This document shows, piece after piece, positions 1 to 64,000 of a stretch of 64,000 bases of DNA. The notes under the pieces are model-generated. The model did no database searches. It saw only the letters and a program-made list of their open reading frames with translations, and was not told the DNA's origin. Source of the stretch: Siderastrea radians (Eukaryota; Cnidaria; Anthozoa; Scleractinia; Rhizangiidae); NCBI GenBank assembly GCA_964017195.1, contig OZ024892.1, positions 7,396,366-7,460,365 of the forward strand, written 5' to 3'. The position numbers were made by a program, and so were the translations under genes. Every line of letters begins with the position of its first letter. Positions within the stretch are counted from its first letter, which is position 1.

Positions 1-217
1 CGGCTCCTACCGCTTCTCTTTCTATTTGTTACCAGAGTCCAACCCTCATCGTCGTCGTAATCCCGGGAACTTCGGTGGTACGGTTGGCGATCATCGTAGT
101 AGTAATCATGATCTCTATAATATATCGGTTGTAGTAGCGGTCGCAGTCACGCTCCCGTTCGCGAGAGCGCTCGCGCTCGCGGTCTCGCCTCGAACGCTCG
201 CGATCCCGCTCGCGCTC

Positions 218-1383
218 TTACTCCCTCTCACGGTCGCGTTCCTTCTCATGGTTGCGCTCCTCATCTTCCTCTTCCCCTCGGGCTCTCTTAGGTAGACTGC
301 GCCCCCAAGAAGAATCTCTTTCACGTTCTCGCTCGCGGCTCGATTGCGGCTCTACATGTGTCGTGTCAGATTCAGTTTCACGCGGTTTATGTTGACTCTT
401 CTTAGTGGAATCACCCTTCTTCGATTCAGCATTCTTTGATTCACCTGACTCAGCTTTTCTCTGCGGTTTGGATTTAACGGCATTCGCGTAAGAGTCATTT
501 CCTGGAACAACAGGAGTGACATTGGCGCTATACAGGAGAAACGGACAATCAGCAGTGGAATGTGTGGATTCCCGACAAATTGAGCATAGTGTAGGTTCCG
601 TACAGTCTTCAATACGATGACCTGGCAGCTCACAATTAAAACATCGAACCACACGACAAGAATTTGCAAAGTGGTTTTCATCGCCACATCGGCGGCACAC
701 ACGTGGCTGAGTTGGATACGAGAAATAAACCGTCTCGCCAGCAATAAACACAGACGGTGGAATGTGACTTTTCAGTCTCATGCGAGCAGTCCTTATACCA
801 TTAAAAATACCTGACGACAATCTATCTCTCCGGAACGAAAGGACCTTCCCGTAATGAGACAATCTACCGATAACAACCGAATCCGGCATTTCATCCGGCG
901 CCTCGTAAACTTTCACTAGCTCAGTGACATTCTCAGCGTCGCCGAGAAACACTTGGCATCCAGCGATAGTAATATGCGGCAAAGCTAATGTTCCTTAATG
1001 GTCGCAGTTTTAAACGACACAACCCAAGACTTACTAGAAGTCTTGCGCTGGATAGACGTTATGTCATCCACATCAATACCGGCTTCATCAAATGCAAATA
1101 CAATATCACTGCTCGTTACAACGGTGTCAACTTGAAAGGTGACGGATAGCTGCTTTTTCAAAACAGTCACTGGACCATCATTGTTGCACGTGTAACGAGG
1201 AACAATAGTGAACGCAACACCTCTTCCCTCCAAGAACTGCAATGCCTCAGGGTCCTGCATTTCAGCATCTGATTCGGCCCAGGTCGCAGTCGGCGGCGGC
1301 GGCGAAAACAACTCTGGCGTAGGTCCTGGTTGAGTCATTTCCTCGATAAGCTTCTTATCTCCAGTCGACTTTTCACTAGCCAT
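218..1383 (-). pseudogene. Retroelement ORF1 (gag-like), three CCHC zinc knuckles, frameshifted
   Basis: Two overlapping minus-strand frames give one protein. The first (ATG at 1383, end 985) carries an acidic N terminus and an RRM-like fold (segment ending in SWVVSFK). The second (about 980 to 218) continues it with LVKVYEAPDEMPDSVVIGRLSHYG, then three CX2CX4HX4C knuckles (CRRCGDENHF.., CFNCELPGH.., CSICRESTH..), then an Arg/Glu/Asp-rich tail. The two halves are one base register apart, and the tail hits TAA at 218 although the RE/RD repeat goes on in the same frame beyond it, so I read a decayed copy. RRM-like plus CCHC is typical of non-LTR retrotransposon ORF1 proteins that bind element RNA; host ZCCHC3-like proteins look similar. 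The reverse transcriptase would lie at lower coordinates, off the window. Programmed frameshifting is possible but no slippery site stands out. Confidence 0.65.
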
Positions 1384-1416
1384 TTTGCCCTCAGACGGCC
1401 CTCTGATCCTTGCCAA

Positions 1417-3387
1417 AAGGCCTCGTCAGTGCAGTACTGATGCTGGAGCTGAGGTTAGCGGCTATATAGTCACCTCAGACGATCCCACACATGTGGTATC
1501 ATCGTACCACCTGGCATACGGTCCACGCGACTGAAATTGAAATTGACCAATCAGAGCTCAGTACGCGGGGCAAACTGAGTTTTCCTACGTCATAAGGAGA
1601 GAGGACCCCGGGAACGAGGTTGTCGCCTGTTCAGTCGAGCATCGTGTTTGTGTACGTTCGTTTACCAGCAATGTCAGCAATGCCAAGCACACCAGTGATT
1701 CTAGTTAGATTTACATTTATATATATAAATGCAGGCAAACAAGTGCTTCTCTCAATGCAGTTGTAGTTTTGTGAAAGTCAGTTGTCCCATTTTCTACGTT
1801 TAATCATTAAAGAAATTTCGTAAATAAGCGATCTGCTGTAAGCTTAAAAAATTACAGTTCAGTGCGTAGTCTTTTAAGATTTTTTCGTTAAAGTTCGTCT
1901 TTTGAGCAATTCTCATTTCCCAACTGGTTTACATTTTATCCCAAAATTAGATAGTGTGACTATTTTAGACTGGGTCGGTGTTGTTTTTCAGTCCAGTTTA
2001 GTATTCGTCACCGCACATTGGGTTGTTTTGACTGATTGCTAATTTAATTATCCAACAAACTGAAGAGTCGCTCTATCTTCAAGTTTATAGTCTTAGTGTA
2101 AAGCTTTATATGTTTTTTCAGTTGTGGAATATTTTATCAGCTCCCTGTATTGTTATATTTTTCAGCTTCCTCACTTGAAGTGAATGCCATTTCTGTCCTA
2201 ATTTAGAGACTAAAATATTAATTAGAATCGCCGATTCAGTGAGTTTAGTGTAGCATGTTTTGGTGTTTGTTTTGTTTTTAACCTCTAAGCCATTTCAGCG
2301 TGTCTCTAGTTAGAGATCGAAATAAAAAAGTTATTCAAGTAACTATAAGTGAAACAGTTCTCAGCCTAAAGCTATTTTGTCCAAAAATAGACACTTAAAG
2401 CTTCCGAAAAATAGTTTAGGGCGAAGAAGTTGTGCCATTTTCCCTCCATAATTGTGCTTGGAAGCTTCAGAAAAGCTTTCTCGAGTGACTTTTCCCAGTA
2501 AACGGCCTGATGCCTGGGCGATATTATTTTAGCAAAGTTGTTTAATGAATGACAGAAATAAACAGCCAGTGGGCATGCGAATCAGTGAAAAATGCGTACC
2601 AGTACGTATTTAGATTGGAAAGTCTGTCGAGTCGCTGCCGGGAGTAACTGAAGTGAGTTCATTTATTTTTACGTAATAGAGCAACTGTAGTTTCACAAGT
2701 ACTCTTCTTGACCTTAATTAGCTTTTCAAAGAATGCTGCAAAAAGAGCTGTCGGTGAATGTCTTGCTGAAGTCTTATTTTTGAAGGAAAATAAGTCAACT
2801 CTACAGTTTCCTCAGCGGTCCGCATTGTGTTTTTGCGTTTATGTTTTCCCTTGTTGTTTTTCATCATTAAATATGAGCAAGCAACCTACTGAGAAAAATG
2901 GACGAGAAAAATCACTTTGCAACGAACTTAAATTAAGCAGAAATTCCAACAGCGTCACTAAGACACAAATCAAAATTGTTCCGGAGTACCTGATTTCTTA
3001 ATACGACAAAAAACTGTGTAGAAATAGAATTTAAGCAGCTAGCGCTGTGTTCTCAATTAATTTCTTTCATCGTCACGTCGATCGCAAAAAAAAAATTACA
3101 AGCGGTATGTTTTAGTCAGGAAGACTTTCTACTCCGAAATATCAAGACAAAACATAAAAGAAAACACAGTAAAATGAGAGAGAAGCATTTGATAAAAACT
3201 GTCACACATTCATGGCGAGTCAGTACGAAAATCAAGAAGCAATCTAAACAAGAACCGAACAAACTAGCAAGAAAGAAGGAAGGGCGACATTTTTTTGGCT
3301 ATACAACACAAAGTTGACTCTGGTTTACCCTCACTCGTTGTAGCTCTCTGTTCCAAAAGCTCCAAATGTTCTGCTACAAATCGGATG
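1417..3387. other. No convincing gene; TATA-like tract and T-rich DNA
   Basis: Upstream of the CCHC ORF. A TATA-like palindrome (TTTATATATATAAA) lies near 1,710-1,728. A motif reading TGACGTAGGAAAACTC on the minus strand near 1,580 reappears on the plus strand near 4,292, each followed by CCGTATGCCAGG, which suggests two copies of one promoter or element end in opposite orientation. A 43-codon frame from the ATG at 2,873 has no recognisable homology. Confidence 0.3.
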
Positions 3388-3731
3388 CTATCTAAAAGAA
3401 GTTGAATCGCTTCCCAGAAGTTTGAGTGTTGTTTTTACCATTCCGTCCGCAATCTCTAAACCGGCTGAGAACAACTGCGTTTTGTGCCTTGCCTTTAACA
3501 AACTAAGATGATGAATTCTGACGTTCCTCACTACAGTAATCCTGTTTCTGAGCTGCATAGAAATAACCTGTTCAAGTTCAAATTCTGTCTTCAGTTCGAT
3601 TAAACAAGCACATGATGACAGAAACCGTTGTACGAACGGATTACAATCTTGCTCCGCTTCAACTCCCGCAGCCAATGTGGTGAAATCGTACAGCTTCAGT
3701 CCACTTTGAACGATGCTTATAACAATGTTTC
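3388..3731 (-). CDS. Unrecognised open segment, possible exon
   Basis: About 114 codons are open on the minus strand with no ATG at the beginning, so if real it is an internal or terminal exon. The sequence is rich in Leu, Arg and Glu with helical character (for example LIELKTEFELEQVISMQLR) and ends LLGSDSTSFR-stop. I do not recognise a family. No strong acceptor precedes it. It could equally be a relic of a mobile element. Confidence 0.25.
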
Positions 3732-4783
3732 AAGAAAAATCAAACATATACCACATTTAAGAGCCAAAAATTAGTACATTTTTTTCCCAAAACCTGTGCG
3801 ACTTCGTTCACTTCGGTTCGGAGCAGTTTCATTTTGTTTCATTCAGCTTTGCAAAGAAACGCTGCACACTTAGCAAACTTTTGGCGCCTTTTTCGTTCTG
3901 TCATGTGACCGATTCTTGTCCCTTTTTTATCTCTTGCTCATTTTTTCTTTCTGTCTTGATTTTATAACATTTATTGTGGTTGAGTTTTAAATAAAACAAT
4001 TATTCTACTCGGAATTGCTGGATATCGAATAACTATAACCAACTCGCCGCTATGCACCTCGTTGGTTATCTATCATTGCAAAAACCTTACGCTGGACGTA
4101 ACAGCTGACTGCAGACGTTAAAATAGTGACTTTGACTGGAGTAAACGTCTGGCGTTATAAGTTTATACAACTCGCCGACCAACTCGCCCCCGTTGCTTTC
4201 GTGCCCTCTAGCTCGAGTTGGAAACTAGACAATTAGAAAATGACATGATGTAATCCATATCGGAATGTAACCAATGTTATGATGACGGATGATGACGTAG
4301 GAAAACTCGGTTTTCACTGCCGCTAGCACTGCGGGCGCAAGCTCCGTATGCCAGGCATGTCATAGTGCTCAAACTAGTAAACTAGTGAGTTACGCATGCG
4401 CGCTAGCGACAATGGTACACTCCAGATAGAGTGCTCAATTTGGACGTGAAAGCAGACGGTATTTTTTTTTAATTTTTCAAGAATTTTATTGAGTTAACCA
4501 AAGTTAAAAATGTTTACAGATTGCGCCTAGGTAGTTAGGCAAAATACACTAGTCAGAGCTAAATAAATGTCCGTAAGGACCGCTGATCATAGGTACAAAT
4601 AACATTGTGAACCAGGTGGTGTGCGTGCTACGACCGCAATGCACGCTGGTATTTGTTTCGGTTTCGCATCATTTGCTCATGGCGGCCATCGCGTGAGGAT
4701 CTCTTGTGAACGCCAAAATTACTTCTTTCCGTTCAAAATAACGTAGCTTTTGTGACTTTTGCGATGGATATCCTAGTTTTGAC
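3732..4783. other. No gene seen
   Basis: AT-rich sequence with a TGACGTAGGAAAACTC motif at 4,292 that repeats, inverted, near 1,580. No coding signal or RNA gene recognised. Confidence 0.3.
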
Positions 4784-4897
4784 ATGTTGTCGATCTTAGG
4801 AATCAAAGATTTCCTCAGACTTCAGTGCGTGGAGTTTAAAATATCGGTTTTCTGTGGCGCGACGCCTCGACGGGACTTGCATGCATTTAAGCCCGAG
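4784..4897 (+). CDS. Possible 5' exon, unrecognised
   Basis: A short plus-strand frame starting MLSILGIKDFLRL runs into DLHAFKPE and a strong splice donor (GAG|GTAAGA) near 4,897-4,898. The frame continues through the donor, but the downstream residues look random. No family recognised and no partner exon assigned; the Tudor-like exon at 15.4 kb needs a phase-1 donor, and this one is phase 0 in this frame. Confidence 0.2.
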
Positions 4898-5579
4898 GTA
4901 AGAATCATGATTGTAAACAAATATTTAGATAAGAAACCTATATTTAAACACGATGTAGGATGTAAGCTTAAATTTAATGATGTAATGTTCGCAAGAGGGC
5001 TGCCCTTTAGCTTCATTAACCACTACGAATAAGTATATCGTATCTTGAATTGAAACAAGGGAAACATATTTTTCACATGTTGATGTTATGGTACGTGTCC
5101 TGATTTATTTTGTATTACTTAGACTAAGCATTAAAGCTAGCAATCTTCGTAATTGCTTAGCTTTTGTTTCTAATTTCTAATTCTTGATTTCGCAAAGTAT
5201 TCGAGGAATTATATCTTTCAAAAGTTATATATTTTTTTTCTCTCATAATGACAGTATCTAGCAACATCGAAGAAAGTTCTGGTTTTACGACACTTCAAAT
5301 GTTCAACAAAGATACTTCCTGCAACAAACTACGATTTCAGTTTACAGTTATTCAGTTAGATTTATAAAAAAATGCTGTGTTCTTGTAAATTAGTTTGATA
5401 TCATTGTTCGGGTTTGATTTTGATCCAAAAACATATCACTAAGGCAAATTAAAAATATTTGTCTACTGGGGTGAAGTAAATCAGTGGTAGTCTAAACAGC
5501 AAATCTATCAGCTGAGTTTTATTTATTAGCACTTTTAATCTGGCTACATACCTTGCAATGTAGGCTTGATTACCAGCTG

Positions 5580-5760
5580 CCATTAGGGAAATAAGCTCCC
5601 CTGGATCTGGTTCGAAGGATGACTGGGGGTGTTTTGTGTTATCGAGCAAGACACTTATAATCTCACAAGTGACTCTCTCAGCTATACTAGGGCAACCCGG
5701 CTAATGTAATGCAAGGGGTAATCAGTGATGGACTAGCTTCCAGGGCTGCTAAGCTGCAAT
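5580..5760 (+). repeat. Diverged SINE body fragment
   Basis: The stretch GCAAGACACTTATAATCTCA.. and the following GACTCTCTCAGC..GGGTAATCAGTGATGGACTA align, with many differences, to the body of the tRNA-derived SINE at 6.34 kb. No tRNA head is recognisable here. Confidence 0.5.
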
Positions 5761-6339
5761 GGTGTAGGCCAAGTGCAGTCTTTTTCACAATTTTAAATAA
5801 TTGCTGGATGCTTGAAAATTGTTGAAGGTATTTGTCTACCATGCTGTCAACCAATGTTTATGTCTGACCTAGCCAGTGTAATTTTGAACCAACCACAGTT
5901 ATTTGCAAAACAGCTCGTACTTTAACTTTTGTGAAAATTGCACTGGAAGCCCTCCTCCTGCTACTGTTGAGTGTATACAGACTGTGATAGTTTGCTTCGC
6001 TTTATTACTGCTACTTCACTTATTACAGAACTGGTTTATAATCAAGTTATTTTTTGTTCTTTATTCAGAGATATTACACTGCAACAGCAGTTGAATATAA
6101 AATGCACAGGTCTGGAGGATAACAGTACTTTGGAGACAGAATTTTTTTTCTCCAAGGGAAGCTTCGCAATCAAGAATAAACCAACTAGATAAAGCAACAC
6201 ATCAAGTGACAACCTATTCAGATACATTTAAATATCTTTCCTTAAGGTTGCTGAATTTGTATAAATAAAACATTGTGAAAGAAACACTACATGTCATTTC
6301 ATAACAATAATAATATTTCCATAGTGTCTTGATAATTTG

Positions 6340-6665
6340 AGGGCGGCATGGTTGACTAATGGTTAGTGCGCTGGACTCTGAAATTGAGCAGTCCGGGTTC
6401 AAACCATGGCCAGGGTAATTGGGGTAATTGTGTTGTGTTTTTAGACAAGACACTTTACTCTCATAGTGCCTCTCTCCACCCAGGTGTGTAAATGGGTACT
6501 GGCAAGTTTACTGCTGTGGGGTAACCCTGCGATAGACTAACATCCCATCCAGCAGGGAGAGGGGGGGGGGGGGGAGAGAATACTCCTAGTCTCTTCAAGC
6601 TATTGAAACTGGTATAAGCTCCCGCCTGATGGGACACTAGGCTGGAATACAGACTTGAAAAGTTG
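6340..6665 (+). mobile_element. tRNA-derived SINE
   Basis: The head has an RNA polymerase III A box (TGGTTGACTAATGGTTAGTG) and a B box (GGGTTCAAACC) at tRNA-like spacing within 6,347-6,425. The body continues with GACAAGACACTTTACTCTCA, CCACCCAGGTGTGTAAATGG and a run of 18 G near 6,557, and ends near 6,660 without a clear poly-A tail. It is too degenerate around the anticodon arm for a functional tRNA. SINEs carry no protein and depend on LINE machinery. Confidence 0.75.
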
Positions 6666-7819
6666 ACATCAAATGAGTAGGAGGCAGGTCTTATTTTTAC
6701 CAAGCTCGACAAATTAAATGAAATACTTTTGGTCAAACAGCTTGAAGCCTGTGTCAGAGACAAACTAAACACCAGGGTTTTGCTCTTCAGTGATGCAGGC
6801 TAACCACTTGCAAAATAATGAATAAAACCCATTTGAACCTCATTAAGTTTCGAACCATTTATTGAACTTCTCACCTTTCCACAACAGGTGATTTGCTGTG
6901 CATAAAGTCTCCACTAATGAGTTGTTGTGGAATCACTTTTTTGTTACAACAGATGCAATAAAACATTTCAAAGTGACCTTCAGTGCATGGGTAATCAAAA
7001 TGATAGTATGAAGCTCTAATGATGCCAATTATGGACATCAGTAAACCCATTTATCATGCTAGAGCCTGGAACAGGCTATATAGGCCCACTCGGGTAGAAG
7101 CAATTCATGCAGCAGAAATAGCAGTTTGTTATCTTCCCAGTCCCCTAAATAAACTAGAAAAGACTGAAAAGTTATTTTGGGTGTTCTAAAGGTACTATAA
7201 TTCAACTGTGACATGAGAATCAGTACAGTACAAACAAATAATTCGCTGGCTTCTTCAGTAAACCAGTGCTCTTTCGACGTCCATCTTGATCATCTACGGG
7301 AACTTATTCTTCTAAATTGGATTCTCCTAGTCCCAAAGAACACATAATTAAATCATTTTCAAGGAAACTGTATAACTCCCAAAAACAGTGGAAGATCGTG
7401 GAATGAAAGTGCTTAACTCGACGCATGAAACTTCAAAAGTACAGACGGTTAACACTCAAAAAAGGGACATTTTCGTTTAGTCGAAACGGCGTAGATCGAC
7501 TGGTGCATACTGGTGCATTATGTTTCCCATATTGGAAAATTTCTAAGCTTTTGATTTATTATAATTTTACGCCAAGCACCACTAGCTGAAAGCCGTGTTA
7601 GACAAAAACTTCCGACCTACTAGACGAAGAGAAAAATCGGCCATTTTACCTTGTTCGAGAAATGTCAAAATGTACCATGATAAGCTCTAAATGTAAGAAC
7701 TTCGACGCCAAAACCTTACTTTACTATTCCCGAACTTTCCAAATCTAATATTGTAGCAGAAAAAAGGCCAGCGAAAGTTGTGCAAACGATGATCAAACTC
7801 ACCCGAAAAACCGCTCGCA
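6666..7819. other. No gene seen
   Basis: AT-rich sequence with only short shadow frames; no repeat or RNA gene recognised. Confidence 0.3.
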
Positions 7820-8131
7820 TCACAACAAAATTCCGCCATGTTGGAAATTCATCAAAATAATGCATTGCGGTCTTAGTGCGCACACCACCTGATTGTGAAC
7901 AGTCCACAACTTGATAAAATCAGGGCGCGCTGTGAAATTGAAAGCGGTCCACACACGAGTGCGAATTCGGCTCTTGATTTTCGCGATAATGGTATCAACA
8001 CTAAGGCGTTTAGATTCGAAAGTTGCTAAGTTCCTAGCACTCCACACCTCATTAAGTGCAAGTTTACAAAGAAATGCTGCGAGCTTGTTTGCTTCGTGAT
8101 TTTTATTTGGTTTCTTTGGTCTTTGTTGCAC
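7820..8131 (-). pseudogene. LINE ORF2 C-terminal fragment
   Basis: A 103-codon minus-strand frame contains LNEVWSARNLATFESKRL followed by DTIIAKIKSRIRTRVW. This W-x2-RN-x3-F pattern with a downstream basic helix resembles the segment after the reverse transcriptase domain in Tx1/L1-like non-LTR retrotransposons. No reverse transcriptase motifs are present, so only the 3' end of an element appears to survive. The call rests on this pattern alone. Confidence 0.4.
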
Positions 8132-9110
8132 TGTAGATTACAAGGGAAAGTAAAAATCACGGAGGAATGCATTGCGCATTACTTTGAATATATTAGCATT
8201 TACTTGCCAACTGTGAATATGTAACGCAAGGTTTTCCGTCGGTCCATTCGTCCTCTTTAACGTTAAATCTAAAAGTGTTCCAGTGAATCAATGTTAATAA
8301 GACTTAATACTAAAATTGGTCACATCGTCAAGCACGCGTGTTTAATGTTGAAAAAAAATCTATCGAGCCGTTCTTAAGATTTTCGCAAAAGCGCTCAAAT
8401 TCAAAAATTACCACAAAATGATTACGTGAATGATCTTAGAAAAACAATTTGTTCTAGAGATCGCGGACACCAGCTTCCACAAAACTTTCTAGGCATAAAA
8501 TACTAAGTGAAAGACACATTTTAACACTACTTTCTAGCCATTTCATCAAAACATTGATTATTTTTCCGTGCATCTACTATTACTATGCAAAAACTAAGGT
8601 TGAAAGTGTTTTTGCGATTTACTTCAAAACAAACATACAGAATTTTTTGTTCTTGTATATTTTGTTTGCCATACACTACAGTTTAAGATGTTGGTATTTG
8701 CTTTTCAAAGTGAAATCTGGATCGCGCAAAATTTCAATGTAACTGTTTTCGAGGATTTTTGTTTATCGTTGTCATGGAAATATCGATTTTCAAAAAATGT
8801 AAACCACGCTAAAGTTCAATCCAAAACCAACAAGTAGGGCAAATTTCACGTTGATCTGACAAGGAGAAGACTGTCTAAGAGCCTATTCAAAAAGTGAGGT
8901 ATGGTCCCAAAAAAACTGTATCGAAACACCTTAAGTGATGATTTATTAAATGTCATCATCAAACCAGCTTAGGACCCTGTTGCAAAGCCAGTGTGACTAT
9001 TAGTGAACACATGCAACCCAGGAATTTAAGTTGATCTTTTCTCTTAGTTAGAGTTTCATTGCACTTCGAAGAGTTCTTGATTAGTTACGGTAATTGGACT
9101 AAGTGCAGCA
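8132..9110. other. No gene seen
   Basis: AT-rich; no coding, RNA or clear repeat structure recognised. Confidence 0.3.
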
Positions 9111-9204
9111 CAATTCAGGGAGTAACTGGGCGAGTTACTTTAAATCAGCCGAAAGCGTAGCGCGAGGACGATTTGAAATTACGAGCAAGATTACCCCTGA
9201 ATTG
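9111..9204. repeat. Palindromic MITE-like repeat, about 94 bp
   Basis: The left end CAATTCAGGGAGTAACTGGG is the imperfect inverse of the right end TTACCCCTGAATTG, with a GC-rich centre. Short fold-back repeats of this kind are non-autonomous DNA-transposon derivatives. No target duplication is clear. Confidence 0.5.
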
Positions 9205-9558
9205 TACAATACGAAGTACAGTTAATCCTATCTATAACAAAAAATGCGAGATTAGAAAATCTATGTGCCCTTCAGGGATATATTTTTGATTATCAGTTTT
9301 GCAAGCAGTGGAGAAACGGCTATAAAAAGAACCCATTCCAGTGCACCTGATTGATGCGCGCGCAACGTAGTTGTCCGATTACAGCTATCCAATTACAAAA
9401 AGTTCTTGCTATTAATAGAAACGATTAATACAATAACCTAACTTTAACATTTAATGCTTTCAAGGTCCTCAGAAGAGGTTATTTTTAATAAAGGGGTAAG
9501 TTAGTGATTTTAAGAAACTGTGGTAATTTGTTGGTGGAAAAGTAAAAAACAGAAATTG

Positions 9559-9731
9559 GGGTTTATCAACCAAGTCGATTTGGTAAATTAGCCACCGGAA
9601 AGAAATGACAAAACTGAGGTTTGAGTGTTAAATAGCTCATTTGCTCTAATGAATAGCTAACACTCAAAATGTCAACTTTTGAATTAGTTTGTGGTGGCTA
9701 ATTTACCATGTCAAACTAGTTGATGAATCCC
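9559..9731. repeat. Palindromic MITE-like repeat, about 173 bp
   Basis: The arms GGTAAATTAGCCACC and GGTGGCTAATTTACC are exact inverses. Outer parts GGGTTTATCAAC and GTTGATGAATCCC pair with one indel, and inner GAGTGTTA pairs with TAACACTC. The whole unit folds on itself and has no coding capacity. Confidence 0.6.
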
Positions 9732-11011
9732 GATTTTGCAAATCATTTTGTTGCATTGTTATCTTGCATTTTAACAAATAGGACTAAATATACTTATTCA
9801 AATCAAACTATGTATCAACCAGTCTGCAAACTTTTTATTTTCTCCTTTTCATGTCTGCAAACAATTTATTTGGGGTTTTTGGATTTTTCAAACAATTTTT
9901 TCAGGATTTTTTATCCCCCCCCCCCTCCAAAAAAAGTAATGGTCCGTCCCTAAGAAGGGTAAACAGAGGAACATAAATCAGAACAATAAATGCGAGCTAA
10001 TCTTGAGATCGTGACTCAGCTGACAGCTGGTCGGGTTAAGCATTTGCAGAGGAGTGTGGCTATTGTTAATTTGCAACCAAAGTCTGAAACATTGCGAGAT
10101 GAATTCACGGAGGTTTGGTTTATTACAACCAAGAAACGGCACAAATTTCACCATTCAAACGCTCTTGAAGGCTTGCGTGAACCCAAACGTAAAAAGTTTT
10201 ACTACATATGAACCAAGTTTTATGATGAGATTCTGCATGGAACTCCTAACCCCTTGTTCTCGAAACGATCATTAACGTGTGCTAAGATGTTTTAATCTTT
10301 GAAGGCCTACCGAGGCTAAAGGAAAAATAAGTAAAAAATTCACATGCCGCACTGGATACGTCTGTTACCTGAGGAGGACAATTGCAAGGTGTTCCGTTTG
10401 TTCCGTTATCACCTTTCGTCCCAGTATCTCCCTTCCCGCCTTTTTTTAAACCCTAATGTTACCTCCTACTGCTACGGAACTTTAGTTAGAAAATTGCAAT
10501 CAGACGGTCTGGATGGGGGGGGGGGGGTTCAAATGTCAGTTGTCAGTTAAAATATTGGCCATTTGTCAGTTGTCAGTTAAATTTTTGGTCATTTGTCAGT
10601 TGTCAGTTAATTGACTGTTAATAGTTAACTATGTGACTAAATTATTTCTTTCTGACCCAAAATCTAGCTAAAAAGGAACATATAACGTAAATTATTTCAT
10701 TAATTCGAAAATTGATACATTAACGACTTATTTTTATCAGATTTGGAGTGAAAATCATTGCAAGTGTTTCTATCATTGCTCTCCTCCACACAAACTTGTG
10801 CTTGCCCGTGCGCTACATTCCTTTCTAACCACTAAGATGATCAAAACTTACCTTCAAAATATTGAAAAGTAGCCGTGATCGTAACAAAGGCAAACAAATA
10901 TAGGTTAAGTTCTTTATTACGATAAATTTGATTGGGTTCTGTTTGGCAATGCCTCGATGGTGATTGGCATGGATGAAATAACCGGAAAGAATAATTGCAC
11001 TCGGGCTAACA

Positions 11012-13218
11012 CTAAACAGGTGTCTGTGGGGAATAGACTAGCAAACCCAGGTGGAAATGGGCCCGTATCGGCCGCCCAGATCTTGAAATTGTAATAGGCG
11101 CGAAATCTTCGCCCTCCCTTTCAGAAAAGTCATCTTCCGAGTCAGATTCATACTCATCTGGCGGAGGTTGCGCTTTATGCATCAGTCAATTCCAGCTGCG
11201 CCCATCCCCTCCCCGGGCAACTGCGGGGCATTTGCACACTCTGTCAGTTCCGGGGGTGGGGCATGAGCAAATTTGGCACGGCCCGGGGGTCGGGCATTTG
11301 CCTACCAAGGGGCTACCCCCGGGGTTTTGACACACTCGTGGTTTCCGACTCGAAATCTAAACATGGAGGATTTTATCGCAAAGGACCAGCAATTCGTCGC
11401 AGATTGGATCGACCGTCATGGACTGGACAAACTAGTGGAGGTTTTCTCGATTTTATGCATTTCTTCATTGCTTATCAAGACACAACTTGAGCTATCACTA
11501 TATATAGCGAGATTGGGGACGTTCAACGTGAATCGACGTACGCATGCTTCGTTGTTCAAGGATTTAAATAAAATTTAGTCGCGATGACTCTTAAACTATA
11601 ATGATCGATTATTAAATTCTAAAAACGTGTATAGGGATCGACGTTTTATACTTTCACATATCATTCACAACAGATGACTTTCACAATGTCAAGATTTTTG
11701 TTTACTAGCGAACTGTTTTTAAACATTTTTAAAAGTAACAGTGAACTATCATGTAGTGTTGTCTGTGAAGTATTAAAATACCATGTTTGGCGTTATTAAG
11801 TTTATTAAGGTGATTCCATTGAAAAAGAAGTTGTAATAAGAATTTGCTGAAACTTTGCACAGTTACTAATTACACCTAGTACATTAAAAAAATAAAATTA
11901 AAAGCGGGGGTCACCGTGTCCGATTTCACGCTACGGGGCTGTAATATATAGGTACTTTGCTATCTTTAGACAGCAATATTAAAAAACCTATCCTTGTACT
12001 AGAGACACCCATTACTTCAACAAAGTTATTACTAGCAATGAAATATAAGCATTATTCTTATGATAGAAGAACAACGTTACAGTAAAACGTCTCAAAATTG
12101 CCGCAACAACTAAACTACTTTGAAATAATAGGCAAATCGAGCGTCTGCACGGTTGCAGTGAAACGCCAAAAATCTGACTGTAACAGTGAATCAACCGGAA
12201 TATTTCAAAATTGAATGATGAAAAATTCTTCAAATTTGAATATATCATGTAAAGTCGTATTTTCCTTAAATAAATAGAATAAAAAAGTGGGGTCCCCGAG
12301 TTCGTTTGGGAGAAAACGACCATTTATTTCTCTGAACAGCTCAGCTTCCATAGGAAACCTATCAAGTTCCGAACGCGCGCGCGCTTGTGCGCGCGCTAAT
12401 CACGCAAAAAATGACGCGCAGAAAGGATGCGCAGTGCAATTGAATGGAATCACCTTAACATCGGATAGTGCCATTACAAACAATAGAAGACGGAGAGGCA
12501 GGCCTACAGAAACAAAAAATCACACATTTATGCTGAAAGTGGCATTATTGTGCATGCAATGAATGAAAACTGCTGCAGTGTTGATTTGGGACGTACGATC
12601 CCGGGAGCGGGGCATTTGCCCTCTTCCTTCGTCCCTACCGCGGGGCATTTGGTAGCTTAAGTACCCCACCCCGGGGAATTTGCCATCCAAGAGAAAAAAA
12701 TGCTAATGCCCGGGGGTTAGCCCGTGGGGGCATGAGCGCAGCTGGAATTGGCTGATGCATTATCAACTGCCATTGCAACTTGGCAGTCGTCCACAAATAC
12801 CAAATACAAATGCACTTAGAATACATACCGTTCATTTTGTTTCCTTGGTAGTTCCAGCTTCCACTGGTCGTTTGTGGTGATGGCGAAGTTGTCGCTTTTC
12901 CCACCCTGCTCCGGTTCCATTCGGTAAACCTTGATGTAAAAGTCACCAAGCCCGTATTCACTTGCCAATTCCTTGAGTCCAAGGCATGACACAAGGTGTT
13001 TTTGGAGCACATGAACCGTATCATGACATCATTTATCGGCATACGACTTCTAATATCAATTGCCGTTCGAAAGCCGTATCCAAGTCAATGCGGTAAAAGC
13101 TTACAATAGCTTTTACAACGCCAGCATTAGCAGCCATTGTATAAGCTGGCTCGTGTTTAGCCGGTAAATTCGAGATCGTAGCTGGGTCACACCGTAAATT
13201 ATTAACGAAATATGACAC
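11012..13218 (-). pseudogene. Decayed gene of the 10.5-13.45 kb element, split by an insertion
   Basis: Minus-strand coding fragments lie on both sides of the nested element at 11,178-12,759. The upstream part (13,218 to about 12,816) has an open frame ending LEVVCR, followed after register changes by LGDFYIKVYRMEPEQGG and NDQWKLELPRKQNE. When the nested element is removed, the frame DDCQVAMAVDKAQ joins PPPDEYESDSEDDFSERE, then ISRSGRPIRAHFHLGL, ending at TAG 11,014-11,012. The acidic stretch followed by a basic SGRP motif resembles the C termini of transposase- or integrase-like proteins, but I cannot name the family. At least two frame changes and one stop mark it as dead. Confidence 0.35.
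11178..12759. mobile_element. Non-autonomous PIF/Harbinger-like element, TSD TTA
   Basis: Inverted ends TGCATCAGTCAATTCCAGCT and the complement of AGCTGGAATTGGCTGATGCA differ by one base, and TTA is duplicated on both sides (11,175-11,177 and 12,760-12,762). A 3 bp TWA duplication is the mark of PIF/Harbinger elements. Subterminal GC-rich motifs containing GGGGCATTTGCC occur near both ends. The plus-strand frame MEDFIAKDQQFVADWIDRHG at 11,363 is short; no transposase is visible. Confidence 0.65.
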
Positions 13219-13904
13219 TCTAGCGTCCCACTGCTAAGATTTAGTATAAAACGTACATTTGTTTGCCGAAAAGAGTCAAACATTGTTATTTACAACGGGG
13301 TTTGTAGGATATTAAGGACAGTTAGGTCAGTTGTCAGTTGTCAGTAAAACCCACTACAAATGTCAGTTGTCCGTTAAACTTTAGGCTATTTGTCAGTTGT
13401 TCATTTAAAATTTTGGCCATTTGTCAGTTGTCAGTTAACCCCATACAGACCCTCTAATCGAGAGAATTATCAAGAGAACTCTTGGTTATTATCTTAATAT
13501 GCTTTTTACCGATTTATTGATTTGTTGTTTCGTGGATGAATCATTTTCACATGTCATTGTATATTTGTTGTTCAAACAGTTTATTTATCAGATGCTCTCC
13601 AAGTGTATAGCCTTACCTCTTTAACAGTTATCAGAACTCACCATATTTCGCACTGAAAATCTCTTTATCCGGTCCACCACCAACATCCTTGTGTGGAGAC
13701 AACCTGGTTTTTAATTTAAGTTTTAAACCTAATTGCGTCTCTTTTATTTATGGTAGAAGGATTTTTTTCCCAAAAGAATTATAGGCAAACTCTGTTTTTT
13801 CCTACTTATGTCGCTTTGTAAAACGCGGTTAATTATTCCTTCCCCAAAACATGTCCCAATGAATTCAGCTAAGCATTAAAACAGGAGAATTCGAAGTTTG
13901 TGTC

Positions 13905-14185
13905 GGGAGCACCCAACGGTTCGTTTCGGGGAATATATGTTCGGCAGGCCTAAAATCGCCGGAGACATTCCGATTTAATTGCAGTGAAAGCTAGAGATTT
14001 CTTTGGCGAAACATCACCTCGGACTTTCATAACAAGAGAACTTAGTTCCTATTGTTTTCAGAGGGACAAAGGTGTCGTTTAGAGTGCAAAATAAGGTCAG
14101 CTGGCATTTTCGGAGAACCACCAGCAGCTCAGAAATTCGGTGTAGAATTCTGTCTACAAAAATTTTCTATGGCCTAAATTTCGGT
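13905..14185 (+). mobile_element. CAGGGG-TIR element copy, 3'-truncated
   Basis: Starts near GGGAGCACCCAACGGTTCG and follows the same sequence as the complete copy inside gene B (44,562-44,980, opposite strand) and the copy at 57.77 kb, including GTCGTTTAGAGTGCAAAATA. The far end is lost. Confidence 0.6.
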
Positions 14186-14282
14186 ATATACACTTTCGCA
14201 AATTTAGCGTAACTGACCTAAAATAGTACTAATAAATAAAATTGTGCGAGAAACTTTAGTCTGTGGAAAATTAAACAAGAAT

Positions 14283-14612
14283 AAAAATCACAATATACTA
14301 ATAAAAAATTTAGGGAGAACAACTCCTCGCCATCCCCAAATAGCAGTATTCATTATACTTATAAAAAATTTTGGGCGAACAAGTCTCCGCGCCAACACCA
14401 AATAACAGTGTAAACAACGATATACTTATAAAAAAATTTAGGGCGAACAACTCCTCGCCATTCCCAAATAGCAGTATATAAATTGCAACAATATACAAAT
14501 AAAAAATTTAGGGCGAACAACTCCTCGCCATCGCCAAATAGCAGTATATGAATTGCAATAATATACTAATAAAAAATTTAGGGCGAACAGCTAGCTCCTC
14601 GCCATCGCCAAA
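14283..14612. repeat. Tandem array, about 70 bp unit, five copies
   Basis: Units share AAAAAATTTAGGGCGAACAA, CTCCTCGCCAT and CCAAATAGCAGTAT. Three or so inverted copies lie at 16,115-16,285, so the two arrays bracket the Tudor-like exon. Confidence 0.7.
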
Positions 14613-15387
14613 AAACGGTACACACACCTGAAAAGAGTCTTTGTTAATATGAGGTTACGTATGTGAATAACGCAAATAGCAAAATAATTTAGTGCGTTAT
14701 CGTGACATGAGATGCGGACAAAGGAGTGACCGAAACATTGGCCTTTTTTAAGACTTTAAACTGACTGTTTTTTTTTTCTCCTTTTATTTTCAAAGGACCA
14801 CCTGACAAAATTCCTTGACAGGGTAATGAAGATCTCAGACAGCAACCGCGAAGGTCAAAAAGTACGTACATCTTTTCTTTGTAATTTGCAAACACTATGA
14901 GCAATGTTGAAACATCATTGACATTATTGAAAAAGGTCGCAAAAGATTATGCATAAGTTCAAAGACTGTTCTATTCGCAGCAGTTGTTCGGAAGTTACAT
15001 ATAAATTCTTCAAAATCTTAGTGTTTCACCATTAGGTCAGAAATGAGCTACAATACCAAAAAATAAGTGATATTATATGAGCGACTAATTATAATAATAA
15101 AATAGAAAAACGTTGACGCAAACTGAAGAACAACTTAACATGACTACATAAGGCCATATTAATGTTATCGACGTTTTTTGTAATGTGTACATGTCGTTAA
15201 AAACGACACTGCCGATTTGACTTATGCCGTACGTCCCTATGGCGCTGATTCAAAATAATTTGAAAGCATTCATATATCTTAAAGGAATCGCATACAAGTT
15301 GCCTATGCTGTTAGGAAAGAGACTCTTCCTTTGATTTCTTATTTCATTATTTTTATATTGTAAGGACTTAAAGAATGATGTTTCTTA
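14613..15387. other. No gene seen upstream of the Tudor-like exon
   Basis: AT-rich DNA between the repeat array and the 15.4 kb exon. It would be intron if the exon is spliced. Confidence 0.3.
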
Positions 15388-15394
15388 TTGACAG

Positions 15395-15597
15395 GAGAAA
15401 AAAAGCCATACCTTTTGGAAAAGAGAGTGAACGTGGAGATTGCAGAGGACGACGAAGGGGCTACCAAGTGGTACCTCGGAAGAGTTAATTCCGTAGAAAA
15501 TGGCCTCTGCATCATATCCTTCGACGGGTTTGATTCCTCTCATGACATCGAAGTTGCAGAGGATGAAATACCCTCTGAGGATATCATCCTTTTATGA
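15395..15597 (+). CDS. Terminal exon with Tudor-like domain
   Basis: A pyrimidine-rich tract and TTGACAG acceptor lead into an open frame of about 67 residues ending in TGA. The residues NVEIAEDDEGATKWYLGRV, then GLCIISFDGFD and EDEIPSEDIILL, follow the Tudor/Agenet barrel pattern: acidic strand, W-Y-x-G/A-x-V, then V-x-F-x-G/Y. Such domains bind methylated Lys/Arg on chromatin or RNA-binding proteins. The exon needs a phase-1 donor upstream, which I did not identify. It sits between inverted repeat arrays, so it may belong to a mobile element rather than a host gene. Confidence 0.45.
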
Positions 15598-16110
15598 AAT
15601 AATTGTTTTGAGAGAACAAGTTTGAAGTTTTGAGCATGGCGAAGAATTCTTAGCACTGACTTTTATTATGATATCAGTGTAAACAGAGATTCGGGTGTGA
15701 AAAGAAGTATTAGCATGTGCATGCGTATTACAAGTACCAAGCTACAATATACGGCCAATGAGGATCAACTGATGCAGGTTTATATTTGTGGTAGATTTCT
15801 TCTAGAGTTTCTTCTACGACCTGCGAATAGATAAAGCCTTGCACAATCAAACTAAAAAAAGTAATAGTTTTACCGTCAAATATTATGTACATCCTTGTCT
15901 TGTCGTCTACTACTGTAACTAGTTACTATAAATCTTTACAAGCAAGACTTCGAAAGAGCCTGCTTAAGATCTGCCAGGCTTGTGTAAGGCTTACTCTTAA
16001 CTGAAATATGATGTAGAGGATATCAAAAAAATAAAGGAGCAATTCAAAGTATACTGTGTTTTGCATTAACGTTTTCACACTAAATTTTTTTGCAATAATA
16101 TATAATTTTT
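15598..16110. other. No gene seen
   Basis: AT-rich sequence, possibly 3' UTR of the Tudor-like exon at its start. Confidence 0.3.
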
Positions 16111-16114
16111 CCGG

Positions 16115-16285
16115 ATATACTGCAATTTGGGCATGGCCAGTTTTTTTCCCTAGAGTTTTTATAATCATGTTAATAGCGCTTAATTTACCGCTATTTGGGC
16201 ATGGCGAGGAGTTGTTCGCCCTAACTTTTTTACAAGGTATATTCTTGCAATCAATATACCGCTATTTGGGCATGGCGAGCAGCTA
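16115..16285. repeat. Inverted copies of the 14.3 kb array
   Basis: CTATTTGGGCATGGCGAGGA and GTTGTTCGCCCTAA occur here as the reverse complement of the 14.3 kb units. The flank GCTACATTCTCATATGATG also occurs at 58,432 without the array, so the array end is an insertion boundary. Confidence 0.65.
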
Positions 16286-16313
16286 CATTCTCATATGATG
16301 CAGAGGATGGTTT

Positions 16314-16820
16314 TACCTTTTAAATCCGTGGATGAAATCCTAAAGTCTGACCATTCAAATGAAAGCTATTGAGCAGTACTTTCCTGTGGTGCTGTTTATT
16401 ATGCTGTACAAGGTCGTTCTAACTTTTGAGTCCGTGGATGAAATCCTTACTTGTGTCCATTCAAATGAAAGCTACTTAAAGCAGTAATTTCCCGTGGTAC
16501 TGTTTATTATGCTGTTCAAGCTGGTTCTAAGTTTTGAGTCTGTGGATGAAATCCTAAAGTGTGACTATTCAAATGAAAGCTACTGAGCAGTACTTTCCTG
16601 TGGTGCTGTTTTTTATGCTGTACAAGGTGGTTCTAACTTTTGACTCTGTAGATGAAATCCTTAAGTGTGACCATTCAAATGGAAGCTACTGAGCAGTACT
16701 TTTCTGTGGTGCTGTTTATTATGCTCTACAAGGTTGTTCGAATTTTCTAATTCAAATGAAAGTATAACCTTCCTGTGGTGCTGTTTGCTGTGCTGTACAA
16801 GGGGTCCTAACTTTTGAATT
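16314..16820. repeat. Tandem array, about 107 bp unit, 4.6 copies
   Basis: Each unit contains GTGGATGAAATCCT, CATTCAAATGAAAGCTA, GAGCAGTACTTTCCTGTGGT and GCTGTTTATTATGCTGTACA. Related units occur in the same orientation at 56,830-57,050 and 58,445-58,640, and inverted at 24,390-24,490, 47,290-47,410 and 62,400-62,560. Confidence 0.8.
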
Positions 16821-17330
16821 TGTTCATTAAGTCCTTGGTTGAAAAACGTCAGATATTACAATTTTTTTGGAAGGGGAGGGGGTGGGGAGAGAGCAGGAGG
16901 GTAAGATTATTTAAGGATTTCAAAGATTTGAATTATTCAAAACTAAGTATGTTGAAAGCTTCTCTATTTACAAGAGGCAGTGGGTTTTTTGACAACTTAA
17001 GAAATCCTACAGGTACTTAAAGGCTTAATTGGTTTGATGTTAAACACTGGAAAAATTTTACAGTTGCGCTCTCTGTCTCACTTTTTTATTTTAGAATCCC
17101 CAATAAACCACAAAGATATAGCACCATCCTTCTTTATTTCCATATCACACCGAGTATTACAGCCATGCATCTAGCGAGTTACCTGAGACGATTTTGAAAG
17201 AAAAATGTCTCCTACAAAACAGCGTAACCACAATTAGTCAAGCAACCCTGAGCTTTATAGTCCCTTAGTGTATGAAGGTATGATGCAGTTGCAATTGCGA
17301 CGTTTACTTGTCGCCAAGCAACAATAAAGC

Positions 17331-19759
17331 TCAAACCAGAAACGCGCCAAAGTAGGTGTGAAAGCTCCACATGAAAATTTTGACGGTGTAACGCGCGGTC
17401 AACGTAATGACGTCACCAGCGTTAAGTTTGAACACCCCGCTTGCTTCCAAGGGTCCTTGGCCTTTTGCTACATCCAGTGGTTGAATCATGGTAATTTCTT
17501 TGTTGTTAACACGTACATAGACCCTGTCTATGCTGTGAAAGTAAAGTAGTGCGTAGATGTAGTACCGTCCAGGGGTAGGCACAGCCAGTTTTCCGTCTTG
17601 GTACGTCATGCCGCCTACGAGGTGGCTGTTTTTGTTACTGACATCCCAGTCTTTGATTACTGAAAGGCAAATTAGAATCGCCGTCAAGCAAGCTAGAAAC
17701 GCCATTGCAGCTTTACCGTGGATTACACCTTGGCCATAATTAGGCCATTATCTTATTCCAAAACTGCAGGAAACCGAGTTTAACTGCGAGTGCTAATTTT
17801 GTCCAATCAGGTTCTGAATGATCCCCAAAAGTCTGGTTTGGTTCTGCTCCAAAAGACATTTGAACAAAAACAACCTTTTTCGGTTATGTAGAAATCATGT
17901 TAAGTGTTTGGGAAACAGGTTACTCTCTATAAGTAGTCTGTGATGACAAAGAGGATTTTTCAGGACATTTCCCAAATTTCTGATTTTTAACCTATGTGAC
18001 CCTTAATACCTGCATTTGCTTGATAGGACACTGCTCCTTTAGTGGCAGCCTCGATGTGAGCAGATGGCTTGTTTGGATCCTGCGGTAGAAAAGAAAGAGA
18101 AATATTGGTGTGATATGTCCTATGTTACTGGTAAGTCATGGATATGGTTGAGCTAAGATTTGACAGTTTTTTACTGATTGTGTTAATAACTAATGGCTGA
18201 GAAAATGCAACTTACAGCTAAGAAATCTAAATAACTGTCAGCTCAGAAAATTTAGGTTTCCTTCCTTGAACGTGTCACACTTTTAGGCGAGAAATGGCCA
18301 AAAAATTTAAGCCAACTGAAAAATTACGCACCCATATTCAAACACTACTTAAAACTCGCTGTAGAGCTAGGAACCCTTTACTTAAAGCTGCATGTGGAGA
18401 ACTGAGTGGAGCTTTAAAGTCATCTCACTGGTGTTCATGAAGCTGCAGCATTTCTATAGACCTGCCATTTCTCTTGGAATTTCTTAGAAAGAGCATTAAC
18501 TCTGAGGGCCTCCAGTGTATAGAATTTTTTTTAACGTGAAGTTCAACATCAGAATGTTTATGTGTCTGTTACCTGCAGAGGACACTTGCAAGGTGTTCCT
18601 TTGTCCCCTTTATCACCTTTGGTTCCTGTGTCTCCTTTTTCTCCCTTTTCGCCCTAAAAAGATTAATAAAGTGTTACATTTGGTATATGTTAGATTCACA
18701 TTTTGGTTTTTACGCGCTAAGTCTGTTTAGTGTCAATATCAGCGATTGATTACTTTACACAACAGGGCCCGGTTGTTCAAAGCAGGATTAAGCTTACCCA
18801 GGATTAGCACCAAATTTTAATTTACTTTTATTAACGACGTGCATTACAGTAAATTTTTTTCACTTAACAACTTGACTTTGGCTGCTTTCAAATTGTCAAT
18901 TAAAATTAGTAGCTGAAATGCTTTTAAACAAAGCTGAGTCGAAAACTTTGGTCGGTATTTGTTTGACCCATTGTTGGGGCTTATCGGCTGTCGAAAAACC
19001 GGGTCCAGAAGTACAAACAGGAAGAAACGGTCTCACGTATTAACGAGTGTAAAAGTTGTAATGCTATCTTACCTTTTGGCCACCTTTTCCATGAACATTA
19101 ATGGTAATGGGAGTACCTGGCGATGCACAAACGTTCTGTGAAACAAAAATAAGATTGAGGAAAACAATTCCGATACACGAATTTTGTATTGACTTATCTT
19201 GAATAAGTAAAGTTGCAAGTTTATGTACAATCTAGTCTGAGACAGGATCTTCTGATCCCGGCGACATTATTTTATTACATTTTTAAGGCCAAAATTTTAC
19301 TTCTCGTTTTAGTGGAACAGTGGAATTCAAACTAAATTGGAGCTACAACAACTTCTTGAACTACGGACGTGAAGGTGATTTGTACTATATAAGTCAGCGA
19401 TAAACTCGGGCTATTAAAAGTTCTGAAACATTTCTATTTTTTTGTCTGAAACGTGCAATAAAGTCATTTTTTCTCGGTGGTGAATATTCCAACACGGCTT
19501 CAAGACGTTGTTGAGCGAGGTTCTCGGCGGCCGTTCTAGTCAGTTCCCCGGGGTCAGCCGGTTCAAACGCGACTATCTGCGAAAGAGGGAAACGACTTGA
19601 CTACGCCTGCCTGCAACAAAAAGATCGGAACATTGAGAAGCTATTCCCTGGATTAAAAAAACACGATAATCTTACTTTGTTTCGAGTTGTATCATCTGCT
19701 TGGCAGAAATACAAGTTGGTGCAAATCAGGCCAAAAAAGCCGATAAAAAGGAACTTCAT
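17331..19759 (-). CDS. Secreted collagen-TNF domain protein, copy A
   Basis: Five exons on the minus strand: 19,759-19,676 (signal peptide MKFLFIGFFGLICTNLYFC), 19,135-19,073 (NVCASPGTPITINVHGKGGQ), 18,653-18,573 (seven G-x-y triplets then CKC), 18,079-18,010 (start of the TNF domain, PSAHIEA) and 17,659-17,331 (rest of the TNF domain, GRYYIYA and the end TYFGAFLV). All borders are AG/GT and phases agree (0,0,0,1), giving 208 residues. The F-G-A-F-L end and the A-H-x-E start are TNF-superfamily marks, and a collagen stalk before the domain resembles ectodysplasin, here with a cleavable signal instead of a membrane anchor. It would form trimers outside the cell, and the Cys residues could link chains. 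A possible AATAAA lies at 17,138-17,133. Function as a cytokine-like or lectin-like immune effector is inference. Confidence 0.85.
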
Positions 19760-20702
19760 CACGACAGCGCTCAACTTACTCTGCAAAATAAGAACCTAGA
19801 ATGAGTCACTTACGAAATGGTTGTTTATTTTAAAAATACGTCCTTTATAAAATTAAAGGCAAGTGAAAACAAGATCTGCCTTTCTAAAAAAGGCTCATGT
19901 GCTTATCGTTTAGTGCATGATGTAATAACTTATAACGAGGCATTCAAATTTTATTCGTATTCAAAGAACTCGAATTTATTTCTTGTTTAGTAATAATACG
20001 TGGGCTTATTTTTTCAGTCCTCTCGTTTCCCATCAAAAATGGTTATATGAGAAGAATTTTTTCTAGTAGCTGCAACTAATACACAACTGGTCGACTGAGG
20101 TTCTCCTTGTCTGTCCCGTTTTGCACTTTCATTTTGATACTTCTCGTGTATGAAAAATATGTACACCTATTAGCATGAGACAGCCAACATATATTCAGAT
20201 CTTACTGCTGTAGCCATGCTTGACTAAGTACTGAACAAAAAAAAAATCATAAAAAAATAGATATGACAAGCTTAACAAAGGAAATAGCCGGAAGGTAATA
20301 GATGCCTCCAGCCACTTTGTCCTTGCGAAGTCATACAAGACTTGAAACTTTCAAACCACAACAAATTCTTAGATTGAAATAATACTGGCCTCAAATATTA
20401 GCCTGCTTTGCCACTCTACGACGCCCTTAGAGCGATTTTCCTCGGACCGTGAAACAGTTACTGTACAAGTATATACTGTTACGCCAAATTAGTTGCTGCT
20501 AGTCAAGGGACGGCTGAGGTCTATTAGCTTCTATTCCCAAAAGGAGATTAGTCTAAATCAAAACACAAGAAAAACAACACAAAATGGACAAGCACAAATA
20601 TACAGTGAACGTGTGGTTTATTTTTCCTTTATTACTGATTCTCGAGTCATGTTACGACAGCGGAAATGCACATGTATATGATACTTGTTGCGACATTAAT
20701 TT

Positions 20703-22602
20703 TTACCACCTCGTGTAATTTTTTGGGAAAATTCCTCCACAGAAGTTACAAAAACTGCCTTGTTGGTCAGTGGAAATACTTTTAAAGCAGTAAGGGCACT
20801 CACGCGGGTTGACATGCTGCATGGTCGAGAGTTGTTGCGAATATCTATTCTCTTCCATACTTTTGAAAACATTTACATTTGTTGCACTTTTCTCTGGCTT
20901 ATGAAAAGAATATAAATTAAAATTAGCTTTCGCTGCTCGTTTTCTTCGACGGTCTTGATAATATCTCTCAATGCTGCTGTTTCAACTGGCATGCTCGCCA
21001 GTTGCTTGATTCTTTCTGCGGACTTTGCCGTGGTGGTTTCGGTGAAGCATTTCTCGTCATCGTCCGGGCCTGTAAGGTCGATGATTCTTAGATTCTCCGC
21101 TTCAGCTACTGCATCGTGAGTGTGCTCAACTTCCGGATCGTCAGACGAGTCCAAGATTTCTTGAACGACTGCATCCATATCCCCTTGTGCTCGAGCAAGA
21201 AGGGAGGCTAATTTTACCTCATTTGCGAATGGCAAGACCTTTTTCAAGTTTTCCAACTTCTGAATAAAGTGCTGCTGAGTCGGAACAACTGGCGAAGGGG
21301 ACGGATGTGCTTGAGCCGTTGGGGAGAAAGTAGTGACTGTCGCAGTGCTTGACGCGCCGAGGAGTCTCTCTCGTCTGGGCTGTCTTTGGTGCAACTGAAT
21401 TGCCGTTTTTAACACGGTCACCGGGTTGACGTCTTTCACTGTGGCGGCGATTTCTTGTGAATACGAATTAATGCTGTTGTATAGGTGCCGGTGTTTCTCA
21501 AGCTGCTCCTGTTGTTTAGCTGAAATTGTAATTAAATTACAATATTTTTCAATTTTATACTAGGGAAATAGGTCTAATCTTACACAGACAATATTAAAAC
21601 TATTTTGAACACAGACAAGTATGCAAATAAAAATAGGCTGGGCTATAGCCTATTTACATGCCGTTTACTCACTTCTTTTACTGAGGGAACACTGGGGGTC
21701 TCCAAAACCGTACCGTAAAACCGCAAGATATCCTCTCAAATACCGAAAACCTAACCTGCGATCAGGCCAAATTTTCACGCTCCTTACATTCTCTTACGGG
21801 ATTTTTCGCGCGACCACAAAAAGACAGAGAGTAAATGAGAGCGCGAAATAATTCGCCTGATCGCAGGTTACCGAAAACCGCTCTGAAACTTGCGCAAAAT
21901 TCCTTCTCTTACTAACATTTTAAGGAAAGTTCCCTCACCGAAATACCGTACAAAATTAGACATTTTACCGAACACACCTGCTCAAAATGCTAAAATAACG
22001 CGTACCGTCGTACTGGATGAAACCGCAACCCCACAGTTGTGAATCGAAAATACCGTAAAACCGTAAGAAAAATCGCTCAGAACCGTAATCCCGCAAACCC
22101 CAATGTACCCCTCCGTTACAAAGCTTGAATTTGTATCGGTACCGGAGTAAAATAGTGACGAGGTCCTCTAGAAGATCAAAATTCCCCTTGAAATATTTAA
22201 CGCTTTAATTTTAAGTCGGGATAGTTAGTCGTTGTAATCATGTTTACCTTTCCTTTGCTCTGACTTTGGCTTGCTTTTCTCCATTGCCTTCTTTGCTGCT
22301 TCAAAATTTGCCACCTTCAGAACAAACATAGGTTCACTATCCAGTTGAGCGGTCATTTCTGGAAACCGTACAGCTTGGTGGTCTTCTTCTTTCTTTGCTG
22401 TGCAGGACTGCGGCAGGTTAGTGCACCAGCGTTTTCCCTTGTCCTCATTCGAATGACGATCTGTCATTCGAAGTGCGAGGAGGTGCTTGTGACTTGCACA
22501 TTTAGGGCAGGAACAGTTTGCATAAGGACAATTTCTTTTATGTCCTTTTAGCAGCTTGACTTGGCCGTGTAAGCGGCATTTACCACATGTCCTCCCCGAC
22601 AT
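20703..22602 (-). CDS. DM-domain (DMRT-like) protein with CUE-like segment, inside the transposon
   Basis: Exon at 22,602-22,248 starts at ATG just after a TTTGCTTTAG acceptor-like tract and encodes a full DM domain: C6, C9, H12, H21, C25, C30, C32, C35 match the CX2CX2HX8HX3CX4CXCX2C spacing of doublesex/mab-3 proteins. Donor AAAG|GTAAAC (phase 1) joins TTTCAG|CT at 21,519. The second exon runs open to 20,873, so the two exons give 333 residues. Residues about 203-244 (IQKLENLKKVLPF..LARAQGDMDAVVQEIL) match the CUE-like DMA segment that follows the DM domain in many DMRT proteins. Another frame (20,894-20,703) gives a CX2CX12CX2C zinc-ribbon-like end; no strong intron separates them, so it is a small exon or a frameshift. 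An extended start at 22,713 is possible. A DNA-binding role is expected; whether it serves host or element is unknown. Confidence 0.75.
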
Positions 22603-22822
22603 ACTAAAGCAAATATGTGTGGTACACACGGTGTTCAAAATCCCCAACGTGTAATCTTCACAATAAATTTTATTTGCATCTACGATATGTTGCACGTGCA
22701 ACACAAGTTTCATTGTCTTTTTTAATTGCCCCTAGCTCCCTCCATTGTTTGCTCTATACATTCACAAATACATTCGAGTATTTGTTTTTATATGATTCAA
22801 AACATGACATTTAATTTTTAGA

Positions 22823-23836
22823 ATGTCGTGGTGTATAAACCAGAACCACGGTTGCTACCGTTTTGGAAGTTCTTACCCGACACAAAAAAGACTTCAGATC
22901 ATTGTGACGTTTTTGGAAACGTTGTCCATAGCTAACGCGTCAAGAGTTTGTCGGGTTTCCTACAATTGTGTAGACCAATATGTGCGATTATTTCAACAAA
23001 GGGCAACATTGATACCTTCGGTATGCAATAATGTGCGTCCAAGACAAATGACATGGTGGAAGGCAACATATCTTGAAGCTCTTGTCAGAATGTACCCCAC
23101 TCTCTACCTTCGTGAGGTGCAACAGATACTTGCGAGCGATTTCCTTCTGGCTCCCGGCGATGTTCCATCTATAGCATCAATAGCGAAACTGTTCATAAGG
23201 CTCCGCATCACTCGAAAGAAATGCATTCACGTGGCTCAGGAAAGGATGACACCCTACAATCTCCATTGTCGTCAACTTTTTTTTCAATGGCGAAGGACTG
23301 TTGACCCAGCTAAAGTTTATTTTTTCGACGAGACACACTTTAATTGCGAGACTGATGAGCGTGAATATGGAAGGACAGACTCAGGATTTGCATGTACGGT
23401 CCTTCGTCAGAAAAGCAGAGCACGAGCTGGAAAGTTTTCCACTCTAGGTGTTTGTGGATTTAACGAGGGAGTCTTGCAGGCAATTCCAGTTGAAGGAAAT
23501 TTCACAGCAGATCTAATAACTGATGTAATAGAGAACCAAGTGCTGCCACTCTTGCCCGCGAACAGTTATTTGGTGGCTGATAATGCAAGTGTACATAATG
23601 AAATCGTAATATGCAGAATTTTAGCTAGAAAGAACATTACTCTTGTTAAACTGCCAGGCTATAGTTATGATTTAAATCCCATCGAAATGGTCTTTGGACA
23701 AGCAAAAGCAATTGCTCGTTTCACCCCTGGTTTCTTGAAAGAAAATAGCATGTTGGCAATTGTGAGCGCATTTGAACAAATCAGCCCGTTAAACGTAAGA
23801 CACTTTTACCAACGATCTTGGAGAGTGCTTCTGTAG
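22823..23836 (+). CDS. IS630/Tc1/mariner transposase, DD34E
   Basis: A single 337-residue intact frame. Residues 17-58 resemble a helix-turn-helix DNA-binding region (TQKRLQIIVTFLETL..ASRVCRVSYNCV). The catalytic triad is D169 (VYFFDETHFN), D253 (YLVADNASVHN) and E288 (SYDLNPIEMVFG), with 34 residues between the second D and E. The length fits the family. The enzyme would bind the TIRs and cut and paste the element into TA. It starts about 220 bp from the divergent DM gene, so both probably share one promoter region. No stop or frameshift, so it may be active. Confidence 0.92.
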   Translation: MSWCINQNHGCYRFGSSYPTQKRLQIIVTFLETLSIANASRVCRVSYNCVDQYVRLFQQRATLIPSVCNNVRPRQMTWWKATYLEALVRMYPTLYLREVQQILASDFLLAPGDVPSIASIAKLFIRLRITRKKCIHVAQERMTPYNLHCRQLFFQWRRTVDPAKVYFFDETHFNCETDEREYGRTDSGFACTVLRQKSRARAGKFSTLGVCGFNEGVLQAIPVEGNFTADLITDVIENQVLPLLPANSYLVADNASVHNEIVICRILARKNITLVKLPGYSYDLNPIEMVFGQAKAIARFTPGFLKENSMLAIVSAFEQISPLNVRHFYQRSWRVLL

Positions 23837-24724
23837 AATAAAGTGTCAAAAGCAATGAACTCAAGCAAGCTGGACCAGTGATTATTTTATTAACGTAATC
23901 CTGAACAGTTCTGAATTACAATAAACTTGTGAGTTTTTAGACAAAAGGGTTTGTTGTCATGAATAGACCTAGTCATTAGACCTATTGATAGACTGTAGTC
24001 TGATCTAAAGATTAGACTAGACTAATACACTTTAATAGATACTATTATACACTAACTACTAGAAACTGTTTCATGGTCCGACGAAAATTGCTCTATTATT
24101 TCTGATATTATTGTTCTAGTTTTTTGCTTCATTGATGGTCAGGTGACACGACAGAATGATGCAAATGATATTTTAAAATAATATTGTTGACTGTTTTCTA
24201 GTTCTTTTTGAACAACTAATAAATGTCAGGGACAATAGATTATACTTTGTGAGCGGGTTATTGACTTTATTCCGATTAAAAAATATTTATATTTTATTAT
24301 TAAAAGCCGTAAACATGATTATTTCAAAGAAAAGGCCGGCAACCAAAACGTCCTGGATTCGCTGCCGCTCCAGAAATGTTACATGCACTTTGTACAGCAT
24401 AATGAACAGCACCACAGAAGAAGGACTGCTCAGTAGCTTACATTTAAAGTTTATTCCCGACTTAGTCAAAAGTCAGGACCACTTTGCATAGCATAATGAA
24501 CGGCTCAACAGTTAAGTTCGGTGAAACGGCACACTTTCAGTGAAATTCCGAAACGACTCAAGAGGTTTCTGGATCAAATTTGTTACTCCATGTTAGCTAT
24601 AAACTTAAAAGTTCTGTTTAAGGTTTACTGATCACTCTGAGAAGGAGCGAGACGGCATGAACACGGCTGTTTGCACAATGGCACGGGCGTTGATGAAACG
24701 AAAATCAAAGATGTGAATCTCACT

Positions 24725-24788
24725 TGCCCGCTCGACAGAAATACAAATTGGCGTAAACCAGTGCAACGAAGGCAAAAACAAACTTCAC
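24725..24788 (-). pseudogene. Second signal-peptide exon of unit 1, broken
   Basis: Corresponds to the intact exon at 62,826-62,906. The ATG is GTG here, and about 18 bp before the donor are missing, leaving AAG TGA. The hydrophobic core FVFAFVALVYANLYFC is still readable. Confidence 0.65.
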
Positions 24789-25504
24789 CTTGACATGCAG
24801 CTCAGGCTGAAATCAACTCTGCAAATTAAGGAGTTAGAATGAGTAACATGAAATGACTGTTTGTTAAAATGTTTTTTATGAAAGGTAAGTAAAAAGAAGA
24901 ACTGCCTTAGCTAAAAAAATACCCACGTGCTTATCGTTTAGGGCATGACGCAATAACTGATGACGAGATATTCATATTATATTCATATTCTGAGGACTTG
25001 AAATTACTTCTTGTTCAGGAATTAAGCATGATTCGTTATTTTTTGCAGAGCCCACCAGCAAGCCACGTAGAACGTTAGTTGTACGTAGAGATTAGCAACA
25101 TCAGTAGAATTATTCTTTCAAGGTCGGCACGAATACACGCACGGTTTGGAAATATTAACACAGTCCTAGCGCTTCTTCCAGTTTCTCTCTATGTTTTGTA
25201 CCCGAAAGGTTTCGTGAAATAAAGGAAACAAGAATGGTAGCATATCCAGCAGACATTTTCGTTTTGTACAAACATCACTGACCTACAACCCAGGAAGTAA
25301 GTTTTATAGCCGTGACGGTTACAACATAATTGTAACCCTTTGAGCCTCAATGGTGATCAGCATCAAACGTCTCCTCACAATATCAGTGCATTATAACACA
25401 TACAAGTCATAAGAATTAAGGAATTGATCACTGAAGATGAATTGTCTTCATTTTTAAACAAGTTCTCCCAAATACTGCTCAACAAAATATGTACATGTGT
25501 AAAT

Positions 25505-25628
25505 CAAATGGTGACGAGTGAAATTAGGAAATAATTTCACGGGCGTTTGATCAAAATTCCAATAACTTCCCTCGCCGTTCGCAAGTGAAATTATTTCCTA
25601 ATTTCACGAGTATACCATTTGATTACCT
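25505..25628. repeat. Palindromic repeat present in all three units
   Basis: Inverted arms AATCAAATGGT / ACCATTTGATT and GTGAAATTAGGAAATAATTT / AAATTATTTCCTAATTTCAC. Copies lie near 48,387-48,510 and 63,850-63,957, so it was inserted before the duplication. Confidence 0.65.
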
Positions 25629-26068
25629 TTTATTAAACATCATGGGTGATAAATTACGGTCACAATCGTGTGTTTTTGACTTGTTTATTGTATCGAGGAC
25701 TCAAGCATGGAAAAGTTTAAAGCATCATTTTGGCTTAAGTTCACAGTTTTCTGCGTGAAGTTTCTACTACGGTTTGGCGATTTCGTGTATTTTTATAAAC
25801 CGACGGCAAAATACACCAGACTCTGAATTATCACTTGTAAAGTACCAAAACAAATCGCTCGGCAAAAGTTTTATCCGGCAAATTCATTGAGTCGAGTATG
25901 GCTTCACAAATACATCCAAAATAAGCACAGCAATCTTGTTTTAACGAAAGTAAATTTCGCAAGCAAATTTGTATAAGAATTCGAAGATTTGTATTCGAAG
26001 AAGTGCCCAAATCTCCATTGGCTGAATTACTTCTCTGAGTTCGCGGTCGATCACTGAGGCCCCATTAC

Positions 26069-26262
26069 GGGGGGGGGGGGGGGAGGGGGTGTCTGGGTAT
26101 CCAGTATCCCTTTGTGCATGCAGTCTCGTATCCCTAAGCTCCGCGTTGAATATTCCCATATTTTTTCTCAAGTATCCTGTATTCCTATAATTTTTTCCTT
26201 CGGTATCCCGTGTCCCTATAATTTTCTCTGCAAATATCCCGTATCCCCATAACCCTTGCTGG
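26069..26262. repeat. Degenerate repeat of GTATCCCGTATCCCTATAAT
   Basis: Several imperfect copies of roughly 40 bp follow a run of about 18 G. The paralogous stretch is at 48,967-49,150, with the G run shortened there to six. Confidence 0.6.
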
Positions 26263-26738
26263 GGCCTCATGACTCGATCAGCAATAAACTGCCGGCTCGC
26301 CGTTCAAAAATTTTCGCCGTCAGACTATCACAAATTGTCTCTTCTTTTTGCCTCGCAGTTGGTTTCTGAGAAGTTCAGTCAATTAAAAGTCAAAATTTAC
26401 AGATTACCGATTGTGCCTTTAATGAATATTTCAAGAATTGCTGTAGTTCTGTCACAAAACATCTTCATCCGTAACGTCTTTAACCTGGACGCCATCTTGG
26501 CACTGAGATGTAGGACACGTTGCCATAGCAATTTGGTAATTTCACATGTGAAATTATAACTTTTCGCGCCAAAGAACTATCGTTTCCTATTTCTGTGGTA
26601 TTCTTAAACAACATTAAGCGTATTTGCATCGTAAAAACTTGATGAAAAGAAAGAAAAATGATGAATATGTACTCACATTTTCACGGCACGATAAACTTTG
26701 CTATCTGACGTCGGGCCCGAGAGGACAACGTCTACATA

Positions 26739-27258
26739 CAGTCGAAGCTCTCGTAAGCAACTACGTCGGGAATTCACAAAAGTGGTCGCAACTAGAGCCG
26801 GTCGCTTACGAGAATGGGGTCTCGTTAGCAACCATGTGATAAAGCACTAGAGGGTACTCACTGACGAGCTCTTTTTGGGCAGCAAGCTTGGCATAAGTTG
26901 TTGGTTACTAATAGTCAGTTTGTAGTAATAATAATAAATAATGTATTATCACAGAAGAGGTTTGCGTATGTATAAGTCAACGAACCACTAGCGCTTATGC
27001 TATTTGCTACTCTAAATCTGCTGAAGAAGTGAGTGTTTTGATAAAAGTGTTGACTGAGTGGTCGCTTACGAGAACTTAAAAACAAAGGAAAAGGCTAATG
27101 AGTAATTCACAAAAGTGGCCGCAGTCGCTTACGGGAGCCGTCGCCTAGGAGGGCTTTTAATTACAGAGTTTAAGTGACAATTAAAACGGGGTCTTACAAT
27201 GGTGGTCGTAACTAGAGCTGGTCGCTTTCGAGAGTGGTCGCAAGGAGAGCTTCGACTG
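26739..27258. mobile_element. TA-flanked TIR element, TIR CAGTCGAAGCTCTC
   Basis: Ends CAGTCGAAGCTCTC and GAGAGCTTCGACTG are exact inverses and are flanked by TA (26,737-38; 27,259-60), as for Tc1/mariner-derived MITEs. The interior repeats TGGTCGCTTACGAGA motifs. A copy with a damaged right end is at about 49,230-49,715 in unit 2. No protein. Confidence 0.65.
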
Positions 27259-27504
27259 TATTTCCCGCCAAACATACACAGTGCGTTCTTTGAGTTTTCC
27301 CTGACACTTTCATGTCACCGTTGCCGTTCCGTCCTGGTGCTTAAATTCCCTAATAACCACTAAAACCTGCTCCTTTTTAGCCACTGCAGCAAACCACAGC
27401 AAAACCGTGCAAATTGACTGGCAAAAAGAGGTTACCGTATCTAACAGGTTTCTTCTTAACTGCAGTTATTTCTTACTGAAGTTTTACAACAGCAGGGCTG
27501 CCAT

Positions 27505-27680
27505 TAGACTGCTAGAAGTCCCTTTCGGGATAGTCGAGAGGGCGCGCAAAATAGCCATGCGAAGAAACCAATCTCTTCTTGTTTTGTTCTCCTTGCTCCA
27601 ATCTCGCCACGCTGCTAATAGCTCGTGCTCTCAGCTATCTTGCGTGCCCTCTCGACTATCGAGAAAGAGACAGCAGTGAT
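27505..27680. repeat. Fold-back repeat, right arm lost in unit 2
   Basis: GGGATAGTCGAGAGGGCGCG pairs with CGTGCCCTCTCGACTATCGA. In unit 2 (52,983-53,115) only the left arm and centre remain. Confidence 0.6.
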
Positions 27681-28661
27681 GGAAATTAGCGCTCATCCGC
27701 TCGCCCATGCGAGTGTCAGAGGCACTGGGCGACTGGAAATCAACGATCACTCACTCGTGTGGCCAGTACGAGTTTCAGTTCTACGTAATTATTCAAAGTG
27801 CACTGTTTAAGTATTCTTATCGTAGGAGGTGCCCTACAAATTTGGCGGTGAAATATAAGTTCGTTCTTCGTAACTTCCTTCCAGTGATAATTTACGTAAC
27901 GCGTACAGTTGTATAAAGTGATACTGCTGGTCGCTAGATGATCCGAGTAAGCATTCAGAAGGCGGCGCCCGTGGTGCCCGAGAAAAATAGAAATGTTTAG
28001 TGGTATAGTAAGGGATGTCACAAAGATTCATTCATTTAATACCGTTGAGAAATTGAAAGTAAGTGTCTTCATTGTTTTTTCAATGGGTTTAACGTCTCTT
28101 AGTAGAACTTTTCATTGAAGCAGTAACCGTCAGTGTAACACTTCTCACAGTGCTGTTGTCTCGAGTGCTTTTTACACACTTGAAAATGTGAAAATGTAGA
28201 AACTCCCCGGAGTTTCGAAAGTGTCAAACGAGAAAAAGGAAGAAAAAACGCCAGAAACGGGCCGCGATACTCGGGAGACGTCTCGGGAATACGAAAAGAT
28301 GAGGACTAGAAAATTGAACTCAAAATGGCAAGTTGGCTTTCCATGGTTGAAAAACAATGTCCAGTAAAGTATGGTTAATCTGTGACTTGTGTATCGAAAA
28401 CAAACAAACTTTGATGGCAGAAAATGTTTTGAGTTTAACTAGATTTATTAATGGTTGTACAAAAGGGTGTCAAAAAAGCTTGGAGAGATGGGAGCTATCG
28501 TTTGAGCGAGTGAAATCTAATCCGGACAAGTGCATTCTCAAAATTAAGTTTCCAACACTGAGACTGCTAGCAGTCTAGGCTGCCAACAGTGAGAGTTCTA
28601 TGTTTTAGGTTGTTTCCTAAAATTCTCCTTGGACCCACTAGTAAGAGTGACATCAACTTGC

Positions 28662-29613
28662 CTGGTCCTGTCTCACAAGTCAGTTCATACTGTTGAAGAG
28701 TCACATTTTGCCACTGGGTAGACTCATGCACCCACCAATATGGCTGGTCACCTCTCAGTATCCTAAAAAACACAAAGAAGACTCAGGATTTCAACAACAG
28801 CCTTGAATAGTAGCCGTAAAATCTGTCACCAACTTTAATTTTAAACATGAGCTTAGAATTCTCTGAGCTGTACAAAGAACACCTTTTTGCACCTCCATAA
28901 TAATACTACTGCCAGACCTGAAGCAATTACCCAAGTGGTTCAGATTACAAGAGGTATAAAATTAGTGATTTATCTCCCCCTCCTGCCTTCCCACAGCCTC
29001 CTCACCTGTCAACAACCAGAGAATCAGCCACAATGAGCTATCAAAAATTGCCGATATATGACATATCAGAGGTACCAATCAACTAATCCATGAATTTCAC
29101 CCTGGGGCAGTGGGGGGGAAACTCCTCAGAAGTTTTGGTGGGGGTGCCATCCAGTTTTCCAAACACAGAGCTCTGTCACCAAAATATGTTTTTTTAAATG
29201 CACATTGTCAGACCTCACCTTAAAGATCAATACCATTTTCTGAACAAAACGGCTCAAAAACCATAGCCTTTGAGGAGACACACACCTATATAGCTTTTGC
29301 AAAAGAGTACCCCCGTATTTCAATGATTGACAGTACTAGAAGCATATAAAAAATACATGTATGAGGCACGCACAGATCTACCAGCTTACCATTTTAGAAT
29401 AAGATTCAGCCATTCAGAAATGACGGCCGTCTACAAAACACTTACTCCTAAATTGTGATTCAAATGATAAACCACCGGAAAAAAGATCAGGAACGAATTT
29501 TTAGGATCTCCAATTTTTGAAAGAAGTAGCATTTCCTGTTCCCATTCTGCCCAAGAATTCTTTAAATGAACGATGAATTGGACTCCCTCGTCAAAGAGGG
29601 CGTCCATGGCCAT
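28662..29613 (-). pseudogene. G6PC-like: Glucose-6-phosphatase, exons 1 and 2 (unit 1)
   Basis: Exon 1 (29,613-29,390) starts MAMDALFDEG and contains KIGDPKNSFLIFFPVVYHLN, then EWLNLILKW up to the donor ATG|GTAAGC; the Trp codon expected after GVSVL is TAG (29,433-29,431), while unit 2 keeps TGG. Exon 2 (28,762-28,662) encodes ILRGDQPYWWVHES through CETGPG and uses a GC donor (CCAG|GCAAGT). The family is an ER-membrane phosphohydrolase acting on glucose 6-phosphate. The Arg of the conserved RPYWWV motif (part of the phosphatase signature) is Gln here. Exon 3 is missing downstream, where unit 1 lacks about 3 kb relative to unit 2. A dead copy; family identity is clear from the motifs. Confidence 0.8.
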
Positions 29614-29888
29614 TTTGATTTTAAACGAGAGGAGCCTGAGCCTGAATTACCCCGGATTCATGGCTATCTTGCTATAAGTAGTAATATATTCACATTCATT
29701 CAATAAGACACTCTATGACTTATGCTTATTAAGATATGGGAGGAAAAAATTTTGGTCATCCTGAATGGAAGTAAGAAAGGAAAGGAAAAGAAAAAGGAAT
29801 AACCTACCCGAAAACGAATCTCTTTCTCCCAAAACTCAGAAAATCCAAAACCAAGCTATGGCAAAGTGAAACATTTTTACTGACAAGA

Positions 29889-31235
29889 TTACACAAAAGC
29901 CATTTTAAACCCGTCCAGGTTGTTAAGGGAACTAAAAACGCGTCCTGAAGATAAGGCATTAGAACAATCGTACTTTGAAGGCGCTGTAGCAGCTGCCAGA
30001 GTATCAGCTGGTTTAGTTAGTCCCAAAACCTTGTCCGTTTGACAGTAATATTGGGCCATTTGAGTAGACCTCCATCCCACATGCCTTGCAATGTCAGCCA
30101 AAGGGACTCCTAACATAGACAACGTAATTGAACAACCGCTTCAGAAGCTGTGCATGGTTTCGCCTTCGGATATCCCCAGGGATGTTAGATATGAAGTGAG
30201 CCGAGCGGCAACAGTGGATCCGACAAATGGTTTTTCAGCAACTTTATTACTCTTGTCAGTGGCCCTAAAAAGGTATCCCTCGCGAAGGTCAACGTTGAGC
30301 AGCTTGCATAGCCGAACATAACGATCCAAAGACGAGACTGGGCATATGAGAGGATTCGAGCACTTTCTGATGGCGAAGACATGAAAATCTTTACCTCGTA
30401 AGGTTTTTCCGACGGATTGTCTAAAAATAAAACCTTGGTTGTAAGGAAGAGACAATACCTCCTTGGTGAGAGTTCTCCCCAAATCAGAAGCTCGGTCACC
30501 CGAGAAAAAATCAACGCAGAAGAAGACTAGGTCTCTAGCAAAAATGTAACGATTCAGGGGAGCAGTGTCACAAGAAAGATAGGCGCCTAGATGGTTGAGG
30601 TGCTGACACAATTTCTTTGACTTGTCCAGAAAAATTGGTACGGACTGCTTTGGAGAAACGTGGGACGAGGCTTGCTCTTGATACAGGAAACGAAGATAAT
30701 CTTTAAGGGAGTGATGGGAGGCGGGATTGCCTGTTCCAAGGAGGTCACACCATGGACCTGCTCTTCCTGCATTATTGAAGATGGAACGGAGTTTCCCAAT
30801 AAGACTATCTACAGTTCCTGCCGCTAAACGGACTGGGCATTGACACCGTCCCTTGGAATGTGATCCGAACAAAGGGCAGGTAGACTTGTGAACCTTTGTC
30901 TTCCCTTTCCGATCTTTATAAATAAGAAAACGAACAAGGTCCTGAGGAGCTGCTGAAGATAAAGACTTAGAAAGGGGGAGAGAGAAAAGAAAATTCTCCA
31001 ACTCCTTCTGAAGGGCCGATTTCTGCTTTTCATAGGGCTTAGAGGCACGAAGAGCTTGAATAGATTGTAAGCGATTGTTGATGGAGGGAAGATCAAGCTG
31101 AATTTTGCTGTTAACGCTCTGTTGTGATTGAAAGAGGCGCCGATATCCACAACGCTGGCAAAAAGAGAAGTCGTGATCATTTGGATAAGAGCATTCCGGG
31201 CACTGAACAGCAGGGCACCAAAGGCGCGGTACCAA
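29889..31235 (-). pseudogene. DIRS tyrosine recombinase, nonsense at catalytic Arg
   Basis: Starts with a zinc-ribbon-like CPEC..CQRCGY segment (CX2CX11CX2C), then a Cys-rich linker and the recombinase domain: first catalytic Arg in FFSGDRASDLGRT, then ETMHSF, then (same frame) SGCSITLSMLGVPLADIARH, GWRS and the Tyr in AQYYCQTDK. The codon after HSF is TGA (30,143-30,141) where the H-x-x-R arginine is expected; CGA to TGA is a typical CpG decay change. The remaining 78 codons stay open to the natural stop at 29,889. The enzyme would integrate circular cDNA by strand exchange. Confidence 0.8.
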
Positions 31236-31521
31236 GGGAAGTTCCTGAAGAACAAGACAAAAGAGGGAAACAAAAAACTTTTTTAATCAGAAGGTAAAAC
31301 CCGGAAAACCCAAAAATCCCACTGCAAAGCTCGCGGAGCAAAGGATCCGGATAGATTAGAGTTAGGAAAAAGGAGAATATCCTTTTGACCCTTAGAGCCC
31401 AACTGAAAGTAGCTGGAAGCCCTGTGGTACAGAATGGGCCACTAATAACGTTTGGGACTTAGATCAGGCACAACCAAAGTAATGGGGCATGGCTGTGAGG
31501 ATAAAAAATTGAGCAAAGGCC

Positions 31522-33503
31522 CTACCAGAACAAAGGGGGGAAAACATATGCGTTTTCGGAGGGATAAAGCACTTGGGCGAAAAGATTTGTACCAGATGAG
31601 CCCGGATTAGGAAACGGGGAGAAAAAATGGAGAGGTTTACCCTTAGAATCACACTGAACATTGGAGGACAAGGCCATCAAGTCCAGCGAATGAGGGCCAA
31701 AAGCCTGATCCACTAGTTTCCAGGCGAGTGGGCTAGGCTTGCAATCTGCATCAGACAGGGAACGGGACGGAAAATCAGCGGGATTCTCTCTAGAAGGAAC
31801 AAAAAAGGTTTTCAGCGCCAGGTTGAATTTCAAAGTTAGGGAAAAGATGTCCTTCATAACAGAAGACAGGGCTGGCATCTGGGAGAGCTGGCGTTCCCAA
31901 CATGAAACCACAACTTTATTATCGATAAAGCAATCCACTCTGGAATTAGCGATAATTTCCCCAACACTTTCCAAGGTGTGAAGTAGAGCGCGTGCCTCCC
32001 TGACTGCTATAGGGAGTTGCCGGGTATCGTCATCCCAATATCCACGCAGTGTTTTCTCTTCTTTCTCTGGGACTTTAAGTACTCCGCCCCAGCCAACATC
32101 GGACGCATCACAGAAAAGAGTGATCGAGACGTGCTTTTCATCTTTCCAAGGGAGATAGCCATTCCAATCATCAAGAAAACGCCAATGCAAGAGTTCTTGC
32201 TTCAAAGTCGAAGAAACAGCGATAGCCCTTGGAGTTTTGGAGGCTGCCGATATGGCCTGGTAAACACAATTGGTAAAGAACTTCGCAGCTGGAACGGAAA
32301 GGGAAAAGGAAGTTGTCTTCCCGGAACTTCTGCAGCTTCTTGAGGGACACAGTCTTACTCTCCAGAATGGAATCACGAAGAGTAGCGAACTTTAAAACTT
32401 TATCCCTTGGTAGCATAAAAGCCTGTATGTCGGATTGACAGATGTGCCCCAGGAATTTTACTTTGATGCGCGGAATGAAAACGCTCTTAACAATGCTAAA
32501 GAAAATAGCCTAACTCCAGGAGAACAGAACACGCGATAAAAGTCCCCATTTCTGCAAGCTGAAAGTTCGAAAAGTTTACATGGGACTTAGAACGAGGGCG
32601 AAGCTGGCCAAGATGCCTGTCATCGATATATTGAGAGCAAGGAACTCCTAAAGACCCTATGTAGCTTGTAGCCGCCATGCCAACAGTGTTGTATATGTAT
32701 GCACTGGCCTTCCACCCGAAGGGAATGGTGGTGTAAGTAAAATAATAACCTTTCCATTGTAAACCGAAAAAGGTACAGCTGGAGGGGTGTAAAGGAATAT
32801 GATCGTAGCCGCTCTTATCATCTCTAGTAGACTGGAAGTGGTTGAGTCCGACATAGCGAGGCAGGTCGGTAATATAGTCCAGAGTGAACGGGCAGTCCTT
32901 AATCCAAAGATTTAAAAAACGCTCGTCATGGCACATACGTGGCTTCGTGGGCTCTATCGTAATGGGCATGACGAGATGGGGCGGGTCAACAAAACCAACT
33001 TTGCCAACAACCAGAAGGGAACCATTTCGGACTCTTTCAATAATGCAATTAGAAATAAAACCCTCGTGGTCCTTGCAATTGCGCGCATTAGGAAAGACGA
33101 TGCGAGGCGGAATGGGCGAGTCATAAGAACGGCCCTGAAACGTTCCTTTAAAAGGCGTAAAAAATTCCTGGATATCCACCCCCAATGAAACGTAGCGAAA
33201 AATTTCATCTGCCTTGGAGTAGTTGAGCAAAATGGTCCGCCATTTATGACAGTTTGCTTGAACGTTCCCAGCAATGAAGTTTTCGTTATCTCTAAAGGGG
33301 ATGTGCGTAGGTGAAGCATACACAGAGCCGGAAGAGACCATATCCACTGAGGGGAGCGGCCCGACCCAGTTGTGGGGCTTTCCCTCCCCATTACAGCAAG
33401 ACTCCTTGGGCTTATGAGAAGAAGCCACGTCAAAAGGCTGGTCAAAATGAAAAAAAAAAAAGGAGAACAAATAGAAAATAAAGGGAGGGAAATAAAACCC
33501 CAC
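31522..33503 (-). pseudogene. DIRS reverse transcriptase-RNase H, two frameshifts
   Basis: RT motifs run in order: KPRMCHDERFLNLWI, then RDDKSGYDHIPLHP, then FTYTTIPFGWKASAYI, then YIDDRHLGQL, the catalytic D-D box. After LGYFL (near 32,500) the frame shifts by one to SVFIPRIKVKFLGHICQSD. A second shift near 32,325 after KKLQKF returns to GKTTSFSLSVPAAKFF. RNase H follows, with FCDASDVGWGG, EARALLHTLES and FIDNKVVVSC supplying the acidic residues, ending FVPSRENPADFPSR. Intact motifs with few lesions suggest a moderately old insertion. Confidence 0.8.
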
Positions 33504-33693
33504 AACCGAGTCGAGCCAGGAATCCGTCCGAAGACTGGAAAAGGGTTAAGTTTAGAAAACCCCCCTGGACAAGACTCGGAAATGAGGATGAAACTAAATA
33601 AAGGAAGAACAGACTTAAAGGAAACAACAAAACTTTATTGTGGAGGTTACAAAATTCATAGAATAACAGCAAACCCACAATACACGACAAAGT

Positions 33694-34151
33694 TCAGTTG
33701 GAATTGTTACGGGCCTTCCTTACTCGACAATTTCTCGCAATGTGGCCTCGGAGGCCACACGCGTAACATGTAATGGTAACCCTGGGGTTAGAATACGACA
33801 TTCTAGGATTGCCCATAAGGGGACGAACACTGGAACTGTGCTTGAAAGCCTTCTCAATCTCCTTGGCAATCGCGATCTTCTCTTTATCCCCCAGAAGCTT
33901 TAAGAGTACTGGCTGAAAAGAGGTATGCGACGACAGGGGCCTGGTCTGCTTGAGGATAGAATTGTAGCGGGAAGCCTGGGCATCATTTTTCTCTCTCGCC
34001 GTGTCAACCAAATGCTCCAAAGCTGCAATGACGGCATGCACATCAAAAATTCCCGCGGGACGGGAAATTAGCTGCTTCACAGTCTGAAGGGCATTATGAA
34101 CCGAGTTTTGATCGAGCTTGTTCTTTACCTCAGCGATTTCTCTCTGAACCA
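33694..34151 (-). CDS. DIRS gag-like protein with CCHC knuckle
   Basis: About 152 open codons of helical sequence (REIAEVKNKLDQNSVHNALQ) end with CYACGLRGHIARNC, a CX2CX4HX4C knuckle, and a basic tail. No ATG opens the frame. A TTTTGCAG acceptor-like tract precedes it, so the start may lie in an upstream exon or the 5' end is damaged. In DIRS elements this ORF precedes the RT ORF and is thought to package RNA. Confidence 0.6.
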
Positions 34152-34612
34152 CTGCAAAATCGTTAAGGGCAGCCTAGGCAGGTAAAGAGAAAACAGAAAG
34201 GGGGAAAGGGGATAAAAACACATGCGCCAATAACAAATAGATGAGAAAATACGCGAAAGAAACAGACCCGACAGCGCTAACTAGAATAAAAACAATAAAA
34301 CAAGGCAAAGCGCTAAGCCGCGGAGTTGAATTAAAAAGCCGAAAATAGACCAAATACAATAAAAAACAAAAACAATAGAAAGAACATTAAAAACAAGCGG
34401 CAGCAACAAAGACAGGCGAAAAACAGGGGCAAGTAAAAACAACTGAACCAAAATAACACCTTTTATACTAAAATGGGGTAAAACAAAAAGAAAAACAACT
34501 ACAGATAAACACTTGAAAAGCCATAAAGGCCAACGTAAAAGATTGTCACTTCGCCCATACACGTTACGCGCGAAGCGTCGACATAAAATAAAACAGAGAA
34601 ACAAACCACAAA

Positions 34613-34950
34613 TACGTTTCACAAGCCAAAAAAGGCTAACGTACCACAATATACGTTGCTCAAGCGACAAGCGCTAACGTAATGCAAAACCGAAAACGAA
34701 CGCCTATTTACGTTCCGCAAGCAAAAAAGGCCAACGTAAATTCCCCGGTCTCTTATACGTTGCTCAAGCGGTAAACGCCAACGTAAAACCGACTATAACA
34801 ACAAAGCAATCTACGTTTCACAAGCCACAAAGGCTAACGTAAAACAGTTGACATTCCGGCTATACGCTGCTCAAGCGACAAGCGCCAACGTAAAACAAAA
34901 CACTAAAAGAATCACTCATTTACGTTTCACAAGCCGAATGGGCTAACGTA
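34613..34950. repeat. Array of seven alternating dyad repeats
   Basis: Units at 34,613-643, 34,652-681, 34,709-738, 34,756-785, 34,812-841, 34,863-892 and 34,921-950 each run TACGTT..AACGTA around an inner stem. Odd units have inner AGCC/GGCT (or a weaker form), even units AGCG/CGCT or GCG/CGC. They lie upstream of the DIRS gag-like ORF. Confidence 0.8.
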
Positions 34951-35351
34951 AACATGGAGAAACTGACGTTCCACAGAAACCAACAAAGTTAGACCCACGT
35001 GGTAACAACCTACGGCAAAACAAGAAAGAAAAAAGAATGGAGAAAATAAATACCTCAGGTTCTCTGCGTGGAAATGAGAGGACGAGTTTGAAACGAGAGA
35101 ACGCTTAAATAGCAAAAAATTAACGCCGAGGGAGTAGCCTGAGAGGGGGTAGAATGCGCCAAGGGAATTAAGCTAGATAAACAGGAATGCTTAAAGCGTT
35201 TTCGTGCCTTATGAATGAATGAGAATAATGTTTGGAAAATAACCACCCTTAAGACCCTGACTGCTCCTTTCAAACCACCGCATTACATCACAGCTTAATC
35301 GTGGCCTTTTAACTAGCTGTAAGGGGTGTGAGAACTTTATCCTGAGTTTAT
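34951..35351. other. DIRS 5' flank, no gene seen
   Basis: Only short frames; part of it may be the 5' end of the DIRS element, whose terminus I did not locate. Confidence 0.3.
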
Positions 35352-36897
35352 AGAATACCCGGCCACATTCGAGCGCCACAACTCTAATGCTCCCGTGGTC
35401 CCGCAGTCGTTGAGTAAAAATGCAAATTTATGCTATGCCCGCAGTCCTGCAGTCCCGTAGTCGATGAATAATTAAGTTTAAGCTAGTTAAACGATTGCTA
35501 CCGCAGTCCTGCGGTCCCGTAGTCGATGAATAACTAAGATTATGGTAGTTAAACTATTGCTAACGCAGTCCTGCAGTCCCGCAGTGGATGAATAATTAAG
35601 TTTAAGCTAATTAAACGATTGCTACCGCAGTCCTGCAGTCCCGTAGTGGATGAATAATTAAGTTTAAGCTAGTTAAACGATTGCTATCGCAGTCCTGCAG
35701 TCCCGTAGTGGATGAATAATTAAGTTTAAGCTAGTTGAACGATTGCTCCCGCAGTCCTGCGGTCCCGTAGTCGATGAATAACTAAGATTAAGGTAGTTAA
35801 ACGATTGCTTCCTCAGTCCTGCAGTCCCGTAGTGGATGAATAATTAAGTTTAATCTAGTTGAACGATTGCTCCCGCAGTCCTGCTGTCCCGTAGTCGAGT
35901 GCAAATATGCCTTTTTGTTGCCAATTTATCTGGAGTGGAACTATAATCGGCGTGTTGCGATTTTCATTCCCACCTTATGTAGAGTGAAGTTGTAATCAAT
36001 GTGGCGATTTTCATTTCCGCCTAACGTTTAAAGAACGAAGCATATATGCATTTATCATTTCCTATTGGCAGTGATCAACTTGAATATACTGAAGCTGGGG
36101 GAACGCGGAAACAAGAAGAAATCCCTTGATACTCCCGACGTGGACCAGCATATAAGCAAGGTTGAGGCAAATAATCAAACGCTTTTTTCGATGTCTTGAA
36201 TGGTTTATTTGCATGAAGCCTGTTGCACACTAATGTGTCAAAGCCTTATTGTACAAACAGTATTTGAAAGAGCTATAAAAAGCATTCAAATGATGAAATA
36301 TGGAATGGTAAATTTTTGGAATAGTGAACTCCACAATCCGATCGAATCCATCTTCCTGTAGGGATTCTGTCGCTCGTGCGTATTCCGCTTCAGCTATGGC
36401 TTTTGCTGATCTTTTCCTACTGATGATTTCACATGTATTTGCCGTGAACCACGTAGCAGCTACGCCGAGCCGGAGCGCGATATTATTTACTAAAGTTCGC
36501 GGAACGCGAAAAGTTACGCGCGATGTTATTCATCCAAAGACAGTTCTCCGAAGGCCAAAAGCACTGTATTTGTTATATAATAGTGATCCAAAAAGTTTTA
36601 GGGAACGCATTTCTTTCTTTTTGTTTCGCTTCACTGCTTTAATAAAATATTTATTCAAGTCCGTGCGCGAAAGCCATGATTACTGAAGCGTACAGAACGA
36701 GGAACAAACACATTTCCCTCTTTTTTGCTTCGCTTTAATCTTTTTTGCTTCGCTTAAACTTCCTGTTAATTTCGAGGACTACGAGACTGCAGGACTGCGG
36801 TAGCAGCTTTTGAAGACTAATGCTGTATGTAAATTTTGATGACTGCAGGACTGCGGTAGCAGGTTTTGAAGACAAATATTAAGTGGCCGGGTATTCT
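35352..36897. mobile_element. TIR element with terminal minisatellite
   Basis: Ends AGAATACCCGGCCAC (35,352) and GTGGCCGGGTATTCT (to 36,897) are exact inverses. Inside the left end is the 62 bp array; inside the right end two inverted copies of GCAGGACTGCGGTAGCA (36,789 and 36,845). The interior has an open minus frame (about 36,510-36,280) with CEIISRKRSAKAIAEAEYAR, not recognised. I see no clear target duplication, so the superfamily is open. Confidence 0.6.
35441..35898. repeat. Minisatellite, exact 62 bp period, about 7.4 copies
   Basis: GCAGTCCTGCAGTCCCGTAG recurs at 35,441, 35,503, 35,565, 35,627, 35,689, 35,751, 35,813 and 35,875. Units carry either AATAATTAAGTTTAAGC or AATAACTAAGATTA as the second half. 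Confidence 0.9.
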
Positions 36898-37859
36898 GAA
36901 ATCTAGCCAAAATGGAGCATTTTTTTTTCCACCTTCCGAAACTACAGGTATAATCTCTTTAAAGTAAACGAACGAGCGAAAACTAACGCAACCACTAGAC
37001 ACAACAAACAACTGTGAGATTCTCGATCCTAAGCACATGGCGTCAAAAGGTTCTATGCTGGGGGTCCCTGTTGGACCACATAGTCTACTAGGAAAAATGT
37101 CTGACCAGGGGTGTTTGGAAAATAGGGACTGGAACGAGAACCAAAACGGCAGCGGCGACATCGAAACCGAAAAATAGAGTAGGGAGAGAACGCGGTTCGC
37201 CCCATGTAAAGGAATCCAAGCGAGTCGCGAATTCCGGATTCCACACCGTGGATTCCGGATTCCGAAGGTTGAATTTCGGATTCCAAACTTTCAAGATTCC
37301 GGGATTCCAAAGTTCTTAACTCTGGTTTTCACTGATTCGTTCTTCAGTGGTCAATATTCTGGAATTTGAGTATGAAGTCGTCAATCTAAACAGGAAGTTC
37401 ATTTCCTCTCCAAAAGATCAAAATTTATTTAAATTTCCGAAAGCATTTGTTAATGCTGATGCACCTCTATAATCGACGATCAATTTTCTAATTTGATTAT
37501 ACGACTTTTTGACGACTACTATTTGTTTATTTATTAACAGTCATGATAGTAGACACCCCAAAGAATTTTTTTCTTTCATCCCCTTCATTAGAAGTTTAAA
37601 AATGTCAAAATCACAGTTTACATACTTTGAAACTTTTTTTTTCCATACAAATACTTGTGATTTCAAATGTTTAGACACAAGGATTTCAGTAATTTTCCAA
37701 TAAGCGGCGGCCTGCTATGTGGCAGTGGAAGTGGTAAGAAAAAGGCGTCGTAAGAGTCCCTTTAATCTAGGGGGTCGGGGGCATGCTCCCCCAGAAAATT
37801 TTGAAATGTAGATGCTCAGAAATGCAATTTCAAACATTCTGGACATCAAATAGAGTTGT

Positions 37860-38005
37860 GTTCATGAAAATAAAAGGAGTTCTTTTACATCTCACACTGA
37901 GAGTCAGATCAGTGAAGGCAGGAAAGTGCTGTGAGAGGGAGTTTCGTCCTTTTCCGAGAAGACTAAAATGTCTAACCATTTACAGATGCGAAACAAAGGC
38001 AGCAA

Positions 38006-38043
<38 letters not shown>

Positions 38044-38127
38044 CCCGGTAATCGAACCCGAGCCTACCGCTCCGAAGTCTAGTACTCAACCAATTAAGCC
38101 AACCAGTCGGCGAATGCTTTCGCGAGG
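37860..38127 (-). mobile_element. tRNA-derived SINE, second family
   Basis: Minus-strand head with GGCTTAATTGGTTGAGTACT (A box) and GGTTCGATTACC (B box), then a body with AATTGCTGCCTTTGTTTCGC and GACGAAACTCCCTCTCACAG. Different from the SINE at 6.34 kb. The tRNA-like head cannot form a normal cloverleaf, so no tRNA gene is called. Confidence 0.7.
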
Positions 38128-41100
38128 GCTCTCGCTGAGGGGTTATTGACAGTTTATGAAAGAAGAAAACAACAACAGCCCACAACTGTAAGTCATTTAA
38201 ACTACACTGCTCCTCGAAAAGAGTTGGAGACGTAGACCCCGCTGGTGTGGTGAACCTTTCAAGGGATGGATGGGTAATTAAGGGGTTGATGTTAATTGGG
38301 ACGCAGTCCTGTTTTATCCCCTCACTGTGTTGATTCACCGTGGTGAAAGAATTAAATAAATGAATAATTTACCGGTTAAAATGTCATTTTGAATAAACAT
38401 TCGCTCTGCATGTACAAAAGCCAGGAAAGAAGGCACTTTTTTAACTACGGAAATTTTTTTTTATTCCGATCTGCCTTCTGCTAAGATTTCTGTGAAATAC
38501 TTCCGAAGGCCGATACAAGAATTTTCCTAGGCTGCCCCCTCCCCTCCCCTTCCCTCCATAATGGTCCGTCCCTAACGCGTCTTGTTTATATCCTGGCTTA
38601 GTGTCCACCCACCCCTCATCCGATCGTTTGTTGGGGAGGATCGTTGCGTGACCAACCAAAAGAACGTTTGGGTAGGATCGGAGGCTAGTTAAAGGGCGGA
38701 TGAGCTCTCTCTAAGCGGCAACAGCCTTGCACCCACCAGCGGTGACACCGACAGTACTTAGGAAAAATTGAAGTTTCAAGTTTCGAAGCAAAATGATTCC
38801 AAATACTGACTAATGCTGCTCGAAGATTTTTGATTTCATGATGTCCAGATCTGACACATGAAAAATGTCTCAATAAAACACGGCAAGGATATATACGACT
38901 ACCAAATAGTTGTGTATTTACAATTATGTTTCGCACTCAGCTTTGTACTTCTTTCGATGTTTTAGTCTTCGATAACAGATCATCAAAGCAACAGAATAAA
39001 ACGGTAAACATTGGATACCACTACATATAGCTCGATGTGAGACCCCGCATGAAAGAAAACAATTGTGAACGGAAAAGCTCAGAAAGACGACAGACAGAAA
39101 AATGATCTCAAACTTGTGCCCAGTAAGGAATCAAAAACCACACAGCATCAGACACTTTTTGGTGATGGTGGTTTTAGGGGACGCCGGGGGAGAGGGGGTA
39201 GGTGGTGATTTGTTACGTAATTACTACTAACAGTGTAGTACATTCCAGACCGAGAGTCCATAATCATGGATAAGGTTGATTTCCGGATTCCACAGGTTGG
39301 ATTCTCAGGTAACGCATGGGTCCCAATTATTCACTCAAAAAAGGGAGGGGGTAGTCTATCTTTGAATGCTTTTGCATTAGAAAGCTGAAGCCTTGCCAGA
39401 TACATACACTGATAGTTTGTGTTAAGTTGGTTCTTTTTAAATTATGGAAATTTGTCTCGTGACCTTACACGGCCAGAAAGTACTACCAATTTTCAAGCAA
39501 AAATGGCAACACTTTTTGTTGTGAGTTATTAAACTAGATTGGTATAAGACAATACAGTTAATGTAAGCATCTGCAAAACTGTGCTTGGAAACTTTGAATT
39601 TGAAAATAATTTAGAAAATAAACGGTTTTTTCGACTAGTACCCAGTCTTCCAGGGCATTTTTATCCCTACTTCGCGCCTTTGCTTTTATTTATCTTAAGG
39701 TTACTGTAAACCTTCGCGGGTGTCTTCCGGCAAATTTTCACTACGCTCGTTGTTTGTCAATAAATCCTAGCAAACTATATATCACCGTAAAGCTTATAAA
39801 ATGCAGAATCCGAAATGGTACTTCTTATGGACTTTTTCAGTTTATGTAAGAGCATGCAAGCCGTCAAACACAAAACTGACTCAGTTCGCCAAATTTATTT
39901 TACTTGCGTTCGCGTTATCACGTACATCCAAATAAAGTGCACTATGTCAACCAGGATATGATAGGCTAACAAACTGTGTGAGGCTTTTTCGTTACTTTCA
40001 TTGGTTCCCGAGAAAATCTATTGTAAAGTTAGACAATTGAAATATTTTCGATGGTCGTCACGCGCCGGGACATTACAAGAAAATTATTGGGAATTTCGTA
40101 AAAGCCTCACACACATTGGCGCGTTGATGTGTGTCGAACACTTGGGTCAAGTTTCGTTCAAATCCGATAAATTTAGATACCCCAATAATTCGTTTGAATT
40201 GAGGGAATACGCGAAGAAACAAAACTCGAGTTTTAGGCATCGAAAGATTTCGACATTTTTTGCACTTCATTAAAGCAGTTGTCAGCGTGGTCATGCCGCC
40301 GACCAATAAAACACAACGTAGGAACCCCCTAATGAGTGTCTCGACAAAGCGGTCTATGAAATTCGCGGGAAAAGGAAAGCCAGAGCACAATATTTATTTA
40401 TTTATCTATTTTTTTTTAGACTCGGTTTCTTAATCATAACACTAAATCACCAGAATCCTGGTCTCTTGGATCGGCAAGAGAACGAAGCATAAAAGCGAGC
40501 ATAATCAAGAACGTCGCATAATAGCGCTAATTAAAATCTTCAATGCGTCAAGCGATTAGACTGAATTCGCTGGGTGAAACGAACAAAGTTCTTCAATGCA
40601 CACTTTTGTAAATGAGCTTGATGTGAATCACCACAAAAGTTCGGTTAAAAGAAACAACACTTTCTATTTTGGTAAAGAGACAGTTTCCATAGCTTGACAG
40701 TATTTCGAAATTTTGGCTCTGAAAAAGCTGACAATTCTAACGGCAATTAACCAGCTTAAAACACATTAACACGTTCGTTGAGAGAGACATCAGGGCTTAA
40801 AAATTGGGGGTAATTTCGGTTTTATAAGCACGAACACATCCTTCCACAACACGCTTTATTTTCTGCAGCAGACCGGCGACGAGTGCGTGTCACCGACGAA
40901 TGCAGTGTGCGTATTATACCAAGCGCCGTAGAAAAAGAAATGTGATGACGACGGACCTGTTAGACAAATTCTATTTTTTGATTTCACTATTTCGTCATTT
41001 CATCGTTTCACCATTTCGCCACACTACTGGGAATGCGACGTAAACAAAATATGCACTTATGCAAATTTTCCGTAATTTGAGATCCCGAATGAATTTTCCC

Positions 41101-41570
41101 CGCGAAAAATGTCAACAGGCCGCTGCACGCCTAGTGGGAATTATTGGATCACGACACCTTTAGGTATTCAATAACTGGGCTTCCAAATCATTCTTTTTGG
41201 CGTATCTCGCTTTCTTTTAATGATTTTATCTAACCAAAGAGCGAAAAAGCAAAATTTTGAAAAAACTGACCCTTGACCGTTTACAGTACCCTTAAAAAGG
41301 CCAAGCTTAGAAGTGATATATTAAACGGCCTTAATATTATGGAACTGGTAAATAAATTAAGGACACAAGAAGAAAAGCTGCCATTTTAAGAAAAAGCTTT
41401 TTCAGGCGATGGAAATCATGTGACCTAATTTGCATACTTTAAAAGTACGAAATTGCCACAAACTAGCATTGTAACTATCTGGCAAAGTTTTATTTTTCTA
41501 TGTCCAAAGCGTTTAGAGATAGACCACCCCCCTCATTTTTAAGAGAAAAATTGAGGGCCTATGCCTTAAT
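38128..41570. other. Interior of the 4.48 kb element, no gene recognised
   Basis: AT-rich DNA with short frames only. GGTCCGTCCCTAA near 38,563 also occurs near 9,940 next to a poly-C run and may be a transposon end. GGATTCC motifs recur near 39,280. Confidence 0.3.
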
Positions 41571-42359
41571 TCACTTGAGTTCCGGATTCCAGGGACTAGA
41601 TTCCAGATTCCAAAGCCCAGGACTCCTGATTCCAATAGTAAAAAAATGTTGGATTCCGCATTCCCTTACATGGGGCGACGCGGTCGTGGCACGAACCTAG
41701 TCCACAATTTAGCTTCAATTATACCACTACCAGCTGCTGTTCACTGCCTGATTTCAAAGTGAGAATATATATTATGAATAAAATTTTAGTTACAAGGGTT
41801 TTACAAACGAAGCGATATGTCATAGAGCTTTGTCTGCTCAAGATTAACCTGACCGCTAAAATTTTATTTTTCGTTTTAGTGGAACAGTGAAATTCATACT
41901 AAACTTCTTCACAGTTTATTTTCTTTTTCTTTTTCCGAGAGGAACTTTTTCTTGGATCATTTTGAACCATCTTTAACGATTAACTGCTGATGTTTTTTAA
42001 CTGCTTTGGTTTGAGATAACTGCATAACTTTCCCCTAGCTGTTATAACTTTTTCCATCAATAACGAAAGTGGCAAATGGAAGATCATGAGTGTTTGTCTC
42101 GAGTGCTGTATAATTAACTGAGACGTAAGATCGGACATGGGATTGGACGAGAGATTTGCCATTTGAAAACATATTTCGGTTGTTAAGATTAGTCAGTATT
42201 GGCGAAGAAGTGCTGACCTTCTGTGTTATGATCGATTGAAAAAGAAACCAGGTTGTTAGGACATTTTCTCGCCGCAAACATTAGAAACGACTGAAAAATC
42301 GAATTATGGTTCCCTCAGAAGAAACTATGATCCTACTTAAATCAAAATAGTGATTTAAC

Positions 42360-42775
42360 ATTTGCCTGAAATTAGCCTGAAATTTTCAGATTTAAAAGTT
42401 TTAAGAACTAAAAAATTGAAAAATTTTGATCGTCTACCTATATTTATTGTTATATTCCGGAGTTCTTTGAGGTTGAAGAAGTGTTTCTCAGTGGAAAACT
42501 TTGCGATGTCCATTCTCATAATCATTGATAGCTTTGACGCATTTAATTTTTTTTCACATCTTGGGGCCAATCAAAGTAAAACTGTAAATAATTTTGCAAG
42601 TCTGAGAGGCTCTTTGATACATACTAGTCATTCTTTGGGGATTGCTAGGGCCCTCATTGCTTTTAATTGTTTCAGACTGAGTATCAAGGATTTCTTCATC
42701 TCCAAGAATCAAGATCAATTTTTTGTTCAGAAACTTGGAAATTTATTTCAAGAATACGAATATGCCTAAAATTTT
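42360..42775. repeat. Unit-specific block 3' of gene B, shared with 55.6 kb
   Basis: Closely matches 55,560-55,970, and more weakly 57,110-57,330. Plus-strand frames of 135 and 118 codons exist in the two close copies, but with no recognisable domain. I treat it as duplicated flank of a gene B-type copy, not as a gene. Confidence 0.5.
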
Positions 42776-43233
42776 AACTGGCGCTGTTTGATGATGGTAA
42801 AAATTTGAATTTTTCTTAGTTGTGTTGGGAGCTCCTCTTTCAAAAGACATTTGGATTGTTCAGGCACCAGTGAAATCGAATAGACGTAGCTGCTTACCGT
42901 TTTAGCTGGCTTGTCTCAAAATTCAGAAAAACAAAATAGAAATATACCAATTGCATTGCGCTTTCTCACCGGGTCAAGCTGTTTTCTTTTTACCGGCTCA
43001 GTCAATAAACCACAAAGATATAGCACCATCCTTCTTTATTTCAATATCAAACAGAGTATTACAGCCATGCATCTAGCGAGTAGCATGATTCGACTTTGAA
43101 GGAAAAATGTCTCTTACAAAACAGCGTGACTACAATTAGTCAAGCAACCCTGAGCTTTACAGTCCCTAAATTTAAGAGGTTATGGTGCAGTTGCATACAA
43201 TTGCGACGTTTTTGTCGTCAAGCAACGATTGCC

Positions 43234-46200
43234 TCAAATCAGAAAGGCGCCAAAGTAAGTGTGGAAAGCATACATGTAAATTTTGATGGTGGAAACTGGG
43301 TGTGGGCTCGTATCCAACGTGATGACGTCACCAGCCTTCAGGTTAAACACTCCGCCCGTGTACAACGCACCTTGGTCGGATCCCTGTACTCGTGGCTGCA
43401 TCACGGTAACAACTTTGCTGTTTACACGAATAAGAACTCTTCCATTGTTAAGGTAGTAAATCTGTGCGTAGATGTAGTACCGTCCAGGGGTGGGCACAGT
43501 CAGTTTTCCGTCTTTGTACGTCATACCGCCTGCAAGATGGCTGTAAGAGTTACTGACATCCCAGTCTTTGATCACTGAAAGGGAAATTCGTATAATAATA
43601 CTAAAATAATCTTTGTGGATTGTCAGGGAGGTCCTCCGAAGATAAAATAAATATAAAAGTTCACTGAAAATTATAAGTAAGTAAAATATCAAAAAGAATG
43701 TACATAATAGTAATAATATCAATAAAAAGAGATAAAAATGATTATAAAATTATTTTAAGATTGCATTTTTAGCCTGTGTTCTAAAAAGGGATAAAGACGT
43801 AACATCCAGAATAGACGGATCCAAAATGTTCCAGTCTCTAAAAATAGAGTAGACAACTGATTTCTGTTGACCCCAGTTTCGTTTAGCTAAGGGCAATCTA
43901 ACGTCCATCTTTCTTTTCAGTAGTCACTGTCAGATAAACGTCAGACAAGCTTGAAATGCCATTGCAGCTTTAATGTGGATTTTGCACCATGATCTTATTA
44001 CGGCAACAAAGAACTGCGTTTAACTGTGATTTCCAACTTTGTCCAATTAGCTTCTCAGCTGCGGATTTCGAAAAGCCTGGTTTGGTTCTGCTCCGAAAGA
44101 CTTTGAACAAAAACAACCCTTCTCAGTTATGCAGAAATCGTATAAAGTGTGAGAGGTTACCAGGTTAAGTAGTCTGTGGTGACAAATTAAAAAGGGTTGT
44201 TGACGACATTTCCCAAATTTCTGATTCTTAGCCTAGTAGAGGACGCTAAATACCTGTGTTGGCCTGATAAGACGTTTGTCCTTTATTTACAGCCTCAATG
44301 TGAGCAGATGGCCTGTTTGGATCCTACAGTAGAACAGAAAGAGAAATATTGGTGCGACACGTCTAATACTACTGATAAGTCTAAATATGCTTAAACTAAG
44401 ATTTGAAATTTTTTTGACTGATTATATTGTGATTATAACTAATAGCCGAGAAAATGACAAGGGTACTGCAACTTACAGCTAAAAGATATAACAACTGTCA
44501 GCTCAGAAAATTTCAATTTAAGATTCCTTCCTTGATGTCAGAAACCCTTTACTTTAAGCCAGGGGTACCTAACGAGAAAATTTTAGCGAAATACTTCAAA
44601 TACTATTTTCTACGTTCTTAGATTGTTTCAGAGCCTTTCAAACGCATATTTGTATCAGCTAACACAGGTTGATCTGTTCGAAGTTTTTAGCTGAAAATTT
44701 ATGCCGCAGAAAATTTTAGGAAACAGAATCCTATCGGCCGAATTTTCAAGCTGTTGATAGCTCTCCGAAAATGATAGCTGGCCTTATTTTACACTCTAAA
44801 CGACATATTTTTCTCTCCTAAAACATTAGGAATTAATCCGTACCCTTGCTACGAGACTCTGAGGTGTTGTTCCGCCAAGAAATCTCTAGTGTTCACTGCA
44901 ATTAAATCCGAATATCTCAGGCGATTTAGGCTTCACCGAACAGATGTTCCACCGAAAAGAACCGTTGGGTGCCCCTGTTTAAGCTAAATGTGGAGAACAG
45001 GGAGTGGAGCTGGTAAGTTATAACACTCACGTTCATGAAGCTACAACATTGTTATAAATCATCCGTTTCTTTTGGAATTTCTTAGAAAGAGCGTTAGCTC
45101 TGAGGGCCTCTAATGTGTAGAAATTTTTTTAACGTGAAGTTCAACGTCAGAATGTTTGTCAGTTACCTGCAGAGGACACTTGCAAGGTGTTCCTTTGTCC
45201 CCTTTATCACCTTTGGTTCCTGTGTCTCCTTTTTCTCCCTTTTCGCCCTAAAAAATCAACAAATTTTTACATTTGGTACATGTGAGATTCACATTTTGGT
45301 TTTTACGTGCTAAGTCTGTTTACTGTCATCATCAGCGATCAAGAGAGGATAAAAGGATTACCCCTTTATCCTCTCTTACTGCGATTGAATACTTTACACA
45401 ACAGGGCCCGGTTGTTCAAAGCAGGATAAAGCTAACTAAGGATTAGCATCAATTTTTAATTCACTTTTATTAACGACGTGGATTTCATAAAAAATTATTT
45501 TCACTTAACTTTGGCTGCTTTCAAACTGTTAATGAAAATTAGTAGCTGCTTTTAAACAAAACTGCATGCGTCAAAAACATTGGTCGATATTTGACCCATT
45601 GTTAGTGCTTATCAGCTTTCGAAAAACCGGGCCCAGAAGTCAGTACAAACAGAAAGAAAGTCATGTATTAACGAGTGCAAAAAGTGTAATGCTTATCTTA
45701 CCTTTTGGCCACCTTTTCCATGAACATTGATGGTAATGGGAGTGCCCGGAGATGCGCAAACGTTCTGTGAAACAAAAATAAGATTGAGGAAAACGATTCC
45801 GATACACGAATTTTGTATTGACTCACCTTGGATAAGTAAAGTTGCACGTTTACGTACAATTCAGTTTGAAACAAGATCTTCTGGTCCCGGCGACATTTTT
45901 TTATTATATTTTTAAGGCTAAAATTTTACTTTTCGTTTTAGTGGAACAGTGGAACTCATACCAAATTGGAGCTACAACATGCAACTTCTTGAACTACACA
46001 CGTGAAGGTGATTTGTACTATATAAGTCAGCGATAAACTTGGGCTATTAAAAGTTCTGAAACATTTCTATTTTTTTCCCCTGAAACGTGCAATGCAATCA
46101 TTTTTTCTCGATGGTGAATATTCCAACACGGCTTCAAGAAGTTGTTGTTGAGCGAGGTTCTCGGCCGTTCTAGTCAGTTTCCCGAAACGCGACTACCTGC

Positions 46201-46386
46201 GAAAGAGAGAAACGACTTGACTACGCCTGTCTGCAACAAAAAGATCGAAACGTTGAGAAGCTATTCTCTGTTTGAAAAAAAAAATAATAACGATAATCTT
46301 ACTTTGTTTCCAGTTGTATTATCTGCTTGGCAGAAACACAAGTTGGCGCAAATCAGGCCAACAAAGATAAAAAGGAACTTCATCAT
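43234..46386 (-). CDS. Secreted collagen-TNF domain protein, copy B
   Basis: Exons 46,386-46,303 (two adjacent ATGs, signal MKFLFIFVGLICANLCFC), 45,764-45,702, 45,247-45,167, 44,323-44,254 and 43,574-43,234 splice in the same phases as copy A and give 212 residues. Seven collagen triplets and CKC are unchanged. The TNF domain ends TYFGAFLI and carries a four-residue-longer loop (LDTSPHPVSTIKIYMY) than copies A and C. The signal exon is nearly identical to copy C. Intron 3 holds a CAGGGG-TIR element, intron 2 a 41 bp hairpin insertion, and intron 4 about 330 bp of foreign DNA that removed the alternative start seen in A and C. A possible AATAAA is at 43,040-43,035. Confidence 0.85.
44562..44980 (-). 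mobile_element. CAGGGG-TIR element in intron 3 of copy B
   Basis: Ends CAGGGGTACCTAACG and, inverted, CAGGGGCACCCAACG. Flanks carry TTTAAGC on both sides (7 bp duplication). Copies A (near 18,380) and C (near 60,118) have the empty site. The family recurs at 13.9 and 57.77 kb. TIR and duplication length suggest a hAT- or P-like non-autonomous element. Confidence 0.8.
45340..45380. mobile_element. 41 bp hairpin insertion, TSD GCGAT
   Basis: AAGAGAGGATAAAAGG and CCCTTTATCCTCTCTT form an almost perfect hairpin between two copies of GCGAT (45,335-39; 45,381-85). Copies A and C lack it in the same intron. Confidence 0.7.
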
Positions 46387-47589
46387 GACAGAGCTCAACT
46401 TGACTCCGCAAAATAAGAACATAAAATGAGTCACCTACGAAATGGTTGTTTACTTAAAAAGACGTCTTTTATAAAAGGCAAGTAAAAACAAGATCTGTCT
46501 TTCTTAAAAAAGGCTCATGAGCTTATTGTTTGGTGCATGATGTAATAACTTATCACGAAGCATTCATATTTTATTCATATTCAAAGAACTCGAATTAATC
46601 TTTCTTGTTTAGTAATATGTGGGATTTTTCAGTCCTCTCGTTTTCCATCAAAAACGGCTACATGAGAAGAATTTTTTGCAGCAGCTGCCACTAATACACG
46701 ACTAGTTGACATGAGATTCTCCTTATCTGTCCCGTTTTGCACTTTCATCATACTTCTCGTAGATGAAAAATACGTATAGCATGAGACAGCCAAAATATAT
46801 TCAGATTTTTCTGTAGCCATGCTTGACTAAGTACTGAACAAAAAATTCATAAAAAATAGATATGACAAGCTTAACAAAGGAAATAACTGGAAGGTAATAG
46901 ATGTCTCCAGCTACTTTTGCCATGCAAATTCATACAAGACTTGAAACTTTCAAACCACACTGAAATAATAATATTTAGTGGCCTCAAAAATTAGCCTGCT
47001 TTGTCACTTTACGATGCCCTTTTTATTCCTGATATTATTGTTCTAGTCTTTTTGCTTCAATGATGATTAGGTCACACGACAGAATGATGCAAAAGATCAT
47101 TTTTAAATATTGTTGACTGTTTTCTAGTTCGTTTTGAACTTAAGAAATGTTAGGGACAATAGATCATATATTTTCTGATTAAAAATATTTATATTTTGTT
47201 ATTGAAAGCCGAAACAATGATTATTTCAAAGAAAAGGCCAGTAACCAAAACTTCCTGGATTCGCTGCCGCTCCAGAAATGTTTCATGCCCTTTATACAGC
47301 ATAATAAACAGCACCACAGGAGAAGTGCTGCTCAGTAGCTTAAATTTCAATTTTGTGCACGACTTAGTCAGAAGTTAGGACCACTTTGTACAGCATAATA
47401 AACAGCACAACAGTTTAGTCCGTGAAACGGCACACAGTTATGAAACTCTGGAACGGCTCAAGAGGTTTCTGGATCATATTTGTTAGTCCATTTTAGCTAT
47501 AAACTTAAAAGTTCTGTTTAAGGTTTACTGATCACTCTGAGAAGGAGCGGGACGGCATCAGTGAACACGGCTGTTTGCACAATGGTACG

Positions 47590-47651
47590 GGCGCTCGACA
47601 GAAATACAAATTGGTTCAAACCAGAGGAACGAAGGCAAAAACGAACTTCGT
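47590..47651 (-). pseudogene. Second signal-peptide exon of unit 2, broken
   Basis: Matches 62,826-62,906, but ATG is ACG (47,651-49) and an in-frame TGA (47,618-16) interrupts the hydrophobic core. Confidence 0.65.
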
Positions 47652-49991
47652 CTTGACATGCAGTTCACGCTGAAATCAACTCTGTGAATTAAGGAGTTAG
47701 AATGAGTCACATGGAATGATTGTTTGTTAAAATGTCTTTTATAAAAGGCAAGTAAAACGAAGAACTACATTTGCTAAAAAAGACCCACGTGCTTGTCGTT
47801 TAGTGCATGATGCAATAACTGATGACGAGGTATTCATATTTTATTCATATTCTGAGGACTTGATTTTACTTCTTGTTCAGGAATTTTAATTTTAATTCAT
47901 GCTTAAAAACATGATTCGTTATTTTTGTCAGAGCCCACCAGCAAGCCACGTAGAAAGTTAATTGTACGTAGAGATTAGCAACGATAAATTATTCTTTCAA
48001 GGTGCACGAATACATGTACGGTTCGGAAATATCGCAATAACACAGTCCTAGTGCTTCTTCCAGTTTCTCTCCATATTTTGTACCTGAAAGGTTTCGTGAA
48101 ATAAAGCAAACAAGATTATTAGCATATCCAGCAGACATTTTCGTTTTGTACAAACATCACTGACCTACAACTCAGGAAGTAAGTTATGTAGCCGTGACGG
48201 TTACAACATAATTGTAACCCTTTGAGCCTCAATGGTGATCAGCATCAAACTTCTCCTCACCATATCAGTGCATTATAACACATACAAGTCATAAGAATTA
48301 AGGAATTGATCACTGAAGATGAATTGTCTTCTTCATTTTTAAACAAGTTCTGCCAACTAGTGCTCAACAAAATATGTACATGTGCAATCAAATGGTGACG
48401 GGTGAAATTAGGAAATAATTTTAAGGGCGTTTTATCAAAATTCTAATACCTTCCCTCGCCGTTCGCAAGTGAAATTATTTCTTAATTTCACGAGTATACC
48501 ATTTGATTACCTTTTAACATCGTAGGTGATAAATTACGGTCACAATCGTGGGTTTTGTATTGTATCGAGAACTCCATGCAAGCACTGAAAAGTTTAAAGC
48601 ATCATTTTGGCTAAAGTTCACAGTTTTCTGAATGAAATAATGAAAAAACTCTTGCGTGAAGTTTATACCACGCTTTGCCGATTTTGTGTATTTTTAACCG
48701 ACGGCAAAATACACTAGACTCTGAATTATAACTTGTAAAGTACCAAAATAAATCGCTCGGCAAAGGTTTTATCCGGCAAATTCATTGAGTCGAGCATGGC
48801 TTCACAAATGCGTTCAAATTACGCACAGCAAACTTGTTTTAACGAAAGTAAACTTCAGAAGCAAATTTGTATAAAACTGACCTTTATTCTGTTCGAAGAA
48901 TTAAGTGCCCAAATCCACTGGCTGAATTACTTCTCTGAGTGCGCGGTCGATCACTGAGGCCCCATTACGGGGGGTCTGGGTATCCCGTATCCCTTTAACT
49001 TTTTCTTGAAATATCCCATAACCCCTTAATTGTGCAGTCTTGTATCCCTAAACTTCGCGTTGAATATCCCCATATTTCTTTTACATTTTTTTTCCTTCGG
49101 TATCCCGTATCCCTATAATTTTTTTCGCAAATATCCTGTATCCCCATATGTCAGACTATCACAAATAATCTCTTTTGCCTCGCAGTTGGTTTCTGAGAAG
49201 TTCAGTTAATTAAAAGTCAAAATTTACAGCGACCACCTCGAGAACTCAGAAAAGTGGTCGCAACTAGAGCTGGTCGCTTACGAGAATGGGGTCTCATTAG
49301 CGACCCCATAAAACGCTAGAGGGAGCTCACTTACGAGCTCTTTTCGGGCAGCAAGCTTGGCATAAGTTGTTGGTTGCTAATAGTGTTGTTGTAGTAATAA
49401 TAATTAAATAGTTTATTATCAAAGAAGAGGTTTGTGTACTGATGTATAAGTCAACGAACCATTAACGCTTATGCTATGAGGTACTCTAAATTTCATCAAG
49501 AAGTGAATGTTTTGATAAAAGTGTTGACTCAGTGGTCGCTTAAGAGAACTTAGAAACGAAGGAAAAGACTAATGGATATTTCACAAAAGTAGTCGCAGTT
49601 GCTTACGGGAGCGATCGGCTAGGAGGGCTTTCAATTAATTAAAACGGGGTTTTACAATGGTGGTCGTAACTAGAGCTGGTCGCTTTCGAGAGTGGTTGCA
49701 AGGAGAGCTACTGTATTTCCCGCCAAACATGCACAGTGCGTTATTTGAGTATTCCCTGACACTATCATGTCGCCGTTGCCGTTCCGGTTCCTGGTGCTTA
49801 AAGTCCCTAACAACCACAAGAACCTGCTCCTTTTTTAGCCACCGCATGAAACCACACCACAACCGTGGCAAATTATCTGGCAAAAAGAGGTTATATTATA
49901 TCATGTCACTAGATGTACATGGACTGACAATGTGGTCATTCAAGCAGTTGCACATTCTTTAAATTTATCAATTCTCAAGATAAATTTATCA

Positions 49992-50275
49992 AGACGCAAG
50001 TTAGACGCAATATGGACACAAGACAGACGCAATCTAGGTGTAAGATGGACGCGAGTTGGACACAAGATAGATGCAAGTCAAACGTAGGACAGGCGCAAGT
50101 TAGACGCAAACAGGGGCAAAACAGACAAAAAGGGACAAAGTTGACTCAAGATAGACGCTAGATGGACGCAAGTTAGATGAAAGTTAACCGCGAGACAGAC
50201 GCAAAAAACGCAAGATACATGCAAGTTACACACAAAATAGACGCAAGTTAGTCGCAAAATAGACGCAAGTTGTAC
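49992..50275. repeat. Degenerate 10-11 bp tandem repeat (AGACGCAAGT)
   Basis: About 26 imperfect copies of AGACGCAAGT / GGACGCAAGA in a row. It begins where unit 2 departs from unit 1 sequence. Confidence 0.8.
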
Positions 50276-51729
50276 AAAAGCCTTTCAGCGCAACCATGTC
50301 GTTGCGGAACTAATGACTACCAAAGGAAACAAAATGCTCCATTGAACCTTACAGAAAAAAATGTTTCACTGCAAGAACGTAATGTTATATTTCTGGGCCA
50401 TATCGATGAAATTCATACATTATTATTATTATGTATCCATACAAAACAGGAAACCCAAATAACAATACAGTTTTTTCCACACTGGGTATCCAGTGCAACA
50501 ACAACGAGATCTCACACACGGAGGGTTTTTTTTTTTTTGACCAGGCGAAGACATTATTGACGAGTTACATAATTTATTTCGTTCCTAAACTCACCAATCG
50601 CCTTCCTCTGCCACTTACTTTCACCGTTCAAATGCATATTTTTGCCCTGTTAAGAATAAATCCATTGCTACCCTTGCATGGACTCGTACATTTTTAAAAG
50701 ATGTAACTTGACTTTTTGATAACGAAGATAAAGTTGACGTCGGCAATTGTCCTGGGTAAACTTAATCTTAATTGGAGCAACCCGACATGAGTATCATGTG
50801 CCTTAGTTTAGAGTTTACAAAGTAGATATTCAGTTTTGCCGTGGTTGCCGCTAAGCCTTAGTAATGCAGCAAGGCGCCGAGGAAAAATAGGAAGCCATCT
50901 CGGCTGTTTTTCAACTGCCAACACCGTTGATTTCCATTCCTTCACTTTTACACAAAGGGCCTCTAGAGCCAGAGTATCAGACATGTGACCTATCAGACAA
51001 TGAATTGCCTTCGATTAGCAGAGTTCTTCCTAAAACTTGATGCATACGCTTCCCCACTCTGACAATTAAGCCGTTTAGTCTCTGACAGGGTACAGAAATC
51101 AGGGAGTTTTGTCTAGAATACAGTACCGTTCCGGGAAAAAAAATGATCGGGTACAAATGTATGACGAATCCTTTGGATCACGCATCTAGCCCTCTGACGG
51201 GTAAAACTTCCACAAGTGATCTGATAAAAGAGAGTAGAGACTGGCGTTTATTTCACGTTTTATTGTCAATAACAAAATTCAACCTAACATACAATAAATT
51301 AATTCACGGAAACTATGCTCTCTGACAAATTTAATATTTAATGATTTCTATTCGACTGAAATGATCACCAATCGCCCTTACATTGTGAGTCACCGCGATC
51401 CCTGAAACTATCGCTTGAATTTGTCTTACAACTCGTCTTTAACACCCAAACAGTTGGTTAAATTTACCTCAACGGAGGTTATTAGTTTTGAAGAGGACTT
51501 AACTTTGCGATTTTCCTTCCTGAAGATTTCTGATCAATGCGCTTTTACAAAATGCTCTGAGCCACACTGTTATCACTTGAAATTGATAACTTTTTGACAA
51601 TGAAAAACGAAAGAAATGTGACAGGCGGAGTTGCCAAGTTTCACGTTTATATTCGTGATTCCTCCTCTGGTAGTTTTTGGATTTGAAAGGAATGGTAATA
51701 CACTTACAATACCTGAATTCAAATCAATG
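50276..51729. other. No gene seen, unit 2-specific DNA
   Basis: Part of about 3 kb (49,890-52,918) with no counterpart in unit 1. Short frames only. Confidence 0.3.
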
Positions 51730-52462
51730 TCATGTCACCATGTATTGAACAATAAAAATTACAGTGATAGGAATAAACGAACATCTTACATATCCAGATA
51801 CATAAAATAACAAAGGACTGGATTTTGGCAATGCTATAACCTCTAAAAACTGTAATAACAATATTGAGAGAATGATTTCGAGACTTCCAGAAAGAAGCGA
51901 CATTTGAGAATAGCTCAACCCTCTCCAATTTGTTTTTCGACTAAGAGTTAATGCTAAACTGCTTATGGAAATCCCTAATCCAACAGTTACTCCAGCATCA
52001 CGGACCAAGGCATAAAATGGTGTTGTATCGAGATGTACATAAGATGATTTAACGCACCATTTCTGAGCTTTGCTTACTGATATTGATGGATCATACACAA
52101 GTAACGAGAGAATGAAATAGGACAGCAAGGTTGTAGCAATGATTGCAAAAGAGCAAAGTGCACTGTAGATCGCAGACTGAGAAACTTTCATGAGTACTAA
52201 ATTAAATTTTCTTACAAAAAACGCAATTATCAGTCCAATTAAAGTCCCCAAAATAACTTGATGAGGAAAGTGTGTAGCTATGAAAACTCTAGACATGGAT
52301 ACAAGTGAGAGTATCATTAGGCACACACTCCATACTATCACGTTGATAATCAATCTTCTCCAAAAATGTGCTTGCTAGGGAACGTTTTCTCTGAGTGATT
52401 TTAGCAGCCATAACACCAACACAATACTGCAGATGTGACCATAGCATGCCCTGATGGGGACC
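51730..52462 (-). pseudogene. G6PC-like: Glucose-6-phosphatase, 3' exon (unit 2), two frameshifts
   Basis: After a TTTTTCTTCAG acceptor the exon begins GSPSGHAMVTSAV (PSGH is the second phosphatase motif). It shifts frame near 52,410-52,418 to VMAAKITQRKRSLASTF, then again in a T5 run (52,362-366) to WRRLIINVIVWSV, and then stays open through SMSRVFIATHFPHQ (the SRx5H motif with the nucleophile His), KAQKWC..VHLDTTPFYALV and several membrane helices to the stop at 51,730. The order and motifs identify the catalytic subunit of the ER-membrane glucose-6-phosphatase. The split phases agree with exon 2 at 28.66 kb, but that exon lies on the wrong side to be spliced to it. Assembly indels could also explain the two shifts. 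Confidence 0.8.
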
Positions 52463-54045
52463 CTGAAGAAAAACAAATGAATTTGGAAAAAAAAAATGAG
52501 TCATATACCCTGCATAAAATATAGATGGCAAAGTAGGCAAACTGATACTGATGGCCTACTTTTCATACCCTTTATCCCATTTCCTGCCCTTTTTGTTGTC
52601 TGTGCAAATCGTTTTGTAATGTTGTGCACTTTTTTACTACTTCTCCTGCTTTACACCATCTTGAGAATCCAGTCCCTACCCCCCTTCCCTTCCCACTTCC
52701 CCCAGGGTCCCACCCCTGTCGTCTTTCACTGTGGACTGCTGATGAAGCAACTGTGAGAATATTACTGCTCCCCAACAGATGGGAATTTGCATTTAGTGGA
52801 CCAGGACAATGCAACTTAGGCCTTCAAACCCTTTGAGGCCATGACTTTTGGCAGGCAGGTTCTGTACACTACTGTGCATGCCTGCTAGAATTTCTGACCA
52901 GGCAGGTGGATTTTCTATAAAGTTTCTTCTCAGCTGCAGTTATTTCTCACTGGAAGTTTTACAACAGCAGGGTTGCCATTAGACTGCTAGCAGTCCCTTT
53001 CGGGATAGTCGAGAGGGCGCGCAAAATAGCCATGCGAACAAACCAATCTCTTCTTGTTTTTTTCTCCTTGCTCCAATCTCGCCACGCTGCTAATAGCTTG
53101 TGCTCTCAGCTATATTGGAAATTAGCGGTCACCTGCTCGCCCATGCGAGTGTCAGAGGCACTGGGCGACTGGAAATCAACGATCACTCGCTCGTGTGGCG
53201 AGTACGAGTTTCAGTTCTACGTAATTATTCAAAGTGCACTGTTTAAGTATTCTTATCGTAGGAAGTGTCCTACAAATTTAGCGCTAAAAGATAAGTTCGT
53301 TCTTCGTAACTTCCTTCCAGTGATAATTTACATAACGCGTACAGTTGTACCAAGTGACATGTACTGTTGGTCGCTAGATGATCCGAGTAAGCATTCAGAA
53401 GGCGGCGCCTGTGGTGCCCGAGAAAAACAGAAATGTTTAGTGATATAGTAAGGGATGTCACAAAGATTCGTTCATTTAATACCGTTGATAAAAATTGAAA
53501 GTAAGTGTCTTCATTGTTTTTGCCAATTGGTTTAAGGTCTCTTAGTAGAATTTTTTATTGAAGCAGTAACCGTCAGTGTAACACTTCTCACAGTGCTGTT
53601 GTCTTGAGTGTTTTTCCACACTTGAAAATGTGGAAATATCTCAACGGAGTTTCGACAGAGTCAAACGAGAAAAAGGAAGAAAAAACGCCAGAAACGGGCT
53701 GCAATTCACGGGAGACGCCTCGGGAATACGAAAAGACGAGGACTAGAAAATTGAACTCAAAATGGCAAGTTGGGCTCCTCAGAATTTTTGGTGGGGGTGC
53801 CACCCAGTTTTCCAAACCCGTAGCCCTCTGACCAAAATAAGTTTTTTTAAATACACATTTTCAGACCTCACCTCCAAAATCAATACCATTTCTGAACAAA
53901 ACGGCTCAAAAACCATAGCCTTTGAGGAGACACACTCCTATATAGCTTATGCAAAAGAGTACCCCCTCCGTATTTCAATGATTGACAGTACTAGAAAAAT
54001 ATAAAAAGATACATGTATGAGGCACACACAGATTTACCAGCTTAC

Positions 54046-54199
54046 CATTTTAGAATAAGATTCAGCCATTCAGAAATGACGGCCGTCCACAAAACACTCA
54101 CTCCTAAATTGTGATTCAAATGATAAACCACCGGAAAATAGATCAGGAATGAATTCTTAGGGTCTCCAATTTTTGAAAGAAGTAGCATTTCCTGTTTCC
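54046..54199 (-). pseudogene. G6PC-like: Glucose-6-phosphatase exon 1 stump (unit 2)
   Basis: Keeps EMLLLSKIGDPKNSFLIYF through LWTAVISEWLNLILKW and the GTAAGC donor, including the Trp codon lost in unit 1. The start codon and first third are replaced at about 54,199 by DNA matching 37.1 kb. Confidence 0.75.
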
Positions 54200-54980
54200 T
54201 GTTTCCTGACAAGGGGTGTTTGGAAAATAAGGACTGGAAGGAGAACCGAAACGGCAACGGAGACATAGAAACCGAAAAAAAGAGAAGGGAGAGAACGCGG
54301 TTGAGGTGGTCGTGGCACGAACCTCGACGAGTGTCTAATGTGCAGCTCGGTACAGGCGATGTTTGAGCGAAATGTGCTAGCTAGAAAGAGGTCATGAACA
54401 TGATTCTCATAAGCCTTGTTAGGAAAATAATCTACGACGGACAGTTTTAAGGAAGAATTGTTCGGAAATCCACAAATACCACAAAGTTACACATATATTA
54501 TTTTCATTTTCAGTGCTGCAAACTTAATTTAACGAATGATTCCATTCAGCTTAACGTACTCACATCATTCCATGCCATAGTATTAAAGTAGTCCACAATT
54601 TAGCTTCAATTATACCACTACCAGCTGCTGTTCACTGCCTGATTTCAAAGTGAGAATATATATTATGAATAAAATTTTAATTACAAGGGTTTTACAAACG
54701 AAGCAATATGTCATAGAGCTTTGTCTCGTCCAGATTAACCTGACCGCTAAAATTTTATTTTTCGATTTAGTGGAACAGTGAAATTCATACTAAACTTCTT
54801 CACAGTTTATTTTGTTTTTCTTTTTCCGAGAGGAACTTCTTCTTAGATCATTTTAAACCATCTTAAACGATTAACTGTTGATGTTTTTTAACTGCTTTGG
54901 CTTGAGATAACCGCATAGTTTTTCCACTAGCTGTTATAACTTTTTCCATCAATAATGAAAGTGGCAAATGGAAGATCATT

Positions 54981-55270
54981 AGCCTCAGAAAACAGCAGAC
55001 GTTTCGCGAGGTCGCCACTTCAGCCCTCGCAAAACGACGTCTGAGTAACGACTGGAGAAATTCCATACTGATGACGCGTCACTACCCAGATTTAGGTAGT
55101 GCTTCTGATTGGTTGAAACGGAATTCCCTCGCGTTTCAACCAATCAAAAGCACTACCTAGATCTGGGTAGTGACGCGTCATCAGTATGGAACTTCTGCGC
55201 TCGTTACTCAGACGTCGTTTTGCAAGGGCTCAAGTGGCGACCTCGCGAGACGTCGGCTCTTTCCTCAGGC
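54981..55270. mobile_element. Fold-back MULE-like MITE, TSD GAAGATCAT
   Basis: Arms of about 140 bp are inverted copies (TCGCGAGGTCGCCACTT, CAAAACGACGTCTGAGTAAC, TGATGACGCGTCACTACCCA on both). The 9 bp GAAGATCAT flanks both sides; the empty site is at 42,081 in unit 1. Long TIRs plus a 9 bp duplication fit Mutator-like elements. No coding capacity. Confidence 0.75.
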
Positions 55271-56283
55271 TAGAAGATCATGAGTGTTTATCTCGAGTGC
55301 TGAACAATTAACTGAGACGTAAGATCGGACATGGGATTGGGCGAGAGATTTGCCATTTGAAAACATATTTCAGTTGTTGAGATTAGTCAGTATTGGCGAA
55401 GAAGTGCTGACCTTTTGTGTTATGATCGATTGAAAAAGAAAACAGGTTGTTAGGACATTTTCTCGCCGCAAACATTAGAAACGACTGAAAAATCGAATTA
55501 TGGTTCCCTCAGAAGAAACTATGATCTTACTTAAATCAAAATAGCGATTTAACATTTGCCTGAAATAAGCCTGAAAATTTTCAGATTTAAAAGTTTTAAA
55601 AAGTTAAAAATTGAAAAATTTTGATCGTCTACCTATATTTATTGTTATATTCCGGAGTTCTTCGAGGTTGAAGAAGTGTTTCTCAGTGGAAAACTTTGCG
55701 ATCTCCATTCTCATAATTATCGATAGCTTTGACGCATTTAATTTTTTTTTTCACATCTTGGGGCCAATCAAAGGAAAAATTGTAAATAATTTTGCAAGTC
55801 TGAGAGGCTGTTTGATACATACTAGTCATTCTTTGGGGATTGCTAGGGCCCTCACTGCTTTTAATTCTTTCAGACTGAGTATCAAGGATTTCTTCATCTC
55901 CAAGAAACAAGATCATTTTTCTGTTGAGAAACTTGGAAAGGTTTTTCAAGAATACGAATATGCCTAAAATTTTAACTGGCGCTGTTTGATGATGGCAAAA
56001 ATTTGAATTTTTCTTAGCTGTGTTGGGAGCTTCTCTTTCAAAAGACATTTGGATTGTTCAAGAACCAGTGATATCGAATAGAAGTAGCTGCTTATCGTGT
56101 TAGTTCAGGATTGTCTCAAAAATTCTGAAAAAAATAGAAAAATACCAAATGCATCGCGCTTTCTCACCGGGTCAAGCTGTTTTCTTTTTCCCTGCTCAGT
56201 TTGGAAAAATGTCTTATTGATCCTAAATTAACTTCATGAATTGAGCTCAATTTATATCTAGATCCATTTCTTGTGGATCAACA

Positions 56284-56369
56284 AAGTTTATTGATTCCTT
56301 CATTGATTCGTTCATTCATTCATTTATCCATTGATTAATAGATTGATTCGTTTATTCATTCATTCATAC

Positions 56370-56400
<31 letters not shown>

Positions 56401-56450
56401 CTTTCGTTCGTTCATTCGTTCGTTCGTTCGTTCGTTTATTCATTCAAAAT
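56284..56450. repeat. Simple ATTG/ATTC tetranucleotide repeat
   Basis: Runs of GATTGATTGATT and GTTCGTTCGTTC. Other simple tracts: poly-G at 57,197-57,213 and GTAT at 63,803-63,832. Confidence 0.9.
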
Positions 56451-57562
56451 GTCATCTTTTCAAATTTTACGAGTGGTGAAATGGTGCGAGATCTGAAACC
56501 GAAACAACATAAACTGCTCCCAAAACGATCGGAATTCCCAAGATTTCTTGTTGTCAGACATGGGCAGATTGAACTCCACAATTCTTTAACCTTTTGGCTA
56601 AAAGTTAAGCTTTTTTTCTACGGTGTTTTGCTTCTTCAATTTTAAGCTCAGAAAGTCAAACAAAAATCAGTGAAACTAAAAACTGCTTTCGATTAGTTTT
56701 GTAAATGGTTCCAGCAACTGTCCAGTGTATTTACCTGAACATGTAACTCTGCTTAGCCTGTAATTCCCTCCCTCCAAAAATTTGATATGATTTCAAACTT
56801 TTGCAACTGGAAAAACCAGCTATCAAGCAGTATCTTCATGTTGCACTGGTGTACAAGATGGCGCTGTATTTTCCTGTGGTGCTCGTCCTGCAGGAGATGG
56901 TTCTAACTTTTGAGTCTGTGGATGAAATTCTAAAGTGTGACCTTTCAAATGAAAGCTACTGAGTAGTACTTCCCTTTGGTACAATTTGTTGATCATGATG
57001 TACAAGATGGGTCCAAGTTTTGAGTATGTGGATGAAATCCTAAAGTGCGATTTCAATTTTTATTGTAGATAACGCTTTCATTTATTTATTTATTACTTTT
57101 TTTGTTTTCAGATATCTCATGATCAGGGCCAATTCAAGTGCAATTGTAAATTACTCTGCAAGTCTGTGAGGCTCTTTGATACATACTAGTTATATTGGGG
57201 GGGGGGGGGGGGGTCCGAGGTCCTCGATTTTGATTCGTTCAGAAGGTGTCAATGATTTCTTCATTTCCAAGAAGTAAGATCAGTTTTTTGAGAAACTTGA
57301 AAACATTTGTAAAAATATGAACGTGCCAAAAATTTTAACTGGCACTCGTTGATGATGGCAAAAATTTGAATTCTTCTCAACTGTGTTAGGAGCTTCTCTC
57401 TAGCTTTCAAAAGACACGTAGATTGTTTAAGAGCCAGTGAAATTGAATAGAAGTTGTTGCTAATGGTTTTAGCTGGCTTGTCTCTAAATGCTGAAAAAAT
57501 ATAGAAATACACCAAATTGCGTTGCGCTTTCTTGCGGGGCCAACTGCTTTCTTTTTGCCCGC

Positions 57563-57760
57563 TCATTCAATAAACCACAAAGCCATATAGCACCATCCTT
57601 CTTTATTTCAATCTCAAACCGAGTATTACAGCCATATCATGCATCTAGCGAGTAACCAGAAACGATTTTGAAAGAAAAATGTGTCCTACAAAACAGCTTA
57701 ACCACAATTAGTCACGCAAACCTTAGCTTTATAGTCTTTTGAGGTTATGATGCAGTTGCA
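57563..57760 (-). pseudogene. 3'-UTR remnant of a fourth collagen-TNF copy
   Basis: CAATAAACCACAAAG, CACCATCCTTCTTTATTTCA and the following 160 bp match the 3' ends of genes A-C, closest to B. Coding exons are absent; the sequence changes at 57,760 to a CAGGGG-TIR element copy. Confidence 0.75.
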
Positions 57761-57763
57761 TGT

Positions 57764-58193
57764 CGGGGAATATCTGTTCGGAAGGCCTAAAATCAGCTGA
57801 GGCATTCGGATTTAATTGCAGTGGAAAGCTTAGCCTGTTCCAGGCGTTCAGATAGTGGAACACGAGCGAAAAATAAAGCGGGCGAAAGAGCGGGAAAAAA
57901 AACGAGGGGAGACTGGGGGAGAGGAAAGAGATTTCTTTCGCGGAACATCACCTCGGACTTTCATAACAAGAGGACTTATTAGTTCCTATTGTTTTCAGAG
58001 GGACAAAGGTGTCGTTTAGAGTGCAAAATAAGGTCAGCTGGTATTTTCGGAGAACCAGCAGCTCGGAAATTAGGTGTAGAATTCTGTCTACAAAAATTTT
58101 CTGTGGCCTAATCCTAAATCCGCCGTACAGATCAATCTGTATTCTAGGAAAGCAGAAAATGATATTATTTTCAAGTTTCGCTGGGTGCCCCTG
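57764..58193 (+). mobile_element. CAGGGG-TIR element copy with an insertion
   Basis: Same family as 44,562-44,980, ending GCTGGGTGCCCCTG. An extra GC-rich stretch of about 100 bp (57,829-57,930) interrupts it. The left tip is missing at the junction with the TNF remnant. Confidence 0.65.
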
Positions 58194-58202
58194 TTGTGTT
58201 AG

Positions 58203-58279
58203 CCGGCGAACGCACAAACGTATTTCCGGCGGAGAGAAACGACAGCCGGAAATATGTCTGCGTTCGCAGGCTGACTGTT
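58203..58279. repeat. Palindromic MITE, about 76 bp
   Basis: AGCCGGCGAACGCACAAACG pairs with CTGCGTTCGCAGGCT, and TATTTCCGGC with GCCGGAAATA. TGTTGTGTT occurs on both sides (9 bp), though a further nearby copy makes the duplication uncertain. Confidence 0.65.
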
Positions 58280-59139
58280 GTGTTTGAAATGTTGACTGTT
58301 GTGTTTGAATGAAGTTAAGCCCGATGCCGAGCAACGCCTGGGACACATATGCTCCATAATTTTCCGCCTTGCATCTATAAAAACAATAATGCACACTCAG
58401 ATTCAATGGCGGGTATACAGCAGCTAGAAACTGCTACATTCTCATATGATGTAGAAGATGGTTTTACCTTTAAGTCCGTGGATGAAATCCTTACGTGTGT
58501 CCATTAAAATGAAAGCTACTGAGCAGTACTTTGCTGTGGTGCTGTTTATATATGCTGTACAAGGTGGTTCTAATTTCCCAATTCAAATGAAAGCTTTTGG
58601 TTATTACCTTCTTGTGGTGCTGTTTGCTGTGCTGTACAAGGGGTTCATTAAGTCCTTAGTTGCAAAACGACAGATATTCCTTTTCTGGGGAGGAGGGGAT
58701 AGGGGGACTGCAGGAGGGTAGGATTATTGAGGGATTTTAAAACTTGAATTCTTCCAAACTGTGTTGAAAGCGTCTTTATTTCCAAGAGGCAGTGGATTTT
58801 TTGACAACTTTTGAAATCGTGCAGGTAATTTAAGGTTTAATTGATTTGTTGTTAAACTCTGGAAAAATTTTGCAGTTGCGCTCTCTGTCTCATTTTTTTT
58901 TAATCCCCAATAAACCGAAAAGATATAGAACCATCCTTCTTTATTTCCATATCAAACCGAGTATTACAGCCATGCATCTAGCGAGTTACCTGAGACAATT
59001 TTGAAAGAAAAATGTCTCCTACAAAAAAGCCTAACTACAATTAGTCAGGCAACCCTGGGCTTTATAGTCCTTTAGTTTATGAGGGTATGGTGCAGTTGCA
59101 ATTGCGACGTTTACTAATGTCATCATGCAACAATAAAGC

Positions 59140-61479
59140 TCAAATCAGAAACGCGCCAAAGTAGGTATGACCGCTCCACATGTAAAGTTTGACGGAGAAA
59201 CGCACAGCCAACGTTATGACGTCACCCGCCTTCAGGTTGAACACCCCGCCTGCTTCCAAAGGTCCTTCGCCCTTTCCTTGATCTAGTGGCTGAATCATGG
59301 TAATGATTTTGTTGTTCACACGCACAAAGACCCTTCCTGTGCTGTGAAAGTAAAGTTGTGCGAAGATGTAGTACCGTCCAGGGGTGGGCACAGTCAGTTT
59401 TCCGTCTTTGTACGTCATACCACCTACAAGATGGCTGTGTGTGTTACTGACATCCCAGTCTTTGATCACTGAAAGGCAAATTAGAATCGCTGTCAGGCAA
59501 GCTAGAAACGCCATTGCAGCTTTACTGTGGATTTACACCGGGGCCATAATTGGGTCATAATCTTATTTCAAAAATGTAGGAAACCGAGGCGGTTTAACTG
59601 CGATTTTTAACTTTGTCCATTTAGATTCTGAATGATTCCAAAAAGTCTGGTTTGGTTCTGCTCCAAAATATTGGGAAAAAAAAACAACCTTTGTCGGTAT
59701 CTACGTAGAAAACATATTAAGTGTCAGGTAAACAGCTTACTCTCCATAAATAGCCTGTGATGACAAAAAGGATTTTTGAGGACATTTCCCAAATTTCTTT
59801 TAGATGACCCTTAATACCTGCATTTGCTTGATAAAACACTGCGTTTTTATTGGCAGCCTCGATGTGAGCAGAAGGCTTGTTTGGATCCTGCGGTAGAAAA
59901 GAAAGAGAAATATTGGTGCGACATGTCTAACATTACTGATAAGTGTGAATATGGTTAACCTAAGATTTGACATTTTTTTAACTGATTATGCTCATAACTA
60001 AAAGCTGAGAAAATGACAAGGGTACTGCAACTTATAAATTACAGCTAAGAAATGTAAATAACTGTCAGCTCAGAAAATTTCAACTTAAGATTCCTTCCTT
60101 GAAGTCAGGAACTCTTTACTTTAAGCTGCATGTGAAGAACTGAGAGCTGTAAAGTTATATCATTCGTGTTCATGAAGCTACAACATTTTTATAAACCAGC
60201 CATTTCTTTTGGAATTTCTTAGAAAAAGCATTAACTCTGAGGACCTCCAATGTATAGAAATTTTTTAACGTGAAGTTTCGCATCAGAATGTTTGTGTCTG
60301 TTACCTGAAGAGGACACTTGCAAGGTGTTCCTTTATCCCCTTTATCACCTTTGGTTCCTGTGTCTCCTTTTTCTCCCTTTTCGCCCTAAAAAAATCAATA
60401 AAGTTTTAGATTTGGTATATGTGAGATTCACATTTTGGTTTTACGCGCTAAGTCTGTTTAGTGGCATCATCACTGATTGATTACTTTACACAACAGGGCC
60501 TGGTTTGTCAAAGCTAACCCAGGATTAGCATCAATTTTTAATTCACTTTTATTAACGACGTGGATTCCAGTAAATTATTTTCACTTAACAACTTGCCGGA
60601 CTTTGGCTGCTTTCAAACTGTCAATTAAAGTTAGTAGCTCTAATGCTTTTGAGCAAAACTAAGTCAAGACTTTGGTCGATATTTGACCCATTGTTAGCGC
60701 AAATCGGCTTTTGAACAACCGGCCCCAGAAGTACAAAGAGAAAGTCTTAAGAATTGACGAGTGTAAAAATTGTAATACTATATGTTACCTTTTGGCCGCC
60801 TTTTCCATGAACATTGATGGTAATGGGAGTACCTGGAGATGCGCAAACTTTCTGTGAAACAAAACTGAATGAGATTGAGGAAAACGTTTCGGATACACGA
60901 ATTTTGTATTGAACTCATCTTGAATAAGTAAAGTTGAACGTTTACGTACGATCCAGTCTGAAACAAGATCTTCTGGTCCAGGCGACCTTGTTTTATTTAA
61001 TTTTTTTAAGGCCAAAAGTTTATTTTTGGTTTTAGTGGAACAGTGAAATTAGTACTAAATTGGAGCTACAACAACTTCTTGAACTACAGACGTGAAGGTG
61101 ATTTATACTAAGTCGGCAAATAAAACTCGGGCTTTTAAAAGTTCGGAAACATTTCAATTTTTTGTGAAACGTGCAATAAAATCATTTTTTCTCGATGGTG
61201 AATATTCCAACACGGCTTCAAGACGATGATTGTTGAGCGAGGTTCTTGGCCGTTCTAGTCAGTTCCCCCGGTGGGGTTAGCCGGTTCAAACGCGACTATC
61301 TCCGAAAGAGAGAAACGACTTGACTACGCCTGTCTGCAACAAAAAGATCGAAACATTGAGAAGCTATTCCCTGGATTAAAAAATGACAATAATCTTACTT
61401 TGTTTCCAGTTGTATTATCTGCTTGGCAGAAACACAAGTTGGCGCAAATCAGGCCAACAAAGATAAAAAGGAACTTCAT
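59140..61479 (-). CDS. Secreted collagen-TNF domain protein, copy C
   Basis: Exons 61,479-61,399 (signal MKFLFIFVGLICANLCFC), 60,851-60,789 (KVCASPGTPITINVHGKGGQ), 60,385-60,305 (seven collagen triplets, CKC), 59,887-59,818 (PSAHIEAANKNAVFYQ) and 59,468-59,140 (TNF domain, ending TYFGAFLI) give 207 residues with the same phases as A and B. The 3' flank is A-type, the signal exon B-type. A possible AATAAA is at 58,945-58,940. Upstream stands the only intact second signal exon. The role (extracellular trimeric ligand or defence protein) is inferred from the domains. Confidence 0.85.
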
Positions 61480-61727
61480 CTCGACAGCGCTGAACTTGAC
61501 TCCGCAAAATAAGAACATAGAATGAGTCACCTACGAAATGGTTGTTTACTTTAAAAAGACGCCTTTTATAAAAGGCAAGTAAAAACAAGAACTGCCTTTC
61601 TAAAAAAAGGCTTATGTGCTTATCTTTTAGTGCATGATGTAATAACTCATGACGAGGCATTCATATTTTATTCATATTCAAAGAACTCGAATTTCTTTCT
61701 TGTTTAGTAATACGTGGGCTTATTTTT

Positions 61728-61919
61728 TCAGTCCTCTCGTTTTCCATCGAAAATGGCTGAATGAGAAGAATTTTTTCTAGCAGCTGCAACTAATACACAA
61801 CTGGTTGACATGAGATTCTCCTTATCTGTCCTGTTTTGCACTTTCATCATACTTCTCGTAGATGAAAAATACATATGGCGTGAGACAGCCAAAACATACT
61901 CAGATTTTTCTGTAGCCAC
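61728..61919 (-). other. Conserved upstream block with open frame (63 codons)
   Basis: MATEKSEY.. is open here and at 46,629-46,820. The same block at 19,995-20,221 has a stop at codon 16 and indels. It lies between the two signal exons. Conservation is at the DNA level throughout the unit, so I do not call a protein. Confidence 0.3.
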
Positions 61920-62825
61920 GCTTGACTAAGTACTGAACAAAAAAATTCATAAAAAAATAGATATGACAAGCTTAACAAAGGAAATAGCCGGAAGGTAACA
62001 GATGCCTCCAGCCACTTTTTCCATGCAAATTCATACAAGACTTGAAACTTTCAAACCGCAAATAATAATACTGGCCTCGAAAATTAGCCTGCTTTGTTAC
62101 TTTACGTACGACGCCCTTTTTATTTCTGATATTATTGTTCTTAAATTATTTTTGGGCGTTATTGATGCCAGTTAGGTCACACGACAGAATGATGCAAAAA
62201 ATATTTTAAAATAATATTGTTGACTGTTTTCTAGTTCGTTTTGAACAGCTAATAAATATTAGGGAGAATAGATCATACTTTTTGAGCGGGTTATTGACTT
62301 TATTGCGATTAAAAATATTTATATTTTATTATTGAAAGCCGTAAACATGATTATTGCAAAGAAAAGGCCATTAACCAAAATGTCCTGGATTCGCTGCTGC
62401 TCCAGAAATGTTTCATGCACTTAATGCAGCATAATAAACAGCACCACAGGAGAAGGACTGCTCAGTAGCTTACATTTTATTCACGACTTAGACAAAAGTT
62501 GGAACGACTTAGTCAAAAGTTGGGACCACTTTGTACAGCATAATAAGCATCACAACAGTAAAGTCCGGTGAAACGCCGGCACACTTTTATGAAATTCCGA
62601 AAGGCTCAAGAGGTTTCTGGATCAAATTTGTTACTCCATTTTAGCTATAAACTTTAAACTGCTGTTTAAGTTTTGAAATTAGGAATATATGAAATTCTGT
62701 TTAAGTTTTACTGTTCACGCTGAGAAGGAGGATCGAGACGGCATGACCACGGCTGTTTCACCGCACAATGGCATGGAAGTTATTTCGTAGATGAAACGAA
62801 TTACAATCAAAGATGTGAATCTTAC

Positions 62826-62906
62826 GTGATTTTCTGATGTATTTCCCGCTCGGCAGAAATACAAATTGGCGCAAACCAGGGCAACGAAGGCAAAAACGAA
62901 CTTCAT
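62826..62906 (-). CDS. Second signal-peptide exon, intact (unit 3)
   Basis: ATG at 62,906, then MKFVFAFVALVCANLYFCRA, ending at donor CAC|GTAAGA after 27 codons: the same length and phase 0 as the exon at 61,479. It could splice to the 60,851 exon as an alternative first exon of copy C, or be the start of a further gene lost by deletion. The mature N terminus would be GNTSENH instead of DNTTGNK. Confidence 0.6.
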
Positions 62907-63800
62907 CTTGACATGCAGCTCAGGCTAAAATCAACGCTGCGAATTAAGGAGTTAGAAGGAGTCATATGAAATGATTGTTTGATAAAATGTCTTTTATAAA
63001 AGGCAAGTAAAAAGAAGAACTGCATTAACTAAAAAAGGACCCACATGCTTATCGTTTAGGGCATGATGCAATAACTGATGACGAGGCACTCATATTTGAT
63101 TAATATTCTGAGGACTTGAAATTACTTCTTGTTCAGGAATTAGGCGTGATTTGATATTTTTTCAGAGCCCACTATCAAGCCACGTAGAAAGTTACTGTGT
63201 ACGTAGAGATTAGCAACGTAGAACTATTCTTTCAAGGTGCACGAATACATGTACGGTTCGGTTTGTCGATATATCGCAAAAACACAGTGTAGTTTTTCTT
63301 CCAGTTTCTCTCTATATTTTGTACCTGAAAGGTTTCGTGAAATAAAGCAAACAAGATTATTAGCATATCCATCAGACATTTTCGTTTTGTGGAAATCCAT
63401 CAGACATTTTCGTTTTGTGCAAACATCATCCATAGCTACAACCCAGGAAGTAAGTTATGTAGCTGTGACATAATTGTAACCGTTTAAGCCTCAATAGTGA
63501 TCAGCATCAAATTTCTCCTCGCCATATCAGTGCATTACAACCCATACAAGTCATAAGAATTAAGAAATTGATCACTGAAGATGAATTGTCTTGATCTTTT
63601 AACAAGTTCTCCCAACTAGTGCTCAAAAGAAGCCTGTCAGATAACATCAAAACAAACGGACTTTCTGTATTTCTAATTTTTGTTAATTTTTGTAAATTAT
63701 TTTAGTACTAAGTTTTTGTTATAAATAGTTTTTAATTAAGTTTCTGGCAGGTCCCCACCAGCCTTTAGGTTGCCTCAAACCAACCTGCCTCAACAAAAAG

Positions 63801-63832
<32 letters not shown>

Positions 63833-64000
63833 CAAAACACGTAAGCTTGTGTGAAATTAGGCAATAATTTCACGCGCGTTTTGTCAAAATTCTAGTTATT
63901 TCCCTCGCCTTTCGCAAGTGAAAGTATTTCCTAATTTTACGAGTATACCATTTGATTAGCTTTTAATATCATGGGTGACAAATTACACTCACTATCGTGG

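Follow-up and report, generated by a model that had tools for sequence, protein, structure and literature searches.

A single protein is usually considered sufficient for Tc1/mariner elements. The transposase is generally, though not strictly, their sole gene, whereas the element that we describe from the coral Siderastrea radians, which shares with them TA target sites, short terminal inverted repeats (TIRs), a DD34E triad and a DDE_3 domain, carries an additional, spliced DM gene and a transposase whose N-terminus matches a paired box. In the available text of PMC9179366 and PMC9710019, PIF/Harbinger elements (transposase plus a Myb-like/MADF protein) resemble it as two-gene cut-and-paste transposons whose second gene encodes a DNA-binding protein and whose two gene trees largely agree, and the Myb-like protein of Harbinger3_DR recognizes a 9-bp subterminal motif (PMC9710019). 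The S. radians element differs from these in its transposase superfamily, its TA target site and its use of DM, not Myb. The ciliate Tec/TBE elements are Tc1/mariner-related DD34E elements with three open reading frames, one of them in the complement, and as described in the available part of PMC7325037 they are, like the S. radians element, exceptions to the transposase-only rule; their TIRs, however, are ~700 bp long, and the second reading frame of Tec encodes a site-specific recombinase rather than a DM protein. Metazoan DMRT proteins share the DM zinc module, with eight ligands at the same spacing, but the element's protein has a replaced post-module helix, is unmatched by the DMA model, and is mobile and multi-copy. 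The dm-W gene of Xenopus, a DM gene with transposon-derived sequence, is the reverse case in the available text of PMC9250109, a host gene having acquired transposon DNA.

The window analyzed here is a 64,000-nt stretch of S. radians assembly GCA_964017195.1 (contig OZ024892.1, 7,396,366 to 7,460,365, forward strand). Sequence analysis identifies positions 20430-24093 as a Tc1/mariner element flanked by TA, with two head-to-head genes and the following features.

20428..20462, plus strand: left terminal inverted repeat with TA, near-identical in 17 full-length copies
20519..20555, minus strand: left subterminal GTCTA pair, one motif conserved in 16 and the other in all 17 copies
20703..21519, minus strand: DM gene exon 2, with a weak CUE-like segment and a C-terminal zinc ribbon, CX2CX12CX2C; one-base shift in the window copy (copy comparison, Pfam)
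21520..22247, minus strand: intron, GT..AG, with a AAAGGTAAG-like donor that is also present in divergent loci (copy comparison)
22248..22602, minus strand: DM gene exon 1, the DM domain, 118 codons plus one base (Pfam, copy comparison)
22603..22822, no strand: divergent region of 220 bp separating the two start codons, without TAGAC (motif scan)
22823..23836, plus strand: DD34E transposase, 337 aa, with an N-terminal paired-box-like domain and a DDE_3 catalytic domain (Pfam, alignment, predicted fold)
23938..24022, plus strand: right subterminal TAGAC array, six motifs, conserved individually in 15-17 of 17 copies
24061..24095, minus strand: right terminal inverted repeat with TA, near-identical in 17 full-length copies

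The two 35-nt arms of the inverted repeat (20428-20462 and 24061-24095) are 89% complementary and each carries TA on its outer side, which confirms the TIRs at TA described in an earlier sequence-only reading, where they were given as 30 bp. Copies were sought with a left-end probe that stops short of the DM gene; it returned 40 genome match rows, corresponding to 38 loci, and a complete DM exon 1 is covered in 34 of these, so that neither the TIRs nor the DM gene is peculiar to this place. Seventeen of the 38 loci are one-piece full-length copies with a pairwise identity of 97.1-99.4%, and the main family is young; TA is found at the start of 16 of these copies (AG in L026) and at the end of all 17. 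From the single window and nothing further, one might suppose that an element had landed by chance beside or inside a host DMRT gene, an explanation refuted by the enclosure of the DM gene within TIRs at 17 separate genomic places and within other TIRs at L048, L049 and L052.

The transposase reading frame matches Pfam DDE_3 (6.1e-18) and PAX (4.4e-8), the N-terminus matching the paired box along its length, and no Harbinger or Myb model is among the Pfam matches of the window element's proteins (DDE_3, PAX and DM). Residues D169, D253 and E288 are invariant across 20 aligned sequences, including that of the window, and 34 residues separate D253 and E288, which therefore defines a DD34E enzyme; the predicted model matches Mos1 (TM 0.43) and the catalytic domain of Sleeping Beauty. 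The frame is open in 6 of the 17 full-length copies, the window copy among them, and broken in 11, in agreement with the intact DD34E transposase originally proposed.

We find that the second gene is, as first read, a spliced and divergently oriented gene with all eight zinc ligands of a DM domain: exon 1 matches Pfam DM at 1.2e-11, its 44.7 bits exceeding the cut-off of 27, and the ligand spacing, C-x2-C-x2-H-x8-H-x3-C-x4-C-x-C-x2-C, equals that of a host DMRT. The main family, Exaiptasia P0074 and L055 fit this spacing, and the decayed copies L048 and L070 do not. In L048, L049 and L076, the three L048-type copies read, Tyr takes the place of the fifth ligand, so that a complete module may be dispensable there, or the copies may have decayed. 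The proposed junction 22,248|21,519 is upheld, with GT kept in 16 and AG in 16 of the 17 full-length copies. The gene had been read as holding a CUE/DMA-like segment; in exon 2 the CUE part survives as a weak likeness, with a Pfam CUE match in 2 of 9 relatives (best 0.0091, below the Pfam cut-off), while Pfam DMA (PF03474) is unmatched in P0001, P0002 and P0008 (to E 10) and in nine relatives (to E 1), under HMMER filters that drop weak matches. The CX2CX12CX2C tail is indeed present, but is out of frame in the window copy because exon 2 there is shifted by one base relative to the open copies. The structure model of exon 2 is poor (mean pLDDT 45.6). Across the full-length copies the DM gene is open in 4 of 17 and broken in 13, and one of the four, L038, lacks one zinc ligand.

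The DM gene is enclosed by the ends of the copies; old sister families preserve its arrangement and donor site, and selection has maintained its protein. Ten divergent exon-2 loci were fetched, of which L056 belongs to the main family; in 7 of the other 9 the transposase is divergent from the DM gene (at L054 by an exon 2 match alone), and at L050 and L051 the 4.3 kb fetched contains neither transposase nor exon 1. In these divergent, decayed families of the same genome the two genes still stand head to head, the intron donor is conserved and the second protein still combines DM with a zinc ribbon. Of 54 close-transposase loci, 48 (54 of 60 rows) have a DM or exon-2 match no more than 6 kb away and the remaining 6 have no DM match in that range; for distant Tc1/mariner loci the count is 0 of 37. 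Codon identity to the divergent loci at positions 1, 2 and 3 is 0.64, 0.70 and 0.43 for exon 1, 0.54, 0.63 and 0.32 for exon 2, and 0.70, 0.77 and 0.43 for the transposase, in a comparison where loci found by tblastn are biased to conserved codons and several divergent loci represent one family. In the divergent families synonymous sites are near saturation and amino acids are conserved; exon 1 gives a dN/dS of 0.22-0.28 in the 5 of 10 loci with unsaturated synonymous sites. Searches of viral contigs with the DM exon and with alignments of the transposase and of exon 2 gave no relative.

Since the DM gene recurs in related families, it appears to be a long-established functional component of the transposon. 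Capture of host genes by transposons does occur, and breakage of the DM gene in most full-length copies would suit a captured host gene fragment carried as a functionless passenger; the transposase is broken in most copies as well, however, and the old families with the same layout and donor, the conservation of amino acids against near-saturated synonymous sites and the restriction of the DM gene to one transposase clade largely refute this idea, to which we give very little credence.

In the DM tree the element domains form one group (support 92/100) on a long branch of 1.32 to the host DMs, and L048/L049 and L053/L055 pair up in both the DM and transposase trees. A recent capture from a host DMRT was considered and rejected, as no host DM domain groups with those of the element. 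The sequence-only reading had proposed either that the element captured a DMRT gene or that it employs a DM factor; recent capture is unsupported because far older families share the gene, and the second option fits better. The DM tree, in which no root is placed, is compatible with either direction, from host to transposon or the reverse; that animals drew DM, like Pax, from mobile elements, with an ancient transposon encoding both a paired-box transposase and a DM protein as a source of their transcription factor domains, strikes us as quite improbable.

The protein might instead mimic host DMRT, competing for its sites or partners such that germ cells stay permissive to transposition. A DM domain that exceeds the Pfam cut-off, a host genome with 11 strong DM matches of its own and the weak CUE-like segment are consistent with such mimicry, but the long branch, the unmatched DMA model and the replacement, judged by eye in the sequence list, of the helix found downstream of the zinc module in the majority of host DM domains argue against it, and we consider it unlikely.

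The element belongs to a two-gene Tc1/mariner lineage, in which gene 1 encodes the DD34E transposase with its paired-box-like DNA-binding domain and gene 2, head to head with it, the spliced DM-domain protein. We lean toward a role for the DM protein as an accessory DNA-binding transposition factor, by analogy with the Myb-like protein of Harbinger; the DM domain would bind subterminal DNA of the element, with the TAGAC arrays as candidate sites, the C-terminal half might contact the transposase or a host factor, and the protein could thereby help the ends to pair or bring the transposase to them, as the Myb-like protein does in Harbinger. TAGAC, a motif chosen after inspecting two families, occurs 8 times in 444 bp of ends versus 3 times in the 3168-bp interior, and 0 of 500 Markov sequences contain as many. 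In DM-side ends unused for motif choice, the corresponding numbers out of 500 are 6 for L050, 8 for L053, 0 for L054 and 3 for L055; L054 is not independent support, since it belongs to the L048 family by TIR and tree place. Enrichment is weak in L051 (39 of 500) and slight in L047 (82 and 217 of 500). Enrichment is thus seen in the majority of the ends tested, though not in every one, and on sequence grounds the arrays are candidate binding sites of the DM protein, although TAGAC could be the transposase's own site. For a DM factor the arrays are a better candidate target than the TIRs or the promoter proposed earlier.

A further reading casts the DM protein as a transcriptional self-regulator that activates the divergent promoter in the germ line or, so as to limit damage, keeps it repressed. 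As a class, DM proteins act as transcription factors, and the two start codons point apart across 220 bp, yet that region is devoid of TAGAC, and a scan for the DMRT consensus TACAWTGTA found no site in the main or L048 element that agrees at 8 or all 9 of its 9 positions; the latter absence weighs little because under one match is expected by chance (Markov mean 0.92 and 0.85). We regard self-regulation as possible but rather doubtful, and continue to favor the accessory-factor role.

Among the open-access literature matches listed for the terms used, none describes a DM-carrying transposon in its available text. With its long-retained second protein, a DNA-binding protein of DM type, the lineage opens a fresh route to the question of why certain transposases depend on a partner; its DM gene is a mobile relative of animal sex-determination factors, and a DMRT annotation in such genomes may denote a transposon gene. 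One further locus, L077, was considered as an older sister element and is not counted in the system: its DM-like gene is convergent with a sister-clade transposase 5.4 kb away. This DM-like gene occurs at at least three places (best 40 of 699 candidates scored), with a transposase listed that near at only one of the three.

The element carries its transposase head to head with a spliced two-exon DM gene, and its features in the window are as follows.

20430-24093: element; its ends are 35-nt inverted repeats, each with TA on the outside
22823-23836, plus strand: transposase, open frame of 337 aa (Pfam DDE_3 6.1e-18, PAX 4.4e-8)
minus strand: DM gene exon 1 (Pfam DM 1.2e-11)
minus strand: DM gene exon 2, with the CX2CX12CX2C zinc ribbon at its C-terminal end

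The paired ends at TA and the intact DD34E transposase proposed by the sequence-only reading are both borne out, the latter by the open frame, the DDE_3 match and catalytic residues D169, D253 and E288, which do not vary in 20 aligned sequences and so place the enzyme in the DD34E class. Its predicted model (mean pLDDT 77.8) is matched best by the Mos1 transpososome (6.6e-8, TM 0.43), then by the Sleeping Beauty catalytic domain, and is also matched by the Pax6 paired domain (7.8e-5). All but one of the 20 aligned sequences match PAX (19 at E up to 0.1). The paired box is matched along the whole transposase N-terminus (window 22823-23836 and relatives), including the first strand-turn region, and the relative P0011 matches paired-domain structure 1pdn (9.6e-7); elements of this kind may be close to the paired domain's source.

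The divergent DM gene stands as to its DM exon, its ligand spacing, which is that of a host DMRT, and its C-terminal ribbon, but in the window copy, where the transposase is open, exon 2 has a one-base frame shift relative to other copies that puts the ribbon out of frame. The DM intron holds a 24-nt inverted repeat (TAACCTGCGATCAGGC.., window 21752-21870, arms separated by 71 nt), which may be a small element nested there. The transposon itself is flanked by direct repeats (window 19572-19994 and 24533-25022) that are 73-84% identical and ~5.0 kb apart, as if it had been placed within an old tandem duplication.

We find that the element and its DM gene move together. The suggested check for further copies by terminal repeat, made with a 271-bp left-end probe that stops short of the DM gene, matches the 805-Mb genome in 40 rows, representing 38 loci, all fetched; exon 1 is fully covered by a single BLAST piece, small gaps allowed, in 34, the exceptions being L014, L015, L027 and L043 (the remainder of the L043 copy is probably L056, which lies 17 kb away). 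Seventeen of the 38 are one-piece full-length copies, a definition that itself entails DM gene presence, and the other 21 are broken, deleted or carry insertions. Identity among the 17 is 97.1-99.4% (median 98.3%); TA stands at the right end of all and at the left end of 16, and the copies lie at different places, hence the joint movement. The transposase is open in six; four (L024, L009, L038, L033) have an open DM gene, judged by start, splice sites and stop, and L024 alone has both open. An open DM frame is not necessarily a working protein: an in-frame deletion is present in L009, and the third zinc ligand is missing from L038.

Transposase loci were then compared with all 88 DM-search and all 76 exon-2-search rows; the best 120 of 391 candidates gave 126 rows, of which 97 were counted and 29 are extra pieces of counted loci. 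Among these best 120 of 391, a DM or exon-2 match lies within 6 kb of 54 of 60 rows (48 of 54 loci, many of them main-family copies) with at least 38% identity to P0020, and of 0 of 37 rows below that line, which was set post hoc with the list already seen; an earlier count on fewer rows gave identical row numbers. The six close loci without a match within 6 kb are C3:33748701, C13:8104980, C2:74256782, C10:540832, C10:484801 and C13:29623135, the last of which, 9.9 kb away from the L031 copy's DM exon, is probably a detached end of that copy. In the transposase tree, all eight DM-bearing rows from this genome fall in one 13-row group (100/99), whose other five rows are database sequences of unknown context; the L077 transposase falls outside.

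Protein searches returned 10 relatives with the L024 DM protein, 12 with exon 1 (part of them main-family members) and 55 with the transposase; for the transposase relatives the organisms named are Actinostola and Exaiptasia. Among the 12 is P0074 of the sea anemone Exaiptasia diaphana, annotated DMRT A1, which by eye crosses the predicted splice junction without interruption. The exon-2 query P0002 gave 76 matching rows in the coral genome, from which 10 more loci were fetched, one (L056) main-family. The transposase is divergent from the DM gene in seven of the nine others (L054 by exon 2 match only); L050 and L051 show neither transposase nor exon 1 within the 4.3 kb fetched. L048, L049 and L052 share other terminal repeats (TAGAGTGATTTCACTTAACCCGTGAAA or one base different), one end of which occurs in L054. 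The intron donor is AAAGGTAAG in L048 and L052, GAAGGTAAG in L049, AAAAGGTCGG in L055 and less clear in L047. The fifth zinc ligand is Tyr in L048, L049 and L076, all three read copies of that older family.

Against intact L024, identity at codon positions 1/2/3 comes to 0.64/0.70/0.43 over 966 codons of exon 1, 0.54/0.63/0.32 over 2231 of exon 2 and 0.70/0.77/0.43 over 2009 of the transposase, with pS of 0.65-0.92 and DM-exon pN of 0.25-0.47; tblastn favours conserved stretches and divergent loci are mostly decayed. Exon 1 dN/dS can be computed for five of the 10 loci (L048, L049, L052, L070, L076; four apparently of a single family) and lies at 0.22-0.28; transposase dN/dS is 0.14 (L052) and 0.10 (L054). 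On these figures, selection seems to have acted on the protein products of both genes.

In a 23-row DM tree, from which L047 was omitted owing to its incomplete zinc module, the 10 element-type rows form one group (92/100, slightly short of the 95 that the tool takes as its mark) that sits on a long branch (1.32); it includes P0074, as a protein alone. The 11 host domains do not form a single group in this tree, but such a grouping is not rejected (p-AU 0.487). The proposed DM phylogeny thus unites the element domains, which fits a single origin, but gives no direction. After the zinc module, the element proteins have a different stretch in place of the helix of most host DMs.

The best-supported role of the DM protein is that of an accessory transposition factor, which would bind the element's subterminal DNA with TAGAC/GTCTA as candidate site. 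The window copy has two such motifs in the left subterminal 222 bp, six in the right and three in the interior (window background 1.13 per kb), each retained in 15-17 of 17 copies, with zero in the divergent promoter. Its end count is matched by 0 of 500 Markov sequences, and those of L048, L049 and L052, one family, by 1, 0 and 0. For ends that played no part in choosing the motif, taken as ~300 bp past the point where aligned exon-2 or transposase codons stop, the numbers out of 500 are 82 (L047), 6 (L050), 39 (L051), 8 (L053), 0 (L054) and 3 (L055) on the DM side and 217 (L047) and 2 (L054) on the transposase side; L054 belongs with L048 and is thus not independent. The DM-side end of L052, listed a second time in this comparison, gives 0. 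TAGAC could instead be read by the transposase's own paired-like domain. As to an accessory factor, excerpts describe the Harbinger Myb-like protein as interacting with the transposase, enabling the two to enter the nucleus jointly, and binding the ends (PMC9179366), and a 9-bp subterminal motif of Harbinger3_DR as recognised by the Myb-like protein (PMC9710019). That Tc1/mariner elements normally encode only a transposase holds as a rule with exceptions, since multi-gene relatives exist in ciliates, as excerpted from PMC7325037; in agreement with the earlier remark that no described example is known, titles and abstract openings of the open-access literature searched yielded no transposon with a DM gene.

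A second DM-like gene of similar design, L077:7099-9477 (minus strand), has CUE-like stretches (Pfam CUE 0.011, below cut-off) and a C-terminal zinc ribbon, and occurs at at least three places (96% at C2, 82-88% at C6), with no clear element ends around it. Another divergent DM-like module is found in L073 (CRRCKGHG..CPFANCQCATC), L074 and C6:43.4-44.1 Mb, with several weak matches inside ~0.8 Mb.
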